Origin: Cyanobacteria bacterium FACHB-63
Lineage (GTDB): Bacteria; Cyanobacteriota; Cyanobacteriia; Leptolyngbyales; Leptolyngbyaceae
Length of the DNA: 64,000 nt
Direction of reading: 5' to 3'
Assembly: GCA_014695255.1 (NCBI GenBank)
Contig: JACJNX010000075.1
Coordinates: 124,001 to 188,000, forward strand
The translations under genes were made by a program, and so were the position numbers. A model generated the notes under the pieces. It worked only from the letters and a program-made list of their open reading frames with translations. It searched no databases and had not been told where the DNA came from. Below are positions 1 to 64,000 of the stretch, piece by piece. Numbering within the stretch: position 1 is the first letter of the stretch; every line of letters starts with the position of its first letter.

Positions 1-1642
1 TGACTACTTCGCAGACTCCACAACGCTGAATGTCTTTACTCATACCTGGTCGTTGGGGGTAGAACAGCAATTCTATGTTCTGTTCCCGTTTTTGACATGG
101 TTGACTGGTTTCAGTTGTCAAAGTGCCAAGGGAGCTAGAAATCTGTTTTGGGTAACAGTAGCACTATTGATTGCTTCTCTAATTGGGTTTATTTCTCTCT
201 ACCCAAGCAATCAATCTGCGGCTTATTTTTCGATGCCCACCCGTCTATGGGAAATGAGTGCGGGTTGCTTGTTATTCTTGGGATTACAGCATTCCAATCG
301 ATTTATTTGTGTTTTGAAAAATCTGCCGCCTGCAGCAGTGACGATAGCAATCATTGCTGTGCTGTTCACCCCTCTTCAATTTGCCTTGCTCTCTACTGTT
401 GCAGTAGTCATGCTATCTGCAATCTTGATTGCTTGTTTACGTCCTGAAACCCCTAGCTATAACCTCTTTACCCGTCAGAGCATTGTTTACATCGGTCTGA
501 TTTCTTATTCTTTGTATCTGTGGCATTGGGGTGTACTGTCACTAAGTCGTTGGACGATCGGCATTCACTGGTGGACGGTTCCCTTCCAGGTTGCCGTGAT
601 ACTGCTGCTTGCGATCGTTTCGTATCGATATGTTGAAACACCTCTTCGTCAGGCTCAGTGGTCTACTGTGCGCTGGCAAAACCTTGCGTACGGGATAGCA
701 GTATTGACCATTGCTGCGCTGGTGATTACGGGTTTATCGACGAAGCTTTACAGCAAGTTATTTTTGGATAAGCCAGCCTTTGCATCAAGAATAGCGGCTA
801 TTTCTCCACGAAATGCCTCATGGAATGAAGCAGCTTGTACTACTGATAGAGCATCATCTCGTGCCATTGGAGTTAACTTTGATCAATGCAATATTTTAGA
901 ATCAGGGCGATCGCAACTTGGTAAAAAGCATTTATTTTGGTATGGTGACTCCTATGCTGGGCAACTCTCACTCGTCCTCAGCGTCATCTCTAATGAGGCA
1001 CAACTCCCGATTAACCTATTTACTGCCCTTGGTTGTCCAGCGTCTCAATTTGCGTCTACTGCTGGAGAGACAGAAAAGGGGTATTGTTCAGGGGTGTTTA
1101 GAAAATATCTTGCATACTTTTTAAGGAAGAGCAAGGCAGGGGATGTGCTCGTTTTGAATAACGCGTTCCACTATTGGAAACCAGAAGATTTCTTGGTCGA
1201 TCCAGAGGGTGGTTGGAACTTTCGGGATGGAACAACGACTTTCAAGCGTTATGTTCAAGAAATTACTCAGCTCAGTGATGAACTTAAGCAGAAGGGGCGC
1301 AGGCTAGCTTTAGTTTCAGACATTCCAGTACTTTACAGAAATCCCAGTATTTGCTCATACTGGTTTGCACAAATAAATAACGAGTGTACGTCAGAAGAGC
1401 TAATCAACATCAAAGCAAATGAATATAGGCGAAGTGTTTCAAACACAATCCAAAGTAATCATCACTTCAATCAGAAGGGGGGATTTTTAGATATTTACAC
1501 ACCAATTAGAGGTCTACTTTCATACGCGCCAGATAACTACACTGAAATCTACAGAGATAAGGCACACTTGAGTAAAACAGGTGCACTTCGCCTAAAAAAC
1601 AGCATTCTTGCTTTCCTTCGTCAAAACCAGCTATTGAGCTAG
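1..1642 (+). CDS. Acyltransferase-3 / SGNH O-acetyltransferase, 5'-truncated by window edge
   Basis: Membrane O-acyltransferase that probably decorates a cell-surface glycan. The reading frame is open from base 2 with no start, so the gene begins before the window. The first residues contain HTWSLGVEQQFY, the hallmark motif of the acyltransferase-3 (OafA/YrhL) family, followed by several hydrophobic segments. The C-terminal half is an SGNH-type esterase/transferase domain: GDSYAGQL supplies the block-I serine near base 945 and DKAHLS near base 1556 supplies the Asp-His pair. This AT3-SGNH fusion is the OafA-like architecture in which the membrane part moves acetyl groups across and the SGNH part transfers them to sugar. 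It ends 10 bases before the remnant of a glycosyltransferase. The family is clear; the glycan acceptor is unknown. Confidence 0.9.
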   Translation, partial: DYFADSTTLNVFTHTWSLGVEQQFYVLFPFLTWLTGFSCQSAKGARNLFWVTVALLIASLIGFISLYPSNQSAAYFSMPTRLWEMSAGCLLFLGLQHSNRFICVLKNLPPAAVTIAIIAVLFTPLQFALLSTVAVVMLSAILIACLRPETPSYNLFTRQSIVYIGLISYSLYLWHWGVLSLSRWTIGIHWWTVPFQVAVILLLAIVSYRYVETPLRQAQWSTVRWQNLAYGIAVLTIAALVITGLSTKLYSKLFLDKPAFASRIAAISPRNASWNEAACTTDRASSRAIGVNFDQCNILESGRSQLGKKHLFWYGDSYAGQLSLVLSVISNEAQLPINLFTALGCPASQFASTAGETEKGYCSGVFRKYLAYFLRKSKAGDVLVLNNAFHYWKPEDFLVDPEGGWNFRDGTTTFKRYVQEITQLSDELKQKGRRLALVSDIPVLYRNPSICSYWFAQINNECTSEELINIKANEYRRSVSNTIQSNHHFNQKGGFLDIYTPIRGLLSYAPDNYTEIYRDKAHLSKTGALRLKNSILAFLRQNQLLS

Positions 1643-1651
1643 ACGCTCTAA

Positions 1652-2011
1652 GCTCTCGACTTTATCTATTCGGTGAGTAGAAAAGGCAGTGAAGCTGGTT
1701 ATCAAGACTATCCACTGTATTATGCTCAGATGGACGTGTTTGTTTCAGCATCGAGGTTAGAAGGCGGTCCGATTCCCTTGATCGAAGCGATGATGTGTAA
1801 TGTGTTTCCGGTGGCGAGTGACACTGGATTTAGCACCGATATTATTCGGCACGGCGAAAATGGATTTATTTTTGATGTTGAGGCATCGACCGACACAATT
1901 TGTGCTTACATCGAACAAGCTTTCACAATGGATGTCGATGTTCACACAACCGTAAAGCATCTCAGTTGGAAGAACTTCTCACTTGATGTTCAGAAACTTC
2001 TCAAGGACTAA
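1652..2011 (+). pseudogene. C-terminal remnant of a GT4 glycosyltransferase
   Basis: Only the last 110-120 residues of a GT4 (group 1) glycosyltransferase remain. The C-terminal nucleotide-sugar-binding signature is readable: YYAQMDVFVSASRLEGGP followed by PLIEAMMCNVFPVASD and HGENGFIF. The frame opens after a TAA at 1649 and the only early start is GTG at 1673, so the whole N-terminal Rossmann domain and half of the C-terminal one are missing. The preceding acyltransferase stops at 1642, so the break point lies in about ten bases between the two. This looks like a deletion scar. A short translated product cannot be excluded, but it could not be an active GT-B enzyme. Confidence 0.75.
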
Positions 2012-2018
2012 GAACACC

Positions 2019-2984
2019 ATGACACTGTTAAATTCTGAACCGATTCGCATCTTTATTGGCTCTAGCCCTAAAAATTCGATTGAAGAAGCGGTTTTTCGGT
2101 ATACCTTGCTGAAAAATGCGTCTACACCGCTCGAAATCTGTGTGATCGACGGCACTACAGGCTCAGCGAAAAATCTCAATACTGGCGAAGTCAAGGAATT
2201 GCCGTCTGATATTCGCGATCGTATTCCCGGAGCTACCGCTTTTTCGATGGCGCGATGGGCAATTCCGCAGTGGTGTCACTTTCAAGGAAAAGCAATTTAC
2301 TGCGATTCTGATCAATCCGCCTTAGCCGACATTAGTGAACTCTGGAACTATGATCTTGCAGGCAGTGCGATCGCCGCTGTTTCAGTCGAAAACGCTAAAA
2401 GTCATCAAGGTTATATTCAAGACTTTATTCTCGCATTTCCGAACAATCGACACGAATACTATCTCACTAGCGTGATGCTAATCGACTGCGAGAAACTGAA
2501 TTGGACGATTAATTCGATTCTCGATCTGCTCGATCAACAGGCTTTCTCACTGCCGAATTTGATGTATTTGAGCGAAGATGTCCGCAAGAGCCTAAGCATC
2601 AGCATTCAAGAGCTTCCAACCGAATGGAATCATTTAGATATTGCTGATTCAACTTCCAAAATTGTGCATTACACAAATTTGACTAGCCAACCTTGGCGAT
2701 TTCATCACCATCCGCTGAGTGATTTATGGGAAGCGCTTTTTCTAGAAGCGATCGAGGCTGAGTTTCTTAATTCTCAAGAGATTTGCACCGCACAACAGCA
2801 ACGGTGGATTACCGATCGCATCAAAGCACTCGCCTTGATGCCGACTACAGTTTGGCGACCTGTTAATTGGATTTGGAGAACTTGGAGTGCTTCTGTGTAC
2901 TGGATTTCAGCCTTTCTGAAGAAGCAAAAGGCGCGAGTGAAATTCGCTCTAACTTTAGTTCAAAACCGTACCGCAGCCCAGTAA
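2019..2984 (+). CDS. GT-A fold glycosyltransferase (GT8-like)
   Basis: Predicted cytoplasmic retaining glycosyltransferase of 321 residues. RIFIGSSPKNSIEEAVFRYTL at the N-terminus resembles the first strand and helix of GT8-type GT-A enzymes. IYCDSDQSAL (D96-S97-D98) is the expected DxD metal/nucleotide-sugar motif. The start is placed at ATG 2019 because the fold begins immediately after it; an upstream TTG at 1983 would add 12 residues overlapping the tail of the GT4 remnant. It lies 34 bases before the next glycosyltransferase and is probably co-transcribed with it. Donor and acceptor sugars cannot be told from sequence. Confident of a glycosyltransferase, moderate on GT8. Confidence 0.7.
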   Translation: MTLLNSEPIRIFIGSSPKNSIEEAVFRYTLLKNASTPLEICVIDGTTGSAKNLNTGEVKELPSDIRDRIPGATAFSMARWAIPQWCHFQGKAIYCDSDQSALADISELWNYDLAGSAIAAVSVENAKSHQGYIQDFILAFPNNRHEYYLTSVMLIDCEKLNWTINSILDLLDQQAFSLPNLMYLSEDVRKSLSISIQELPTEWNHLDIADSTSKIVHYTNLTSQPWRFHHHPLSDLWEALFLEAIEAEFLNSQEICTAQQQRWITDRIKALALMPTTVWRPVNWIWRTWSASVYWISAFLKKQKARVKFALTLVQNRTAAQ

Positions 2985-3018
2985 GAACAATCGAAAATTG
3001 ATTCAGCAAAGCTTCAAT

Positions 3019-4557
3019 ATGCCCGTTTGTAAATCCTCGATTTGGCAATCTTTTTCAACTCAAGAGCTTGATCGACTCTGTTGGAAAGCAATCTGTGAAT
3101 GGACTGCGTACAGTGATGTTCAAGTCATTCGGAACAGATTAGATTTTTCTGAACTGACTCGTTTTTTTCTGTGGGACAAAGTTGCAAGAGCCATTCGACA
3201 ACAAGCGAATCCAGAGCAATTCCAGTTTGAAGCCGAATGGCTGTCAAATCGCGCGATCGTGCTTCCCCAGAATCAACATTCAAGCTTGAAATCGCGGTTT
3301 GCCCGATCGCTGCGATCGATTCAGTCCAGCATTCAAGCCAGACGCGACGTTGCTCAACTTAAATCTCAAGCACTTCGCCAACAAACCCCCATTCTTTACA
3401 TCCCAAGTCCTCATCCTCAGCTTAATCGCACGATTGAAGCCCTGCGGCAATCTTCCTGGATCACCTTAGCTGCCCCGAAAGGAGCATTTTCTAATTCAGT
3501 TGGAATTCATGAAGTCACGCCTCCGGCTGGTGAGCAGTCGATCGATAGTCAGTTTGTTGAAAACCTGCACAACGGCATTCTAAAAGGATTGAGTGCCCAG
3601 AATATTGAACTGCTAGAAATCGATGCTGCGGTTCTAAAGACTCAGATCGCAACCCAACTGCGGCATCTTCAACAAGTCGAAACCGAACTTGATCGCATCT
3701 CTCCCAGCGCAATTCTTGTGTTTCACGACAATCACTATCCGATTCAGGATTATGTCCTCGCTGCCAAAGCGCGATCAATTCCATCGATCATGCTCCAGCA
3801 TGGCTTAGATTGTGAACATTACTGTATTGATGAAGCTTACGCCTCGGCGATCGCGCTTTGGGGGGTTGCACGCAAACACCGCTACTTGAAAGATTCCCGT
3901 CAGCAGCCCGAACTGATGGAAGTAACCGGACATCCTGAATACGACTCTCTACAGCTTCCTCAACAGTTAGACTTGACGGGTTCCTACTGGCTGTGGACAA
4001 CTCGCCCTCACTCTCCAGAAAAGTGCTATTCTCCTTCACGCTTGCCGCAAGAAGGACTCGATATCTTAGCCGCGCTATTAGATGCTTTACAAGCGTTTCC
4101 TGCGGCTCGCTTAGTCATTAAGCCGCATCCTTCAGACTATGGCGATCGCTATCGATCCATGGTGGTCGAGCGGAATTTTAGCGATCGAGTTGAAATTTCA
4201 ACCGCTCCGATTCAATCGCTTCTACCTCAAGCATCGCTTGTGATCTCTGAAGACTCAACCACAGGCATGGAAGCAATGTTTTTTGGTAAAGTCTTGATTC
4301 ACGCCCACTTTGCAGATTCGCACCCTGTATTGCCGTTTGTCGAGTATGCGGCGGCTTTCCCGGCTAACTCAGCAACGATGCTCCGAAACGCACTCTTTCA
4401 GGCTGATCAAATTTCACCCTCAGAGCAAGCGAGGCAATTTCAGGGACAGCGACGATTTATTCAAGATTTTGCGGGTGAGTGCGATGGTCGATCGACTCAA
4501 AGAGTTGTCGATCTAATTCGTCGAGTGTCCTGTTCAAACTCAGAACAATTGAAGTGA
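3019..4557 (+). CDS. GT-B capsule/teichoic-type glycosyl- or glycerophosphotransferase-like protein
   Basis: Protein of about 512 residues. The C-terminal half has the GT-B features shared by CDP-glycerol glycerophosphotransferase-like, polysialyltransferase-like and KpsC/KpsS-type enzymes: LVIKPHPSDYGDRY (KPHP at about 368-371) and a sugar-nucleotide site SEDSTTGMEAMFFGK about 45 residues later, preceded by SIMLQHGLD and a VTGHPEYD segment. The N-terminal 130 residues are less conserved. ATG 3019 is preferred; TTG 2998 would add seven residues. Because a Kdo pathway is encoded 3 kb downstream and KpsC/KpsS are Kdo transferases with a similar fold, a role in a Kdo-containing linker is possible, but this is only inference. 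Confidence 0.65.
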   Translation: MPVCKSSIWQSFSTQELDRLCWKAICEWTAYSDVQVIRNRLDFSELTRFFLWDKVARAIRQQANPEQFQFEAEWLSNRAIVLPQNQHSSLKSRFARSLRSIQSSIQARRDVAQLKSQALRQQTPILYIPSPHPQLNRTIEALRQSSWITLAAPKGAFSNSVGIHEVTPPAGEQSIDSQFVENLHNGILKGLSAQNIELLEIDAAVLKTQIATQLRHLQQVETELDRISPSAILVFHDNHYPIQDYVLAAKARSIPSIMLQHGLDCEHYCIDEAYASAIALWGVARKHRYLKDSRQQPELMEVTGHPEYDSLQLPQQLDLTGSYWLWTTRPHSPEKCYSPSRLPQEGLDILAALLDALQAFPAARLVIKPHPSDYGDRYRSMVVERNFSDRVEISTAPIQSLLPQASLVISEDSTTGMEAMFFGKVLIHAHFADSHPVLPFVEYAAAFPANSATMLRNALFQADQISPSEQARQFQGQRRFIQDFAGECDGRSTQRVVDLIRRVSCSNSEQLK

Positions 4558-4589
4558 GTAGTAAATTCGATTGAAACTGATATATCACT

Positions 4590-5189
4590 ATGCTGCATCT
4601 TCTTTCGCATAAGTTTGAGCACCGAAAAGTTCCAGATCACATTCTCGGTGATGGCAAGATTCTAGATATCGGTTGTGGTCGAAGCAAACTAGAAGGCGCG
4701 ATCGGACTCGATCATGTTCAGTTTCCAGGAGTGGATATCGTTGCCGATCTCAATCAGCCCTTACCGATCGAGGATGCAACCTTTGATGCAGTTCACGCGG
4801 ATCAAGTTCTAGAACATGTGGATAACTTGGTAGGACTGATTTATGAAGTGCATCGAATCCTGAAACCCGGTGGCGTATTTCTTGCCACAGTTCCGTATTT
4901 TCGATCGGCGTGGGCCTATATTGATCCAACGCATGTGCGTTGCTTCACGCTTTATTCAATGAACTACTACGTCAAAGGAACTCGCGAATACGAATACTAC
5001 CGCTTTCAAGACGAAGCCTTTAGCAGCGTAGAAATCTTTCTCGATAGCACCTTTCCTTCTACCACAAGCCGCAAGGTTTTCTCTTCTCTAGCGCTGCGAA
5101 ATCCGGTTAAGTTTGAGAATTCAATTCTATCGAGCTTATATCCATTTCAGCATCTTTCTTTTTTACTGCGAAAAGGAGAGTCTGAATGA
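4590..5189 (+). CDS. Class I SAM-dependent methyltransferase
   Basis: Small (199 aa) cytoplasmic methyltransferase. The AdoMet motif I is ILDIGCGRS (about 24-32), motif II acidic residues lie in GVDIVADLNQPLP, and the post-motif region FDAVHADQVLEHVDNL...EVHRILKPGGVFLATVPYF is the Methyltransf_11 pattern. It ends with an ATGA overlap into the next glycosyltransferase, so the two are translationally coupled. It probably methylates a sugar residue or the growing chain end, which in many O-antigen systems caps the polymer; that function is inferred from context. Confidence 0.85.
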   Translation: MLHLLSHKFEHRKVPDHILGDGKILDIGCGRSKLEGAIGLDHVQFPGVDIVADLNQPLPIEDATFDAVHADQVLEHVDNLVGLIYEVHRILKPGGVFLATVPYFRSAWAYIDPTHVRCFTLYSMNYYVKGTREYEYYRFQDEAFSSVEIFLDSTFPSTTSRKVFSSLALRNPVKFENSILSSLYPFQHLSFLLRKGESE

Positions 5190-6298
5190 AAAAGATTGCG
5201 TTTATTGCTATCAACAACACCTCTCCTTGGGGTGGCAGTGAAGAGCTTTGGGCACAAACTGCGATTCGGATGGCGCAATCTGGGATTTCAGTTAGCGTCA
5301 ATGTCAAAGGCTGGGACAATACGCCTCAGCCCATTCAAGCGGTCGCAGCAGTCTGCTCAACAACTTATCGCTATTACAATCGCAATCTAATCGAAAAGCT
5401 TGCATTTATGGCGCAGCGAGGCAGGCAGTTTTACCGCTGGCTCGATCGCGATCGTCCTGATCTTGCGGTGATCTCACAGTCGTCAAATAATGATGGGCTG
5501 TACTGGATGGAAGCTTGTCAAGCGAGAAACATTCCTTATGTCACAATCTCGCATATTGCTTCTGAAAACTATTGGTATCCGGATGCGCTGAACCAGCGAT
5601 TAGCGATCGCGTATACCCAGGCGAAACGCTGTTATTTCGTTTCGCAAAGCACACTAAACGTGACAGTCAAGCAAATAGCAGCAAATCTGCCCCAGGCTCG
5701 AATTGTGAGAAATCCATTTAATGTTTCTTACACCGCCGCTCCCCCCTGGAAGCCGACCGATGAAGGCTACAAACTTGCCTGCGTTGGGCGGTTAAATCCG
5801 GTGAGTAAAGGGCAAGATATCTTGTTTGAAGTACTGCGATCGTCGAAGTGGAAAAATCGTCCGCTCACCGTAACCCTGTTTGGTGAAGGGGGACATGCGG
5901 AGACTCTAAAGCGACTGCGCGATCTCTGGGACATTCAAAGCGTTGAATTTGGGCAATTTACGCCCGATGTCGAGTCGATCTGGCAGACGCATCACGGGTT
6001 GATTTTGCCGTCGCGCTATGAAGGATTACCGCTGGTGGTGGTTGAGGCAATGCTGTGTGGTCGAACCTGTATTGTCACGGATGTTGCGGGAAATACTGAG
6101 CTTGTAGACGATAACGTCAATGGATTCGTAGCGAAAGCGCCGACTCCAGAGTTTCTAGACGACGCACTTGAACGAGCCTGGCAGCAGCGAGATTCGTGGT
6201 ACGAAATGGGAAAAGCCGCAGCCCAAAAAGTTCGCAAGATCATCCCACCTGATCCGATCGCGGTTTTTGCTGAAGAACTGGAATCGCTGCTGAAATAA
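5186..6298 (+). CDS. GT4 family glycosyltransferase
   Basis: GT-B glycosyltransferase of 370 residues. The N-terminal Gly-rich loop NTSPWGGSEELWAQTA binds the acceptor side. The C-terminal domain has LACVGRLNPVSKGQDILFE, the EX7E signature region SRYEGLPLVVVEAMLCGRTCIVTDVAGNTELV, and DNVNGFVA. Its start codon overlaps the methyltransferase stop (ATGA). A weak hairpin with a T-run follows the gene, so this may be the last gene of the first operon. Substrates are unknown. Confidence 0.88.
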   Translation: MKKIAFIAINNTSPWGGSEELWAQTAIRMAQSGISVSVNVKGWDNTPQPIQAVAAVCSTTYRYYNRNLIEKLAFMAQRGRQFYRWLDRDRPDLAVISQSSNNDGLYWMEACQARNIPYVTISHIASENYWYPDALNQRLAIAYTQAKRCYFVSQSTLNVTVKQIAANLPQARIVRNPFNVSYTAAPPWKPTDEGYKLACVGRLNPVSKGQDILFEVLRSSKWKNRPLTVTLFGEGGHAETLKRLRDLWDIQSVEFGQFTPDVESIWQTHHGLILPSRYEGLPLVVVEAMLCGRTCIVTDVAGNTELVDDNVNGFVAKAPTPEFLDDALERAWQQRDSWYEMGKAAAQKVRKIIPPDPIAVFAEELESLLK

Positions 6299-6614
6299 AG
6301 TTAATTCGCTCTTTACGCATGTTCTCGCTGTGCTTCCGGGAAAATGCCCGATTTTTTACGGAGGGTTCACCCAAATTCAGATTTGCTCGAAATCTACGAA
6401 ATTTCCCTGAATTAAGAGTCAAGACTCGTATGAAGAGGTAGGATTAATTCCGTATTTGTGCTGGGGGTTGAGCTTCGAGGGTCACGTTTTGATCTCAGTT
6501 CCTCCCACCCGTTCTTCTTTCACAATCGAGAAGGCGCTACAGACTTTGTATGTACATTTAATTTTTTAATCAGAGAGTTTGTTCTTAACCTGTTGTTTGC
6601 TGGAGGCTGCCGCT
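6299..6614. other. Intergenic region upstream of kdsD
   Basis: A 316-base gap. Apart from the weak terminator at its left end and the ribosome-binding site GGAGG at 6602-6606, nothing coding or structural is recognisable. It probably carries the promoter of the kds block, but no -35/-10 pair stands out clearly enough to mark. Confidence 0.4.
6337..6357 (+). terminator. Weak rho-independent terminator
   Basis: A 4-bp GC stem CGGG/CCCG with a six-base loop is followed by A and six T. It lies about 38 bases after the GT4 gene and before the long gap leading to kdsD. The stem is short, so termination may be partial. Confidence 0.45.
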
Positions 6615-7601
6615 GTGCCCTTGATCCAAACCGAGCTTTACTCGTCTCAAGTCCGATCGCTGTTGCAGCTTGAAGCGGACGCGATCTCAAGAACCGCTCA
6701 GCACCTAGATTCTCAAGCTGTCGATGGCGCGATGAACATTCTGCTGAGCTGTTGCGGAAAGGTTGTTCTATCCGGAGTCGGAAAGTCTGGAATTGTGGCT
6801 CAAAAAATTGCTGCAACGCTGAATAGCATCGGAACAATGGCAGTGTTTTTGCATCCTTGCGATGCTTTGCACGGTGACTTAGGCATTGTGAATTCATCAG
6901 ATGTAGGGATTGTGCTGAGCAATAGCGGCGAAACTAGCGAATTGATTCAAATGATGCCCCATTTGAAACATCGCAATGTCCCCGTGATCGCAATTTTAGG
7001 CAATCTTAGTTCCACGCTTGCAAAGCAAGCGACGATCGCGCTCGATGCTTCAGTGAATCGCGAAGCATGTCCCTTGAATCTCGCTCCAACGACGAGTACG
7101 ACGGTTGCTTTAGCGATCGGAGATGCTTTAGCAATGAGCTTGATGCAGATCAAAGGCATTACGCCCGAAGCTTTTGCGTTTAATCATCCAGCGGGACGGC
7201 TGGGAAAACGACTGACGCTAACGGTCGGTGATTTAGTCTGCCTTGAGCGACCCACCTTGCTACCGCACGCCTCCTGGCTAGAAGTGCTGCAAGCCATCAG
7301 CCAAGGTGGAGTTGGGGCGGTCAATGTCGTGGATGAGCAAGGCTATTTGTTGGGGTTGATTACCGACGGCGATCTGCGACGCTGGGTGCAGAAAACGAAT
7401 GCCGTTGAGCTAGAAGCCTCGACCGCTCAAAGCATTATGACCCGTGAGCCAGTTGCAATTACTTCAGAGGTTCTAGCGTATGAGGCGCTCAAACTCATGG
7501 AAGAGCGATCGTCACAAATTTCGGTTTTGCCGGTAGTGGATTCGGAGCGGCGCTGCATCGGAATTTTGCGCCTGCATGACCTATTCCAAAGTGGATTATG
7601 A
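6615..7601 (+). CDS. kdsD: D-arabinose 5-phosphate isomerase (KpsF/KdsD type)
   Basis: Catalyses ribulose 5-phosphate to arabinose 5-phosphate, the first committed step to Kdo. The 328-residue protein has an N-terminal SIS domain with VVLSGVGKSG and LSNSGETSEL, a conserved NLAPTTSTTVALAIGDALA segment, and HPAGRLGKRL linking to two CBS motifs (about residues 200-328, ending VLPVVDSERRCIGILRLHDLF). The start is GTG 6615 because GGAGG at 6602-6606 sits eight bases upstream; a longer in-frame start at 6579 would place the SD inside the gene. It overlaps the next acyltransferase by ATGA. kdsB, kdsA and kdsC follow within 5 kb, which supports KdsD over other sugar isomerases. Confidence 0.92.
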   Translation: MPLIQTELYSSQVRSLLQLEADAISRTAQHLDSQAVDGAMNILLSCCGKVVLSGVGKSGIVAQKIAATLNSIGTMAVFLHPCDALHGDLGIVNSSDVGIVLSNSGETSELIQMMPHLKHRNVPVIAILGNLSSTLAKQATIALDASVNREACPLNLAPTTSTTVALAIGDALAMSLMQIKGITPEAFAFNHPAGRLGKRLTLTVGDLVCLERPTLLPHASWLEVLQAISQGGVGAVNVVDEQGYLLGLITDGDLRRWVQKTNAVELEASTAQSIMTREPVAITSEVLAYEALKLMEERSSQISVLPVVDSERRCIGILRLHDLFQSGL

Positions 7602-8779
7602 AGATAGAACAGCAAAATATCGAACAATCTGTCGATCGACGTAGTACCTACATTGATTTTTTTGATCCACTGCGCGGAATCGCCATTGTTGGCGTATTCA
7701 TTTTTCACGCCCTGGATTTTCTCGCTCGAAACTATGCTCAGCTTCCTTGGGATGGATGGTTCCGGACGCTGCCGACTCCGCGCTGGTTGGTGCTTGTTTT
7801 TCCTGGGACCTTGGGATGGGCAGGAGTCGCATTGTTTTTTGTGATCAGTGGTTTCTGTATTCATCTCAGCTTTTCTCGAAGTCGCCAACCGAGTTTTACA
7901 AACTTTTATCTACGGCGATTCTTTCGGATTTACCCTCCCTATCTTTTTGCGCTTTTGCTCTTTGCCTTTATCATTCCTCGGCATGACTTAGCGTTTGGTC
8001 CTTTTTCGGCTTGGACTCAGTTAGGTCTTCATCTAGCACTAATTAACAACATTGATATTCATTCGATTTACCGGGTGAATAACTCTTTTTGGAGCATTGC
8101 GATCGAGGCTCAGCTTTATGTGCTTTATCCAGCGCTTCTCTTGCTTGCGTCGAAGCTGAGTTGGCGTAAATCTCTTGCAGTCTTGGCGGTTCTGGAAGTC
8201 TTCTTGCGGCTAATCGCTCCGGCTCTTTATCTAAATGCAACTCAACAAGCAGAGGTTCCGACTTGGCTCGAATTCTCACCGCTGACTTACTGGTATAGCT
8301 GGTCGATCGGGGCATGGCTCGCAGATGCTTATTTGCTGAAAAAGCCTTTACCGTTTGCGAAGTCTTCGCTTTGGCTTTGGGCTGCTTTAGCGATCGGCAC
8401 TTACTTGGTCAAGCCGCTGTACCCGCTATCTTTTCTATTTTTTGCAGTTCTTGTAACTGCCTGGATTGCAAAGCGGCTAAACGGAGAGCCTTCTCAATGG
8501 CAGCTACCTAGCTTTTGCACTGCTTACTTGAGCCGGGTTGGAGTGCTGAGCTATAGCATTTATCTGCTGCATCAGCCGTTAATGGATCAGCTTGTGATGT
8601 TGATGATTAAACTGCGTCCTAGTTTGTTTGCAGACCCGGTTCCGAAGTTCTTAGTCGCATTATCCGCTTGGTTCTTTATTGTTCCGCTATCGGCTTTGTT
8701 GTATCGATATTGTGAGTTGCCAAGCATTCGTCTCGGCAAGATTGTAATCGAAAAATTAGGAACAGCAAAGGCGCAATAA
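7598..8779 (+). CDS. Acyltransferase-3 family membrane protein (OafA/YrhL type)
   Basis: Integral membrane acyltransferase of 393 residues with about ten hydrophobic segments and no SGNH domain. It shows the family N-terminal motif FFDPLRGIAIVGVFIFHALD (R and H catalytically important in the family) and NNSFWSIAIEAQLYVLYP, the counterpart of the HTWSLGVEEQFY motif. It overlaps kdsD by four bases, so it is translated together with the Kdo pathway. It probably acylates a sugar of the polysaccharide made by this locus; the acceptor could be Kdo itself, but this is inference. Confidence 0.88.
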   Translation: MKIEQQNIEQSVDRRSTYIDFFDPLRGIAIVGVFIFHALDFLARNYAQLPWDGWFRTLPTPRWLVLVFPGTLGWAGVALFFVISGFCIHLSFSRSRQPSFTNFYLRRFFRIYPPYLFALLLFAFIIPRHDLAFGPFSAWTQLGLHLALINNIDIHSIYRVNNSFWSIAIEAQLYVLYPALLLLASKLSWRKSLAVLAVLEVFLRLIAPALYLNATQQAEVPTWLEFSPLTYWYSWSIGAWLADAYLLKKPLPFAKSSLWLWAALAIGTYLVKPLYPLSFLFFAVLVTAWIAKRLNGEPSQWQLPSFCTAYLSRVGVLSYSIYLLHQPLMDQLVMLMIKLRPSLFADPVPKFLVALSAWFFIVPLSALLYRYCELPSIRLGKIVIEKLGTAKAQ

Positions 8780-8867
8780 GTCTGATTCGGAAAATCGATC
8801 GACGAAATAAGGTACTCAGTTTCAACTGCTTCGAGATTAGCTGTGAATACTCAAAAATTTCAAAATC

Positions 8868-9731
8868 ATGATGCAATCCTTATTGTCTTCCAGCGTGGAG
8901 CAAGATATCGTTACTGATCCTTTTCCTTATTTCAGGACTCAAACTGCGATCGCTCCAGAAGTTTGTGCTCAGTTAATCGCTGAGTTTCCGCCTTTAGAGA
9001 CTGTGACGCAAGGAATGCCCACTGCGAGTAACGAACGTTTCAGCTATCCAGCAAGACTCGCTTTATCTAACAAGAGTTTAAGTCCGCTTTGGCGTGTATT
9101 TATCGAATATCATGTTTCTCAAGCGTTTTTGAATGAATTTGTTCAGTTATTCCAGAATCAGATTAGAGCTTGTTATCCGAATTTTGAGGCTGATTTTGGT
9201 CGTATCGATCAGTTAAGGGCAGGCATTCGCGGTCTTGATGATTTCTCGAATGCCGATGTGCTACTCGATGCTCAGATTTGTATTAACACCCCTGTTGTTG
9301 GCGCTCCTTGCTCGGTACGGCGCGGGCATGTGGATGCTCCAAACAAACTGTTTTTCGGGCTATTCTATCTTCGTCCTGAGACAGATTTCACAAGCGGCGG
9401 TGACTTAGAAATTTATCGGCTAAAAGACCGAGAACAAGTTTATCGAGGTGGCTTTGTAGACGATCGCTATCTCAAACTGGTGCAGACAATTCCTTATCAA
9501 ACGAATCACTGTGTGATTGGAATCAACAGTATTCGCTCGCTGCATGGTGTGACTGTTCGTAATGTTACCGATCAGCCAAGATTATTTTTTAATCTTGTCG
9601 GTGAGGTCAATCGTCCGCTGTTTGATACCAGTCCTTATGCGTTGTCGCCTACCTGGGTTGATCGCACGATCGGGCAGTCGGCGAAAGCAGTCAAAAAGCT
9701 GGCGAGAGTGGTTCGCTCAAGAACTGCTTGA
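8868..9731 (+). CDS. 2-oxoglutarate/Fe(II)-dependent oxygenase
   Basis: Predicted cupin-fold dioxygenase of 287 residues. The facial triad is visible: H154-V155-D156 in RRGHVDAPNKL and a distal His at about 226 in RSLHGVTVR, with a likely 2-oxoglutarate-binding Arg in QPRLFFNLVG. The central GLFYLRPETDFTSGGDLEIY is the double-stranded beta-helix pattern of prolyl-hydroxylase-like enzymes. It lies between kdsD/acyltransferase and kdsB. Known Kdo 3-hydroxylases (KdoO of Burkholderia and Yersinia) belong to the Fe(II)/2OG class, so hydroxylation of Kdo or another sugar is a reasonable hypothesis. ATG 8868 or the overlapping ATG 8871 could be used. Confidence 0.8.
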   Translation: MMQSLLSSSVEQDIVTDPFPYFRTQTAIAPEVCAQLIAEFPPLETVTQGMPTASNERFSYPARLALSNKSLSPLWRVFIEYHVSQAFLNEFVQLFQNQIRACYPNFEADFGRIDQLRAGIRGLDDFSNADVLLDAQICINTPVVGAPCSVRRGHVDAPNKLFFGLFYLRPETDFTSGGDLEIYRLKDREQVYRGGFVDDRYLKLVQTIPYQTNHCVIGINSIRSLHGVTVRNVTDQPRLFFNLVGEVNRPLFDTSPYALSPTWVDRTIGQSAKAVKKLARVVRSRTA

Positions 9732-9817
9732 AGTGGCTCAGGACACTCAGACTAAACTAAGGAAAATTTTACGGTTTGGTCTGAGTATTTTCCATTGTTT
9801 CTTTATCAAGGCTCTCG

Positions 9818-10561
9818 ATGATGCAAATTCTTGCAGTGATTCCGGCTCGATACAGTTCCCAACGCCTTCCTGGAAAAGTATTGCTCAAAATTGGAGATCG
9901 ACCCATGGTGCAATGGGTCTATGAAGCAGCGATCCAGTGCCCGGCTTTCTCAAAAGTGGTGGTTGCAACCGATAACGAAGCGGTTGCCGATTGTGTGCGG
10001 GGCTTTGGAGGGACTGTTGAAATGACATCGAATCAACACGAAACCGGAACTGACCGAGTTGCGGAAGTGGCAAGCCGCTATCCTGAGATGGATGTCGTAG
10101 TGAATGTGCAAGGCGATCAGCCCTTTGTCACCGCTGAAATGCTATTAAAGCTTGTGCAGCCTTATCTACAGGGCGAAACGCCAGAAATGACCACTTTGGC
10201 GACTCCGCTCGATTACGAAGCCGGATATCACGATCCGAATGTGGTGAAAGTCTTGTGCGATCGCCATCAATACGCTTTATATTTTTCGCGATCGCCGATT
10301 CCTTATTTTCGCAATCGAGGCGAGGTTCCGGTACACCATCATCTGGGACTGTATGCGTTTCGACGAGATTTTCTCGCAGATTATGCTCGACTCGAACCGA
10401 CTCCTTTTGAGCAATGTGAAGCACTTGAACAACTGCGGGTGTTAGAACATGGCTTTCGGATTCGAGTCTGTCTGTCTGAGCGAATGACGCTCGAAGTGAA
10501 TACGGCTGAGGATTTGACGGCGGCAAAGGATTTGGTGATGAATTCATCGCTGACTGTTTAA
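9818..10561 (+). CDS. kdsB: 3-deoxy-manno-octulosonate cytidylyltransferase
   Basis: Activates Kdo with CTP to CMP-Kdo. The 247-residue protein starts with ILAVIPARYSSQRLPGKVL, the nucleotidyltransferase signature, followed by TDNEAVAD, TGTDRVAEVA and VVNVQGDQPF (metal-binding Asp), then YFSRSPIPYFR and HHHLGLYAFRRDFL, all typical of KdsB. Length matches the family. Two adjacent ATG codons (9818, 9821) make the first residue uncertain by one. It is followed by a 346-base gap before kdsA. Confidence 0.95.
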   Translation: MMQILAVIPARYSSQRLPGKVLLKIGDRPMVQWVYEAAIQCPAFSKVVVATDNEAVADCVRGFGGTVEMTSNQHETGTDRVAEVASRYPEMDVVVNVQGDQPFVTAEMLLKLVQPYLQGETPEMTTLATPLDYEAGYHDPNVVKVLCDRHQYALYFSRSPIPYFRNRGEVPVHHHLGLYAFRRDFLADYARLEPTPFEQCEALEQLRVLEHGFRIRVCLSERMTLEVNTAEDLTAAKDLVMNSSLTV

Positions 10562-12242
<1,681 letters not shown>

Positions 12243-12271
<29 letters not shown>

Positions 12272-13463
12272 TATCTTTGGTGGAGCCGCGATCGCAGGCT
12301 ATCGTTTACATCAAGGACTGTTACAGCAGGGAATTGATTCGCGCTTGCTAGTGGGTCGCGTTAAAACACAGAGCGATCGTGTGGCTCAGGCTCCACCTGC
12401 TTCTAAAATCGACAGCCAACTCGGACGAGTTACCAGAAAGCTTGGGTTTAACTACATTCATCAGCTTTCTACCTTCAAGACACACCAGCATCCGTTTTAT
12501 CAATCTGCTGATGTTCTCAACTTTCATAATATCCACAATGATTATTTTAACTATCTAACCGTTCCTTCTTTGGTTAAACATAAGCCTGCTGTGCTGACAC
12601 TGCATGATATGTGGATGATGACTGGACATTGTACCTATAGTTATGAGTGCGATCGCTGGAAAGTCGGTTGTGGGCAATGTCCAGATCTCAAAAGCTATCC
12701 GTCTGTGAGGCGCGATAGTACACACTGGGAATGGAAGCTAAAACAATGGGTGTATCAGCACTCAAAACTTTCGGTGATCTCTCCGAGTCGCTGGCTACTT
12801 CAACTCGCGAAAGAAAGCTTACTCAATCGGTTTCCCATTCATTACATTCCGAATGGAATTGATACCACTGTCTATTACCCTCGCGATCGCACTCAATGTC
12901 GGGCTGAGTTAGGAATTGATTCCAATCGAAAAGTCCTGCTGTTTGTGTCGCAGTGCTTAAAAGATGTTCGTAAAGGTGGAGATTTGCTGCTTCAAGCGAT
13001 TCAGAACTTACCTGCATCACTCAAGTCTGAGATTTTGCTAGTCACGATCGGCGAGAATACCGTTTCCGATCATACTTTTGGAATTGAAACCCGGAACTTA
13101 GGCTATGTCAGTGACGACTCAACAAAGGTGACTGCATTTTCAGCAGCCGATTTGTTTGTGTTTCCAACCCGTGCGGATAATTTGCCCTTGGTGCTCCAGG
13201 AAAGCTTAGCTTGTGGAACTCCGATGGTTTCTTGTCGAGTAGGCGGTGTCCCTGATTTAGTTCGTCCTGGAGAGACGGGATACTTAGCAGAGCCAGAAGA
13301 TGCCCATGATTTGAGTCGCGGAATTGTCAAACTATTTGAAGAGGATGAACTGCGCGATCGAATGCGTCACACTTGTCGCGAGATTGCAGTCCGAGAATAC
13401 GCCCTAAGCTTACAAGTCGAGCAGTACAGCAAACTTTATTATCAGCTTCTAGAGCAAAACTAA
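12243..13463 (+). CDS. GT4 family glycosyltransferase (WcaC-like)
   Basis: GT-B enzyme of 406 residues. VLHINQSDIFGGAAIAGYRLHQGL is the acceptor-side loop seen in colanic-acid-type GT4 enzymes; LTLHDMWMMTGHCTYSYECDRWK and CGQCPDL are a characteristic His/Cys-rich segment of this subgroup. The donor domain has FPTRADNLPLVLQESLACGTPMVSCRVGGVPDLV. ATG 12243 is chosen because the beta-1 strand begins there; the extra nine residues from 12216 are unlikely. The gene overlaps kdsC and is directly followed by a GT2 gene at the next base. Confidence 0.88.
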
Positions 13464-14282
13464 ATGATTACGATCGTCACTCCGGTTTACAACGGTGAAC
13501 TGTACATTGAAGCTTGTTTACAGTCGGTGATTCAGCAGAATTGTCCTGATGCTGAGCATCTGATTATCGACGGAGGATCGAGCGATCGCACGATTGAAAT
13601 TGCTCAGCGCTATGCTCAAATCTATCCCCATATTCGCTGGATTTCAGAAAAAGACCAGGGACAATCTGATGCGATGAACAAAGGCATCCGGTTAGCGAAA
13701 GGGGAGATCGTTGGATTTCTGAACGTCGATGATTATTATGAACCCAATGTTCTAAATCGAGTTTTAGAACTGTTCCGATCGCTGCCGAAACCGAGTTTTG
13801 TCGTGGGAAATTGTAATGTTTGGAATAATGCAGGCGAGCTAAAGAAGTTTAATCGACCGATCAAGTTAAAATTAACCGATTTGCTTCTAGGCGCAGAAAT
13901 CAATCCACACCCGATCAATCCGTCCGCTTATTTCTATCATCGGTGTTTGCATGACTCCGCAGGACTGTACAAAGTGGATGAACATTTTGCAATGGATGTC
14001 GATTTTATCTATCGAGCGGTGCAAGTAGCGCACGTAAAACACATCGATGAAACTTGGGGAAACTATCGCGAAATCGAAGGCACAAAGACGATTCTCGATT
14101 GGCGATCGGGAGAAGGGGAACGTCGAGCAGAAGCATTGTTAAAGCAATATCGCGATCGCTTACCGCTGCATTCTCAAATTCAAGTTGCAACTCTTTCCTT
14201 TCTGCTGAATACGCCGAGAAAGATCGTCAAACAACTAAAGCGTTCGGTGGGTGTCGTTTTGCTTAAGGGTAAAACCGCATGA
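13464..14282 (+). CDS. GT2 family glycosyltransferase
   Basis: GT-A glycosyltransferase of 272 residues. ITIVTPVYNGELYIEACLQSV opens the nucleotide-binding half, IIDGGSSDRTIEIAQRY and ISEKDQGQSDAMNKGIRLAKGEIVGFLNVDDYYE give the conserved Asp series, with VDD near residue 88 as DxD equivalent. HPSAYFYHR and HFAMDVDFIYR resemble WcaA-type enzymes. Translation starts immediately after the preceding stop codon. It overlaps the next gene by ATGA. Confidence 0.9.
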   Translation: MITIVTPVYNGELYIEACLQSVIQQNCPDAEHLIIDGGSSDRTIEIAQRYAQIYPHIRWISEKDQGQSDAMNKGIRLAKGEIVGFLNVDDYYEPNVLNRVLELFRSLPKPSFVVGNCNVWNNAGELKKFNRPIKLKLTDLLLGAEINPHPINPSAYFYHRCLHDSAGLYKVDEHFAMDVDFIYRAVQVAHVKHIDETWGNYREIEGTKTILDWRSGEGERRAEALLKQYRDRLPLHSQIQVATLSFLLNTPRKIVKQLKRSVGVVLLKGKTA

Positions 14283-15442
14283 AAATTGGCTATCTCCACA
14301 TCGGTTCTCCACAGCATGGGATTGTGCGGTATGGACGACTTCTAGCAGCAGAAGCGATCCAGTCTACTGAGGTGATTGAAGCAACCGTTGAACTTACCGG
14401 AGTGTGGAAGCTCGATCGCGTTCAACTACTTTCGGCAGCTCAAACGTTGAATCAAGCGGATGTCGTTCACTTTCAATACAATGCTTTGATTTGGGGAAAA
14501 GGGCGAAAGCAAATCGCACACTTAGAGACGTTCTTTGCTCACTGTTCGCGTCCACTGGTCGTCACGCTGCATGATATTTTCTATCCGCCTTCGAGTGCGA
14601 CTTTAGCGCAACGATATCGCTCAAAGCCTCAATCCGTTCACTTACCCGAATTCGCAAAAGCTGTGCTGCGCGATCGATTTTCCTCGAAAGTCTTGGCGCT
14701 TCAGAAAGTGATCGAACGATCGCACGTCGTCTTCGTTTGTACCCAAGAAGAAGCGCGGCGACTGGGAGAGCGGATTAAAACACCAAAAGTGAACGTTATT
14801 CCGCATTTTGTGGAGTCGCGAAAGATTGAGATCAGTCGATCGCAAGCCCGCAAGATTCTAGATTTAGAAGCCTTCACGGTGATTACCCTGCTGGGATTTA
14901 TCTACAGCGGCAAAGGTCATCAACTGTTGATTGAAGCTTTGCCGTACCTGCCGGAGACGGTCAAAGTTGTCTTTGCAGGCGGAGTGAGTGAAGGTCATGA
15001 AGCTTATTTTCAGGATTTGATGGCGTTGGCGGAGAAAGAAGGAGTCAGTGATCGAGTCCGCGTGACGGGCTATCTTTCTGAAGCGGAACTCGAACAGTAC
15101 CTAATGGCGACGGATTTAGCGGTCTGTCCCTTTCGGCGAACTTCGGCATCGGGATCGCTCTCAACCTGGATATCAGTCGCTCGTTTAATTCTGTCATCGA
15201 ACATTCCCCAAGCTAAGGAATATAACCAATTGGAACCGGGAGCCATTCACACCTTCGATTCTTACTCTGTTGAAGCTTTAACGATCGCGCTTCAAACGCT
15301 GTTACCTCAATGTCATGCCTTTGAAAATTCAAAAGTAGCCTCTCTGCGGCAACATCTTTCGATCGCGTCGGTCGTCGAACAACACCTGCATCATTACCGC
15401 AGTGTGATCGCTGCCTCTGACCTTGTTTTTCAACTTACTTGA
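14279..15442 (+). CDS. GT4 family glycosyltransferase
   Basis: GT-B enzyme of 387 residues. IGYLHIGSPQHGIVRYGRLLAAEA is the N-terminal Gly-rich loop, VVHFQYNALIWG and VVTLHDIFYPP follow, and VIPHFVESRKIEI precedes the donor-binding domain (VITLLGFIYSGKGHQLLIEALPYL; VRVTGYLSEAELEQYL; VCPFRRTSASGSLSTWISVARLILSS). The usual E-x7-E region is altered to TSASGSLSTWIS, as in some mannosyltransferase-like members, so activity is likely but not certain. Overlaps the preceding GT2 gene. Confidence 0.8.
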   Translation: MKIGYLHIGSPQHGIVRYGRLLAAEAIQSTEVIEATVELTGVWKLDRVQLLSAAQTLNQADVVHFQYNALIWGKGRKQIAHLETFFAHCSRPLVVTLHDIFYPPSSATLAQRYRSKPQSVHLPEFAKAVLRDRFSSKVLALQKVIERSHVVFVCTQEEARRLGERIKTPKVNVIPHFVESRKIEISRSQARKILDLEAFTVITLLGFIYSGKGHQLLIEALPYLPETVKVVFAGGVSEGHEAYFQDLMALAEKEGVSDRVRVTGYLSEAELEQYLMATDLAVCPFRRTSASGSLSTWISVARLILSSNIPQAKEYNQLEPGAIHTFDSYSVEALTIALQTLLPQCHAFENSKVASLRQHLSIASVVEQHLHHYRSVIAASDLVFQLT

Positions 15443-15590
15443 GCTTTTAGCCTTTATGCACGATTGTGGTTACTTCGCACTTTCCAGGCTTTATCAAACG
15501 TCTTTATAATGGCGCACTCGCTCAATGTGATTTTTGTATCGTCAAAGCAAACGGTTTTTTGCAATCTCAAGGCTGCTAGGCTTAATCGTC

Positions 15591-16682
15591 ATGACTTTAT
15601 TAATAGATACTTTTTTTGCAGCGAAAGTTGACGGGCATGGCGGGGATCATCGTACCGCTCAGATTGCTGAACTGATTGAACAAGCAAATTTGGGCACTTC
15701 AAAGCTCGATCGCACCCTTCTTAAAACAAAACTGAGTCGAATTTTTGCAGGAGTGAATGCGGTGCTGAATCCAGCAACGCTGAACTTCATCATCCGCCAT
15801 CAGCTTAAAATCAGTTATTCTGGGGTCGCGATCGCATTTTGTGGCTTCCAGCGCCAACTTTATGAGCGAGCACTACAGCAGCACTCAGGCAGCAAACTTT
15901 TAATTTGGGAAGCCACGAAAAATTATGTTGCACCTTATGTAGCTGAGGATGTTGGATTTCGAGTGATTGCGCTGCCCCACAATTTAGAATCGCTTGTTCC
16001 CAAGCAAGGAGCGTTCTTTGAGGGCTTCGAGACTGAGATCAAATCCTTAGCAAAAGCCACGATCGTCTTTTGCATCTCCCGCGAAGAAGAATGGCTTCTA
16101 AGAACAAAAGGAATTGATGCTCACTATCTCCCCTACTACCCACCTCAACCCGTTCTCGAAAAGCTGCTCAAAGTTCGCGAAGCCCGTAGCACCGCTCCAA
16201 AACATCGCTTCTTAGTGCTCGGAAACGCCAAAAATCCTCCGACTCGTTTAGGAATGATTGAACAGCTTGAATGGTTATCACGAGTGAGAGCAACCGTGGA
16301 CTTTCAAGTCGATGTCGTAGGCTTTGGCACTGAATCCTTAAAAGAACAGTGCGATCGCGAAGATTTCACAGTACATGGGTCGGTTGATCCTGAAACGCTA
16401 AATCAGTTTCTGATCAATGCTCAGGCAGCACTGGTTCATCAGCGTCCCACGTCTGGCGCACTCACCCGCATTCCTGAGTTTTTGATCGCGGGCATTCCCG
16501 TGATTGCGAACAGCAATGCCTGCCGAAGTACAAACGGTTATGTGGGCGTGTACGGCTATGACGACTGGGTGGAACTCACCGATCGCATCAGTCAACCACT
16601 AGAAATGCCGCCCCTGTTGCCGCGCCCGATCGCGGCAGAGAAGCGCTTTATCGATTGTGTTCTGGGACTGGCAAAGGAATAA
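15591..16682 (+). CDS. Glycosyltransferase, GT4-like
   Basis: GT-B-like protein of about 363 residues. Features: LLIDTFFAAKVDGHGGDHRTAQIAEL at the start, IALPHNLESLVP, FCISREEEWLLRTKG, then FLVLGNAKNPPTRLGMIEQLEWL, VVGFGTESL, FTVHGSVDPETLNQFL and ALVHQRPTSGALTRIPEFLIAGIPVIAN, which form a GT4-type donor domain with a Gly/Ala-rich loop instead of a canonical EX7E. ATG 15591 is preferred; TTG 15534 would add 19 residues. A 148-base gap precedes it, so it may start a new transcript. Substrate unknown. Confidence 0.75.
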   Translation: MTLLIDTFFAAKVDGHGGDHRTAQIAELIEQANLGTSKLDRTLLKTKLSRIFAGVNAVLNPATLNFIIRHQLKISYSGVAIAFCGFQRQLYERALQQHSGSKLLIWEATKNYVAPYVAEDVGFRVIALPHNLESLVPKQGAFFEGFETEIKSLAKATIVFCISREEEWLLRTKGIDAHYLPYYPPQPVLEKLLKVREARSTAPKHRFLVLGNAKNPPTRLGMIEQLEWLSRVRATVDFQVDVVGFGTESLKEQCDREDFTVHGSVDPETLNQFLINAQAALVHQRPTSGALTRIPEFLIAGIPVIANSNACRSTNGYVGVYGYDDWVELTDRISQPLEMPPLLPRPIAAEKRFIDCVLGLAKE

Positions 16683-16711
16683 GCAGCATGAAAGGATGAG
16701 TCACAAGCTCA

Positions 16712-17046
16712 AATGGATGGATTGGCCCTGAAGCGGTGGAATATTACGATCGCATCGGGAAGCCTTTCGCCGCAATCCGAGACCCGGTGAAGTGTACAAC
16801 CTCAGCGGCGGACGCGAAAACAGCATTTTAATCCTCGAAACCTTTGATTTAGTTGAACAATCGACCGGACGAACGGTGAATTGGATGTATGTAGAAGAGA
16901 ACCGGATCGGCGATCGCATTGGCTACATTTCTGATTTGCGTAAACTCAAACAGCATTTTCCAGAATGGCAACTAACTGACAGGATCACCGACCTTTTGCA
17001 GCAAATCATCGCGGCAGAGAATACCCGTTATGCTCCAATCCAGTAG
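16712..17046 (+). pseudogene. Internally deleted nucleotide-sugar epimerase (CDP-paratose 2-epimerase-like)
   Basis: Two separate pieces of one gene family lie side by side in different frames. At about 16713-16755 one frame reads IGPEAVEYYDRIG, which matches the N-terminal beta-1/alpha-1 region of SDR epimerases. From about 16759 another frame reads AFRRNPRPGEVYNLSGGRENS, then VNWMYVEENRIGDRIGYISDLRKLKQHFPEW up to 17046, which matches the last 90 residues of CDP-paratose 2-epimerase/CDP-tyvelose epimerase-like proteins. The catalytic YxxxK part is gone. This is a clear deletion relic; the short downstream frame (GTG 16792) is not a working enzyme. It overlaps the next gene by 17 bases. Confidence 0.75.
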
Positions 17047-18292
17047 CATCCTCACCCCTAGCACCGTCCCACTGTCCAATCAGCGGGTCATTGTGCTGTT
17101 TGATCTTGCTGCCACTGGGCATCACTCGGTCTACATCAAGTATTTAGTCCAGCATTGGCGACAGTCTCAAATTACCGGAACGCTTCAGGTCGTTGTTTCA
17201 CCCCAATTCGTTCAGCGTCATGCGGAGATCGTGGCACTGTCGATTCAAACGGATCAAAGCTGCATTATATTTACACCCGTTTCTGAGGAAGAATATGCTG
17301 CTTTTGACAGTCAAAAATCGCTGATTGCTCGGTCTTGGAGTGAGTGGAAGCTATTTTGTCGCTATGCTCGATCGCTTCAAGCAACCGAAGCAGTGTTGAT
17401 GTATCTTGATAGCCTACAAGTGCCACTCTGTTTCGGAGAAAAATCGCCTTGTCCAGTTTCTGGAATTTATTTCCGCCCTAGCTTTCACTACGGAAAGTTG
17501 CTCACGCAACCACGCTCCTGGAAAGAGCGAGTACGGCAATGGCGACAGCAGTTTTTACTCACCAAAATTCTTCGCAATCCACAGCTAAAAGCTCTATTTA
17601 CGTTGGATATGTTTGCGATCGAGCCTATCAAAGCTCTACAGCCTCAAAGCCCCACGCAAGTTCTTTCACTTCCTGATCCTGTTCAAGTTGATGCAGCGAA
17701 TCTGGATGCATTGGAGCAGTTTAAACAAGAGTTAGCGATTGAACCTGGACGGCGAGTTTTGCTGCTATTTGGCGAGTTGAGCGGGCGCAAAGGAGTGATC
17801 AAAGTGCTTCAGGCGCTTCAGCAGGTTGCCCCGGAAGTAGCTCAGAAAATCTGTTTGTTGATGGCAGGTCCGATTACTAAAGAAGCCCGATCATCGATCG
17901 AAGCTGAAATTGCCTCTTTAGAGAGAAGCCCAATTCAACTGATTATTCGAGATCGCTACATCAAAGGGCAGGAGGTTCAGCAGTGTTTTGAAGTTGCAGA
18001 TATTGTTCTAGCAACGTATCAACGCCATGTGGGAATGAGTTCGGTACTGGTACATGCCGCCGCGACTCAAAAGCCCGTGATTGCCTCAAACTATGGTTTG
18101 ATGGGCGCGATCGTTAGACAGTATGAACTGGGTACGACGATCAATGCAACTGATCCGACTCAAATTGCACAGTCGCTTTCTCAAGCGTTAACTTCATCGG
18201 GAGCGATCAATTTAGAAAAAGCCAATCAATTTCTTCAGCAAAATTTAGCCGATCGATTTGTCGAAACGATCTTCTCAAATCTTTTGGTCTAA
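17030..18292 (+). CDS. Glycosyltransferase, GT-B fold
   Basis: Protein of 420 residues. RVIVLFDLAATGHHSVYIKYLVQ is a Gly/His loop after beta-1 that in GT-B enzymes contacts the acceptor. The C-terminal domain shows RVLLLFGELSGRKGVIKVLQAL, LLMAGPITKEARS, and IKGQEVQQCFEVADIVLATYQRHVGMSSVLVHAAATQKPVIASNYGLMGAIV, a GT4-like donor site with Ser-Val replacing the usual Glu-Gly. The gene begins inside the tail of the epimerase relic. It is 33 bases from the O-antigen ligase. Donor and acceptor unknown. Confidence 0.7.
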   Translation: MLQSSSILTPSTVPLSNQRVIVLFDLAATGHHSVYIKYLVQHWRQSQITGTLQVVVSPQFVQRHAEIVALSIQTDQSCIIFTPVSEEEYAAFDSQKSLIARSWSEWKLFCRYARSLQATEAVLMYLDSLQVPLCFGEKSPCPVSGIYFRPSFHYGKLLTQPRSWKERVRQWRQQFLLTKILRNPQLKALFTLDMFAIEPIKALQPQSPTQVLSLPDPVQVDAANLDALEQFKQELAIEPGRRVLLLFGELSGRKGVIKVLQALQQVAPEVAQKICLLMAGPITKEARSSIEAEIASLERSPIQLIIRDRYIKGQEVQQCFEVADIVLATYQRHVGMSSVLVHAAATQKPVIASNYGLMGAIVRQYELGTTINATDPTQIAQSLSQALTSSGAINLEKANQFLQQNLADRFVETIFSNLLV

Positions 18293-18325
18293 ACGCTTTC
18301 TTGTTCTTCTACACAGGGTAACGAA

Positions 18326-19660
18326 ATGCAGTGGTCACAACTGGCAGCAATTCTATTCGGGCTACATATGCACGGACTAACGCTCTACTTCACGCTTTCG
18401 AGCTTGAGTGGAGTCCATAGCAGTACATTGACGGCTGGCTTTCAGTTGTTGACGATCGCGATTCCATTCTGCATTAACTTGTATCACCGGGAAACCAGAA
18501 GGAAACTGCTGCGGTTTGAACTGATCGAGGTTCTTTATTTTGTTTTCATTGCGCTGTTTCTCGCTGATTATTATGGTTCCGACAAGCTTCAGCGAGAGAA
18601 CTTTCCTGAGAATCTGCTAATTTATTTTTGCGTGTACTGGTTTGCTTTGATGGTGGGGAGAAGTTTGACGTTACCTCAGCTTAAACTGGTCGCTCACACG
18701 ACGAATCGATTAGCGATCCTCGCTTCTTCGATTTTATTAGCACAGGTGGCAACTGGCACAGCAATGTGGGCGGATCACGGTCGTCGGCTAGTCGCGGGTG
18801 TCAGCGGCAATCCTATTGCTGTAGGTTATACCGGAGCTTATGCATTTTTAAGTTGTCTTGTGATGTGGTTGGCGGCAAAACCTGCTGCAAAAGGGATGTG
18901 GTTAGGGCTGAGTGTTCCAGGGCTGCTCGTTTGTGTTTTTGCAGGAACTCGAAGTGCAACGCTAACTCTGTTTGTCGGGGGAGCGTTGCTTGCTGTATAT
19001 TTCACGCGCGTGGTTTCTCAATCGAGCCAGATTGCGACAAAAACTGCGGCAAATACAATGTTAGTAGTTGGGTTAGTTTTGATGTTGGCGATCGGATCTG
19101 CTCCATTTATGTCCGCGTCAAATGCGACGACTGCAAAGAATCCGTCTCTAATGGACAAAGCGATTAACAATGGTATGACTCGGATTGATGCGCTGTTTCG
19201 CGTGGCTGGCGGTGAAAGCAGTAATGATGGCTCGATCGAGGGAAGGAAGGGAATGTATGAAGCGGCAGCGACTACATTTGCAAAGAAGCCGTTGACTGGA
19301 AATGGACTGTATTCTTCCTATGCAGCCCACAATGCGTTTCTGCAAGTTTCCACTGAATTTGGCATCTTGGGCATTTTGTCATTTGTCGCTCCGTTTATGT
19401 ATGTGATGTACCGCGTGTTGAATGCAGTCCTGCAAACAGCAACAAAAGTGCAGCAAGCCACTCACCGCATTAATCCAGAACGATTTATTCGAAGCGACTT
19501 TTCCCTCGTGACTTGTTTCGCGATCGTGGTGTTTGTCCAAGCGGTCTGCCTGTTCTCGTTCCACGGTGATCCCTATCGAAACTATCTACCGCTTTGTTCA
19601 ACCGGAGCATTGCTTGCCTATTTGCGCCTGAGCAAACAGGAATTTACGAAGAGTTTATGA
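18326..19660 (+). CDS. O-antigen ligase / polymerase (Wzy/WaaL-like) membrane protein
   Basis: Polytopic membrane protein of 444 residues with about ten hydrophobic segments, acting at the periplasmic face to polymerise or ligate glycan. Typical motifs are a large periplasmic loop flanked by VCVFAGTRSATLTLFVGGALL and, after the loop, GNGLYSSYAAHNAFLQVSTEFGILGILSFV, in which the HNxFLQ-ExG pattern marks the Wzy_C/O-antigen ligase family. The N-terminus (QWSQLAAILFGLHMHG) is membrane-embedded. Ligase and polymerase cannot be separated by sequence alone. Confidence 0.85.
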   Translation: MQWSQLAAILFGLHMHGLTLYFTLSSLSGVHSSTLTAGFQLLTIAIPFCINLYHRETRRKLLRFELIEVLYFVFIALFLADYYGSDKLQRENFPENLLIYFCVYWFALMVGRSLTLPQLKLVAHTTNRLAILASSILLAQVATGTAMWADHGRRLVAGVSGNPIAVGYTGAYAFLSCLVMWLAAKPAAKGMWLGLSVPGLLVCVFAGTRSATLTLFVGGALLAVYFTRVVSQSSQIATKTAANTMLVVGLVLMLAIGSAPFMSASNATTAKNPSLMDKAINNGMTRIDALFRVAGGESSNDGSIEGRKGMYEAAATTFAKKPLTGNGLYSSYAAHNAFLQVSTEFGILGILSFVAPFMYVMYRVLNAVLQTATKVQQATHRINPERFIRSDFSLVTCFAIVVFVQAVCLFSFHGDPYRNYLPLCSTGALLAYLRLSKQEFTKSL

Positions 19661-19881
19661 TGTTTTCGATTCGAGAAGATAGTCTATGCGCCCATTCTTG
19701 CTAATCAGTGCTTAGGATGCGGTTTATCGGTCGGAACGGGTTCAATTTCGAGAGTTGAATGTCGATCGCTTTCCTCAAACATTGCAAAACATTGCAGGTA
19801 TTTGCTATTGGTAACGTTGTGAGTTGTGATTTGGCGCTATGGAATTAGTCGGTGTGAAAGAGAAAGCTTGAAGCGTTTTGT

Positions 19882-21042
19882 ATGACTCATATTGCCGTTC
19901 TATTTACAAATTATGGTCCTTATCATCTGGCTCGATTAGAAGGACTGTACCAGCACTGTCGGCGATTGGGCTGGCAGGTTAGCGCGATCGAACTTGCGCG
20001 ATCGGAAGCAGATTACGCCTGGAAAGCCAGTGTTGACAATCTGCCTTATCGATTTATAACGGTGTGTGAGCAGTCTCTACAGTCGGTGAAAGTTCCTCAA
20101 CTGGTGACTCAGTTGTATCGCCGATTGCAGCAGATTCAGCCTGATGTCCTAGCGATCGCTGGATATGCTCATCCTGGTATGTTAGCGGCATTGGTTTGGA
20201 CGACTTTGAATCGCAAAGCAGCAGTCTTAATTTCTGCAACCAAAGCGGATGATGCACCTCGTAAATCATGGCAAGAGTGGATCAAGCAAGGCATCCTTCA
20301 ACGTTACCAAGCAGCACTCGTTGGTGGACAACCTCAAAAGCGCTACTTAGTTCAAATGGGAATGCCTACTGAAAAGGTTTTCACTGGATATAATGTCGTT
20401 GGCAATTCGACCTTTCATCCCGATCGCATTCGGACTCTGCCAAATCCGATTGAAAAGCCCTTTTTTCTATCAGTCAATCGCTTTGTTGCGAAGAAGAATC
20501 TGTTTCGTCTGCTGAAAGCTTATTCTCACTACGTTGAGCAAAGAGGAGAACAATCGTGGCATCTAGTGCTTTGTGGAGATGGCTCACAACGTTCAGAGCT
20601 TGAGCAAAAGATTCAAGCTTTGAATCTGACGACACAAGTTCATTTACCTGGCTTTTTGCAGCAAGATGCTTTACTTCCCTACTATGCTCATGCAGGCTGC
20701 TTGATTCACGCGAGTCTACAGGAACAGTGGGGACTGGTGGTGAATGAAGCTATGGCAGCCGGATTGCCTATTTTACTATCTCGTGCTTGTGGATGTTATG
20801 AAGATCTTCTGATCGAAGGTGTGAATGGATGGGGATTTGACCCTGAGCAGAGCGAACAAATGACCGATTTGATGCTGAAAATTAGTCAGTGTGATGCTCG
20901 ATCGATGGGTGAATCCGCGTTAGCTCACATTCAGAAGTTTTCTCCTGACAGTTTTGCTCAAGGGTTAGTGCAGGCTGCCCAATGTGCGCTTGGTCATTCT
21001 GCTGTCAATACGATGGTTCAAGAAGTCAAAGGAAGAAGTTAA
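19882..21042 (+). CDS. GT4 family glycosyltransferase
   Basis: GT-B enzyme of 386 residues. IAVLFTNYGPYHLARLEGLYQHC opens the N-domain; VLAIAGYAHPGMLAALVW lies mid-domain; FFLSVNRFVAKKNLFRLLKAY and LVLCGDGSQRSELEQKI begin the donor domain; SLQEQWGLVVNEAMAAGLPILLSRACGCYEDL is the EX7E-type signature, with EQWGLVVNEA as in WcaI/RfaG-like members. A 221-base gap without recognised features precedes it. The next gene begins two bases after its stop. Confidence 0.88.
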   Translation: MTHIAVLFTNYGPYHLARLEGLYQHCRRLGWQVSAIELARSEADYAWKASVDNLPYRFITVCEQSLQSVKVPQLVTQLYRRLQQIQPDVLAIAGYAHPGMLAALVWTTLNRKAAVLISATKADDAPRKSWQEWIKQGILQRYQAALVGGQPQKRYLVQMGMPTEKVFTGYNVVGNSTFHPDRIRTLPNPIEKPFFLSVNRFVAKKNLFRLLKAYSHYVEQRGEQSWHLVLCGDGSQRSELEQKIQALNLTTQVHLPGFLQQDALLPYYAHAGCLIHASLQEQWGLVVNEAMAAGLPILLSRACGCYEDLLIEGVNGWGFDPEQSEQMTDLMLKISQCDARSMGESALAHIQKFSPDSFAQGLVQAAQCALGHSAVNTMVQEVKGRS

Positions 21043-21044
21043 CC

Positions 21045-22235
21045 ATGAGAGTGCTTCATGCGATCGGAGGTTTAGAACAAAGAACCGGAGGAACAGCGCG
21101 AATTGCAGTCAGTCTTTGTGAGGCATTGCACCGACAAGGGATCGAAACGGATTTGATTGCAACGGTGATTGCGCGATCAGGGGCTGAGTTAGTAGACTTT
21201 AACGGGATCGCGGATCATGTTCATTTGTTTGAGCGCAAAAACATCGAGCGATTCACTTTCTCTTTGCCGCTAAAGCATTGGGTTTCTAAACATATTCAGA
21301 ACTACGATTTAGTGCATATTCATGGGTTGTTTAGCTACTCTGGCTATACGACTGCCGCGATCGCTCGTAAAGCAAACGTTCCCTACATCGTTGCACCCCA
21401 CGGCATGTTAGAACCCTGGGCATTTGCTCACAAACCGCGCCGTAAAGCATTGGGATTCCAATTAGTTGAGAAAAAGAACCTCGTTCACGCCGCTGCACTG
21501 AACGCAACTTCTAGTCCAGAAATTCGATCAATTCGCGATCGCTGCCCTCATTCTCGCATTCGCTTCATTCCGAATGGCATCAGCACCGAGGTCTTTGACC
21601 AACTGCCAGAGCCACAGCTTTTTTACGAGAAATTTCCTCAAACTCACGGAAAAGACTTGCTTTTATTTCTCGGACGCATTGATCCCAAAAAAGGTTTAGA
21701 TCTATTAGCTCCGGCTTTTGCTCACTTACGCCGAAAATTTCCCAACACTCATTTAATCGTCGCTGGTCCGGATGGAATTGGCTATCTAGAAACCGCGAAA
21801 CAGTTCTTTGTAGAAGCAAACTGTCTAGAACACGTCACATTCACAGGCAACCTCAGCGGCTCTCTCAAACATGCTGCCCTATCTGCCGCAACCGCTTACA
21901 TTGCCCCTTCCTACTCGGAAGGATTTAGTGTTTCAGTGCTAGAAGGGATGGCGGCAGGATTGCCCTGCATCATCACAACCGGATGTAACTTTCCAGAAGC
22001 TCAAAGTGAGAAAGCAGCTTATGTGGTCGAAATTAATGCTGAAGCGATCGCGGATGCGTTAATCAATTGTTTTTCTGACTTGCAAGCAGCAAAACTGCTG
22101 GGTCAACGCGCTCGACAGTTGATCCTAAATCGCTATACCTGGGATCAAGTCGCTATTCAAATGATGGATCTCTACCGTGAGATTTTGGCGAAACCTTCTC
22201 AGCCTTCATCCCTCAAGCTAGTAGATGCACTATGA
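21045..22235 (+). CDS. GT4 family glycosyltransferase
   Basis: GT-B enzyme of 396 residues. RVLHAIGGLEQRTGGTARIAVSLCEAL is the acceptor loop, LVHIHGLFSYSGYTTAAIAR and VAPHGMLEPWAF are typical of the GT4 subgroup with an HG.L motif. Donor domain: LLLFLGRIDPKKGLDLLAPAF, HLIVAGPDG, APSYSEGFSVSVLEGMAAGLPCIITTGCNFPEA, with a clear EX7E. ATG 21045 follows the preceding stop by two bases; a longer start at 20982 would overlap the previous gene by 61 bases and is unlikely. Ends with ATGA overlap. Confidence 0.9.
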   Translation: MRVLHAIGGLEQRTGGTARIAVSLCEALHRQGIETDLIATVIARSGAELVDFNGIADHVHLFERKNIERFTFSLPLKHWVSKHIQNYDLVHIHGLFSYSGYTTAAIARKANVPYIVAPHGMLEPWAFAHKPRRKALGFQLVEKKNLVHAAALNATSSPEIRSIRDRCPHSRIRFIPNGISTEVFDQLPEPQLFYEKFPQTHGKDLLLFLGRIDPKKGLDLLAPAFAHLRRKFPNTHLIVAGPDGIGYLETAKQFFVEANCLEHVTFTGNLSGSLKHAALSAATAYIAPSYSEGFSVSVLEGMAAGLPCIITTGCNFPEAQSEKAAYVVEINAEAIADALINCFSDLQAAKLLGQRARQLILNRYTWDQVAIQMMDLYREILAKPSQPSSLKLVDAL

Positions 22236-23362
22236 AAATCTCGATCGCAATGGGTCCTTGGTTGCCAGTGCCTGCGATTCAAGGAGGAGCGGTAAATCGC
22301 CGTTGGCAAGGAGTTGCAGAAGAATTTGCTGCTTTGGGGCATGAAGTGACGATGCTTTGTCGATCGTTTCCAAGTCAGCCCCCGACTGAAGTGATCAATG
22401 GAGTTCAGTACGTTCGGCGCGGTGGGTTTACTTGGACACTCAACACAGGCGTAGATCTGATCAAAGATTTAATCTATGCAATCACGACTGCACCGACTCT
22501 CCCCGCGACAGATATCTTAGTGATTAATGACTTTTGGTTGCCTGTGTTTGCACCGCTCCACCCCCAGGTGAAAAAGATTGTCGTTAATGTTGGGCGCTTT
22601 CCTAAAGGACAATACTTTTTGTATGGACAAGTCGATCGATTTGCCGTAGCTTCTCGTGCGATGGAAACCGCGATCGCTGCTCAATATCCCAGTGCAATTC
22701 CCAGAATGAAAGTCATTCCAAATCCTATCAGCACAACAATTTTTCAGCCTGATTTAATCGCTCAACGCAATTCAACACCGAAAACAATTCTCTACGTTGG
22801 GCGACTTCATCCAGAAAAAGGAATTCATCTGCTGATTGAAGCTTTTCGTCTAGTGTCAGAGCAGTTTCCGCAGACGAAATTAAAGATTGTTGGACCTATT
22901 CAGACGCAGCAAGGCGGGGGCGGACAGGACTATCTCGACCAACTCAAACACAGCGCCGAAGGCTTCAACGTAGAGTTTTCAGAACCGATCTTTGATCCTC
23001 AGCAACTTGCTAAAGCCTATCAAACTGCCGATTTATTTTGCTATCCATCCCTTGCCGAAAAAGGAGAAGCATTCGGACTCGCGCCGCTTGAAGCAATGGC
23101 AACCGGACTCGTTCCGATAGTTTCAAACTTAGAGTGCTTCAAAGATTTTATTGAGGATCAAAAAACAGGCTATTGCTTTGATCATCGTCGCGAGGATGCC
23201 ATGCAACAGTTAGCGACTGTCCTTCAGCAAGCCCTACAAAACTGGGAGCACACGCAAGCGATGGGCATTCAAGCTCGCCACACCGCAGAAAGATACAGCT
23301 ATAGAGATATTGCAACTCAATACCTAGCGGATTTTGCAGAATTGCTCAGTAATAACCATTAG
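22232..23362 (+). CDS. GT4 family glycosyltransferase
   Basis: GT-B enzyme of 376 residues. MGPWLPVPAIQGGAVNRRWQGVAEEF has the P-x-x-GG acceptor loop of GT4 enzymes; VKKIVVNVGRFPKGQYFLY is mid-domain; TILYVGRLHPEKGIHLLIEAF, KIVGPIQTQQGGGGQDYL and CYPSLAEKGEAFGLAPLEAMATGLVPIVSNLECFKDFI form the donor site with EX7E. It is translationally coupled to the preceding GT4 by ATGA and followed at 16 bases by a methyltransferase. Confidence 0.9.
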   Translation: MKISIAMGPWLPVPAIQGGAVNRRWQGVAEEFAALGHEVTMLCRSFPSQPPTEVINGVQYVRRGGFTWTLNTGVDLIKDLIYAITTAPTLPATDILVINDFWLPVFAPLHPQVKKIVVNVGRFPKGQYFLYGQVDRFAVASRAMETAIAAQYPSAIPRMKVIPNPISTTIFQPDLIAQRNSTPKTILYVGRLHPEKGIHLLIEAFRLVSEQFPQTKLKIVGPIQTQQGGGGQDYLDQLKHSAEGFNVEFSEPIFDPQQLAKAYQTADLFCYPSLAEKGEAFGLAPLEAMATGLVPIVSNLECFKDFIEDQKTGYCFDHRREDAMQQLATVLQQALQNWEHTQAMGIQARHTAERYSYRDIATQYLADFAELLSNNH

Positions 23363-23378
23363 TCAACGAGGCGAGACA

Positions 23379-24062
23379 ATGGATAAACAATCAGTTCAAG
23401 CGTTTTATGATCAAAAGTATCTGGGCTATCATCGGGAACAGCCTGAGAATTTTGATTACTATAAGCGTAATCAAGTCTTGAAACGGATTTATCACGATGG
23501 GCAAAGTCAGCGAATTCTAGATTTAGGAGCAGGACGAGGAACAGTCAGTCAGTTTTTCTTGCAAAAGAACTACGAAGTTTATGCGATCGAATGGACGCAA
23601 GCAGGCGTAGAACGGCTTAATCAAGCGGGAATTAAAGCATTTCAGCACGATATCGAAGCCTTCCCCTATCCATTTGAAGACAACTATTTCGATGAGATTT
23701 TTTGGGGAGATAACATTGAGCATTTGTTTTTCCCAGAGCGCACTTTAAACGAAATTCACCGCATCTTAAAGCCCGGTGGTCGTTTAGTTCTGAGTACTCC
23801 AAATCATGGCTGGATTATTAACCGACTTTATTATTTGATCATGGGTGTGCCGAGAAGAACAGAAGGCGGCAACACTCCAATTTGGGAATGGCAGCATATT
23901 CGTTATTTTAATCGTTCCATCATTTGTCAATTGCTCGATCGCTGTGGTTTCTCTAAAAATTTCCGCTTTCATGGCGCAGAACAGCGGCAACCTTTTGGTG
24001 TACTTAGTCGCTTTTTTCCTGCCCTTTTTGGCTCCGTCATGGTCGTTGAAAGCCACAAGTAG
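23379..24062 (+). CDS. Class I SAM-dependent methyltransferase
   Basis: Methyltransferase of 227 residues. RILDLGAGRGTVSQFFLQKNY is AdoMet motif I, EVYAIEWTQAGVERL motif II, FDEIFWGDNIEHLFFPERTLNEIHRILKPGGRLVLSTPNH the Methyltransf_11/23 core. ATG 23379 is chosen because GAGGCGAG lies just upstream and an earlier start at 23334 would overlap the preceding gene. The C-terminal CGFSKNFRFHGAEQRQPFGV is family-specific. A 9-bp inverted repeat follows the gene. Confidence 0.88.
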   Translation: MDKQSVQAFYDQKYLGYHREQPENFDYYKRNQVLKRIYHDGQSQRILDLGAGRGTVSQFFLQKNYEVYAIEWTQAGVERLNQAGIKAFQHDIEAFPYPFEDNYFDEIFWGDNIEHLFFPERTLNEIHRILKPGGRLVLSTPNHGWIINRLYYLIMGVPRRTEGGNTPIWEWQHIRYFNRSIICQLLDRCGFSKNFRFHGAEQRQPFGVLSRFFPALFGSVMVVESHK

Positions 24063-24068
24063 TCAATT

Positions 24069-24102
24069 GCTACTGGACTTGAGCATTTTCGACTCCAGTA
24101 GC
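24069..24102. terminator. Hairpin after methyltransferase gene
   Basis: Perfect 9-bp arms GCTACTGGA and TCCAGTAGC with a 16-base loop begin six bases after the stop codon. There is no T-run, so it is a candidate attenuator or RNA-stability hairpin rather than a strong terminator. Confidence 0.45.
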
Positions 24103-24139
24103 AGTCTGCGGTAACGCTAACCCTTCCTTAGATATCTAT

Positions 24140-24940
24140 ATGTTAGCTTTCGTCATTCCTCTAAAGAGCGCAAAAGCGTCAGCTTCATGGCAGGCGACTT
24201 CAAAACTTTTTGAAAGAACAGTCCGCTCAATTTGCAATCAGACCGTGCCTGATTTTAGAGTGTTTGTTATTTGCCATGAACAGCCAGTCATCGATTATCA
24301 CCACCCGAACATAGAATATCTCAGCGTTGATTCTATTCCTGCCACAATCAATTCCAGCAAAGCGGCAAAACGATACGACAAAAATTTTAAGTTAATCGTT
24401 GGAGTTAACTATGCCCTCAAATCAGCCTGCTCTCACATCATGTTTGTAGACGCTGATGATTGTGTTAGCAGGAGGCTTGCGAGTTTTGTCAAAATTAGCC
24501 CTGAAGCAAACGGTTGGCTGATTAATCAAGGGTATGAGTATTGCGATGGCAGCTCACTGATCCGGTTTAACCAGAACTTGCACAACATCTGTGGAAGTAC
24601 AAATATTATCCGGAGTGATTTGCTTCAGAAATTTGTTCAAGCAATTGACTTGCAGAAAATGTCTCAGACTTTGGAAATGCCGTTTTTTCTACATCATAGA
24701 CTCGTATCTGATGCTATGAATCGCAAGGGACTTCCACTCCAGCTACTGCCTTTCCCAGGAACAGTCTATGTTAAAGATAATGGCGAAAATATGACAGGCT
24801 CCAACAGATTTCTAATCCAAAATGTCCGCTCTAGACTCGGAAAGCTTTCTATTGTCTCCTTACTACTAGCTTACAAAGCTTTTACTTCTCAGGCTTTGAT
24901 GTCCCACGTTTGTGAAGACTTTCATCTTTATCCCATTTAA
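24140..24940 (+). CDS. GT-A glycosyltransferase, GT2-like
   Basis: Protein of 266 residues. AFVIPLKSAKASASWQATSKLFERTVRSICNQT and FRVFVICHE resemble the start of GT2-like enzymes, and HIMFVDADDCVSRRLASFV supplies the DADD metal motif. KAAKRYDKNFKLIVGVNYALKSA is a helical connection typical of this small subgroup. The C-terminal 40 residues are hydrophobic and basic. It sits between a methyltransferase and a second GT2 gene, 26 bases upstream of the latter. Substrate unknown. Confidence 0.75.
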   Translation: MLAFVIPLKSAKASASWQATSKLFERTVRSICNQTVPDFRVFVICHEQPVIDYHHPNIEYLSVDSIPATINSSKAAKRYDKNFKLIVGVNYALKSACSHIMFVDADDCVSRRLASFVKISPEANGWLINQGYEYCDGSSLIRFNQNLHNICGSTNIIRSDLLQKFVQAIDLQKMSQTLEMPFFLHHRLVSDAMNRKGLPLQLLPFPGTVYVKDNGENMTGSNRFLIQNVRSRLGKLSIVSLLLAYKAFTSQALMSHVCEDFHLYPI

Positions 24941-24966
24941 TAACTGCTCGTTCTTGAACAGCCTGT

Positions 24967-25737
24967 ATGCTTGATGCCATCACTCCCGTCATTCTCACAT
25001 ACAACGAAGAGGCAAACCTCGATCGTACGCTCCAGCATCTCACTTGGGCGCGCCGCATTGTCATCGTCGATAGCTATAGCAGCGATCGCACTTTAGAAAT
25101 CGCGGCGGCTTATCCTCAAGTCGAACTGTTGCAGCGGAGCTTCGATACTCATGCGAATCAGTGGAACTATGCGATCGACCAAGCGGAAACCGAATGGGTA
25201 CTCTCGCTCGACGCTGACTATGTCTTGAGTGAGGCTTTGATTGCAGAAATAGCAGCGCTTGATCCCAAAGCCGCGATCGATAGTTATTTCATTTCCTTCA
25301 AGTATTGTGTTTTTGGCAAACCGCTTCGAGGCACCTTACTTCCTCCGCGTGAAGCCCTATTTCGGCGCAATTGTGCCCTTTATATTGATGATGGTCATAC
25401 CCAACTGCTCACAGTTAAAGGGACATCCGCCGCGCTCAAAGCTCCGATTCTGCACGACGATCGTAAACCCTTAAACCGCTGGTTGTGGGCACAAGATCGG
25501 TACATGGTACTGGAAGTGAAAAAGCTGCTTTCGACCCCAGCCTCGCAGCTGAGTTTGGGCGATCGCATTCGCAAATCGAAACTGCTTGCGCCGCCTGTGA
25601 TCCTGATTTACTGTTTATTGCTCAAAGGAGGTATCTTCGACGGCTGGGCAGGCTGGTATTATGCCTTACAGCGCGTTCTTGCTGAGATTTTGCTGTCTAT
25701 TCACTTGATTCAGGCTGAGAACAAGACAGAACATTAA
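24967..25737 (+). CDS. GT2 family glycosyltransferase (WaaE/KdtX-like)
   Basis: Protein of 256 residues. PVILTYNEEANLDRTLQHLTWARRIVIVDSYSSDRTLEIA and QRSFDTHANQWNYAIDQAETEWVLSLDADYVLSEALI follow the LPS core beta-1,4-glucosyltransferase WaaE/KdtX pattern, with DAD as metal motif. A hydrophobic segment near 205-225 (LLAPPVILIYCLLLKGGIFDGWAGW) is also typical of that family. In other bacteria WaaE-type enzymes act on inner-core sugars next to Kdo, which fits the kds genes upstream; the substrate here is inferred only. Confidence 0.85.
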   Translation: MLDAITPVILTYNEEANLDRTLQHLTWARRIVIVDSYSSDRTLEIAAAYPQVELLQRSFDTHANQWNYAIDQAETEWVLSLDADYVLSEALIAEIAALDPKAAIDSYFISFKYCVFGKPLRGTLLPPREALFRRNCALYIDDGHTQLLTVKGTSAALKAPILHDDRKPLNRWLWAQDRYMVLEVKKLLSTPASQLSLGDRIRKSKLLAPPVILIYCLLLKGGIFDGWAGWYYALQRVLAEILLSIHLIQAENKTEH

Positions 25738-25785
25738 GAAATCGGTAAAGTAGTGGATAGGGTTCTACCACAAAATTACCATTCT

Positions 25786-26340
25786 ATGTCAAAAAAATCA
25801 CGTTTTTTCTGGGGCATCACCGCAGCCTTGACGCTCTGTAGTGTCAGCTATATTCCTGCTAATTTGGTGCTGGCGAGGCAGCAAGCGTCGCAGCCGGAGC
25901 GCATTCTCGTATTGGGGGGCGGCTCTGATCGCGAACAGTTTGCCGCACAACTGGCGCAAGCTCATCCTCAAGTCGATCTCTGGGTCTCTTCTGGCTCTCC
26001 GAATGCAGCAGAAATTCTGCGATCAGCCGGACTGCCTCCGACTCGGTTTCATATCGATCATCGGGCGAGCGATACTGTCACGAACTTTACTTCGGTAGCG
26101 GACGACTTCAAGCGACAGCAGATTCAGTCTGTCTATGTAGTGACATCTGATTTTCATCGAGCGCGTGCAGAAGCGATCGCAACGCTTGTCTTTGGCAGCC
26201 GTGGAATTGCTTTCACCGTGTTAACCGTACCTTCAGACCGTCCACCGGAAACCTCGCTGCACATTGCGCGAGATGTTGCTCGATCTCTGCTTTGGCTGTC
26301 TACTGGACGAACGGGTGCAAGCTTCAAGTATTCAGACTAG
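25786..26340 (+). CDS. YdcF/SanA family (DUF218) exported protein
   Basis: Protein of 184 residues with an N-terminal hydrophobic segment (FFWGITAALTLCSVSYIPANLVL) serving as a signal anchor. The DUF218 core is RILVLGGGSDREQFAAQLA, VDLWVSSGSPNAAEIL, FHIDHRASDTVTNFTSVADDF and VYVVTSDFHRARAEAIA. In the family the DxxAxNT-like and SxxFHxxRA segments form the conserved acidic/His site; members affect envelope or polysaccharide biogenesis (ElyC, SanA) but the reaction is not settled. ATG 25786 preferred over GTG 25753. Confidence 0.82.
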   Translation: MSKKSRFFWGITAALTLCSVSYIPANLVLARQQASQPERILVLGGGSDREQFAAQLAQAHPQVDLWVSSGSPNAAEILRSAGLPPTRFHIDHRASDTVTNFTSVADDFKRQQIQSVYVVTSDFHRARAEAIATLVFGSRGIAFTVLTVPSDRPPETSLHIARDVARSLLWLSTGRTGASFKYSD

Positions 26341-26380
26341 AGCGAGTCCACATTGATTCTCCTCTCTTCCAAAAAAGCCT

Positions 26381-27250
26381 ATGCCTCTTACTTCTCTTGG
26401 TCGAAGAAACTTCTTGGGGTTACTCGCAGGTAGTGCGATTGTCTCTGCTTGTAACGCTCAGTCAAAAAATTCTCAAGTTCAGGCGCAATCTACATCCGCT
26501 ATTAAACTGGCGAAGAATTTTCAGATTTACGATAGCCTGATGTATCGTGAGAAACCAGATTTAGGGCTTCCCAAGGTACAAATTTATGGAGGGGCATTTT
26601 GGCAAAAAGGGGATCAAGCGCGACAAATTCCGGTTGAAAAAGCTGTCCGCGATCAGGCTCAATATGCAGCAACTCATTTCGATCGCTTTGTGATTGATAT
26701 TGAACATTGGCCGCTTGATATTCGGAAAGATTCACCGGAAGCAGTTCAAGCCTCGATGCAAAAGATTATCCAGATCTATGACTGGATGAAAGACGAAGTG
26801 CCGAAGTTGTCGATCGGAATGTATGCGTTTCCGCCAATTCGGGACTATTGGACTCCAGCTCGTCCAACTCCAGCCGGAATGGGAGCTTGGCGGCGTGCAA
26901 ATGAGTTTCTTCGTCCACTTGCCAGCCGCGTCGATTTTTTAGCACCCTCGCTTTATACCTTTTATGACAATCCAAGAGGCTGGGAAGTTTATGCGAAAGC
27001 CAATATTATCGAGGCTCAGCAATTTGGTAAGCCAATAACTCCGGTGCTGTGGTGTCGTTTTCATGTCAGCAATAAGAAGCTTCGAGGAATCTTTATTCCT
27101 GATTCGTTCTGGCTCACACAGCTACAGACTGTTCGCAATAGCGGCATGGAAGGCGTGATTCTTTGGGATTCTAACAGCAAGCCAGGCAGTCGATTTGATC
27201 CAGAGTGGGATTGGTGGCAAACCACTCTGAAATTCGCCAAAACCCTGTAG
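26381..27250 (+). CDS. Exported glycoside-hydrolase-like TIM-barrel protein
   Basis: Protein of 289 residues. The N-terminus SLGRRNFLGLLAGSAIVSACNAQ has a twin-arginine motif and a lipobox-like SAC, so it is probably a Tat-exported lipoprotein. The body resembles a hyaluronidase-like or GH-type (beta/alpha)8 barrel: FVIDIEHWPLDI (acidic DIE at a strand end), LSIGMYAFPPIRDYW, VDFLAPSLYTFYDN, ITPVLWCRFH and GMEGVILWDSNSKPG. The Asp/Glu of DIEHW are candidate catalytic residues. It may trim or modify the polysaccharide made here. I do not recognise an exact family. Confidence 0.65.
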   Translation: MPLTSLGRRNFLGLLAGSAIVSACNAQSKNSQVQAQSTSAIKLAKNFQIYDSLMYREKPDLGLPKVQIYGGAFWQKGDQARQIPVEKAVRDQAQYAATHFDRFVIDIEHWPLDIRKDSPEAVQASMQKIIQIYDWMKDEVPKLSIGMYAFPPIRDYWTPARPTPAGMGAWRRANEFLRPLASRVDFLAPSLYTFYDNPRGWEVYAKANIIEAQQFGKPITPVLWCRFHVSNKKLRGIFIPDSFWLTQLQTVRNSGMEGVILWDSNSKPGSRFDPEWDWWQTTLKFAKTL

Positions 27251-27284
27251 TCTGAACATCTTATTCATTGTCTTCTAAAATTCT

Positions 27285-27869
27285 GTGACCTTGATTCATC
27301 TTGACCAATATACGATCGGGAACTATTCTCCCGGTGCGCCTATGTGGAAGCAGCTTTTATGGTTCTTCATCGGTGATCCGCTCGTAAAAAGCCGTTTGTT
27401 GCCAATCTCTAGCCTCAAAGTGTGGATGCTGAGGATGTTCGGTGCGTCGATCGGGCAAGGAGTCCGGATTAAACCAGGCGTGCGGGTAAAATTTCCGTGG
27501 CGATTGACGATCGGGAATCATTGTTGGATCGGCGAGGATGTTTGGTTTGATAACTTAGCACCGATCATAATCGGGGATCAGGTTTGCGTGTCTCAAGCGG
27601 TGTATTTCTGCACTGGAAATCATGATTGGACTTCGCCTTTATTCGATTTACGAGTGACCCCAATTACGGTTGGTTCAGAGTGTTGGTTAGCGGCGCGATC
27701 GACGATCGCGCCCGGTGTCGAAATCGGAGAAGGTGCAGTGCTGAGTTTAGGCAGTGTTGCGGTGCGATCGCTCTCTCCCTGGACAATCTATGCGGGAAAT
27801 CCAGCCGTTGCAATTAAACCTCGCATCCTCAAAGACCAAAGCTTGTCTTCTACAGTATTAAACGCATGA
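27285..27869 (+). CDS. WcaF-like hexapeptide acetyltransferase
   Basis: Left-handed beta-helix O-acetyltransferase of 194 residues resembling colanic acid WcaF. GAPMWKQLLWFFIGDPLVKSRLLP is the WcaF-type N-terminal helix, followed by hexapeptide repeats (IGQGVRIKPGVRVKFPWRLTIGNHCWIGEDVWF) and the catalytic-type loop FCTGNHDWTSP, with GSECWLAARSTIAPGVEIGEGAVLSLGSVAV forming further coils. GTG 27285 is the start. It overlaps the next GT2 gene by ATGA and probably acetylates the repeat unit or precursor. Confidence 0.88.
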   Translation: MTLIHLDQYTIGNYSPGAPMWKQLLWFFIGDPLVKSRLLPISSLKVWMLRMFGASIGQGVRIKPGVRVKFPWRLTIGNHCWIGEDVWFDNLAPIIIGDQVCVSQAVYFCTGNHDWTSPLFDLRVTPITVGSECWLAARSTIAPGVEIGEGAVLSLGSVAVRSLSPWTIYAGNPAVAIKPRILKDQSLSSTVLNA

Positions 27870-28621
27870 GAGTTTCTATTATTACAGTCACTTATAACGC
27901 AGGCGCAACTATTCGAGACACGATCGAATCGGTGCTGGCTCAAGACTATCCCAACGTCGAACACATTATTGTTGATGGAGCATCCAGCGATAACACCGTT
28001 GAGATTGTGCAGTCGTATGGCGATCGCATTGCTCAGTTTATTTCTGAACCCGATCGCGGCATGTATGACGGCATGAACAAAGGAATCAAGCTAGCAACGG
28101 GCGATGTGGTTGCGATTCTGAATGCCGATGATTTTTATGTCGATTCGCGGGTGATTTCGACGATCGTCGAGCAGTTTGAGCAGCATCAGGTTGATTCTGT
28201 GTTCGGAGATTTGGTCTATGTCAAGCATGATAATCCAGATAAAATCGTGCGCTACTACAGTTCTGCAAGCTTTCATCCAGGTAAGTTTGCGTATGGTTGG
28301 ATGCCTGCTCATCCGACTTTTGTCGTGAAGCGATGGGCGTTCGATCGTTATGGCTATTTCAAAACAGATTATAAAATCGCCGCAGACTACGAACTGTTGA
28401 TTCGGTTCTTAGCGATTCACAAGCTGTCTTATCATTATCTGCCTCAAGTGCTTGTGAAAATGCGAACGGGTGGAGCTAGTACCGCCAATCTCTCAAGCAA
28501 CTGGATTCTAAATCGCGAGATTGTCCGAGGATGCCTTGAGAACGGTATTCAAACCAATATGACAAAGGTTCTCTCGAAATACTTTGTCAAAGTCTTTCAA
28601 CTCGTTGCACGTCCAGCATGA
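27866..28621 (+). CDS. GT2 family glycosyltransferase (WcaA-like)
   Basis: GT-A enzyme of 251 residues. VSIITVTYNAGATIRDTIESVL, HIIVDGASSDNTVEIVQSY, ISEPDRGMYDGMNKGIKLATGDVVAILNADDFYV give the donor site with ADD as metal motif. The pattern, including YDGMNKGI and KIAADYELLIRFL, is that of WcaA and similar enzymes. Coupled to both neighbours by four-base overlaps, so acetyltransferase, GT2 and epimerase are one translational unit. Confidence 0.9.
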   Translation: MRVSIITVTYNAGATIRDTIESVLAQDYPNVEHIIVDGASSDNTVEIVQSYGDRIAQFISEPDRGMYDGMNKGIKLATGDVVAILNADDFYVDSRVISTIVEQFEQHQVDSVFGDLVYVKHDNPDKIVRYYSSASFHPGKFAYGWMPAHPTFVVKRWAFDRYGYFKTDYKIAADYELLIRFLAIHKLSYHYLPQVLVKMRTGGASTANLSSNWILNREIVRGCLENGIQTNMTKVLSKYFVKVFQLVARPA

Positions 28622-29562
28622 ACTTCTTGGTTACTGGAGCGACAGGCTTTGTTGGCTCAGCCCTTTGTCAGCTTTTAGAATCTTCAGAACATACCGTCTA
28701 TGGTGTGATTCGTAATTCTGATGCAAAGTTACCGGCATCAGTCAAGCCAATTCTGGTGTCCTCGATCTCAGAACTCAACGATCATCTAATTTTGTCTCAA
28801 ATTGATGTAGTGATTCATCTTGCTGCAAGAGTGCATCAGATGAAAGATACGGCAACTGATCCACTGACTGAGTTTCGGATAGTTAACACTGAAGCCACAA
28901 AAAATCTAGCGATCGCAGCAGCAGCAGCAGGTGTAAAGCGCTTTGTTTATCTCAGTTCGATCAAAGTCAATGGGGATGGACAAGCGGAACCCTACACCGA
29001 ACAGAGCCAACCACAGCCCAATGATCCCTATGGCATCAGCAAATGGGAAGCAGAATGCACCTTAAAATCGATCGCCGATGAAACGGGTTTAGAAGTGGTC
29101 ATTCTCCGTCCGCCGCTTGTTTACGGTGCTGGAGTCCGAGCTAACTTTCTTAACTTAATGAAGCTGGTCGAGAAAGGAATTCCTCTGCCTTTGGGAGCCG
29201 TCTACAATCAGCGCAGCTTAGTCTATGTCGGAAATCTCGTTGATGCGATCGCCACCTGCGCCACACACCCGAATGCGGCTGGGCAAACGTTTCTCATCAG
29301 TGATAACGCGGATATTTCAACGGCTGAATTGATTCGGAATTTAAGTGTATTTCTCAAGCAACCTGTCCGGTTAGTGGCAATTTCTCCCGTAATACTAACC
29401 ATGCTCGCCCAGATCTTCGGCAAAACGGCAACGGTCGATCGCTTACTCGGTTCACTCACGATCGACAGTTCAAAAATTCGCCAAACTCTCGATTGGCAAC
29501 CTCCCTTTAGCCTAGCTCAAGGTCTGGAACATACCGCGAGATGGTTCAAAAAGATTGATTGA
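28618..29562 (+). CDS. NAD-dependent epimerase/dehydratase (WbpV/Gne-like)
   Basis: Extended SDR of 314 residues acting on a nucleotide sugar. LVTGATGFVGSALCQLL is the Rossmann GxxGxxG, VIHLAARVHQM follows, FVYLSSIKVNGDG holds the catalytic Ser, and DPYGISKWEAE the YxxxK. Context is telling: it directly precedes a WecA/WbpL-type transferase, and wbpV-wbpL pairs of this type make and transfer the first sugar (QuiNAc/FucNAc type) in Pseudomonas O-antigen loci. Whether it is a 4-epimerase or 4-reductase cannot be told. Confidence 0.85.
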   Translation: MNFLVTGATGFVGSALCQLLESSEHTVYGVIRNSDAKLPASVKPILVSSISELNDHLILSQIDVVIHLAARVHQMKDTATDPLTEFRIVNTEATKNLAIAAAAAGVKRFVYLSSIKVNGDGQAEPYTEQSQPQPNDPYGISKWEAECTLKSIADETGLEVVILRPPLVYGAGVRANFLNLMKLVEKGIPLPLGAVYNQRSLVYVGNLVDAIATCATHPNAAGQTFLISDNADISTAELIRNLSVFLKQPVRLVAISPVILTMLAQIFGKTATVDRLLGSLTIDSSKIRQTLDWQPPFSLAQGLEHTARWFKKID

Positions 29563-29629
29563 CTTGTCAAAGTAACAGTCGCCTTGGAGGTTGTGCCCTG
29601 ACCAGTTAGAGCAAATAAGTGTTCTCCTG

Positions 29630-30670
29630 ATGAATATATCTCTCAGTCTTTTGCTGGCGAGTGGCTGCTTGAGTTTTCTGCTGGTTGCCTCAATCAAGCA
29701 GTATTTCAGTCGCTTTCTATTAGACATTCCCAACGATCGCAGTTCTCACACCCAACCCACTCCTCGTGGAGGTGGACTTGGCTTTGTCGTAGCATTTGCG
29801 ATTACTAGCGCAGCAATTGCGTTGTTCAATTGGCAAACGGTCGGTCGTGATGTTCTCTCAATTTGGGCAGCTTTGATCCCGCTCGTGGTTGTTGGTCTTT
29901 TTGACGATCGCGGCGATGTTCCTGCTCGAATTCGGTATCTGGTTCAACTCAGTTCAGCAGGAATTGCGATCGCAGCGTTCAGCGCGTTTCCGCAACCCTG
30001 GCTGACTCAATCTGGCGTAATTGGAATCGCGATTGCAATCGTTCTAACGATGATCGGCATGACTGCGCTAATCAATTTCTACAACTTCATGGACGGACTC
30101 GATGGACTGGTGGCGAGTGTCTCTGTTGTGCAGTTGTCGTACTTAGCGATCGCGCTCAATCAACCCCTTTTGTTTCTACTCGTTGTAGCGCTGCTGGGGT
30201 TTCTATGGTGGAACTGGTCGCCTGCCAAGATTTTTATGGGCGATGTGGGCAGTACAACGCTAGGTGCAATGGTCGCGATCGCGCTGTTGCATCAGTCCGA
30301 TGATCCCGTTCGTGCTTGGTCATCTTTAGCCATTACCTTGCCGCTGACAGCCGATGCCATTTATACGCTGACCCGCCGCTTGTTGCGTCACGAAAACATT
30401 TTCAAGCCGCATCGAACCCACTTGTATCAGCGTCTTCAGCAGTCGGGCTGGAATCATGCTCAAGTTGCAACGGCTTATATTTTGGTGACGATCGCCATTG
30501 CTCTAAATCTGTACTTCTTGCATGGAGTCGGAGCCATGATCAGCGTGGTCGAAGTGATTTGCGCGATCGCGCTCTCGGAGCGTTATCTCAGCCATCAGCA
30601 AGGTGTAAGAATGCGAACAGTCATCTATTCTTCGGTACGCAATCTAATTACCGGACTCCGAGCAAGCTAA
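29630..30670 (+). CDS. WecA/WbpL-type undecaprenyl-phosphate sugar-1-phosphate transferase
   Basis: Integral membrane enzyme of 346 residues, the priming step: transfer of a HexNAc-1-phosphate to undecaprenyl phosphate. It has ten or so hydrophobic segments and the MraY/WecA motifs: DIPNDRSSHTQPTPRGGGLGFV, INFYNFMDGLDGLVA, IFMGDVGSTTLGAMVA and HRTHLYQRLQQSGW (HxxH loop). ATG 29630 is preferred because the first membrane helix starts there. It is the last gene of the polysaccharide locus on this strand. Confidence 0.9.
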   Translation: MNISLSLLLASGCLSFLLVASIKQYFSRFLLDIPNDRSSHTQPTPRGGGLGFVVAFAITSAAIALFNWQTVGRDVLSIWAALIPLVVVGLFDDRGDVPARIRYLVQLSSAGIAIAAFSAFPQPWLTQSGVIGIAIAIVLTMIGMTALINFYNFMDGLDGLVASVSVVQLSYLAIALNQPLLFLLVVALLGFLWWNWSPAKIFMGDVGSTTLGAMVAIALLHQSDDPVRAWSSLAITLPLTADAIYTLTRRLLRHENIFKPHRTHLYQRLQQSGWNHAQVATAYILVTIAIALNLYFLHGVGAMISVVEVICAIALSERYLSHQQGVRMRTVIYSSVRNLITGLRAS

Positions 30671-30713
30671 GTATTGTGAATTGAATAACTTCGGAATTGC
30701 AGCTCTCGGACTG

Positions 30714-30796
30714 CCCTCATCCCCAACCCTTCTCCCCAGGGAGAAGAGAACCAGGCTCTTGTTTCCTCTCCTTGGGGGAGAGGGCTAGGGTGAGGG
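30714..30796. repeat. Imperfect palindromic REP-like repeat
   Basis: CCCTCATCCCCAACCCTTCT and, about 60 bases on, its near-complement ending GGGCTAGGGTGAGGG form long imperfect inverted arms. The consensus is a dispersed intergenic palindrome seen in many bacterial genomes. It lies at the end of the polysaccharide locus, where it may also act as a terminator. Confidence 0.7.
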
Positions 30797-30987
30797 TGAA
30801 TTTGGGGTCTACTTGATCTACGCTACCAAAGTTCTTCTCAAATACGGAGAGCTCTCTGCAATCCTGCAAGGTTTCTCCGTGTTTACCGAATTCCTTTAAA
30901 GGAAAAATCAAAATATCTACTGATATCGATCGAATTTCTCTGTAGAAGTAAGCAGCTTAGATTTACTGCAACTTACCGGGGTAGTCG

Positions 30988-31689
30988 ATGAATCGCGTTT
31001 TGGTAATCGAAGACGATCCAGAGATTTTAGAAAATATTGAAGAGATTTTAGAGTTGCAAAGCTACAAAACTTTAGCGACAAGTAGCAGTCTCACAGGATT
31101 ACAGCTTGCAAAAGAAATGCTTCCAAGCCTAGTGATTTGCGATGTGATCATGCCCGGACTTGATGGCTATGCCGTTTTAAGTGAACTCCGTCAACAAACC
31201 GAGACGGCAACAATTCCGTTTATTTTTCTCACAGGTCGCGCCGATCGCGCCGATATCCGCCTTGGCATGGAGTTAGGGGCAGACGACTACCTCACCAAAC
31301 CTTTCACTGAGGCAGAATTAATTGGCGCAGTGCAAAGCTGCCTCACCAAGTACGATCGCTTATCGCGCCAATATGAGAGCCTAGCTCAACGATCACAGAT
31401 CCTTGAAAAACAACTACAAACCCTGCAAGAACTCGCAGATCTAAATCGGCTACTGTTGCAGCAACTCTGTCAGGGATTGCGGCATCCCGTCTCAAATTTG
31501 ACGATCGTAGCCTATTTACTGAAGCAAGACATTCCAGAGAAAGACTTCGATCGCTACCTTGCGATTCTTGAGGAAGAATGTACCCGCAGTACAGCGTTGC
31601 TCAGTGAAGTTGCCAGCCTACAGGATTATCTTCAACCCTCTAAACTTAATTTGCTCCGCAGTAAGCTCAACATTCGCCTATCGCCCTGA
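30988..31689 (+). CDS. Response regulator with degenerate HisKA-like tail
   Basis: Protein of 233 residues. Residues 1-120 are a receiver: acidic pair E8-D9-D10, phosphoacceptor D52 (VICDVIMPGLDGY), T82 in FLTG, K104 in DDYLTKPF. A helical linker (about 120-155) leads to a domain shaped like a histidine-kinase dimerisation helix pair: LCQGLRHPVSNLTIVAYLL aligns to the H-box, but the phospho-accepting His position holds Gln and no ATPase domain follows. It may dimerise with, or receive phosphate from, a kinase. It stands alone on the + strand opposite a block of - strand genes. Confidence 0.82.
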   Translation: MNRVLVIEDDPEILENIEEILELQSYKTLATSSSLTGLQLAKEMLPSLVICDVIMPGLDGYAVLSELRQQTETATIPFIFLTGRADRADIRLGMELGADDYLTKPFTEAELIGAVQSCLTKYDRLSRQYESLAQRSQILEKQLQTLQELADLNRLLLQQLCQGLRHPVSNLTIVAYLLKQDIPEKDFDRYLAILEEECTRSTALLSEVASLQDYLQPSKLNLLRSKLNIRLSP

Positions 31690-31771
31690 CAGGTTTTAGT
31701 TCCTGATTCATCTGCTCCAACATTCTGACTATTACACTTTTTTGTGAGAATGCTGTGCTGCTTATTTCCAG

Positions 31772-31978
31772 TTAAGAACTACACCAAACTGGCATCTCTG
31801 CATGACAATGGCTACAGTGCCAGTACACTTCACCTAGTCTTACATGGCGTAGAAGAACATAGGAACAGCAAGGACAGAGATGCTGACTCGTTGTACTATA
31901 ATCGAATGTAGTTTTGCTGGAAAGGCTAAGATTCGGTTGGGGTGGAACTCTTAAACGGCTGTTGATTGAAGTAGACAT
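31772..31978 (-). CDS. Small Cys4 zinc-ribbon-like protein
   Basis: Protein of 68 residues with CPCC at 35-38 and CSHC at about 55-58, arranged as CxxC(C)-x16-CxxC, a rubredoxin/zinc-ribbon spacing. The core LLRHVRLGEVYWHCSHCHAEMPVW resembles a small family of cyanobacterial proteins in which VYWFCxxCxxEMPV is conserved; function is not established. The N-terminal 30 residues are Ser/Thr-rich and probably disordered. It converges on the response regulator gene. Confidence 0.7.
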   Translation of the reverse strand: MSTSINSRLRVPPQPNLSLSSKTTFDYSTTSQHLCPCCSYVLLRHVRLGEVYWHCSHCHAEMPVWCSS

Positions 31979-32062
31979 TTTAGAAATTTTTCTGGTGCGA
32001 TCGTGAAAAAGGTAGACTTCTAGGGTGATTAATAATCCTAGGATTTGAATTGCAGATTAGAA

Positions 32063-32109
32063 CAAAAAAAACTTCCATCTACTTATTGGCGAATTAGCAG
32101 TGGAAGTTG
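32063..32109 (-). terminator. Rho-independent terminator (- strand)
   Basis: Perfect 8-bp arms AACTTCCA (32071-32078) and TGGAAGTT (32102-32109) are followed on the - strand by a run of eight T. It lies about 54 bases downstream of the Lys-rich small gene and ends the - strand transcript. Confidence 0.75.
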
Positions 32110-32162
32110 AAAACAAGCCAGGAACCCTGACTCATTAGAAAAGCAGAGAGTAGAAGTAGAGA

Positions 32163-32294
32163 TTACTTCAAATTCCCAAATGGTCCAGTTGTGTTCCCGT
32201 CATATCTTTTTGGGTCTTTTTTCTGTTTCTTGCCACCTTGGGAATCTGCTTTCGGTTTTTTAGATTCTCTGTTGCCTTTTTTCTCTTTTGTCAT
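32163..32294 (-). CDS. Small Lys-rich conserved protein
   Basis: Protein of 43 residues, starting MTKEKKGNRESKKPK and ending GNTTGPFGNLK. Short proteins with a GN(R/K)E.KKPK start are found in diverse bacteria and have no settled function. The ATG at 32294 is preceded by GGAG nine bases upstream, which supports this start; a longer in-frame version would run into the pentapeptide gene. It lies 34 bases after that gene and probably shares its transcript. Highly basic and probably unstructured. Confidence 0.65.
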   Translation of the reverse strand: MTKEKKGNRESKKPKADSQGGKKQKKDPKRYDGNTTGPFGNLK

Positions 32295-32328
32295 ATTGCT
32301 TTCTCCAAAAGTTCTTGCGTTCAGCAGA

Positions 32329-32616
32329 TTAAGTCCCCAAGTAATTAGAAGATTCCAAAAAGTCATTGTGTATATGACCATTGGGCAGCTTTGCGCCCTT
32401 TAAATTTGCTCCATTAAGGTTAGCTCCTTTCAAAGTCGCCCAATTTAGGTTCGCATTGCTTAGGTCTGAACTACTCAAGTCTGATCCAGACAAATTTGCC
32501 CCAGTGAAGTCCGTCCCTCTTAAGTTTGCTTTTACAAGCCTTAAGTTTCGCAAATCTTCTGTTCTGAAATTTCTTTGTCCGTCTGCGTATCGTTGCAGGA
32601 CTTCATCAGCGTTCAT
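32329..32616 (-). CDS. Pentapeptide-repeat protein
   Basis: Protein of 95 residues. The N-terminal motif MNADEVLQRYADGQRNF is followed by about nine A(D/N)LxX repeats (LRGTDFTGANLSGSDLSSSD and on), ending KLPNGHIHNDF. The repeats form a right-handed quadrilateral beta-helix; no signal peptide. The same N-terminal motif is present in two other pentapeptide proteins within 8 kb. The role of cyanobacterial members is largely unknown. Confidence 0.85.
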   Translation of the reverse strand: MNADEVLQRYADGQRNFRTEDLRNLRLVKANLRGTDFTGANLSGSDLSSSDLSNANLNWATLKGANLNGANLKGAKLPNGHIHNDFLESSNYLGT

Positions 32617-32775
32617 ATTGGTCGCCTCGCGACGTGTAGCGCGATCGCTTGTACTTCTATTCTAAAGCCTTTCTAGTCCTTTAATCGAACAATCGATCGA
32701 ATGACTTCTGCTTCAATTTGAGACTGATTTAAACAATCACTATTGCTCACAATCATTTCTAAATTACTTCTAAAT

Positions 32776-33330
32776 TTAGTCATGAATGCTGCCATCGGGC
32801 ATTATTGTTCTACTTAACCCTGCCTTATCCATATTGGCTCCTTGAATTGTTGCTCCCGTTAGATTCGCTTCACTTAAATGTGCGTCATTGAGGTCTGCAT
32901 CACTTAAATCTGCCCCTCTCAAATCAGCTCCAGTCAAATTTGCGCCTCGTAAATCAGCACTAGTTAGATCTGCCTTACTTAAATCTGCTTTCCGTAAATT
33001 TGCCCCTCCTAGCTTGGCTCCACTCAAGTCTGCACCGCTCAAATCTGCGTGAGTTAAATTCGCCCCGCTGAGGTCTGCCTCGCTCAGGTCGGCGTGCATC
33101 AGGCAAACTTGAATCATTTCGGCATCAGCTAAATTCGCTTGATTGAGCTTTGCTTGGTTGAGATGAGCCTCAGTGAGATCAGCCCCCCGTAAATCCGCTC
33201 CGACCAACTCAGCCCCAATTAGTTTTGCCCCGATCAACTTTGCATCTGTCAAGCAGACTTGAAGCAGTTTGACATGACTGAAATCTCGTTGTCCTGTTGC
33301 ATAGAGTTCTACGATTTCTTGAGCATTCAT
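32776..33330 (-). CDS. Pentapeptide-repeat protein
   Basis: Protein of 184 residues with the N-terminal motif MNAQEIVELYATGQRDF, then about 28 near-perfect A(D/N)LxX repeats (GADLRGADLTEAHLNQAKLN and on) and a closing TIMPDGSIHD. ATG 33330 is preferred to ATG 33339 because it aligns with the starts of the two related proteins and leaves room for a ribosome-binding site. It lies 60 bases after nblA. Confidence 0.88.
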   Translation of the reverse strand: MNAQEIVELYATGQRDFSHVKLLQVCLTDAKLIGAKLIGAELVGADLRGADLTEAHLNQAKLNQANLADAEMIQVCLMHADLSEADLSGANLTHADLSGADLSGAKLGGANLRKADLSKADLTSADLRGANLTGADLRGADLSDADLNDAHLSEANLTGATIQGANMDKAGLSRTIMPDGSIHD

Positions 33331-33389
33331 ATCTTCCATCCTTGGCTTAAGTATTAGTGGAAAGTATTAGTAGAATTTGGCTCTGATTT

Positions 33390-33557
33390 TCATCTCTGCT
33401 TCAAAAGCTCTTGATAGGATACTTTCTGAACTAGCATGAGCCGATGCTGCACAATCAGAAATTCCTGAGCCTGCTCGCGGGACATCTGGCGGACTTGGTC
33501 TGTGAAATCCCTGAGGCTAAATTCCTGCTCTAGAGTGAGTCCGATCGCTGGATTCAT
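33390..33557 (-). CDS. nblA: NblA-family phycobilisome degradation adaptor
   Basis: Protein of 55 residues: it starts MNPAIGLTLEQEFSLRDF, continues DQVRQMSREQAQEFLIV and ends VSYQELLKQR. This is the NblA layout: LxLEQxFxLRxF, an M-S-x-x-Q-A helix and a terminal YQELLK. NblA is known to bind phycobilisomes and recruit the ClpC chaperone for their degradation in nutrient starvation. GGAGGT lies 4-5 bases before the ATG. A phycobiliprotein gene and a clpC paralogue are encoded on the same strand 1.5-7 kb upstream, which supports a linked function. The VQHRLM segment replaces the more usual LYEQMM. Confidence 0.88.
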   Translation of the reverse strand: MNPAIGLTLEQEFSLRDFTDQVRQMSREQAQEFLIVQHRLMLVQKVSYQELLKQR

Positions 33558-33722
33558 ACTGACCTCCGATAACCCTAGTTAAAATAAAAATTACGAACCT
33601 AATGAAAAATAACTGACTCAGCAAAGCCGCAGTTCTAGAGTGATTGAATTGACAGAAAACCCCCACCTGATTCCATAGAGACAAAGGTGAGAGTTAAAAT
33701 AACTTAGCTATTGTGACTTGTC

Positions 33723-33741
33723 TCTAGATCTCTGATCTAGA
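33723..33741. repeat. 8-bp inverted repeat
   Basis: TCTAGATC and GATCTAGA flank a three-base loop 21 bases downstream of the FAS1 gene. It may be an RNA 3' hairpin or an operator; there is no T-run. Confidence 0.45.
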
Positions 33742-33761
33742 ATCTGCTTCTCAGCACTGGC

Positions 33762-34163
33762 TTATGCAGGCATAAGTACCGTATCAATGATGTGAATGAC
33801 TCCATTATCCGCCGCCACATCGGGGGTTGTCACTTGGGAGTTGTTAATTTGAACACCATTAGAGGCATCAATTTTCACATCCGAACCTTGAACTGTTTTA
33901 GCCGACTTCAACTTGGTCACGTCAGCCGCCATAACTTTGCCAGAAACGACGTGGTAAGTCAGGATCTTCTTAAGTTGGGGAATATCTTTGAGCAAGCCGT
34001 CTACAGTGCCTGCTGGCAATTTGGCAAATGCCTCGTCTGTGGGGGCGAACACTGTGAATGGTCCCTTGCCTTTAAGCGTCTCGATTAAACCAGCAGCTTT
34101 AAGAGCAGCAGCTAGGGTGTTAAAAGAGCCAGCCTTAACAGCAGTATCAACAATATCAGCCAT
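33762..34163 (-). CDS. FAS1 (fasciclin) domain protein
   Basis: Protein of 133 residues, essentially one FAS1 domain: [52 protein letters not shown], and the H2 motif [13 protein letters not shown]. There is no signal peptide if ATG 34163 is used, so unlike many adhesive FAS1 proteins it may be cytoplasmic. Single-domain proteins of this type are common in cyanobacteria. It is separated by 204 bases from nblA and 301 bases from the receiver gene. Confidence 0.88.
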
Positions 34164-34464
34164 GAGTTTCACCTTTTGCACTTGTTACTTGCTAACGCTG
34201 ATTGCGCTAACAATTTGAGTATGTCAGCCTGGTGTTTGAGTTCATGTTGGAATTGTTGCTTGGGCTACCTTTTATGACTTATTGCTTAGCTTATAATGGA
34301 TAACTACCTCTAAAGATAGAGCTCTTCAGGAGGTAGATCTAATCAAACAAGCCTTCTACTGTTTGCCGAAATGCAATGAGGGCATGAATAGCTTGATATT
34401 GCCTTAGATCTTCTAGTAGCTGATCAGAAGCTTCTAAGTTTTAGTTGAACGTTTTATGAGTGTT

Positions 34465-34905
34465 TCAATTAAGCCAGCCGAATTCGAGGGTTCTTGATGC
34501 CTGTGTCAACTTCCAAACCTCATCAACAAAATTCTCCAGATTCACAGGCTTCAGCAAATATCCTTCAGGTTTTAACCTCCACCGTTGGGAGAAGTCTGCG
34601 ATCGGATAGGTTGAAGTAATCAAGATCGGAATTGTGCTGTCACTCTTAAGCGCCAGATATCTGGCGCGTCGAATCAGGGGATAAACACTTTCACCTAGAA
34701 ATCTGATTTCACAAATCAAAATTCTAGGCATCAACTTGTTAAGTGAAGTTAATCCGCTTTTGACTGAATCCGTTGCGATGACTCGTGCGCCATAGCTTTC
34801 AAGCAAAAAAGCATAAAAATCTCGGTTGTCACGATCGTTATCCACAATGAGGATCTGAACGTCTTTAAGGACTTCAGGATTCAAAAGTTTCTTTAGATTC
34901 ACCAT
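34465..34905 (-). CDS. Receiver-domain protein with Asp-to-Glu at the phosphorylation site
   Basis: Protein of 146 residues made of one receiver. The acidic pocket is present (VDNDRDN, about 21-27), the conserved Lys is K119 in GYLLKPV, and the Thr/Ser site is ITS at about 96-98. The phosphoacceptor position in RILICEIRFLG is Glu66 instead of Asp. Glu in this place often mimics the phosphorylated state, so the protein may be permanently active. There is no output domain. It lies 137 bases after the ApcA-like gene on the same strand. Confidence 0.8.
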   Translation of the reverse strand: MVNLKKLLNPEVLKDVQILIVDNDRDNRDFYAFLLESYGARVIATDSVKSGLTSLNKLMPRILICEIRFLGESVYPLIRRARYLALKSDSTIPILITSTYPIADFSQRWRLKPEGYLLKPVNLENFVDEVWKLTQASRTLEFGWLN

Positions 34906-35042
34906 AGTAGCCTCGTCATAAGAAATCTGCGTTACTTCTCATGTCCTTTCTAAATAAGTGTGGTTCGATTTTCTAATTGAATTGATTGATTACGACACAA
35001 ATCGTTACCTAAAGTCTGTCGTAAGGCAGATGAGGGTGTGTC

Positions 35043-35528
35043 TTACTGAAGTCCACTAATTAAGTAGTCAAAATAAGCACCGACTTCGTTTGCGTCTTCT
35101 GCCGACATGAGTGAAGTTGTCATCCCCTTCATGGCACGAACGCTTTCAGCAACGCCTTCAAGTGGTGTACCGAGGGAATTGTACATTTGACGCACTCCAA
35201 TCAATCCAATTTCCTCAAGCGGAGTTGCTTCTCCGGCAGCGACGCTATAAGTGATCAAACGCAAATAGTAATCCATATCTCGCAGACAGGTCGCAGTCAT
35301 CTCCTCGCCATAAGCATTGCCACCTGGAGAAACTAGACTGGGACGGCGCTGGAACAATTGGTTAGCAGCTTGCTTAATAATGCGATCGCGGCTTTCGGTC
35401 AAGGTCCTCACCAATCGGAGACGGCGATCGCTGCTCATCATAAAGCCTTTGATCTGCTCCATTTCTCCAGGGGTAAGATAGCGGCATTCTGCATCTGCAT
35501 TTACAATTAATTTCTGAACTACACTCAT
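35043..35528 (-). CDS. Allophycocyanin alpha-type phycobiliprotein (ApcA paralogue)
   Basis: Protein of 161 residues, the length of ApcA. It has the ApcA core: [14 protein letters not shown], the chromophore-binding Cys in [19 protein letters not shown], and [18 protein letters not shown], ending [13 protein letters not shown]. Sequence is closer to ApcA than to ApcD or ApcF, but differs at many surface positions. It is a single gene with no apcB partner or linker nearby, unlike a standard apcABC operon. Two copies of TGTTTGATTTCG lie 42-75 bases before its start. It may replace core ApcA under a stress condition; this is inference. Confidence 0.85.
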
Positions 35529-35569
35529 GATTAAGTTCCTAATCTTTTACAATTATGGTGACAGAGTGG

Positions 35570-35602
35570 TGTTTGATTTCGTGGATGAATTGTTTGATTT
35601 CG
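35570..35602 (-). promoter_or_regulatory. Direct repeat TGTTTGATTTCG x2 upstream of the ApcA-like gene
   Basis: TGTTTGATTTCG at 35570-35581 and 35591-35602, repeated every 21 bases (two helical turns), on the upstream side of the ApcA-like gene. The same element recurs upstream of the NACHT gene. This looks like an operator or promoter element; the second copy extends to a 19-bp repeat also found at 37978. Confidence 0.55.
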
Positions 35603-35606
35603 CTAC
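35588..35606. repeat. 19-bp direct repeat, left copy
   Basis: AATTGTTTGATTTCGCTAC, three bases beyond the 3' side of the NACHT gene. Copy at 37978-37996 differs at one position (C to T). The pair brackets a 2.4-kb segment containing only the NACHT gene. Confidence 0.8.
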
Positions 35607-35609
35607 AAT

Positions 35610-37928
35610 TCATTCCCCTTGCCATTCTCGATCTTCTAGCTCTTTTTGTGGCAAGAGCAAGGTAGCTTCAATCTCTTGTCGAATTGCCGCTGTGACTTCG
35701 CAGTTACTATTCAAGCAGTCAACCAGGAGTTGGTTGGCATCGTAGTAACGCTGTAGGACTTGCTGTTGTTCAGGGCTAAACTGCCAGGGATGCTGAATGT
35801 TGCGATGCTGCGCGATCGTGGCTCGCAGTCGTTCTACCCAAGCGGAATAGTTTGCCTGCCACCAGTCCTGAAGTCGTTCCCGGTTTTCATTTGGAGCGGG
35901 CAACTGATCTCTTAGCTGTTGTAGAGATTTGTAAAATCCAGCATCCAGAACCATCACGAGAATGTTGTTGAGTGCCTCGCTACACGCATTCACATAAGCA
36001 AAATCTTGACTATGATCTGCGGCAAACTCTAGCAGCAAGTTCTGTAATGCCGCATCTAAAAACACTCCCTGGTCTAGAGCGCTCGCTAAGGCAAACTGTT
36101 CTGCCGTATGGGGAGCTTGGGCAAGCGCAAGGTAAAATGCGCGAGTCGTTGCAATTTTCGGCTCGATCGGGATGGTTTGAGATTTTTGGCTGGCCCACAC
36201 TAGGAACTCTTGCAGATAGGGATCTTGAGCCACTAGCCCATCAATTTGTTGTTTCATCAACTGTACAAGCGAATCTGCACTCCGCAACATTGCCGCCGTT
36301 AGCAAGAACACTTCGCGCCAATGCGGATCAGTAATATGACTCACCAATCCTCCTAATGCTTGCTCTAATGCCCGTAGATTGTGACTGGCAACAATTTTTC
36401 GAGCCGTAAAGTATTCTTGAAATGCCAAGTAGGAAAAGGAAAAAATGCCTCGCGCTCGTTCGATTAAGAGTCCATGCTGTGCCTCGATCGCTTTCAGCAT
36501 TGCCTCGCTTTCAAGTTGCAGTTCTTCGGGTTCTAAAGACGCATCTGGTAAGTTTCGCAGATAGTCTCCGATGTACTGTTCAATAATGCGTTGTTCAAAA
36601 AAGTATTGTCCTTGCTCAAAGGTTACTGCCGCCAGTTGACTCAGCAATCTCAGCTTTTCGGGTAGCAAGAAACCTCTGTAAGCATCATCTCGTTCGACTC
36701 CTCTGGCTTCGTCCCATTTGCCCAGCAGGAGATCGAGTCCTTGTTTGTAAAATTCCGTCCGCTTCATGGGAAATTTTTCTTGCCCATGAAACACCCAGCA
36801 GGCAAGATGCAGAAACAAAGGAGTAACGACCAATTGGCGAAACTGCCAGTTCTCCGGTAAGTCTAGTTTCTGTATAAACTGAACGGACTGATTTTGCTCC
36901 GATCGCACCGTTGTTCTACTAAATACAGCAAACCACTTTTGCGCGAATGTTGTGATCTGCGCTTGAGTAAACGGTGCAATCTCAACATCAGTAAAGCCCC
37001 GAAGCTGTAACTTTTGAGCCGCTGTGCGACAAGAGGTGATAAACCGATTGCGATGATGCTTATCTGAGAATTGGCGAATCTCTCGCAGAACGGATGCGAT
37101 GTCCTGATTCAGCAATTCATCAATGCCATCCATCAACAGCAGAACTCGACCTGATTGCAGCAAGGTTTCAAGTACAGAGGGATCTGACACGCCAGAGAGA
37201 AGAAGCCGAGAACGGATATAGTTAAACAGGCTAAATGTCTTGCTGTTCCTCGATTCTTCCGCAAACTCTCGCATCACGATAAAGATCGGCACTTGATCGG
37301 CAGCGAACTCTCCCCGATTGCACTGAATAGCTAAATGTTGCAGGAAAGTCGTTTTCCCGACTCCTGGCTTTCCCAGAACTCTCAGCTTTGAATAAGTCTC
37401 AACTGCCTGCATTCCTGGGATTTGCTTTTGCTCAACCGCTCCCAAACCCACACGATCGAACTCAGCCCGTTCTAAGTTCTGTAGTTCACCAATCTCGAAC
37501 CATTGTTGGCTGGCAATTTCTTCTAGGATATTGACATCAACATAGATATCATCAATGCTAACCGGACGATTGATATCGAGTAACTGCAAGATACCGCACT
37601 GATTTTGAATCGTGTCTCGATACTGCGATCGTACTTGCTGTACCAGGCTATCCACATCCGGCAGGGTTGCTTTTGCGCGTTCTTCAGGTGTTGGAAAATC
37701 TACGGGTGGATCAAGCGCAATTTCGCGCCACTCTAAATCCAAAATCGAACAAATTTCTAGAAAGATCTGACGATCGACGGGCTGCCCCGTGAAAAACCGC
37801 CAAATCGGTTGGCGGGTTTTTAAGTTCACTTCTCCCGCCAGATTTTCTTGCGTCCAGCCTTTAATAGCAAATGCGCGTTTAGCCTGCTGAATGCCAGCAA
37901 GAGATGCCTGGAGCGAGCGTTTGACCAT
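35610..37928 (-). CDS. NACHT-domain STAND NTPase with N-terminal HTH
   Basis: Protein of 772 residues. Residues 1-70 resemble an XRE-like helix-turn-helix (GWTQENLAGEVNLKTRQPIWRFF and on). The NACHT module has Walker A GKPGVGKT (186-193), Walker B LLLMDGIDELL (D267-E271) and a sensor-like SCRT near 297. The rest is helical, probably an autoinhibitory and sensing part, without recognisable LRR, WD40 or TPR repeats. NACHT proteins are signal-transducing ATPases, and some bacterial ones protect against phages. The gene is isolated between clpC and the ApcA-like gene and is bracketed by near-identical 19-bp direct repeats. Confidence 0.85.
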   Translation of the reverse strand: MVKRSLQASLAGIQQAKRAFAIKGWTQENLAGEVNLKTRQPIWRFFTGQPVDRQIFLEICSILDLEWREIALDPPVDFPTPEERAKATLPDVDSLVQQVRSQYRDTIQNQCGILQLLDINRPVSIDDIYVDVNILEEIASQQWFEIGELQNLERAEFDRVGLGAVEQKQIPGMQAVETYSKLRVLGKPGVGKTTFLQHLAIQCNRGEFAADQVPIFIVMREFAEESRNSKTFSLFNYIRSRLLLSGVSDPSVLETLLQSGRVLLLMDGIDELLNQDIASVLREIRQFSDKHHRNRFITSCRTAAQKLQLRGFTDVEIAPFTQAQITTFAQKWFAVFSRTTVRSEQNQSVQFIQKLDLPENWQFRQLVVTPLFLHLACWVFHGQEKFPMKRTEFYKQGLDLLLGKWDEARGVERDDAYRGFLLPEKLRLLSQLAAVTFEQGQYFFEQRIIEQYIGDYLRNLPDASLEPEELQLESEAMLKAIEAQHGLLIERARGIFSFSYLAFQEYFTARKIVASHNLRALEQALGGLVSHITDPHWREVFLLTAAMLRSADSLVQLMKQQIDGLVAQDPYLQEFLVWASQKSQTIPIEPKIATTRAFYLALAQAPHTAEQFALASALDQGVFLDAALQNLLLEFAADHSQDFAYVNACSEALNNILVMVLDAGFYKSLQQLRDQLPAPNENRERLQDWWQANYSAWVERLRATIAQHRNIQHPWQFSPEQQQVLQRYYDANQLLVDCLNSNCEVTAAIRQEIEATLLLPQKELEDREWQGE

Positions 37929-37950
37929 AGAATAGAAGGCTTATATTAAA

Positions 37951-37990
37951 AAATCAAACAACCTCTCTTAAAACCATAATTGTTTGATTT
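37951..37990 (-). promoter_or_regulatory. Inverted pair of TGTTTGATTT upstream of the NACHT gene
   Basis: AAATCAAACA (37951-37960) and TGTTTGATTT (37981-37990) are perfect 10-bp inverted arms with a 20-base spacer, starting 22 bases before the NACHT start codon. Dyad symmetry and position suggest an operator, possibly for autoregulation by the protein's own HTH. Confidence 0.55.
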
Positions 37991-37996
37991 CGTTAC
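37978..37996. repeat. 19-bp direct repeat, right copy
   Basis: AATTGTTTGATTTCGTTAC, five bases from the 3' end of the clpC paralogue. Matches 35588-35606 at 18 of 19 positions in the same orientation. Confidence 0.8.
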
Positions 37997-38000
37997 CGTC

Positions 38001-40430
38001 TCACTCGATCGACTGAGATTGCTTAACAACCCCAATCTCTCCATGCTCATCTAGATCAACTTTCGCAGAATCACCAGACTTGATTCGACCCGAAAGGATT
38101 GCCTCAGCCAAACTATCTTCCAGCAAGCGAGTAATCGCTCGTCGTAACGGACGCGCACCTTGCTCTGGGTGATAACCTGTTTCAACAAGACGATCTTTAA
38201 CACGATCGCTCACTTCCAGCTTGATGCCTTGTTCTAACAAGCGATCTGAAAATTCGCGAAGTAACAGATCCGCAATTTGTTTGACTTCATCGTGTGTCAA
38301 TTGTCGGAACACAATAATGTCATCTAAACGATTCAAGAATTCCGGGCGGAAGTATTGCTTCAGTTCTTCATTGACTAAACTGACAATGCGACTATAAGAG
38401 GCTTCTGAAGCATTGTCTGATACTTCAAAGCCAAGTCCGCCGCCTCCTTTCTGAATCACCTTTGAGCCAACATTCGAGGTCATCACGAGCAGAGTGTTCT
38501 TGAAGTTCACAGTGCGACCTTTCGCATCTGTTAAGCGACCATCTTCTAGAATCTGCAACAGTAGATTAAACACATCAGGATGTGCCTTTTCAATCTCGTC
38601 GAATAGAACAACCGTGTAAGGCTTGCGTCGAACGGCTTCGGTTAACTGTCCACCTTCGCTATAGCCGACATATCCTGGCGGAGAACCAATCAGTTTAGAA
38701 ACCGTATGGCGCTCCATAAATTCAGACATATCTAAGCGAATCATTGCCGATTCAGAACCAAAAAAGCAGTCTGCTAAGGCTTTGACTAACTCAGTCTTAC
38801 CGACTCCCGTTGGACCTGAGAAAATAAATGATGCGATCGGGCGATTCGGATTACTTAAGCCCAATCTTGCGCGGCGAGTCGCTCGTGCGACCGCATTCAC
38901 TGCCTCGTCTTGTCCAATCAGCCGTTGATGCAAGACTTCTTCCAACTGCATCAACTGCTCTGATTCCGCTTCGGTGACTTTGTTCACCGGAACACCTGTC
39001 CAAGCCGAGACGATCTGAGCAATATCGACTTCATCCACCACGATCGAAGAGCCAAACGCTGGAGCCTGGGGCTGAACCTCTGCTTGCAAAGTCAATTCGC
39101 TCGATCGTAATTCGCTCGCTCGCTTAAAGTCCTGTTGAGCGATCGCGTTATCTTTGTTGACGATAATCTGTTTGAATCTTTCATTCAAGCTCTTCTCCAG
39201 CTTGAATTGTTTACCGTGAAGGATTCGAGCGCGAGATCCCGCTTCATCAATCAAGTCGATCGCTTTATCGGGGAGCAATCGATCAGAAATGTATCGATCT
39301 GCAAGCTTTGCTGCCGCTTCTAGCGCTAGATCTGAAATCTCTAGACGATGGTGCTGCTCATAGCGACTGCGTAACCCTTGTAGAATCAAAATTGTTTCTT
39401 CAACGCTGGGTTCATCAATCATCACGGGTTGAAATCGTCGTTCAAGTGCCGCATCTTTCTCAAAATACTGACGATATTCATCCAGCGTCGTCGCTCCGAT
39501 ACAGCGCAGTTCGCCCCGCGCTAAAGCAGGTTTAATAATATTCGCAGCATCGAGCGATCCCTGAGTAGAACCTGCCCCTAGCAAGGTATGAACTTCATCG
39601 ATCACTAAAATGATATTTCCCGATGCACGAACCTCCTTCATGATGGTTTTGAGGCGTTCCTCAAATTCACCCCGGTACTTCGTTCCGGCTAGTAAGGTTC
39701 CTATGTTCAAGGTAAGAACCTGCTGATCTTGAAGCGTTTCGGGTACATCTCGATCGACAATCCGCTGCGCCAGTCCCTCTGCTAAAGCAGTTTTTCCGAC
39801 ACCGGGTTCACCAATTAAAATCGGATTGTTCTTAGTCCGGCGACCCAAAATCTGAATGATTCGCTCTACTTCCTGCTGGCGACCGATCACCGGATCAAGT
39901 TGTCCCAACGCCGCTAGTTCAGTTAAATTTGTGCCGCACTCATTCAAAATCGGCGTATTCTTACGACCGGAACTATTGCCTTTTAACACTGGCTTCGCTT
40001 CAGAGATAGCTTGCAGCACATTAATCCGGATTTCAACCCGCTCTACACCCATTCGCTCTAAAATCTGAGTCGCTAACCCTGCTTCATCCTGCGCGATCGC
40101 AAGCAGCAGATGCTCCGGCTCTACCTGACTATGCCCCAGTCGCTCCGCTTCCTGCAAGGACTGTTCTAATACACGCCGACTCCGAGGAGTAAACGGGATC
40201 TCAGCACGAGACAATCCTGTGCCGCGACCAATCACCGCCTGCACCTGTTCTTGTGCTTCTTCCAGAGTGACATCTAGATCAGCTAACACTTGTGCAGCAA
40301 TGCTAGGGCGAGTCGCAATCAAGCCCAGTAAAAGCTGTTCTGTACCCACATAGTTATGTTCAAGGCGGCGAGCTTCAAGCTGAGCCGCATTAACTACTCT
40401 AATGGTTCTCTCTGTAAATTTATCAAACAC
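38001..40430 (-). CDS. clpC: ClpC-type AAA+ chaperone subunit of Clp protease (paralogue)
   Basis: Protein of 809 residues that unfolds substrates for ClpP. Two N-terminal Clp repeats (about 4-70 and 80-145), AAA+ module 1 with GEPGVGKT (207-214), a short ClpC-type middle domain (INKD-like [17 protein letters not shown]), AAA+ module 2 with GPTGVGKT and the ClpP-binding loop GGGGLGFE (LGF tripeptide) are all present, so it should work with ClpP. The N-domain is divergent from the standard cyanobacterial ClpC (for example [19 protein letters not shown] and [14 protein letters not shown]), which suggests altered adaptor or substrate choice. The start codon is GTG. nblA lies on the same strand 4.4 kb downstream. 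Confidence 0.9.
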
Positions 40431-40494
40431 AGGATTAATTTCCTTTGGTAATGGAAGCGTTGCTAAAAATATAATTTTCTAAAGAATTTGAAGT

Positions 40495-40857
40495 TTAGAC
40501 CTGTGGCAGTCTCAGACGCTTCGAGAGCGTACTAACAGTGACTCCAGCAGGTAGAATTGCACCTTTAAGATAGGTTTGATTCAGAGTAGCTTCACTTAGG
40601 CTGGTGTCGCTTAAATTTGCTTCAGTCAGATTTGCTCTGGTGAGGTTGGCTTCGGTTAATGTTGCCCCAGTTAGAATTGCACGTGTAAGATTGGCACAAC
40701 TTAAGTTAGTTCGAGTTAAATTTGCCTTTGTTAAATTCGCACCACTTAGATTGATACCAGTAAGGTTTACATTTCTGAAATTGACTGCCATGAGATTCAT
40801 ATTGCTGAAGTCTCGTTGTCCCGCAGCATATCGGCTTAGAATTTCTTTGGTATTCAT
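40495..40857 (-). CDS. Pentapeptide-repeat protein
   Basis: Protein of 120 residues. N-terminal motif MNTKEILSRYAAGQRDF, then about fourteen A(N)LTx repeats (SGANLTKANLTRTNLSCANL and on) and a C-terminal TVSTLSKRLRLPQV tail. Same N-terminal motif as the two pentapeptide genes near 32.3 and 33.3 kb. It lies 64 bases before clpC on the same strand and could be co-transcribed. Confidence 0.85.
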   Translation of the reverse strand: MNTKEILSRYAAGQRDFSNMNLMAVNFRNVNLTGINLSGANLTKANLTRTNLSCANLTRAILTGATLTEANLTRANLTEANLSDTSLSEATLNQTYLKGAILPAGVTVSTLSKRLRLPQV

Positions 40858-40986
40858 TTGTGTTTAGCCTAAGTAAAGAACGATAGATCGCTGAATCAAA
40901 AAGCAGAGTCAGCGATCGCAAACAAGACAGACTCTATATTTACAAGAGCGCTCGTAAAATAGAGTTGCACTTTAGCCCGTTGAGAA

Positions 40987-41286
40987 CTAACGTCGAGAAG
41001 AGCCGCCTCTACGATCCCAACTTCCCCCTGAAGAACCTTTCTCCTCACGCGGCTTCGCTTTATTGACGGTCAAATCGCGCCCCATCCACTCTGCTCCATC
41101 GAGCGCACCGATCGCAGCTTCTTCCTCTGCTTCAGTCGCCATCTCGACAAATGCAAAGCCCCGAACTCGTCCCGTCTCCCGATCGGTCGGCAACTGAATC
41201 CGCTTGACCGTTCCATATTCTGCAAAAACTTCGCTGAGGCTGTCCTGCATCACTTCGTAAGAAAGATTACCAACATAGATAGACAT
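40987..41286 (-). CDS. RRM-domain RNA-binding protein
   Basis: Protein of 99 residues. One RRM: RNP2 is IYVGNL (3-8), RNP1 is RGFAFVEM (about 43-50), followed by GRDLTVNKAKPREE and a Gly/Arg/Ser-rich tail. This is the layout of cyanobacterial Rbp proteins, which are often cold- or stress-induced. It faces away from the hli gene across a 293-base intergenic region. Confidence 0.92.
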   Translation of the reverse strand: MSIYVGNLSYEVMQDSLSEVFAEYGTVKRIQLPTDRETGRVRGFAFVEMATEAEEEAAIGALDGAEWMGRDLTVNKAKPREEKGSSGGSWDRRGGSSRR

Positions 41287-41579
41287 AAAAATGGCTCCAG
41301 AATCACAATGTAGAGGGATTTAGGTTCGGAGCAACACTTAAATGATAAGGAATTACACAGCCGAAAATATCGCTTTAGTCTCCAGCCTAACACAGCTTCC
41401 AAGAGTTAGACGATTATGACGATTATCATAGAGCAACAGAGAAACGGATGGTCAGTCCAAATGTACAGTGTTCCTGACCCCGCCTTTAACCGAAACTGCT
41501 AGAGATACCCCTGAAGGTATAGAGCCAATCTGAATTCCGACTATATGATGAGGGTAGAGTTTATTAAGAAGTGTAACAA

Positions 41580-41780
41580 ATGCAATCGAACAAAGCGACT
41601 AACTTACCTCCCGTTGCCACAGAATACAATGGTGTCGATCGCAACGCCTTTCTTTTCGGCTTCAATCCTCAAGCAGAACTATGGAACGGTCGCCTAGCAA
41701 TGATTGGATTTGCTGCTTACTTATTGTGGGATCTAGCAGGCTTTAGTGTTCTGCGAAACGTTCTGCACCTAATTAAGTAG
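41580..41780 (+). CDS. High-light-inducible (Hli/CAB-like) protein
   Basis: Protein of 66 residues with one transmembrane helix. The chlorophyll-binding signature is NPQAELWNGRLAMIGFAAYLL, where E and N/R match the ExxNGRxAMxGF motif of the ELIP/HLIP family. These proteins bind chlorophyll and carotenoid and protect photosystem II intermediates under excess light. The stop codon lies inside a long perfect hairpin. The position next to nblA, apcA-like and clpC supports a light-stress role for the block. Confidence 0.92.
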   Translation: MQSNKATNLPPVATEYNGVDRNAFLFGFNPQAELWNGRLAMIGFAAYLLWDLAGFSVLRNVLHLIK

Positions 41781-41842
41781 ATTATTTAATGCTTCCTCTA
41801 AGCGACACAACTGTTGACTCAAGAGGAAGCATTAAATAATCT
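41779..41842 (+). terminator. Perfect 21-bp hairpin overlapping the hli stop codon
   Basis: Arms 41779-41799 and 41822-41842 are perfect complements, starting at the last two bases of the stop codon, with a 22-base loop. Stem is AT-rich at the base and GC-rich near the loop. No T-run directly follows, so it may stabilise or process the mRNA rather than terminate. Confidence 0.6.
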
Positions 41843-41881
41843 AGCCCCCAAACTTTAGAGCGATGCTCTAGGTTGGGGGCT
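41843..41881 (+). terminator. Terminator hairpin after hli
   Basis: AGCCCCCAA and TTGGGGGCT (41843-41851, 41873-41881) enclose an inner TAGAGC/GCTCTA stem, then TTT. This is a GC-rich terminator-like structure one base after the first hairpin. Confidence 0.65.
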
Positions 41882-41964
41882 TTGAGCTTTTAAGGTTGCT
41901 CCAGCAATGGCTCAGCAAAGAGTAAAACAACTCGCTTCAGTCCATTTAGAGGACACGGATTAAA

Positions 41965-42144
41965 ATGGCTTGTTCAATGTTACGAGATTGTTTGTTGTTG
42001 ATTCGGGCACTTCGTCGCCCTACTCCACGATCGCGGCAAGCCTGTGTAGCAATGTTTCCAAATGAGCAGTCTGAGTGCGAAGACGAATGCTCGGAATTAG
42101 CAGCTTGTCTATCCCAGTCTCAACTCCATCACAGGAACCGATAG
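41965..42144 (+). CDS. Possible small Cys-rich protein
   Basis: An open frame of 59 residues begins ATG 41965 with AGAGGA about 11 bases upstream. It starts MACSMLRDCLLLIRALRRPT and continues SECEDECSELAACLSQ; Cys lie at 3, 9, 27, 38, 42 and 48, and the C-terminal half is acidic. It occupies part of the roughly 450-base gap between the hli terminator and the GNAT gene. I recognise no family. It may be chance; the rest of the gap shows nothing notable. Confidence 0.3.
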   Translation: MACSMLRDCLLLIRALRRPTPRSRQACVAMFPNEQSECEDECSELAACLSQSQLHHRNR

Positions 42145-42337
42145 CAGGAAGATACGGAGAGCTTCACTTAGCTGAAGGCAGCGCCAAATTTAATCCGGAA
42201 TGAAAAAATCAACAACGGCTGCCTCACAAACAAGAGAATCCCGATAGCTGAAACCGCCACCTCTAGGGATTGTAAGTTAGTTTATGTCAAAATTCTTTGC
42301 GATCGCTCACAGTAGTCCTACACTTCTAGACAACCAC

Positions 42338-42820
42338 TTAAACTTTCAGCCCTAGAAGAATGACATCGTGATCCATATCCCACGATCGCGCCACTTGCGG
42401 CAAATATCCCCATTGCTCAAAACCGAATTTCTTCAGCAAAGTCACACTCGGTTGATTCTCAGCAAACACGACTGCAATTAAGGTGTTAATTCCTAGCTTT
42501 GGAGCCTGCTCGATCGCATAGCTGAGTAACGTTTGTCCGATACCTTGACGCTGAAATTCGGGGGCAACATACAAGCTAAATTCAGCCGTTGATTGATAAG
42601 CGGCTCGACCATAGTACAGTTTGAGTCCAAGCCATCCCGCGATCGCATTGTCTCGCTCTAGTACCCAGAGTGGATATTGGCTCGAATAGCTATGAAACCA
42701 ATCTAAGCGACTTTCCACGGTTACAGGTTCAATGTCGGCAGTGATCGTATGAGCCGCGATCGCATAATTGTAGATAGCGACGATCGCGCTTAAATCAGAT
42801 TCAACGGCGTTTCGGATCAT
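42338..42820 (-). CDS. GNAT-family N-acetyltransferase (phosphinothricin acetyltransferase-like)
   Basis: Protein of 160 residues. IRNAVESDLSAIVAIYNYAI and the acetyl-CoA loop VAPEFQRQGIGQTLLSYAI (Q/RxxGxG/A) identify the PAT/Bar-type GNAT subgroup, with LGINTLIAVVFAENQPSVTLLKKFGFEQWGYLP closing the fold. ATG 42820 gives a four-base ATGA overlap with cutA; an earlier start at 42847 is less likely. The substrate is probably an amino acid or similar amine. Confidence 0.85.
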   Translation of the reverse strand: MIRNAVESDLSAIVAIYNYAIAAHTITADIEPVTVESRLDWFHSYSSQYPLWVLERDNAIAGWLGLKLYYGRAAYQSTAEFSLYVAPEFQRQGIGQTLLSYAIEQAPKLGINTLIAVVFAENQPSVTLLKKFGFEQWGYLPQVARSWDMDHDVILLGLKV

Positions 42821-43143
42821 TGGGACGTAACCTGCTGAGAAATCCACTGAAGATAAGGATACGAACCTGCCACGATCGGAAGGGCGATAATTTCGGGCAC
42901 TTCGTAAGAGTGAAGTTCACGAATTTTGGCTTCGAGCGCAGTGAAGCGATCGAGATCCGTTTTGATCATCAATTGCCATTCTTCCGCGTGTTCAAGTTCG
43001 TCTTGCCAAGTGTAAATCGATTGCACCGGGAAGAGTGTGACACAGGCTGCCAACTTTGCTGAAACGAGCGATCGGGCGAGGGTTTCTGCTTCTGATTTCG
43101 ATGCAGCCGTGACGAATACGACTCCATACGCTGCTTCTGCCAT
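42817..43143 (-). CDS. cutA: Divalent-cation tolerance protein CutA
   Basis: Protein of 108 residues of the trimeric CutA1 family. Key features: GVVFVTAASKSEAETLARSLVSAKLAACVTLFPVQSIYTWQDELEHAEEWQLMIKTDLDRF and HSYEVPEIIALPIVAGSYPYLQWI. The conserved C-V-T and H-x-Y-E-x-P-E motifs are present. Role in copper tolerance or signalling is debated. It overlaps the downstream GNAT gene and is divergently transcribed from the 43,191 gene with 47 bases between them. Confidence 0.94.
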   Translation of the reverse strand: MAEAAYGVVFVTAASKSEAETLARSLVSAKLAACVTLFPVQSIYTWQDELEHAEEWQLMIKTDLDRFTALEAKIRELHSYEVPEIIALPIVAGSYPYLQWISQQVTSQ

Positions 43144-43190
43144 GAGTTCTCTACAATAAGTATGCTTGTTTTCAGTTTAGGTGAGTCGGG

Positions 43191-43862
43191 ATGAGTGGGA
43201 AAATTCTGTTAACGCTAATTTGGGTTGGGTTTGTCGGGTATGCGTTCCTGCTTGCGCCCCCGAATCAGCCGGATACGTTTGAGTTAATTAAAGACCTCTC
43301 AACGCTGAAGGTTGAGGGAATTAATCCCTTGATTGTGGCGTTGTTTAACATTATGGGCTTTATGCCAATGGCGTATGCCTGCATCACGTTTTTGGATGGT
43401 CGATCGCAGAAGATTCCAGCATGGCTGTTCACAGCAGCATCCTTTGGGGTGGGTGCGTTTTCGCTGTTGCCGTATCTGATTTTTCGCCAACCCAATCCGA
43501 CGTTTACCGGGCAGAAGAACTGGTTTCTGAAGCTGATGGATTCGCGGATTACAGGTGGCGCGATCGCGATCGGTGCGATTGGATTATTCCTCTACGGTGT
43601 GACCAATGGCGATTGGAGTAATTTTGTACAGCAGTGGCAAACCGATCGATTCATTCATGTGATGAGTTTGGACTTTTGTTTGTTGTGTGGACTGTTTCCT
43701 GTTCTGTTGCAAGATGATATCAAACGACGGGGTTTAGAAAATTCCAAAGCGTTCAAAATCCTATCATTTGTGCCATTCTTTGGAGCGTTGATTTATTTGG
43801 TACTGCATCCACCAACGATCGAACAATCTACTCCTGTATCCCCTGAAAAAGTCCCGGCATGA
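43191..43862 (+). CDS. Conserved membrane protein (DUF2834-like)
   Basis: Integral membrane protein of 223 residues with about five hydrophobic segments, common to cyanobacteria and plastid-bearing plants, resembling the DUF2834 group. Notable parts: LTLIWVGFVGYAFLLAPPNQPDTFELI, IMGFMPMAYACITFLDG, FSLLPYLIFRQPNP and FIHVMSLDFCLLCGLFPVLLQDD. No function is established. It overlaps the phosphopantetheinyl transferase by ATGA. Confidence 0.75.
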   Translation: MSGKILLTLIWVGFVGYAFLLAPPNQPDTFELIKDLSTLKVEGINPLIVALFNIMGFMPMAYACITFLDGRSQKIPAWLFTAASFGVGAFSLLPYLIFRQPNPTFTGQKNWFLKLMDSRITGGAIAIGAIGLFLYGVTNGDWSNFVQQWQTDRFIHVMSLDFCLLCGLFPVLLQDDIKRRGLENSKAFKILSFVPFFGALIYLVLHPPTIEQSTPVSPEKVPA

Positions 43863-44542
43863 ACTGGCAAACTCCACCGGACGAATTGAGACTGGGCGAT
43901 TCAGAGGTTCACATCTGGTTGATTAACTTAGATGCAATCGCACCCTCATTTGATCTGCTCTCGATCGATGAACGATCGAGAGCAGATCGCTTTAAGTTCG
44001 CTCAGCATCGAGATCGATTTATTGCAGGGCGGGGATTTCTGCGATCGCTCCTCAGTCGCTATCTCAACACTGATCCCGCGACTTTAGAATTTGACTATGG
44101 CGCACACGGAAAGCCATTTCTTAAGCATTCAGCCCTTCAGTTTAATCTGGCACATTCACAGCATTTAGCGCTTTATGCTGTCACTTATGATCGTGCCGTT
44201 GGCATTGATATCGAACAAGTTCGAGTGATCGATGAGGTTGAGAAATTAGCGGAGCGATTTTTTCTCCCCTCAGAAGCCGAAACCATTCGAGCACAACCGA
44301 ATTTGTTCTTTCAGTATTGGACATGCAAAGAAGCTTTCCTCAAAGCTACAGGCGTAGGACTATCAGGACTGAAAGATTTAGAAGTTGATTGTTTTGAGAT
44401 AAAAAACATTCCGTCAGAAGCTCGATTGCACCAATGGCAACTGCACCCCATTACAATCAGCGATCAATTTGCAGGCGCGATCGTGATTGAGCAAAATCGT
44501 TCCAAGTTAGACCTGCGTTACTTTTGCATTGAATCAAACTGA
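43859..44542 (+). CDS. Sfp/HetI-type 4'-phosphopantetheinyl transferase
   Basis: Enzyme of 227 residues that loads phosphopantetheine on carrier proteins of fatty-acid, PKS and NRPS systems. VGIDIEQVR contains the magnesium-binding Asp-x-Glu, WTCKEAFLKATGVGLSGL is the WxxKEAxxKxxG motif, and FNLAHSQHLALYAV is the N-terminal-half signature. Length agrees with Sfp-type enzymes. Cyanobacteria usually have one such broad-range enzyme, so this is probably a core gene. Confidence 0.93.
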   Translation: MNWQTPPDELRLGDSEVHIWLINLDAIAPSFDLLSIDERSRADRFKFAQHRDRFIAGRGFLRSLLSRYLNTDPATLEFDYGAHGKPFLKHSALQFNLAHSQHLALYAVTYDRAVGIDIEQVRVIDEVEKLAERFFLPSEAETIRAQPNLFFQYWTCKEAFLKATGVGLSGLKDLEVDCFEIKNIPSEARLHQWQLHPITISDQFAGAIVIEQNRSKLDLRYFCIESN

Positions 44543-44611
44543 ACAGATTTATACGCTTTACGAATCTAAAATTACAGGGAATAATGAGGCATCCTTTCTC
44601 CGACCCGGATT

Positions 44612-45664
44612 ATGACTTTTTCGATTCAACGATCGTTGAAACACTCAGCGCTTTGCTTCCTACTTTCTGTGCCTGTTTGGTTAACCGCTTGCTCAACCGC
44701 TCCGCAAACTTCGACCACGACTTCCAGCCCTGCTTCCCCGGTCGCTGCAACAAACGAGAACAAACCTGCAAAGTTTGCCTTAATTTTGAGCGCTCCGCCG
44801 ACCGACAAATCCTGGAACCAAAAAGCATTTGAAGCTGCCCAAGCACTCAAAGCCAAAGGAGTCGAAGTGGCAGTGTCAGAGTCGGTGTCTAACTCAGATG
44901 TCGAACGAGTGCTCAGACAATACGCAGAATCGGGATTTACGACGATCGTTGCACATTCCTTTAACTATGGCGATGCTGTGTTTAAGGTGGCAAAAGAGTT
45001 TCCCAATGTGAACTTTGCTTGGGCAGGTGGCATCAACAAAACTGCTACTAATGTTGCAGACTATGACCAGCCGTTTTACCAAGGCGCTTACTTAGTGGGC
45101 ATTGTAGCGGCAAAACTCAGCAAGACCGGGAAATTGGGGGCGCTTTCTGGGTTTGATATTCCCGTGTGTCATGCAATGGGTGAAGCCATGTTAGCGGGGG
45201 CAAAAACCGTTCGCCCCGATGTAACGTTGACCAGTGCTGCTGTGGGAGATTGGTACGATGTGGCGAAAGCTAAAGAAGCCGCATTATCACAGGCAGAAAC
45301 CGGAGTGGATTACTGGATCGGCTGTGGACAAGGACCGACGATCGGGCAAATCGAAGCCGCAAAACAAAAGGGGGGCTATGTCACGAGCTATGTTGGCGAT
45401 ATGTCCTCAATGGGTGAAAAAGTTGTGGCAACGAATTTGATTTGGAACTTAGAGCCACTGTTCAGCCGAATGCTCGAAGACACCAAAGCGAAGAAGTTTG
45501 CCAACCAGTATTACAAGCTGGGCGTTGCTGACAATGTGATTAACGTTGAAGTGAATCCAGCCGTGAAAGACAAAGTGCCGACTGATCAACTCAAGGCGTT
45601 AGAAGCAGCTCGCGCCAAGATTGCGTCTAATGAGTTGAAAGTCCCATTTGTGCCGAAGAAATAG
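44612..45664 (+). CDS. BMP-family substrate-binding lipoprotein of a nucleoside ABC importer
   Basis: Periplasmic lipoprotein of 350 residues. The lipobox is LTAC with Cys27. The mature protein matches the BMP/PnrA family: KFALILSAPPTDKSWNQKAFEAAQAL, FAWAGGI, YLVGIVAAKLSKTGKLGALSGFDIPVCHAMGEAMLAGAKTV and WIGCGQGPTIGQIEAAKQKG. Family members bind purine nucleosides. It is first in a five-gene operon (ATPase 20 bases on, two permeases, Rieske oxygenase). Confidence 0.9.
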   Translation: MTFSIQRSLKHSALCFLLSVPVWLTACSTAPQTSTTTSSPASPVAATNENKPAKFALILSAPPTDKSWNQKAFEAAQALKAKGVEVAVSESVSNSDVERVLRQYAESGFTTIVAHSFNYGDAVFKVAKEFPNVNFAWAGGINKTATNVADYDQPFYQGAYLVGIVAAKLSKTGKLGALSGFDIPVCHAMGEAMLAGAKTVRPDVTLTSAAVGDWYDVAKAKEAALSQAETGVDYWIGCGQGPTIGQIEAAKQKGGYVTSYVGDMSSMGEKVVATNLIWNLEPLFSRMLEDTKAKKFANQYYKLGVADNVINVEVNPAVKDKVPTDQLKALEAARAKIASNELKVPFVPKK

Positions 45665-45684
45665 GCGATAACTGTTGTTCTAAG

Positions 45685-47175
45685 ATGCACACCATGTCTT
45701 CCAAATCAGATGCGATCGCAATCGAAATGCGCGGCATCACTAAGCAATTTCCGGGAACGATCGCGAACCAAGCGATCGACTTTACGGTAAAAGCGGGTGA
45801 AATTCACGCGCTCTTGGGTGAAAACGGTGCGGGTAAAACTACATTGATGAACATTCTTTGTGGACTCTACGCGCCCGATGCGGGAGAAATTCGATTGTTT
45901 GGTCAGTCGGTGCAGTTTCGCTCTCCCAAAGCTGCGATTCGCGCTGGAATTGGCATGGTGCATCAACACTTTATGCTGGTCGAGTCGTTTACCGTGGCTG
46001 AAAATATTGTTCTGGGAACGACTCGATCGCTAATGCGAGAACCACCCCAACGCCTTCATACCAGAATTCAAGGTTTAGCCGATCAGTATGGTTTGAAGCT
46101 TGATCCGGCGGCGGAAGTGTGGCAGTTGTCCGTGGGAGAACAGCAGCGTATCGAAATTCTCAAGGCACTTTATCGCAGTGCTCGAATTCTGATTTTGGAT
46201 GAACCAACCGCCGTGTTGACTCCCCAAGAAGCGGAAGATTTGAGTGCAACATTACGATCGCTCTCTGCTCAGGGAACCACGATTATTTTTATCTCACACA
46301 AGCTCAAAGAAGTGATGTCACTGTGCGATCGGGTTACTGTTCTGCGCGATGGGCAGACTGTTGGAACTGTTGCGATCAAGGACTGTACAGAAAAAGCCTT
46401 AGCGCAAATGATGGTGGGGCGCGAGGTTGATTTATCTCGTAAGCCACAAGGACTATCCAAAGCAACCACACCAGCATTAACGCTAAAAGATCTTTGGGCA
46501 ATGGGCGATCGAGGTCTTCCAGCACTGCGGGGCATCAATCTAACCGTTCATGCAGGTGAAATCTTAGGCGTTGCTGGCGTGGATGGCAATGGACAACGGG
46601 AACTAGAAGAAGCGATCGTCGGCTTACGAACCGTAAAAGGTGAAATACAGTTAAACGGCAAGTTAGCTCACATTCCTTCTGATCGCTATTCGATGGGACT
46701 GTTAACCGAGTTCTCGATCGCAGAAAACTTAGTTCTCAAAGATATCCAGCATCCGCCGTTTAGCTGGAAAGGCTTACTCCGTCCACAGTTTATCTTTAAG
46801 AATGCGATCGACCTGATTCAACGGTTTCTCATTCGCACCCCTTCTCCGAATGTTCCTGCTGGAAAATTGTCTGGCGGCAATGCTCAAAAAGTAGTGTTTG
46901 CGAGAGAGCTATCCCGCGATCATCAAGTGCTATTAGCGGCACAACCGACACGCGGATTGGATATCGGTGCAACAGAGTTTGTGCATAGTCAATTAATTGC
47001 ACGCCGTGATGCAGGAACGGCTGTTTTGTTGATCTCAACTGAGCTTGATGAAGTTATGCGATTGAGCGATCGAGTTGCAGTGCTGTATGAAGGCAAAATT
47101 ATCGAAGTTCTAGATGTTGCACAGGCAAATCTCGATCAGCTTGGACTATTGATGGCAGGGAGGAACCGCGCTTGA
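45685..47175 (+). CDS. ABC importer ATPase, nucleoside type (two ABC domains)
   Basis: ATPase of 496 residues with two nucleotide-binding domains, the sugar/nucleoside importer layout. Domain 1: Walker A GENGAGKTT, signature LSVGEQQRIEIL, Walker B ILILDEPTAVL. Domain 2: modified Walker A region GVDGNGQRELEEAI, signature LSGGNAQKVVFAREL, and AAQPTRGLDIGAT in place of a full Walker B, as is typical for the degenerate second site. Resembles NupO/YufO. ATG 45685 or 45694 may be used. Overlaps the next permease gene. Confidence 0.93.
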   Translation: MHTMSSKSDAIAIEMRGITKQFPGTIANQAIDFTVKAGEIHALLGENGAGKTTLMNILCGLYAPDAGEIRLFGQSVQFRSPKAAIRAGIGMVHQHFMLVESFTVAENIVLGTTRSLMREPPQRLHTRIQGLADQYGLKLDPAAEVWQLSVGEQQRIEILKALYRSARILILDEPTAVLTPQEAEDLSATLRSLSAQGTTIIFISHKLKEVMSLCDRVTVLRDGQTVGTVAIKDCTEKALAQMMVGREVDLSRKPQGLSKATTPALTLKDLWAMGDRGLPALRGINLTVHAGEILGVAGVDGNGQRELEEAIVGLRTVKGEIQLNGKLAHIPSDRYSMGLLTEFSIAENLVLKDIQHPPFSWKGLLRPQFIFKNAIDLIQRFLIRTPSPNVPAGKLSGGNAQKVVFARELSRDHQVLLAAQPTRGLDIGATEFVHSQLIARRDAGTAVLLISTELDEVMRLSDRVAVLYEGKIIEVLDVAQANLDQLGLLMAGRNRA

Positions 47176-48206
47176 ATCTCACACTTTCCCGATCGGTTCA
47201 ACTAAGAACCTTTGCTCCTTGGATGGGTGGATTGATTGCATTATTACTCGGCGCTGTGCTGATTCAATTGAGCGGTGCGAATCCACTCCAAGCCTATGGA
47301 GTGATGCTTGCAGGGGCATTTGGTGGCTTTCGGCAACTCACCGAAACATTGTTAAAAGCAACCCCATTGTTGATTATTGGGTTGGGAATGACGATCGCGT
47401 TTCGCTGTCGCGTGTGGAACATTGGTGCAGAAGGACAGTATTACATTGGGGCATTGTTGGGAAGTATCATCGCATTAAAATTGCCGAATTTAAATGCTGT
47501 TGTTCTAATTCCATTGATGTTAATGGCTGGAATGCTAGGTGGTGTGATTTGGAGTGCGATCGCTGGACTCTTACACCTCAAGCGCGGTATGAATTTGATT
47601 ATTTGTACCTTAATGCTGAACTATATTGGAATTCTGCTAGTTCAATATGCTGCACGAGTTCCACTACAGCAACCGGATGGCTTTTTGCCCGAATCGGCTC
47701 AGTTTAGTGCTGCGGCTCAGATTCCAACCTTGTTTGGAACCCGATTGCATTTGGGAATGGTTCTAGCAGTGCTGCTGGTCGGAGCGGTTTATGTGCTATT
47801 GTGGCGAACTTCGCTTGGTTTTCAGCTTCGCGCCGTCGGATCGCGTATGAGTGTGGCGCGATGCGCGGGAATGAAGGTCGATCGTAGTATTCTCACGGCA
47901 TTGTTACTGAGTGGCGCACTCTCAGGATTGGCAGGCATTATCGAAGTGAGCTACACCTACACGCGGCTAAAAGGAGATATTTCCGATAGCTATGGATTTA
48001 GTGGAATTCTAGTCGCACTGTTAGGTCAACTGCACCCGATCGGCGTTTTGATTGCTGCGGTGTTATTTTCAGCATTAATGGTCGGGGCACAGTCGCTCAA
48101 TGTTGTATTGCAGATTCCCGCTTCGGTAGCAGAAGTAATTCAAGCATTAGTGGTGCTGTTTGTGCTGGCGGGTCATGCTATTTCGCGACAATCTGAATCG
48201 GAGTAA
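47172..48206 (+). CDS. ABC importer permease, nucleoside type (YufP-like)
   Basis: Inner-membrane permease of 344 residues with about nine hydrophobic segments, BPD_transp_2 type. LLIIGLGMTIAFRCRVWNIGAEGQYYIGAL is the conserved cytoplasmic/helix signature, with GMNLIICTLMLNYIGILL and FSGILVALLGQLHPIGVL further on. The TTG start overlaps the ATPase stop. Pairs with the following permease, which has a shorter but related sequence. Confidence 0.9.
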   Translation: MNLTLSRSVQLRTFAPWMGGLIALLLGAVLIQLSGANPLQAYGVMLAGAFGGFRQLTETLLKATPLLIIGLGMTIAFRCRVWNIGAEGQYYIGALLGSIIALKLPNLNAVVLIPLMLMAGMLGGVIWSAIAGLLHLKRGMNLIICTLMLNYIGILLVQYAARVPLQQPDGFLPESAQFSAAAQIPTLFGTRLHLGMVLAVLLVGAVYVLLWRTSLGFQLRAVGSRMSVARCAGMKVDRSILTALLLSGALSGLAGIIEVSYTYTRLKGDISDSYGFSGILVALLGQLHPIGVLIAAVLFSALMVGAQSLNVVLQIPASVAEVIQALVVLFVLAGHAISRQSESE

Positions 48207-48211
48207 AAGCG

Positions 48212-49174
48212 ATGCCTTGGGAACAGATTTTAACCTGGAGTTTTGTCGTCGGTTTGCTGACCGCAGGCATTCGATTAGCGGTGCCTGTATTGTTAGCGGT
48301 GCTAGGAGAAATTATCTCAGAGCGATCGGGCGTGATGAACCTCGGACTCGAAGGTGTGATGCTAGTCGGAGGACTATCGGGATTCATTGTTGCTTATCAA
48401 TTAGAGCAAGCCGGGATTAGTGGTGCAGATTGGTTTGGATTGTTCGCAGGGCTGTCCGGTGGAGCCATCATGGGATTGCTAATGGCGGTTTTAGCGGTGC
48501 GATTTAAGACGGATCAAGTGGTGACAGGGGTAACGCTCGTGTTGCTCGGACAAGGCTTAACTTCATTTGTATTTCGCAAGTATAGCGCTCTATCTGGGGC
48601 GCGGGTGAAAGGCTTAGAAGCTTGGGCAATTCCGGGATTCTCAAAGATTCCAGTGATCGGGGATATTCTGTTTAATCACAACGCGATCGTTTATCTCACA
48701 GTCCTCTTAGTGATTGTCTGCTCAGTTTTTCTCTTTCGCACCAATTGGGGATTGGCGCTGCGTGCAGTGGGAGAAAATCCCGAAGCCGCAGAAACTTCTG
48801 GATTGAACGTCGATCGCATTCGTACTCTTGCGGTGATTGTTGGGTCAGCCTTTGCCGGATTCGGAGGAGCCGTGCTGACGGTGGTGCAGCTAAATATCTT
48901 TACTGAAGGCATCATCGCGGGACGGGGCTGGATTGCGATCGCGCTCGTGTTTTTCTCGCGCTGGCAGCCGATTTGGGGATTAGTTGGGGCTATGTTGTTC
49001 GGGGTTGCCGATGCGCTGCAATATCGAATTCAAGCTTTCGGATTAAAGGATCTTCCCTATGAATTTCTATTGATGCTACCGTATGTGTTGACGTTGCTCG
49101 TCTTGTTACGCGGAACTGTTCGCAGCGATACGCCTGCTGCGTTAGGTGTCCCGTACTTTAAAGGTAAACGGTAA
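48212..49174 (+). CDS. ABC importer permease, nucleoside type (YufQ-like)
   Basis: Second permease of 320 residues. RLAVPVLLAVLGEIISERSGVMNLGLEGVMLVGG is the BPD_transp_2 signature, and GLNVDRIRTLAVIVGSAFAGFGGAVLTV together with AIALVFFSRWQPIWGLVGAMLFGVADALQYR complete the family core. It starts five bases after the first permease and ends 15 bases before the Rieske oxygenase gene. Confidence 0.9.
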   Translation: MPWEQILTWSFVVGLLTAGIRLAVPVLLAVLGEIISERSGVMNLGLEGVMLVGGLSGFIVAYQLEQAGISGADWFGLFAGLSGGAIMGLLMAVLAVRFKTDQVVTGVTLVLLGQGLTSFVFRKYSALSGARVKGLEAWAIPGFSKIPVIGDILFNHNAIVYLTVLLVIVCSVFLFRTNWGLALRAVGENPEAAETSGLNVDRIRTLAVIVGSAFAGFGGAVLTVVQLNIFTEGIIAGRGWIAIALVFFSRWQPIWGLVGAMLFGVADALQYRIQAFGLKDLPYEFLLMLPYVLTLLVLLRGTVRSDTPAALGVPYFKGKR

Positions 49175-49189
49175 GCTGGAGAAGCTCAA

Positions 49190-50203
49190 ATGGTTGGATT
49201 GATCGCTGCACCTCAAAAGAACAATCGCTCGATCGAGTCGGTGTTACTCGATGAATGGTATCCAGTCGCGCGATCGAGTGAAATTCAGCCGGGAACAGTG
49301 CGAGCGGTGCAACTGTTTGAGACGGATTTGGTACTGTGGCGCGGTGAAAATACTGGAGTGATGGCATGGCTCGATCGTTGTCCCCATCGCAGCGTTAAAC
49401 TCTCTCCTGGAACTGTTACAGCAGATACTTTAGTGTGTCCCTATCATGGACTTGCCTTTGATGCTCAAGGGCAATGTGTCAAAGTTCCAGCGCATCCGAA
49501 CTATCTCCCACCCAAGCAAGCCTGCACCAAAACCTTCCCGGTGTTAGAGCGATATGGCGTAATTTTTGTTTCACTGGGCGATCCGCCTGCCGATGTTGTC
49601 CCCTTTCCAGAATGGGATGATCCAGACTATCGCACTTATCTAAGCGGCGGACATCGATTTCGCTGTAGCGGATTAAGAGCGATCGAAAACTTTCTCGACG
49701 TAGCACATTTACCGTTTGTTCATGCCGGAATTTTGGGGATTCCGGATCAACCTGTAATTGCAGACTACGAAGTTCAGACGATCGACACCGGCATTTACAT
49801 GAGAAACATTCAAATCTGGCAGCCTGATCCCGATGGCACAGGCAAAGACGGGATTGCGACCTATGACTATTGGACGCTTCGACCGCTAATGGTTGCGCTG
49901 AAAAAAGAGAGAGCGAGTGGGCAAACAATGGTGTTGCTTTACTGTGTCACTCCGATTTCCGAAGAAGAATGTGTCGGATGGATGTGGGGCGCTTTGAACT
50001 ATGCTCATCACATTCCAGAAGCAGACCTTGTGGCATTTCAAGACACCGTGATCTGGCAAGATGTCGCGAACCTGGAATCTCATAATCCGAAGCGGCTGCC
50101 GCTTGATCCGCAGATGGAATTTCATCTACCGAGCGATCGTGCTTCTTTGGCGTACCGCAAGTGGCTAAAACAACTGGGTGTTACTTATGGAACGGTGCGC
50201 TAA
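49190..50203 (+). CDS. Rieske non-haem iron oxygenase
   Basis: Oxygenase of 337 residues of the Rieske/mononuclear-iron type. The [2Fe-2S] ligands are CPHRS (about 64-66) and CPYHG (about 83-86). The catalytic iron motif is AIENFLDVAHLPFVH, giving His-x4-His and the bridging Asp. The C-terminal part (AFQDTVIWQDVANLES...LPSDRASLAYRKWLKQLG) resembles VanA/DdmC/NdmA-type monooxygenases. It is the last gene of the nucleoside importer operon, so it may act on an imported purine-like or methylated compound; that is inference. A separate reductase is not encoded nearby. Confidence 0.88.
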   Translation: MVGLIAAPQKNNRSIESVLLDEWYPVARSSEIQPGTVRAVQLFETDLVLWRGENTGVMAWLDRCPHRSVKLSPGTVTADTLVCPYHGLAFDAQGQCVKVPAHPNYLPPKQACTKTFPVLERYGVIFVSLGDPPADVVPFPEWDDPDYRTYLSGGHRFRCSGLRAIENFLDVAHLPFVHAGILGIPDQPVIADYEVQTIDTGIYMRNIQIWQPDPDGTGKDGIATYDYWTLRPLMVALKKERASGQTMVLLYCVTPISEEECVGWMWGALNYAHHIPEADLVAFQDTVIWQDVANLESHNPKRLPLDPQMEFHLPSDRASLAYRKWLKQLGVTYGTVR

Positions 50204-50372
50204 CTTGAATCTGCCCCAGGATATAAGACGGTAGTCTGCTCTTCAGTGTAACGTCAGAAATGAATAATCCCTTTATTACACAATGGGACGTTTTTTGCCT
50301 TGGCGCTCTGATTTCTAAGCTAAAAGGCGATTAATCGTCGCTCCTCAATGCGAGAAGACTAGGATAAAGCAA

Positions 50373-53255
50373 GTGCCGCATTCGCCTGACATCAGTGAAG
50401 CCACGGTTCGCATTACCGAGAGCCTAGCACAGCGCCCCTCCAGAGAACCAAATTTTCAAGCCGAAAATCAGGCACTGCAAATTCTGGCGCAGCAGCTTGC
50501 AGGAGATGCTCGCTCGCTGCTCAAAACCCTAGCCCATCTGGCGATCGGACTTTGTCAAGCCGATGCGGTCGGGGTCAGCTTGCTCGAAAATGAAGAATTT
50601 CGCTGGGTGGCGATCGGTGGAACATTAAGCCATTGGGAAAACAGCACGATCCCTAGAGAGTTGAGTCCCTGTGAGGAGACCATCCGTACCCATCAAACTC
50701 AGCTTTACACCCATCCTGAACGCTGCTTTACCGCTTTAATCCCTGAGCTTCCGCTAGAGGAAGTGTTGTTGATTCCTCTGTTTGCGGATCAGCAGGTGTT
50801 GGGTACGATTTGGCTCGTAACGCATGATCCGGATCGCCATTTTGATTGCGAAGATCAGCGAATTGTGACCAATCTTTCTGGCTTTATCAGTGCAGCCTTG
50901 GAAAATCTCAGAGCCAGACAAACGGCTGAGGAACTCTTGCAGCGCGAACAAGCTGCACAACAAGCCTTTAAGCAAGCCGCAAATCGAGCGATCGACATTC
51001 TCGAAAGCACAACCGATTGCTTTGTGTCTCTCGATCACGATTGGCGCATTACCTATGTGAATCAAGCTACCGCAAAACTCAATAGTCTCTCCCCGGCTGA
51101 AATGATCGGGAAGACGCATTGGGAATTGTGGTCTTGGTCGGTTGGAACCATTGTCGAACACAACTATCGTCAAGCGGTTGCAACTCAGGCTCCGGTGCAT
51201 TTTGAGGTGCTGTATGAACCCCTAGAGGTGTGGTTAGAGATTCATGCTTATCCCTCGATCGACGGTCTAAATCTATTCTTTCGCAACATCAGCGATCGCA
51301 AACGAGCAGAAATGCTTTTAAGCCAACAATATGCCGAAATTGAAGCGATTTACAACACGGCTCCGATCGGCTTGGCAGTTCTAGATCTTAACTATCGCTT
51401 TGTGCGTATCAACCCAAAGTTGGCGGAAATTAATGGGCGGTCTGTGGAAGATCATTTAGGTCGATCGGTACGCGAAATTGTGCCCACCGTCGCCGAGCAA
51501 TTAGAACCCATCTTTCAGCAGATCCTGGCGACCGGAGAACCAGTGTTAAATCTCGAAATTAGCGGCGAAACCCCCGCGCAACCCGGACAGCGGCGCGTCT
51601 GGCTGGAAAGCTGGTTTTTGCTGCGTGATTCAAACGGTGAGGTTATTGGCATCAACGCAGTCGTGCAGGAAATCACCCGCCGCAAGCAGTCCGAAGCAAA
51701 GCTGAGTGAAAGTGAAGAACGCCTACGTCTGGCGCTAGTGGCGGCTAATCAAGGTTTGTATGACTTGAACGTGCAGACCGGAGAGACGATCGTCTCTCTC
51801 GAATACGCTCAGATGCTCGGCTACGATCCAGAAACGTTTTGCGAGACGAATGCGGCTTGGCGAGAACGGCTGCACCCGGACGACTGGGAAGCCGTGAGCC
51901 GAAATTACGAAGACTATATCTCTGGTAAACGCAGCGACTATCGCGTTGAATTTCGCCAACGCACACGATCGGGCAATTGGAAATGGATTCTATCGCTCGG
52001 TAAAATCGTCGCTTGGGATGCCGAGGGGCAACCCCTACGAATGTTGGGAACGCATACCGATATCGACGATCGCAAAGCTGCCGAAGCCGAACGCGAACAG
52101 CTTTTACTGAGAGAACAAGCCGCCAGAGAAGAAGCCGAACGCGCAAACCGCATCAAAGACGAATTTCTCGCTGTCCTCTCTCACGAACTCAGAACCCCGC
52201 TGAATCCCATTCTCGGCTGGGTCAAACTCTTAAAAGCTGGAAAACTCGATGCAGATCGAACCCAGCAAGCCCTCGCCACGATCGAGCGCAATGCCCAACT
52301 ACAAACCCAACTGATCGATGATTTGCTCGATGTCTCGCGGATTTTACGCGGCAAGCTGACTTTAAATGCTCAGCCCGTAAACTTAAAAACCGTGATCGAA
52401 GCGGCGATCGAAACCGTTCGTCTTGCCGCAGAAGCCAAATCAATCGAGATCGACACTGCATTCGATGAGATTGGCGCAGTTCTCGGCGATCCGGGGCGAT
52501 TACAGCAAGTCGTCTGGAACCTGCTGACCAATGCGGTGAAATTCACCCCGCCGCATGGACGAGTCAAAGTCGAACTGACAGCAACCGCAACTCACGCCCA
52601 AATCCAGGTCGTCGATACAGGGAAGGGCATTGCTCCCGAATTTTTACCACAGGTTTTTGAGCAATTTCGACAGGCAGATTCTTCCACCACGCGCCGATTT
52701 GGAGGGCTAGGCTTGGGGCTTGCGATCGCTCGTCAATTAGTCGAACTGCATGGCGGCACGATCGCAGCCGCAAGTGCTGGAGAAGGGCAAGGCGCAACCT
52801 TCACTGTCTGCCTGCCGCTAGCTTCTGCGATCGCGTCGCGCTCCGGCGAGTTCGCTGCTGCAAACCCACCGACTTCAGCCTCCCTCGAAGGAGTCCGAGT
52901 CCTACTGGTTGATGATGAAACGGATGCACGAGATCTGGCGCAGTTTATTTTGCAGCAAGAAGGCGCGATCGTCTTGAGTGCAGCATCGGCAACTATGGCG
53001 CTACAAATTCTGCAAGGATCAACGGTTGATCTACTGGTGAGTGATATTGGAATGCCCGACTGTGATGGTTATCAACTGCTCAAAGCCATTCGCGCTTGTG
53101 GGCATCGATTTCCTGCGATCGCGCTTTCTGCCTATGCGGGAGAACTCAATCAAGCGAAATCGCGTCAGGCAGGATTTAAGCGGCATCTCTCGAAGCCGCT
53201 TGATCCAGCTTTGTTGATCGCTACGATTACCACCTGCTTGTATCCTGCTTCATAA
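50373..53255 (+). CDS. Hybrid sensor histidine kinase, GAF + 3 PAS + HisKA + HATPase + receiver
   Basis: Cytoplasmic kinase of 960 residues with no membrane segment. GAF about 50-190 (VGVSLLENEEFRWVAIGGTL), then PAS regions about 205-310, 320-440 and 445-570, the last with PAC-like WKWILSLGKIVAWDAEGQP. Phospho-accepting H604 lies in LSHELRTPLNPILGW; the ATPase has N, G1 (DTGKGIAPEF) and GLGLGLAIARQLVELHGG; receiver phosphoacceptor D891 in VSDIGMPDCDGYQLL. The start is GTG 50373 with AGGAT upstream. The kinase core is closely related to the next gene. Confidence 0.92.
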   Translation: MPHSPDISEATVRITESLAQRPSREPNFQAENQALQILAQQLAGDARSLLKTLAHLAIGLCQADAVGVSLLENEEFRWVAIGGTLSHWENSTIPRELSPCEETIRTHQTQLYTHPERCFTALIPELPLEEVLLIPLFADQQVLGTIWLVTHDPDRHFDCEDQRIVTNLSGFISAALENLRARQTAEELLQREQAAQQAFKQAANRAIDILESTTDCFVSLDHDWRITYVNQATAKLNSLSPAEMIGKTHWELWSWSVGTIVEHNYRQAVATQAPVHFEVLYEPLEVWLEIHAYPSIDGLNLFFRNISDRKRAEMLLSQQYAEIEAIYNTAPIGLAVLDLNYRFVRINPKLAEINGRSVEDHLGRSVREIVPTVAEQLEPIFQQILATGEPVLNLEISGETPAQPGQRRVWLESWFLLRDSNGEVIGINAVVQEITRRKQSEAKLSESEERLRLALVAANQGLYDLNVQTGETIVSLEYAQMLGYDPETFCETNAAWRERLHPDDWEAVSRNYEDYISGKRSDYRVEFRQRTRSGNWKWILSLGKIVAWDAEGQPLRMLGTHTDIDDRKAAEAEREQLLLREQAAREEAERANRIKDEFLAVLSHELRTPLNPILGWVKLLKAGKLDADRTQQALATIERNAQLQTQLIDDLLDVSRILRGKLTLNAQPVNLKTVIEAAIETVRLAAEAKSIEIDTAFDEIGAVLGDPGRLQQVVWNLLTNAVKFTPPHGRVKVELTATATHAQIQVVDTGKGIAPEFLPQVFEQFRQADSSTTRRFGGLGLGLAIARQLVELHGGTIAAASAGEGQGATFTVCLPLASAIASRSGEFAAANPPTSASLEGVRVLLVDDETDARDLAQFILQQEGAIVLSAASATMALQILQGSTVDLLVSDIGMPDCDGYQLLKAIRACGHRFPAIALSAYAGELNQAKSRQAGFKRHLSKPLDPALLIATITTCLYPAS

Positions 53256-53329
53256 AATCTTTCTTTAAGGCGACGAGACCGCTTCATTTTTGATGGTATA
53301 CCTACCCTGAGCGATCTTGTGCCTGTCTT

Positions 53330-56128
53330 ATGACGATTCGCCCGTCCTCTGTTTTTTCCAATATCATTCGTCGAATTCAGCAGCGCCTCGGATTGATTTC
53401 GTCCGATCGTCAGTCTCAGCCCTCCCAACAGCAAATTCTCGATATTCTCGAAAGCATTTCCGACGCGTTCTTTTCGCTTGACCCACAATGGCATTTTACC
53501 TATGTCAATTCTCAAGCCACACAAGTTCTGAATCGCTCAAAAGAAGACCTGATTGGTAAAAGCATTTGGAAAGTGTTCCCTGAAGCGGAAGAGAGCGTCT
53601 TTGGACAAGAGTATCGCCGAGCTGTGGCTGAGCGAATTACGGTGAGTGCAGAAGCTTTTTATCCACCTTTGAATGCCTGGTTTGCAGTCCGCGCCTATCC
53701 GATCGTCTCCGGGCTTGCGGTGTACTTTCAAGATGTGACCGCACAAAAATCAGCAGAAGCCACTCAACTCCAACAGCAACAAACGGCGCAACGCCGACGT
53801 GCCGAAATTGAGGCGATTTACGCCACTGCACCTGTAGGGTTGTGCTTTAACGACACCAACTTGCGCTATGTCCGGATCAACCAACAATTAGCAGAAATTA
53901 ATGGCGCTTCAATCGAGCAGCACCTCGGACGAACGGTGCGCGAGGTGCTGCCAGGGCTTGCAGATCAGCTAGAACCCATCTATCGACAAGCGATCGAGAC
54001 TGAGAAGCCCATTCTTAATCTGGAAGTGAGCGGCATGAATCAGGCTCAGCCTGGAGTGCTACGAACCTGGCTATCGAGCTTTTATCCCCTGAAAAGTGAG
54101 GACAATCGCGTTTTAGGCGTAAATGTCGTGGTGCAAGAAATCACCGAGCTAAAGCAGCGAGAAGCCGAACGCAAACAAGCAGAAGAAGCCCTCCGACAAT
54201 CTGAAGAACGCTATCGATCGCTGTTTACCTCGATCGATGAAGGTTTTGCCGTGATTCAACTCCTGTTCGACGACGCTGAGAAAGCGATCGATTACCGTTT
54301 TCTCGAAGTCAATCCGATCTTTGAGCAACAAACTGGACTTAAGAATGCAGTCGGAAAAACAGCGCGTGAGTTGGTGCCTGATCTTGAAGGTCATTGGTTT
54401 GAGATTTACGGCAGAGTGGCGCTAACTGGAGAACCCGTTCGGTTTGAAAATAGTTCTGAGTCGCTGAACCGCTGGTTTGATGTCTATGCGTTTCGCGTCG
54501 AGGAGCCAGAAAAGCGCAAAGTCGCAATTTTGTTTAGAGATGTCACCGATCGCAGGCGCACCGAGAAGGAACTACGCCAGAAGAACGCCATTCTAGATGT
54601 GATCAATGCCGCTGTTCCTACGCCAATTTTTGTCAAAGACCGAGCCGGACGAATTATCTACGCCAATCCTGCCACGCTAGAAACGTTAGGCAAGCCAGCA
54701 GAGCAGGTCATCGGGTATCGCGACTCTGAAATCTACTCTCCACCTGAATTGGGTGCGATCGTTTCGGAAAACGACCAGCGCATCATGAACAATGGACAAA
54801 CCGAAGTCGTCGAAGAGTCTCCTGATGGCATTCGCACTTTTCTGGGAACAAAAACGCCTTATCGCAATGAAGCGGGAGAAGTGATTGGCTTAATTGGCAT
54901 CTCGAATGACATCACCGAGCGGGTACAATTCGAGCGCGAACGAGAACGCCTGTTTCAGAAAGAACAAGCCGCCCGCGAAGCCGCAGAGCAAGCCAACCGT
55001 CTCAAAGACGAATTTCTTGCCGTTCTCTCTCACGAACTCAGAACACCCCTGAATCCAATTTTAGGCTGGATCAGACTGTTACAGAACGGGCGCTTAGATC
55101 CTGCAAGAACCGCAGAGGCACTGAATACGATCGAGCGCAACGCCAAGCTTCAAACCCAACTGATCGATGATCTGCTCGATATTTCTCGCATTATGCGCGG
55201 TAAGCTCATCCTCAACCGCTATCCTGTCAAAATTGCCTCAGTGATCCAAGCCGCAGCAGAAACGATCCGACTCACCGCCGAAGACAAACGAATCACCTTT
55301 GACTTGCAATTCGATCGCCAAGATTACCTTGTGTCTGGGGATGCGGGACGATTGCAGCAAGTGTTTTGGAATTTGCTCTCCAACGCTGTGAAATTCACCC
55401 CAGAAGGGGGACGAGTGGCAATTCACCTGACGCAAATCGAGCATCAGGCTCAGGTGCAAATTACGGATACAGGAATTGGAATTCGCCCGGACTTTTTGCC
55501 CTATCTGTTTGAACACTTTCGGCAAGAAGACGGCTCAATTACTCGCAAGTTTGGCGGCTTAGGCTTGGGGTTAGCGATCGCCCGTCAAATTATGGAATTA
55601 CACAGCGGCACGATTTTCGCTGAAAGCAAGGGAGAAAATCAAGGAGCAACATTTACGGTACGATTGCCATTACTTCCGCAAGTCTCAGAGGAAGCAGTTG
55701 CTTCTACACTCACGCCTCCTACGACTGATGTACCCTTGAGCGGAATTCGAGCAATGATCGTCGATGATAACGCTGACACACGAGAATTTCTTACCTTCTT
55801 ATTAGAAACAAACGGCGCGAATGTGATCACGGTTTGCTCAGCCCTTGAAGCATTGATCTTGGTTGGGCAAGCTCCACCTGACATTCTCCTGAGCGATATT
55901 GGAATGCCAGAAATGACTGGTTATGAATTCATTCGAGCTGTTCGCGCTGCGAAGATTGCAATTCCCGCGATCGCGCTGACCGCTTATGCGAAAGAGTTCG
56001 ATCGCCAGCAAGCCCTTGAATCTGGATTTCAGCAGCATCTTGCCAAGCCAATCCAGCCAGAAGCGCTCGTTGCAGCCGTGCTGGAGCTAGTTCAGCAAAA
56101 CACTGCTGGGCGCGATTCCCAGAGTTAA
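53330..56128 (+). CDS. Hybrid sensor histidine kinase, 4 PAS + HisKA + HATPase + receiver
   Basis: Cytoplasmic kinase of 932 residues. PAS regions fall at about 40-140, 160-275, 285-405 and 415-530; the second matches a PAS of the upstream kinase almost word for word (RINQQLAEINGASIEQHLGRTVREVLPGLADQLEPI). H568 in LSHELRTPLNPILGW, ATP-binding DTGIGIRPDF and GLGLGLAIARQIMELHSG, receiver D856 in LLSDIGMPEMTGYEFI. It arose with the preceding gene by tandem duplication and 74 bases separate them. Signal unknown. Confidence 0.92.
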   Translation: MTIRPSSVFSNIIRRIQQRLGLISSDRQSQPSQQQILDILESISDAFFSLDPQWHFTYVNSQATQVLNRSKEDLIGKSIWKVFPEAEESVFGQEYRRAVAERITVSAEAFYPPLNAWFAVRAYPIVSGLAVYFQDVTAQKSAEATQLQQQQTAQRRRAEIEAIYATAPVGLCFNDTNLRYVRINQQLAEINGASIEQHLGRTVREVLPGLADQLEPIYRQAIETEKPILNLEVSGMNQAQPGVLRTWLSSFYPLKSEDNRVLGVNVVVQEITELKQREAERKQAEEALRQSEERYRSLFTSIDEGFAVIQLLFDDAEKAIDYRFLEVNPIFEQQTGLKNAVGKTARELVPDLEGHWFEIYGRVALTGEPVRFENSSESLNRWFDVYAFRVEEPEKRKVAILFRDVTDRRRTEKELRQKNAILDVINAAVPTPIFVKDRAGRIIYANPATLETLGKPAEQVIGYRDSEIYSPPELGAIVSENDQRIMNNGQTEVVEESPDGIRTFLGTKTPYRNEAGEVIGLIGISNDITERVQFERERERLFQKEQAAREAAEQANRLKDEFLAVLSHELRTPLNPILGWIRLLQNGRLDPARTAEALNTIERNAKLQTQLIDDLLDISRIMRGKLILNRYPVKIASVIQAAAETIRLTAEDKRITFDLQFDRQDYLVSGDAGRLQQVFWNLLSNAVKFTPEGGRVAIHLTQIEHQAQVQITDTGIGIRPDFLPYLFEHFRQEDGSITRKFGGLGLGLAIARQIMELHSGTIFAESKGENQGATFTVRLPLLPQVSEEAVASTLTPPTTDVPLSGIRAMIVDDNADTREFLTFLLETNGANVITVCSALEALILVGQAPPDILLSDIGMPEMTGYEFIRAVRAAKIAIPAIALTAYAKEFDRQQALESGFQQHLAKPIQPEALVAAVLELVQQNTAGRDSQS

Positions 56129-56175
56129 AACTCCCAGACTAGAATGGCAGCAACGACTACCGACGCATAAGGAAT

Positions 56176-57393
56176 ATGGCTATGAAGCTTTCGATCGAGC
56201 AATTAAGGCGCGGTGCGGGAATCAGTTTGCTAGGATTTGCGATGACCGCTTGCTCCCTAACTACCGCAAATACGGCTCCGGCCACTCAAAGCTCCTCCGA
56301 CACTATTCAGGTGTCTTCTGCCCAAACGTCTCAAGGATTTCGACAAACGACGATCGTGTCAGGATTAGAACGCCCGTGGAGTATGGCATGGCTTCCTGAT
56401 GGCGCGATGCTGATCACTGAGAAAGCTGGACGACTGCGACTGGTGCGAAATGGCGTGTTAGATCCAACTCCGATCGCTGGCGTTCCGGAAGTGATGTCAG
56501 CCGGTCAGGGTGGATTAATGGATGTTTCAATTCACCCCCGATTTGCCCAGAATCGCTGGGTGTATCTGACTTATTCGCATGGAACTCAGAGCGCCAATCG
56601 AACTCGCGTCGCGAGAGCTACGTTTGATGGTAAAGCGCTGCGAGATTTGCGCGTGATTTTTGAGGTGACGCAGGCGAAATCTGGCGGACAGCACTTTGGG
56701 TCGCGGATTCTTTGGCTACCGGATGGCACGATGCTGGTTGCGATCGGCGATGGTGGCAATCCCCCGGTTCAGCTAGCGGGTGATTTGATTCGCAAGCAGG
56801 CGCAAAATTTACGCAGTCGCCTCGGTAAGATTGTGCGGCTAAATGACGATGGCTCAGTGCCGCGTGATAACCCGTTTGCAACGAATCGAAACGCAGATCC
56901 AGCGATCTGGAGCTATGGACATCGCAATATTCAGGGGTTAGCGTTTGATCCGCTCAAAAAGCGGGTGTGGGCGACTGAACACGGAGCGCGGGGTGGCGAT
57001 GAACTGAATCTAGCGCAAGCAGGCAAGAATTACGGCTGGCCCGTTGTGACTTATAGCCAGGAATATTTTGGCGGGGAGATTTCGACAGAACGATCGCGCT
57101 CCGGTATGGTAAGTCCAAAGGTCGTTTGGACTCCGGCAACGGCTCCTTCGGGATTGGCGTTTTATACGAGCGATCGCGTCCCGGCTTGGAAGGGTGATCT
57201 ATTTGCAGGTGGGTTGGTGTCTCAAGATGTGCGGCGCATTGATCTTGATGAAACGGGAAATGTGCGAGGGCAACAGACGATTGCGATCGGGCAGCGAGTG
57301 CGCGATATACGGCAGAGTCCTGATGGATTGCTGTACGTTCTTACGGATGCAGGAGACGGACGTTTGATTCGACTAGAGCCGACCGGGGGCTAA
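56176..57393 (+). CDS. PQQ-type soluble aldose sugar dehydrogenase, lipoprotein
   Basis: Periplasmic beta-propeller protein of 405 residues. A lipobox MTAC (Cys near 26) follows a hydrophobic stretch. The propeller shows GLERPWSMAWLPDGAMLITEKAGRLRLV, GQGGLMDVSIHPRFAQNRWVYLTYS, GQHFGSRILWLPDGTMLVAIGDGGN, SYGHRNIQGLAFDPLKKRVWATEHGARGGDELNL and SPKVVWTPATAPSGLAFYTSDRVPAW, the pattern of YliI/Asd-type PQQ sugar dehydrogenases (GSDH family). Oxidises aldoses with PQQ; whether this organism makes PQQ is not shown here. Confidence 0.9.
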   Translation: MAMKLSIEQLRRGAGISLLGFAMTACSLTTANTAPATQSSSDTIQVSSAQTSQGFRQTTIVSGLERPWSMAWLPDGAMLITEKAGRLRLVRNGVLDPTPIAGVPEVMSAGQGGLMDVSIHPRFAQNRWVYLTYSHGTQSANRTRVARATFDGKALRDLRVIFEVTQAKSGGQHFGSRILWLPDGTMLVAIGDGGNPPVQLAGDLIRKQAQNLRSRLGKIVRLNDDGSVPRDNPFATNRNADPAIWSYGHRNIQGLAFDPLKKRVWATEHGARGGDELNLAQAGKNYGWPVVTYSQEYFGGEISTERSRSGMVSPKVVWTPATAPSGLAFYTSDRVPAWKGDLFAGGLVSQDVRRIDLDETGNVRGQQTIAIGQRVRDIRQSPDGLLYVLTDAGDGRLIRLEPTGG

Positions 57394-57406
57394 TAAACGC
57401 GGGTTT

Positions 57407-57446
57407 GATGGGTATGACTTTCAAGGTTGCTCGATCTATACCCATC
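57407..57446. terminator. Bidirectional hairpin between convergent genes
   Basis: GATGGGTAT (57407-57415) and ATACCCATC (57438-57446) are perfect 9-bp arms with a 22-base loop, 14 bases after the sugar dehydrogenase and 39 bases before the end of the convergent - strand gene. Confidence 0.55.
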
Positions 57447-57484
57447 TCTAAATCCTCGCGTCTTTACCAAGGTCTGCTCTGCCT

Positions 57485-58810
57485 TTACCGATCAAGCATC
57501 CGTTTTTCAGCCGAAGTCCTCATTTCTGCTGCTTTCTCGTAAACCGTGGTATTCGGTTTCACTTGATCAAGCCGATCAACGATGGCGCGTAGCTGTCCAA
57601 GAATGTAGGAGCGATCGACTCGATTTGGATCAGCATTTGAAATCAAGCGCTGAGTCATTGCTTGTGCGGATTCGTAAGCCGCAACAGAATCCTTCTCATG
57701 CTGAATTCTCTCTTTAATCGCATTGAGACCCTGCTGATAACTGGTCATTCTGCGGCTTGCTTCTACATAATCTGGATCAGCGGGTTGGATTTGCTGTAAT
57801 TTGGCGATCGCGCTCTCCCAGTTCTCCTGCACCTGACTTAACTGAATTTGCGACATTGGTTCGTTTCGAGTTTGTTGTCTGGCAACGTTTGCACTGATTT
57901 GCGCCACTTCGATCAATCGACGATTGCGATCGCTCTCGGCTTGAACTTCAACGGTGGTACGAAAATCGCGTTCTGCTGCGCTCAATTTCTCGCGGGCAAG
58001 CCGTCCAGCCAAGGTTGAAGCGGGCAGTTGGCTGAGCGTATCAATCGCTGCTCTCCAGTCCGCGATCGCAGATTGACGACTCTTCCCAGTCGCACCATTC
58101 CGAATCATACCGACAGATTCGCCTAATGCCTGTTCAGCTTGCTCAAACCGAGTTTGAGCGTCCTTTTCCTGCAACAACTTCGTTTGTATTCGGGCAACTC
58201 GTTCACGCGCAGCTTTGACCTCTCCGATCGTAAACTCGCAGTCACCCTCATCGCAGTCGTCGTCTGAGTCTTGTCTTAACAACGAAAGGGGTAGTTCGTC
58301 TAAATGCTTTTGCGCCGCTTCGACTTTTTGTAGTCCCAAATCTAAGTCTGTAAATGCAGTTGCCTGGTTCACTAATTGCTCGGATTGCTCAATCAGCGCG
58401 ATCTCCTTGCGATAGTGATCCTTCATTGCCATGTAGCTCGGTGTGAGCAAAACCGGAGCGACTTGCACAACCGAATCACGCAGCCACGGGATCGGAAGAT
58501 TGACGAACCAAATTCCGCTTGCTGAAAGCGAGATCGCACTTGCTGCAAGCTTCAAGCAAATCCACAAAGGCGGCGATGGGCGATTGGCTTTTACAGCTTT
58601 CCGTAGAACTTTGGGATTGAGATTTGGAATCAAATGATCGATCGCATTTCGCAATTCTGCTTCAGTTGCAGGTGTTCCCGATCGACAGCGCAACTTCTCC
58701 AAACGACGAAGGGCAAGCTCAAATTGAACTTGCCCAATCTTATGCGAACCAAGACATCGTCGAACCTCAGTCTGGAGGATGTAAAATGCTTGATTGTTCA
58801 AACGCTTCAT
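57485..58810 (-). CDS. Membrane-anchored coiled-coil protein of unknown function
   Basis: Protein of 441 residues. A single hydrophobic segment (WICLKLAASAISLSASGIWFV, about 102-124) follows a basic N-terminal 100 residues. The remainder is strongly helical with long charged repeats (QLVNQATAFTDLDLGLQKVEAAQKHLDELPLSLL; EKDAQTRFEQAEQALGE), consistent with coiled coil or degenerate TPR-like helices. An acidic Cys-containing stretch DSDDDCDEGDCE stands out near 182-192. I recognise no catalytic motif; related proteins occur in other cyanobacteria. Confidence 0.7.
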   Translation of the reverse strand: MKRLNNQAFYILQTEVRRCLGSHKIGQVQFELALRRLEKLRCRSGTPATEAELRNAIDHLIPNLNPKVLRKAVKANRPSPPLWICLKLAASAISLSASGIWFVNLPIPWLRDSVVQVAPVLLTPSYMAMKDHYRKEIALIEQSEQLVNQATAFTDLDLGLQKVEAAQKHLDELPLSLLRQDSDDDCDEGDCEFTIGEVKAARERVARIQTKLLQEKDAQTRFEQAEQALGESVGMIRNGATGKSRQSAIADWRAAIDTLSQLPASTLAGRLAREKLSAAERDFRTTVEVQAESDRNRRLIEVAQISANVARQQTRNEPMSQIQLSQVQENWESAIAKLQQIQPADPDYVEASRRMTSYQQGLNAIKERIQHEKDSVAAYESAQAMTQRLISNADPNRVDRSYILGQLRAIVDRLDQVKPNTTVYEKAAEMRTSAEKRMLDR

Positions 58811-58889
58811 TCCAACGAAACCCTATCACAACGCAATATTATTAGGGTTCCCGTTACTCAAACCGAAATGCGAAGGAAAATCGCAGATT

Positions 58890-59345
58890 CTATGAATTAC
58901 TGGTTTGAGTCGCCAGCATTTGTTTGAGTTTTTCCAGTTCTTGTGCCCAGCGCGGATCGGGTTGAACCGAGTCAGGATCAGCAGTAGAAGTGGTGGTGCG
59001 GCGCGATTTGTTGCTGTTGTTGGTGGTGTTGCCGCCTTTGCGCTTTCCACCGGACGCTGCTGCGGGTGCTGCTGCGGGTTCATCGGCTTTGTCTTTAGAT
59101 CGAGGCAACGCTTTTTCAATTTTGATCGCGTTGTCCTTGATGCTGACTCCGTTGTATTTCTCAATGAATTGATCCGCCAATTCATCGGATTTGACGGTGA
59201 CAAAGCCAAAACCGCGGCATTTACCGGTTTTGCGATCGGTGATCAGCTTGGCGGAGACTCCTTCTCCTGCATCCGCAAATGCAGCTTCGAGGTCTTGCCG
59301 ACTTAAATCTTCGGGCAAATTGCCCACATATAGACGAATTGACAT
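58890..59345 (-). CDS. RRM-domain RNA-binding protein with Ser/Thr/Asn-rich tail
   Basis: Protein of 151 residues. RRM: RNP2 RLYVGNL (4-10) and RNP1 CRGFGFVTV (about 43-51). Residues 84-125 form a low-complexity linker (AAAPAAASGGKRKGGNTTNN and on) and the end is a helix WAQELEKLKQMLATQ. This layout resembles other longer cyanobacterial RRM proteins. A 551-base gap precedes the start. It could bind its own leader, but this is not shown. Confidence 0.88.
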   Translation of the reverse strand: MSIRLYVGNLPEDLSRQDLEAAFADAGEGVSAKLITDRKTGKCRGFGFVTVKSDELADQFIEKYNGVSIKDNAIKIEKALPRSKDKADEPAAAPAAASGGKRKGGNTTNNSNKSRRTTTSTADPDSVQPDPRWAQELEKLKQMLATQTSNS

Positions 59346-59728
59346 ATCGAGACACCTCCAGACTTTGATCCTAATACATGGTACGGACGCTTACCACACA
59401 TCCCTCAGCTACACCTTTCGTTTTCTTGGCTCAGGTTAGACGATACAGACATTTCTGCCACCTTTCGTCAGGACTATATGAAGCAGCACGATCGCACTGC
59501 TGACCCTTCCTCCGGAGGTTTCAGACCAAACCCGGAAAATCTTCAGCGGGTTCGATTCTTGCCGCTGGTGGGATTTGAGGTTAAGCAACTTGGTCACTGT
59601 GTCCCAAGGATATGCGCCACTCTTAAAGGTATCATGCTCGTCTCTCAGTTTCGAGCCACCTGAATAATTTCCCTCCTGAGTGCTATTTCGCTTGTTAGAG
59701 CCTACAAAGTTTTGCCTAAGTCGCGATA
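59346..59728 (-). other. Long leader region upstream of the RRM gene
   Basis: About 380 bases between the RRM start and the terminator of the next gene. No convincing ORF. It contains CCTCCGGAGG and a sequence at 59546-59562 like a tRNA T-arm, but no matching acceptor stem. It may carry the promoter and a long 5' untranslated region. Confidence 0.35.
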
Positions 59729-59729
59729 C

Positions 59730-59758
59730 AAAAACCAGTCAATCCGACGATCGACTGG
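59730..59758 (-). terminator. Rho-independent terminator of the M48-like gene
   Basis: CCAGTC (59735-59740) and GACTGG (59753-59758) pair with a 12-base loop; five T follow on the - strand. Located 139 bases downstream of the M48-like gene. Confidence 0.65.
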
Positions 59759-59896
59759 CTCAGCTTGCTGTGTTGGGAGGAGAAATACCGAATACTGAAA
59801 GTTCTGTAAGCCGATGCACGATCGACTGAGCCACTCCAGGATTGGACTCCTTGTAACGGAATGTAACACTATGTCTAGAGAAAGCGCAACTATTCT

Positions 59897-62074
59897 TTAC
59901 AAAACCTGAGCAATGCCGAACAGAATTGCCGCGATCGCAACCAGTAACGACCAGACAGGATGCCCAGCTCGGATGAGTGATCTCGCTTTAATCGTGTCTA
60001 CATCAATCCAGGGAGTTGCGCTGCGTCGGAGCCATCCGGTGACGACCGCGGGTTGTCCAAGCGGGAGCGCACAAAGTAGATTCCCGATCGCGCCTACCTG
60101 AGAGCAGTAGTGCAGCTTAATTAATCCGGTTTCCGTTTGCAGGAGAAGATCTTGAGCGAGTAGGTTGCTAGCTCCAGCGCGCCCAATCAGCGTTCCTTCG
60201 AGTCGAATTCTGGGGCTATCGAGTTGGGTGAGATGGGGTTGCGTTAGAAGTTCAACGAGATTCCTGTGTTCGTCGCGAGAGTCAGGAAAGAAGCGATTAA
60301 ATCGAATAATCATCCCGATGCCAAATCCAATGCACCCAAAACTTGGAAACAAGCTGTAATCGCTGGCTAACCAATTGAAGCGGAAGTTACCAATGGCAAA
60401 AAGAGCATGAGCCATTAGCCAGAGTAATGCTGCGATCGTAATGCCTCCTAATCCGCCAAACAGGGGTGCGAATTGCAGTAAGGGTTGCTTGCGCTTATCT
60501 GGGGTGAGAGTTTCGAGTTCGAGTTCAGGTTTGAGGTGCCATTGCTGACAGTAATTCATCAGTTTTTGCAGTCGAATTCCCATCAAAGCATGAGGGCTAT
60601 TCAACAGGGATAAACTGCGATCGCAGTTAGCAAAATCCCACTGAAATAAAGTCGATAAGGAGACTCGATCAAATAGCCCTTCAAATAAAATTGCGCTGCG
60701 ATAACTCACAGGATTAAGAAGCTCAAAACCTTCTAATAAATAAGGAGTTCGCTTTTCGTGTTTGATTGTTTCAGCCGTCGCGATCATTAATTTAATCAAG
60801 GTTCGTGCTAGTCCATTTGGATTGCCTGTGAGACTGCAAGCATGACGATCGCTATAGATAACACGCTCTCTTGAAAGCCATAATCCTAACCCGCGAAACA
60901 GCCAGAAGAATCCATAAGCGAGCGCAGAAATCAGCCCCATTGCATCAGCAGGAATTTGAATGAGTTTAGAAACAGAAGCCCGATTTAGCTTTAAGATTCG
61001 GAGTCGATCGCTGACGATCGCGCTTAATTGATAAATCGAATAAGGGATCTGCAGCACAACAGCAACAAGCGACATCCAAGCAAAATCCCCATGAGCAATA
61101 TGACTTACTTCTCCGGCGTAAATTGCAGCAATTTCTTCATCGGTTAGCTGATCTAAAAGCCCTTGACTCACCACAATTCGAGCAAATTTAGGTAAGCAAC
61201 CGTAAGTAAACGCGATCGGAACCGAAGTCGGCAAAATTCCGAGCTTAGGAATAGAAATTTTCTGCTGCTGGGCAAATCTTTGAATCAGGCGATGCGCCTC
61301 TACGCTGTGACGAGCGATCGCAGCCGTGGAGAGCGGTTTGAGTCCGTACAGCCCTTTCAGCACCGCATCTAAAATCCACGGAGATGCAAAAAATAAGAGA
61401 ATCAAGCTCAATCCAAATTGCAGTATCGGAATGGTTTGATCGGGAACAGCAATGCTCCAGCGCAAGAGCCGCGCCACCGCTGTATGGGGCAGCGAGGAAG
61501 TGAAACCCGCGATTCGCCAGAGCAAGCACAACGTCACAAAGAGCGCGATCGCGCCTCCAATTTCTGCACATCGCAACCGCATCGGATTAAGCGGAGGAAG
61601 GGGTTGCCAGCGCTGAGCGCGATCGGCATTTTTCCAGACGTGCGGCGTTGGGGCTGGGGTGATTTCAGGTGGAACTAGCTCTGATCGAGACTCTGCTTGA
61701 ATTGTTGCGGCGTTTTGCAGGGATGGCGCTACTCGTTTGCGTCGAACCGGTTGAACTGTGGGATCAAGCGGCACAAATCCTGGATCGGTAGACGCGAGCT
61801 TTGCCATCATTTGCGTCGCCCACGATCGCACCTTTTCGTGATGGCTCTGTTGCAGTTCTTGACAAAGCGCGATCGCTAACTGAATTTTTCCGCTTTGCGC
61901 GTATGCCTGCACCAATCCCATCTTCGCTTTGACCGCATCCGATGAATTGAGTTCGGAAGAAGTGAGGCACCGGTTAAGTTGTGCGATCGCGCTTTCGATC
62001 TGCCCGCTTTGAAGCGCCATTAGCCCTGCTTCTAGCTGATTCTGACAAGAAGCAGACTCCGGAAAAGAAGACAT
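59897..62074 (-). CDS. TPR + M48-like membrane protein lacking two zinc ligands
   Basis: Protein of 725 residues. The N-terminal about 80 residues carry a TPR-like helix pair; then several membrane segments; then an HtpX/M48-type fold. The normal HExxH is here G321-E-V-S-H325 in IAAIYAGEVSHIAHGD, so the first His is Gly. The downstream SRxxE zinc-binding Glu in SRERVIYSDRHA is Val405. Both changes argue that it is not a standard metalloprotease. The C-terminal part has a soluble domain (RIRLEGTLIGRAGASNLL and on) and more membrane helices. No SOS-like or heat-shock operator seen. Confidence 0.75.
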   Translation of the reverse strand: MSSFPESASCQNQLEAGLMALQSGQIESAIAQLNRCLTSSELNSSDAVKAKMGLVQAYAQSGKIQLAIALCQELQQSHHEKVRSWATQMMAKLASTDPGFVPLDPTVQPVRRKRVAPSLQNAATIQAESRSELVPPEITPAPTPHVWKNADRAQRWQPLPPLNPMRLRCAEIGGAIALFVTLCLLWRIAGFTSSLPHTAVARLLRWSIAVPDQTIPILQFGLSLILLFFASPWILDAVLKGLYGLKPLSTAAIARHSVEAHRLIQRFAQQQKISIPKLGILPTSVPIAFTYGCLPKFARIVVSQGLLDQLTDEEIAAIYAGEVSHIAHGDFAWMSLVAVVLQIPYSIYQLSAIVSDRLRILKLNRASVSKLIQIPADAMGLISALAYGFFWLFRGLGLWLSRERVIYSDRHACSLTGNPNGLARTLIKLMIATAETIKHEKRTPYLLEGFELLNPVSYRSAILFEGLFDRVSLSTLFQWDFANCDRSLSLLNSPHALMGIRLQKLMNYCQQWHLKPELELETLTPDKRKQPLLQFAPLFGGLGGITIAALLWLMAHALFAIGNFRFNWLASDYSLFPSFGCIGFGIGMIIRFNRFFPDSRDEHRNLVELLTQPHLTQLDSPRIRLEGTLIGRAGASNLLAQDLLLQTETGLIKLHYCSQVGAIGNLLCALPLGQPAVVTGWLRRSATPWIDVDTIKARSLIRAGHPVWSLLVAIAAILFGIAQVL

Positions 62075-62184
62075 AGGGTTCCCTGAACGACAGCGATTCT
62101 AGAGTACCCAACGAAATCTTTAAAGAATGGTCGGTGTGAATTCCAATTCAAAAAACAAACGCGGCAAATTACCCATTCGTTGTG

Positions 62185-62213
62185 TCGTGGTCGTCGTATT
62201 CGTGGTCGTCGTA
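62185..62213. repeat. 14-bp direct repeat
   Basis: TCGTGGTCGTCGTA occurs at 62185-62198 and 62200-62213, one base apart. Lies between the M48-like gene and panC/cmk. Confidence 0.85.
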
Positions 62214-62260
62214 GAGACGCGAACACCGAAGGTGCAGCGAAGCTCCTAATCGCGTCTCTA
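62212..62260. repeat. Palindromic repeat TAGAGACGCGA
   Basis: TAGAGACGCGA (62212-62222) and its exact complement TCGCGTCTCTA (62250-62260) with a 27-base loop. The TAGAGACGCGA motif is a dispersed intergenic palindrome in cyanobacteria. It lies 38 bases after panC/cmk and may end its transcript. Confidence 0.7.
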
Positions 62261-62297
62261 TCCAGCGCAAATCCCCTGACGATCGACAATATCGACA

Positions 62298-63869
62298 TCA
62301 AATCGAAACCGGTGCCGTTTTTTCCTGATACAGACTGACAATCCGTTGTAACACTTCCGCCACCGCCAAGTTGTCGGATTGAATCTCGATCGCATCCTCC
62401 GCCTTCCGCAACGGTGAAATGACGCGAGTGCTGTCCTTACGATCGCGCTCAAAAATCGCGGCTTCTAACTCTGCCAAACTCACCTCTGGCTGTCCCAGAG
62501 TCTTTAGATCGTGCTGTCTACGCCGCGCTCTTTCTTGAATCGAAGCCGTTAAATAAATCTTGACTTCGGCATCCGGGAAAACGTGCGTTCCAATATCGCG
62601 ACCATCAACCACGATGCCCCCGCGCCGACCGTAATTCTGCTGCTGCTTTACTAATGCTTCCCGCACCGCCGCCTGTGCCGCGATCGTCGAAACATGCGCC
62701 GTCACTTCTGGAGTCCGAATCGCCTGCGTCACATCTTGCCCGTTGACAAACACGATCGGAGTTGCCGTATCGGTCTGAAAATCGATCTCACACTGATGCG
62801 CCAATTCTGCAACCGTCGGTTCATCGTTCAAATCTGCGCCCGATTGCAGCACAAACCAAGTCAGCGCCCGATACATCGCGCCCGTATCCAAATAAAACAA
62901 GCCCAACTCAGCCGCTACTGCCCGTGCCACCGTCGATTTTCCCGCTCCCGCAGGACCATCAATCGCAATCATCGGGCGACGATCGCGCAGCACACAATTG
63001 TCAATCAGGCGGGTCGAACCCAAACGCGCAGCCAGCGCTAACAAACCCTCATCAGTCACAGAGTCTAAAGATTTCAGCGTCATCGGATCAACAAGTTCGA
63101 TATATTCTGGTCGCAGTTCAGAAACTTTTTCGAGTTCCTGTTTTACTGCCTGCACTAAGGTAGCACTTACACGCTCTCCAGATCGAAACAGTTTTTCAGC
63201 TTGTGACAATCCTCGATAAAGCGCAGTTGCCTTTATTTTCTCTTCATCTGATAAGTATTGATTTCGGGACGAAAGCGCTAAACCGCTGGGTTCCCGCACG
63301 ATCGAGCAGGGTACAATCTCAACTGGCAAATTCAAATCTTTCACCATTTGCTGAATTACCGCGAGTTGCTGAGCATCTTTTTGCCCAAAATAAGCTCGAT
63401 CGGGCTGCACCAAATTAAAAAGTTTTGTCACAATTGTCACCACGCCTTCAAAATGCCCAGGACGAAACGCGCCACATAGTCCAGAAGTTAGCTCGATCGG
63501 CGGCTGAACTCTCGTCGGAGTAGGCGGACTGACTCCCATTTCTGCGGCATCAGGCGCAAAGATCACGTCAACCCCAACCGCTTCACACAGAGATCGATCG
63601 CGCTCCAAAGTGCGAGGATAGCGGCTCAGATCCTCGTTTGCCCCAAATTGCAGCGGATTGACAAAAATGCTGACGACAACGATTTGATTTTCCTGGCGCG
63701 CTCGTTGAATCAGGCTCAAATGTCCAGCGTGGAGTGCGCCCATCGTAGGAACAAACCCGATCGTTGATCGTGAGATCGTCGATTCAGTGGAACCCGTCGT
63801 GATCGGTTGTTTTCCCTGAGCTAAGTTCAAGTAGCACCGCAATCCTGCGACGGTCGTAAACAGGCGCAC
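62298..63869 (-). CDS. panC/cmk: Bifunctional pantoate-beta-alanine ligase / cytidylate kinase
   Basis: Fusion of 523 residues. The PanC part (1 to about 290) has PTMGALHAGHLSLI (HxGH nucleotide motif), VVSIFVNPLQFG, and YFGQKDAQQLAVI; it makes pantothenate. From about residue 300 a cytidylate kinase follows: IAIDGPAGAGKSTVARAVAAELGLFYLDTGAMYRALTW, VVDGRDIGTHVFPDA and RRRQHDLKTLG. This fusion is standard in cyanobacteria. GTG 63869 is chosen as start because GGAGG lies just upstream; an ATG at 63896 lacks one. Confidence 0.95.
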   Translation of the reverse strand: MRLFTTVAGLRCYLNLAQGKQPITTGSTESTISRSTIGFVPTMGALHAGHLSLIQRARQENQIVVVSIFVNPLQFGANEDLSRYPRTLERDRSLCEAVGVDVIFAPDAAEMGVSPPTPTRVQPPIELTSGLCGAFRPGHFEGVVTIVTKLFNLVQPDRAYFGQKDAQQLAVIQQMVKDLNLPVEIVPCSIVREPSGLALSSRNQYLSDEEKIKATALYRGLSQAEKLFRSGERVSATLVQAVKQELEKVSELRPEYIELVDPMTLKSLDSVTDEGLLALAARLGSTRLIDNCVLRDRRPMIAIDGPAGAGKSTVARAVAAELGLFYLDTGAMYRALTWFVLQSGADLNDEPTVAELAHQCEIDFQTDTATPIVFVNGQDVTQAIRTPEVTAHVSTIAAQAAVREALVKQQQNYGRRGGIVVDGRDIGTHVFPDAEVKIYLTASIQERARRRQHDLKTLGQPEVSLAELEAAIFERDRKDSTRVISPLRKAEDAIEIQSDNLAVAEVLQRIVSLYQEKTAPVSI

Positions 63870-64000
63870 AAGCCCTCCTAACTCTGTCTCATACAAATCT
63901 CTCTAAGTTTAGTGAATCCCCAGGATTTTTTGCGTATATCCGAGTGGATTCGGAGACGAAAATGAAATACTGACCCAATGTTCAATACCAAATCTCTAAG

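Follow-up and report, generated by a model that had tools for sequence, protein, structure and literature searches.

Comparative analysis of a conserved promoter-like element linking an XssQ-like NACHT gene with ApcA-like and other predicted stress genes in cyanobacteria

The STAND ATPase MalT carries a C-terminal HTH of the LuxR type; it occupies sites arranged in tandem and activates transcription from promoters without a normal -35 sequence. XssQ, the closest studied relative of the NACHT protein described here, was characterized as an HTH-STAND activator by mutants, qPCR and gel shift and binds single or tandem AAGTTxxAC sites (PMC8205485); XssQ and XssR together are sufficient in a foreign host, and Synechococcus elongatus PCC 7942 lacks an xssQ homolog (PMC13125312). 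The XssQ gene lies on plasmid pSYSM of Synechocystis sp. PCC 6803, where it adjoins the XssR and XssS genes. Bacterial NACHT/NLR-like conflict proteins have been interpreted as sensors in immunity or cell death that carry effector domains; they likewise contain a NACHT NTPase and are common in filamentous cyanobacteria (PMC7159879, PMC8195603).

The gene that we compare with these systems lies in a cluster with the order clpC-NACHT-ApcA-like-receiver-fasciclin. It was found in the window, by which we mean the whole 64-kb stretch of DNA that was analysed, taken from a genome of 7.2 Mb (G000). The genes of the cluster are as follows:

38001-40430, minus strand: clpC paralog, first in the gene order
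35610-37928, minus strand: NACHT gene, proposed regulator, 772 aa (XRE-like HTH, NACHT NTPase and NCH2)
35043-35528, minus strand: ApcA-like allophycocyanin alpha paralog, proposed target, 161 aa (Pfam Phycobilisome)
34465-34905, minus strand: stand-alone response-regulator receiver, proposed target and possible partner, 146 aa (Pfam Response_reg)
33762-34181, minus strand: fasciclin-domain protein, probable target, 139 aa (Pfam Fasciclin, 1.1e-41)

The ApcA-like protein scores 302.6 bits with NCBIfam ApcA, and a second apcA, 68% identical to the ApcA-like gene, is present on contig C138 of the same genome. ApcA-like genes are repeatedly neighbours of NACHT orthologs, while homologs of the receiver and of the fasciclin protein were found in 27 and 8, respectively, of 104 NACHT-related loci. 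The minus-strand gene at 31772-31978 encodes a small protein rich in Cys (CPCC...CSHC) that has no Pfam family, and its homologs adjoin NACHT orthologs in 31 of the 104 loci. Several genes resembling those for pentapeptide-repeat proteins (by inspection) are located near the cluster at 32329-33339 and 40495-40857, both on the minus strand. The clpC-type gene is a third paralog that, among the relatives searched, occurs only in the five genus members with the NACHT-ApcA-like cluster; it shares 62-68% identity with the remaining ClpC copies in the genus.

Residues 1-765 of the 772-aa NACHT protein align with XssQ (pSYSM 57972-60311) at 36% identity in a tblastn comparison, with the same domain order from end to end. 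Pfam identifies the NACHT (1.1e-18) and NCH2 (3e-38) domains and gives no HTH match in this protein, but the N-terminal region is identical to the HTH of XssQ at 42 of 71 residues (59%). An AlphaFold model of this region built from 11 sequences had a pLDDT of 84 (the fold from a single sequence was poor, with a pLDDT of 51) and matched the XRE/Cro-type structures SinR, HipB, C.AhdI and EDF1 with TM values of 0.54-0.64 and a best Foldseek E-value of 2.9e-3. According to this model, the N-terminal domain is predicted to fold as an XRE-type HTH. Its putative recognition region, TRQP-x-WRFF, is invariant in 11 ortholog sequences. The HTH of MalT is unrelated to this N-terminal, XRE-like domain. 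In contrast to the NACHT/NLR-like conflict proteins, the protein described here has a predicted DNA-binding domain and is linked to a conserved promoter element. Shorter NACHT orthologs with open frames of 664-677 aa are found in G002, G004, G012 and G027; these lack roughly residues 600-715, which precede the end of the C-terminal helical domain.

The spacers flanking the NACHT gene share a short word, which is written AAATCAAACA on one strand and TGTTTGATTT on the other. The following copies were read directly from the sequence:

35570-35581, plus strand: TGTTTGATTTCG, proximal copy in the spacer before the ApcA-like gene, with the core AAATCAAACA on the gene strand
35591-35602, plus strand: TGTTTGATTTCG, distal copy, at a 21-bp period with the proximal copy
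37951-37960, minus strand: TGTTTGATTT, directed toward the NACHT gene, 32 bp before its ATG
37981-37992, plus strand: TGTTTGATTTCG, between the clpC paralog and the NACHT gene

Both arrangements reported in the preliminary description are thus present at these positions: two direct copies with a 21-bp period before the ApcA-like gene, and an inverted pair with 20 bp between its arms before the NACHT gene. A 14-mer, ATTGTTTGATTTCG, is common to the two spacers (35589 and 37979). Exact TGTTTGATTT occurs only four times in the 64 kb, always within these spacers, and 16 matches with at most one mismatch are found in the window against 8.8 expected. The word is not scattered at random across the genome: TGTTTGATTTCG occurs five times in 7.2 Mb, three of them at this locus, with two occurrences of the reversed control. 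Of the other two copies, one falls within a coding frame, and one is situated on contig C173 between the gene for an orange carotenoid protein (OCP) and a BamA/ShlB-like gene (named by inspection). No other inverted pair with a gap of 5-35 bp was found in the G000 genome. The repeats are real and above chance.

The clpC-NACHT-ApcA-like cluster is present in four other genomes of the genus. Upstream of the ApcA-like gene, all four retain AAATCAAACA and the pattern GAAATCAAACA-N6-TGTCA, and three have the exact pair, with the second TGTTTGATTTCG copy at 21 bp (exact in four of the five genus members). Upstream of the NACHT gene, CGAAATCAAAC is kept in all four relatives, and thus in five of five genus members, while the second arm is degenerate in each of the four (TTTGAG/TTTGAT/GTGAG), so that the perfect dyad is particular to G000. 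This comparison indicates that the word is under constraint and the perfect dyad is not. In other genera the distal copy is replaced by AATCAA, giving two AATCAA blocks 17 bp apart, and the 21-bp period is confined to the genus of the window. The argument that period and dyad symmetry mark the operator of a dimeric regulator is not supported, as the dyad is broken in relatives and the blocks are spaced differently in other genera. In G007 (locus L070), the NACHT gene is flanked by insertions of palindromic GCCCCGGAATAGAATTCGGGGC-type repeats, both upstream of it and between it and the ApcA-like gene, and the elements have stayed in place.

The word, described earlier as a shared 10-12 bp element, is real, but it is only the core of a promoter-like element of approximately 45 bp, TCAATCAAnTCAnTCAnGAAATCAAACAnCnnTCTGTCAnnGT. 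This element consists of AATCAA, 11 bp (15 bp in the genus of the window), AATCAAACA and TCTGTCAnnGT; the consensus of 67 aligned sites (alignment A1) is GnAnTCAATCAAnTCAnTCAnGAAATCAAACAnCnnTCTGTCAnnGT. Three copies are found in the window, and its distribution is wider than the two genes originally named, since the receiver and fasciclin genes also carry it:

35554-35601, minus strand: full-length element before the ApcA-like gene, GAAATCAAACAATTCATCCACGAAATCAAACACCACTCTGTCACCATA (42.2 bits, E-value: 8.6e-12; PWM 51.1)
35555-35560, minus strand: -10-like hexamer CACCAT before the ApcA-like gene (C-A-n-n-g-T in the alignment)
34950-34993, minus strand: element before the receiver gene (27.2 bits, E-value: 4.5e-7; PWM 25.8)
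34218-34257, minus strand: weak element before the fasciclin gene (11.8 bits, E-value: 0.034; PWM 17)

The first of these spans positions 1-48 of model R1 and includes both direct copies of TGTTTGATTTCG. The fasciclin site contains GAACTCAAACACCAGGCTGACA (34222-34243); it is weak when taken alone and is kept in G002, G004 and G006. The best PWM match in the window outside the cluster scores 9.7. A matrix built from 14 sites and scanned over 2.66 Mb of fetched DNA identified 83 distinct sites; with a lower cut, the reversed DNA gave none. A coding origin of the element was ruled out, as in-frame stops occur in and beside it at most sites. A class-wide search for paired AATCAAACA returned mostly unrelated repeats and was not taken as evidence beyond the cluster itself, the OCP site and a small number of NACHT spacers.

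Ahead of ApcA-like genes the element is kept in several genera (G002, G004, G006, G007, G023, G064, G204 and an Aphanocapsa MAG), at varying distances from the ATG. When 42 genomes of the order were searched for an exact 16-base pattern, ten matches were obtained (reversed control, 0), of which eight are in ApcA-like promoters or upstream of an ApcA-like gene, one is the OCP spacer and one is apparently unrelated. The fourth element of G000 is located beside the OCP gene on another contig and points away from that gene. A 28-codon frame, MAQTIAQLKASWQITASAPLLERRTIAD, follows it (L174:7749-7832, contig C173) and overlaps the end of the BamA/ShlB-like gene; this frame has no relatives among the fetched loci and no Pfam match, and may be what a rearrangement has left of a truncated gene. 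The end of the element, CAnnGT, resembles a -10 box, its A being conserved in 100% and its T in 97% of 69 sites. If it serves as one, the core would cover approximately -31 to -22, the AATCAA block would lie near -47 to -42, and the transcription start in the window would fall near 35548, some 20 bases ahead of the ApcA-like ATG. To our knowledge, the element does not resemble the NtcA, RpaB HLR1, Pho box, NdhR or RcaC sites. In the full-text papers that were searched, neither the element nor this NACHT branch was described.

A total of 83 distinct regions upstream of NACHT orthologs were collected. The 61 orthologs from outside the genus with at least 65% identity have 25 exact copies of TGTTTGATTT in 15.2 kb of upstream DNA, compared to a mean of 0.125 and a maximum of 2 in 200 shuffles, although these counts are not independent because the regions are related by descent. 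The density of TGTTTGATTT is 1.64 per kb upstream of these orthologs versus 0.06 per kb elsewhere in the same loci, and an unprompted count of 9-mers gave GTTTGATTT as the most widely shared. The copies, found in many families in spacers that are otherwise divergent, usually point toward the NACHT gene; outside the genus they lie at -36 to -66 (as TGTTTGATTT or TGTTTGAATT) or near -150 to -160 (TGTTTGATTT). Downstream of the orthologs, AAATCAAACA is reversed in orientation, faces the next gene and forms part of the longer block. Among orthologs with less than 65% identity there was no upstream enrichment of TGTTTGATTT (one match in 17). Because the sites at NACHT promoters are without the CTGTCA/-10-like part of the ApcA-type element, the ApcA-like and NACHT genes are not under identical operators. 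Comparative genomics supports the earlier suggestion of a common factor for the two genes.

Co-occurrence of the element with the NACHT gene was assessed in 388 cyanobacterial genomes of the class using a sequence-only model of A1, with cuts of E ≤ 1e-4 per genome for the element and E ≤ 1e-220 for a NACHT ortholog. The NACHT branch was found in about a quarter of these genomes. The element is present in 83 of the 93 genomes with an ortholog versus 19 of the 295 without one (Fisher p ~6e-54, phylogeny ignored), and in 43 of the 53 ortholog-carrying genomes outside the training set of the model. The same pattern is observed within the family of the window (17/18 with an ortholog versus 4/24 without, p 7e-7) and within the genus (5/5 versus 0/3). 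This association partly reflects shared ancestry and linkage, as most of the sites used for training were taken from the neighbourhoods of NACHT genes. Linkage alone is insufficient to explain it, however, as 81 of the 144 strongest sites in NACHT-positive genomes are on contigs other than that of the NACHT gene (some draft contigs being short). Sixteen element-positive, ortholog-negative genomes were searched again: G231 has broken NACHT pieces, G142 has a fragment, and several are incomplete assemblies. The main counter-examples are G090, G179 and G261, which have strong elements and NACHT relatives only ~40% identical; G021 and G097 have strong elements with relatives that are only ~40% identical or not detectable. 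In these five genomes, recognition of the element may depend on a paralog or a different factor; a paralog 60% identical to the NACHT protein is present in G000. At least 15 element matches each were counted in G056, G141, G149, G255, G283 and G303, which suggests a large regulon in these genomes.

XssQ offers a comparison for the sites as well as for the protein. AAGTTxxAC and AAATCAAAC agree at five of seven fixed positions and differ at two. The xssL sites on pSYSM read AAGTTAAAC...CACGAAGTTAGAC (the names xssE and xssL were assigned here from product names and gene order). In 30 kb of pSYSM, the only match to the element model, which was trained without Synechocystis sequence, was GAAATCAGACAGCGATCCATCA in the xssE upstream region (E-value: 0.004), where GCACGAAATCAGACAGCGATCCATCAAGCT, the model match, is accompanied by two AAGTTxxAC sequences. 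Of the independent indications that HTH domains of the XssQ type may read this family of elements, this match is the strongest. As in the XssQ system, short predicted sites occur here in tandem immediately ahead of the putative promoter, one site is near the regulator's own gene, and a response regulator that has no DNA-binding domain, a possible partner, is encoded nearby. This receiver shares only 22% identity with XssR, and no kinase resembling XssS was identified for the NACHT system. While XssQ controls sulfated-polysaccharide genes, the genes linked to the element here are those for ApcA-like, receiver, fasciclin, OCP, CsbD and Dps-like proteins. No sulfotransferase gene cluster was seen behind the elements examined, which limits the name "synechan regulator" and not the assignment to the regulator family. 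We consider the NACHT protein to be a putative regulator of the XssQ kind with a different, broader set of predicted targets. The proposal that its own HTH is the common factor is well supported by these comparisons, and this HTH is the best candidate, to which the TGTTTGATTT copies upstream of orthologs, the co-occurrence in 388 genomes and the XssQ homology all point.

The element might instead be read by a different factor, such as an alternative sigma factor or another activator, with the NACHT gene being only a regulon member that shares the promoter type. The conservation from approximately -49 to -7, abutting the -10-like CAnnGT, could be explained by sigma plus an activator, and strong elements are retained in some genomes that have no close NACHT ortholog. 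On the other hand, the co-occurrence with the ortholog is strong within both family and class, the core without the -10 part marks DNA upstream of NACHT genes, and the HTH is 59% identical to that of XssQ, whose similar site is located at the same kind of promoter. We regard a different factor as unlikely on this evidence. It is very improbable that the inverted pair before the NACHT gene serves, instead of as an operator, as a rho-independent terminator for the clpC paralog upstream, even though the G000 RNA forms an A+U-rich stem of 14 bp right after the clpC stop, with a U run behind it (z -3.5). This hairpin is not conserved, being absent in G006 and G007 (z 1.3 and 0.4) where the CGAAATCAAACA arm is kept, and a terminator explains neither the direct copies on the ApcA side nor the NACHT orthologs without clpC.

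The flanking of the NACHT gene by GTAnCGAAATCAAACAATT, with 18 of 19 bases identical, would also fit direct repeats of 14-19 bp left by insertion of the gene, through target duplication or recombination between the spacers, and having no regulatory role. Such an insertion scar is largely refuted by the presence of the same element ahead of unlinked genes and in other gene orders, and the conservation on the ApcA side reaches well past the repeat; we give this explanation hardly any weight. Similarity of A+T-rich spacers by chance or composition has still less to recommend it: 10-mers do recur in such DNA, as the 16 one-mismatch matches in the window illustrate, but the shuffles, the reversed pattern, the reversed loci and conservation across genera lead us to reject it.

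From the comparisons of sequence above, we consider it probable that AAATCAAACA is bound by the NACHT protein, which would regulate its own gene and act as the activator of a stress and photoprotection regulon. In the mechanism that we propose, AAATCAAACA would be the core recognition site of the NACHT protein, which is encoded between two such sites, and this protein would be an XssQ-type STAND regulator with an XRE-like HTH at its N terminus, then a NACHT switch ATPase and, at the C-terminal end, a helical region. At its own promoter the core stands alone, as TGTTTGATTT facing the gene or as an inverted pair, and would serve in autoregulation; at target promoters the core would cover the -35/spacer region, with the protein acting as an activator that replaces the -35 contact, rather than as a repressor. 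A stress signal, possibly relayed through a phosphorelay by the neighbouring stand-alone receiver as XssR does for XssQ, would put the NACHT domain in the ATP state. In this state the protein would assemble, through its HTH, at AATCAA/AAATCAAAC sites in tandem and bring RNA polymerase to the promoters of the ApcA-like, receiver and fasciclin genes and to the one adjacent to the OCP gene.

In the loci that were read, the element is linked to ApcA-like genes (in many genera), stand-alone receivers, and genes encoding CsbD-like, Dps-like ferritin, pterin carbinolamine dehydratase and small Cys-rich proteins, together with other functionally unassigned genes; in three Nostocales loci an OCP-like gene is located ~680 bp downstream of an element. 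These genes are suggestive of a general stress and photoprotection set. It seems reasonably likely to us that this is a widespread, undescribed cyanobacterial stress and photoprotection regulon, run through the ~45-bp element by a self-regulating, NLR-like, DNA-binding NACHT activator, with more than 10 target promoters in some genomes and with targets including allophycocyanin and OCP paralogs, Dps, CsbD and the partner receiver. As this NACHT branch has a predicted binding site and a predicted list of targets, its function is directly testable. Bacterial NACHT/NLR-like proteins have mostly been read as immune or cell-death sensors; if the proposed regulon is real, an NLR-type switch would be tied to phycobilisome and photoprotection genes, and a single worked example, the polysaccharide regulator XssQ, would be widened to a broad family of regulators.
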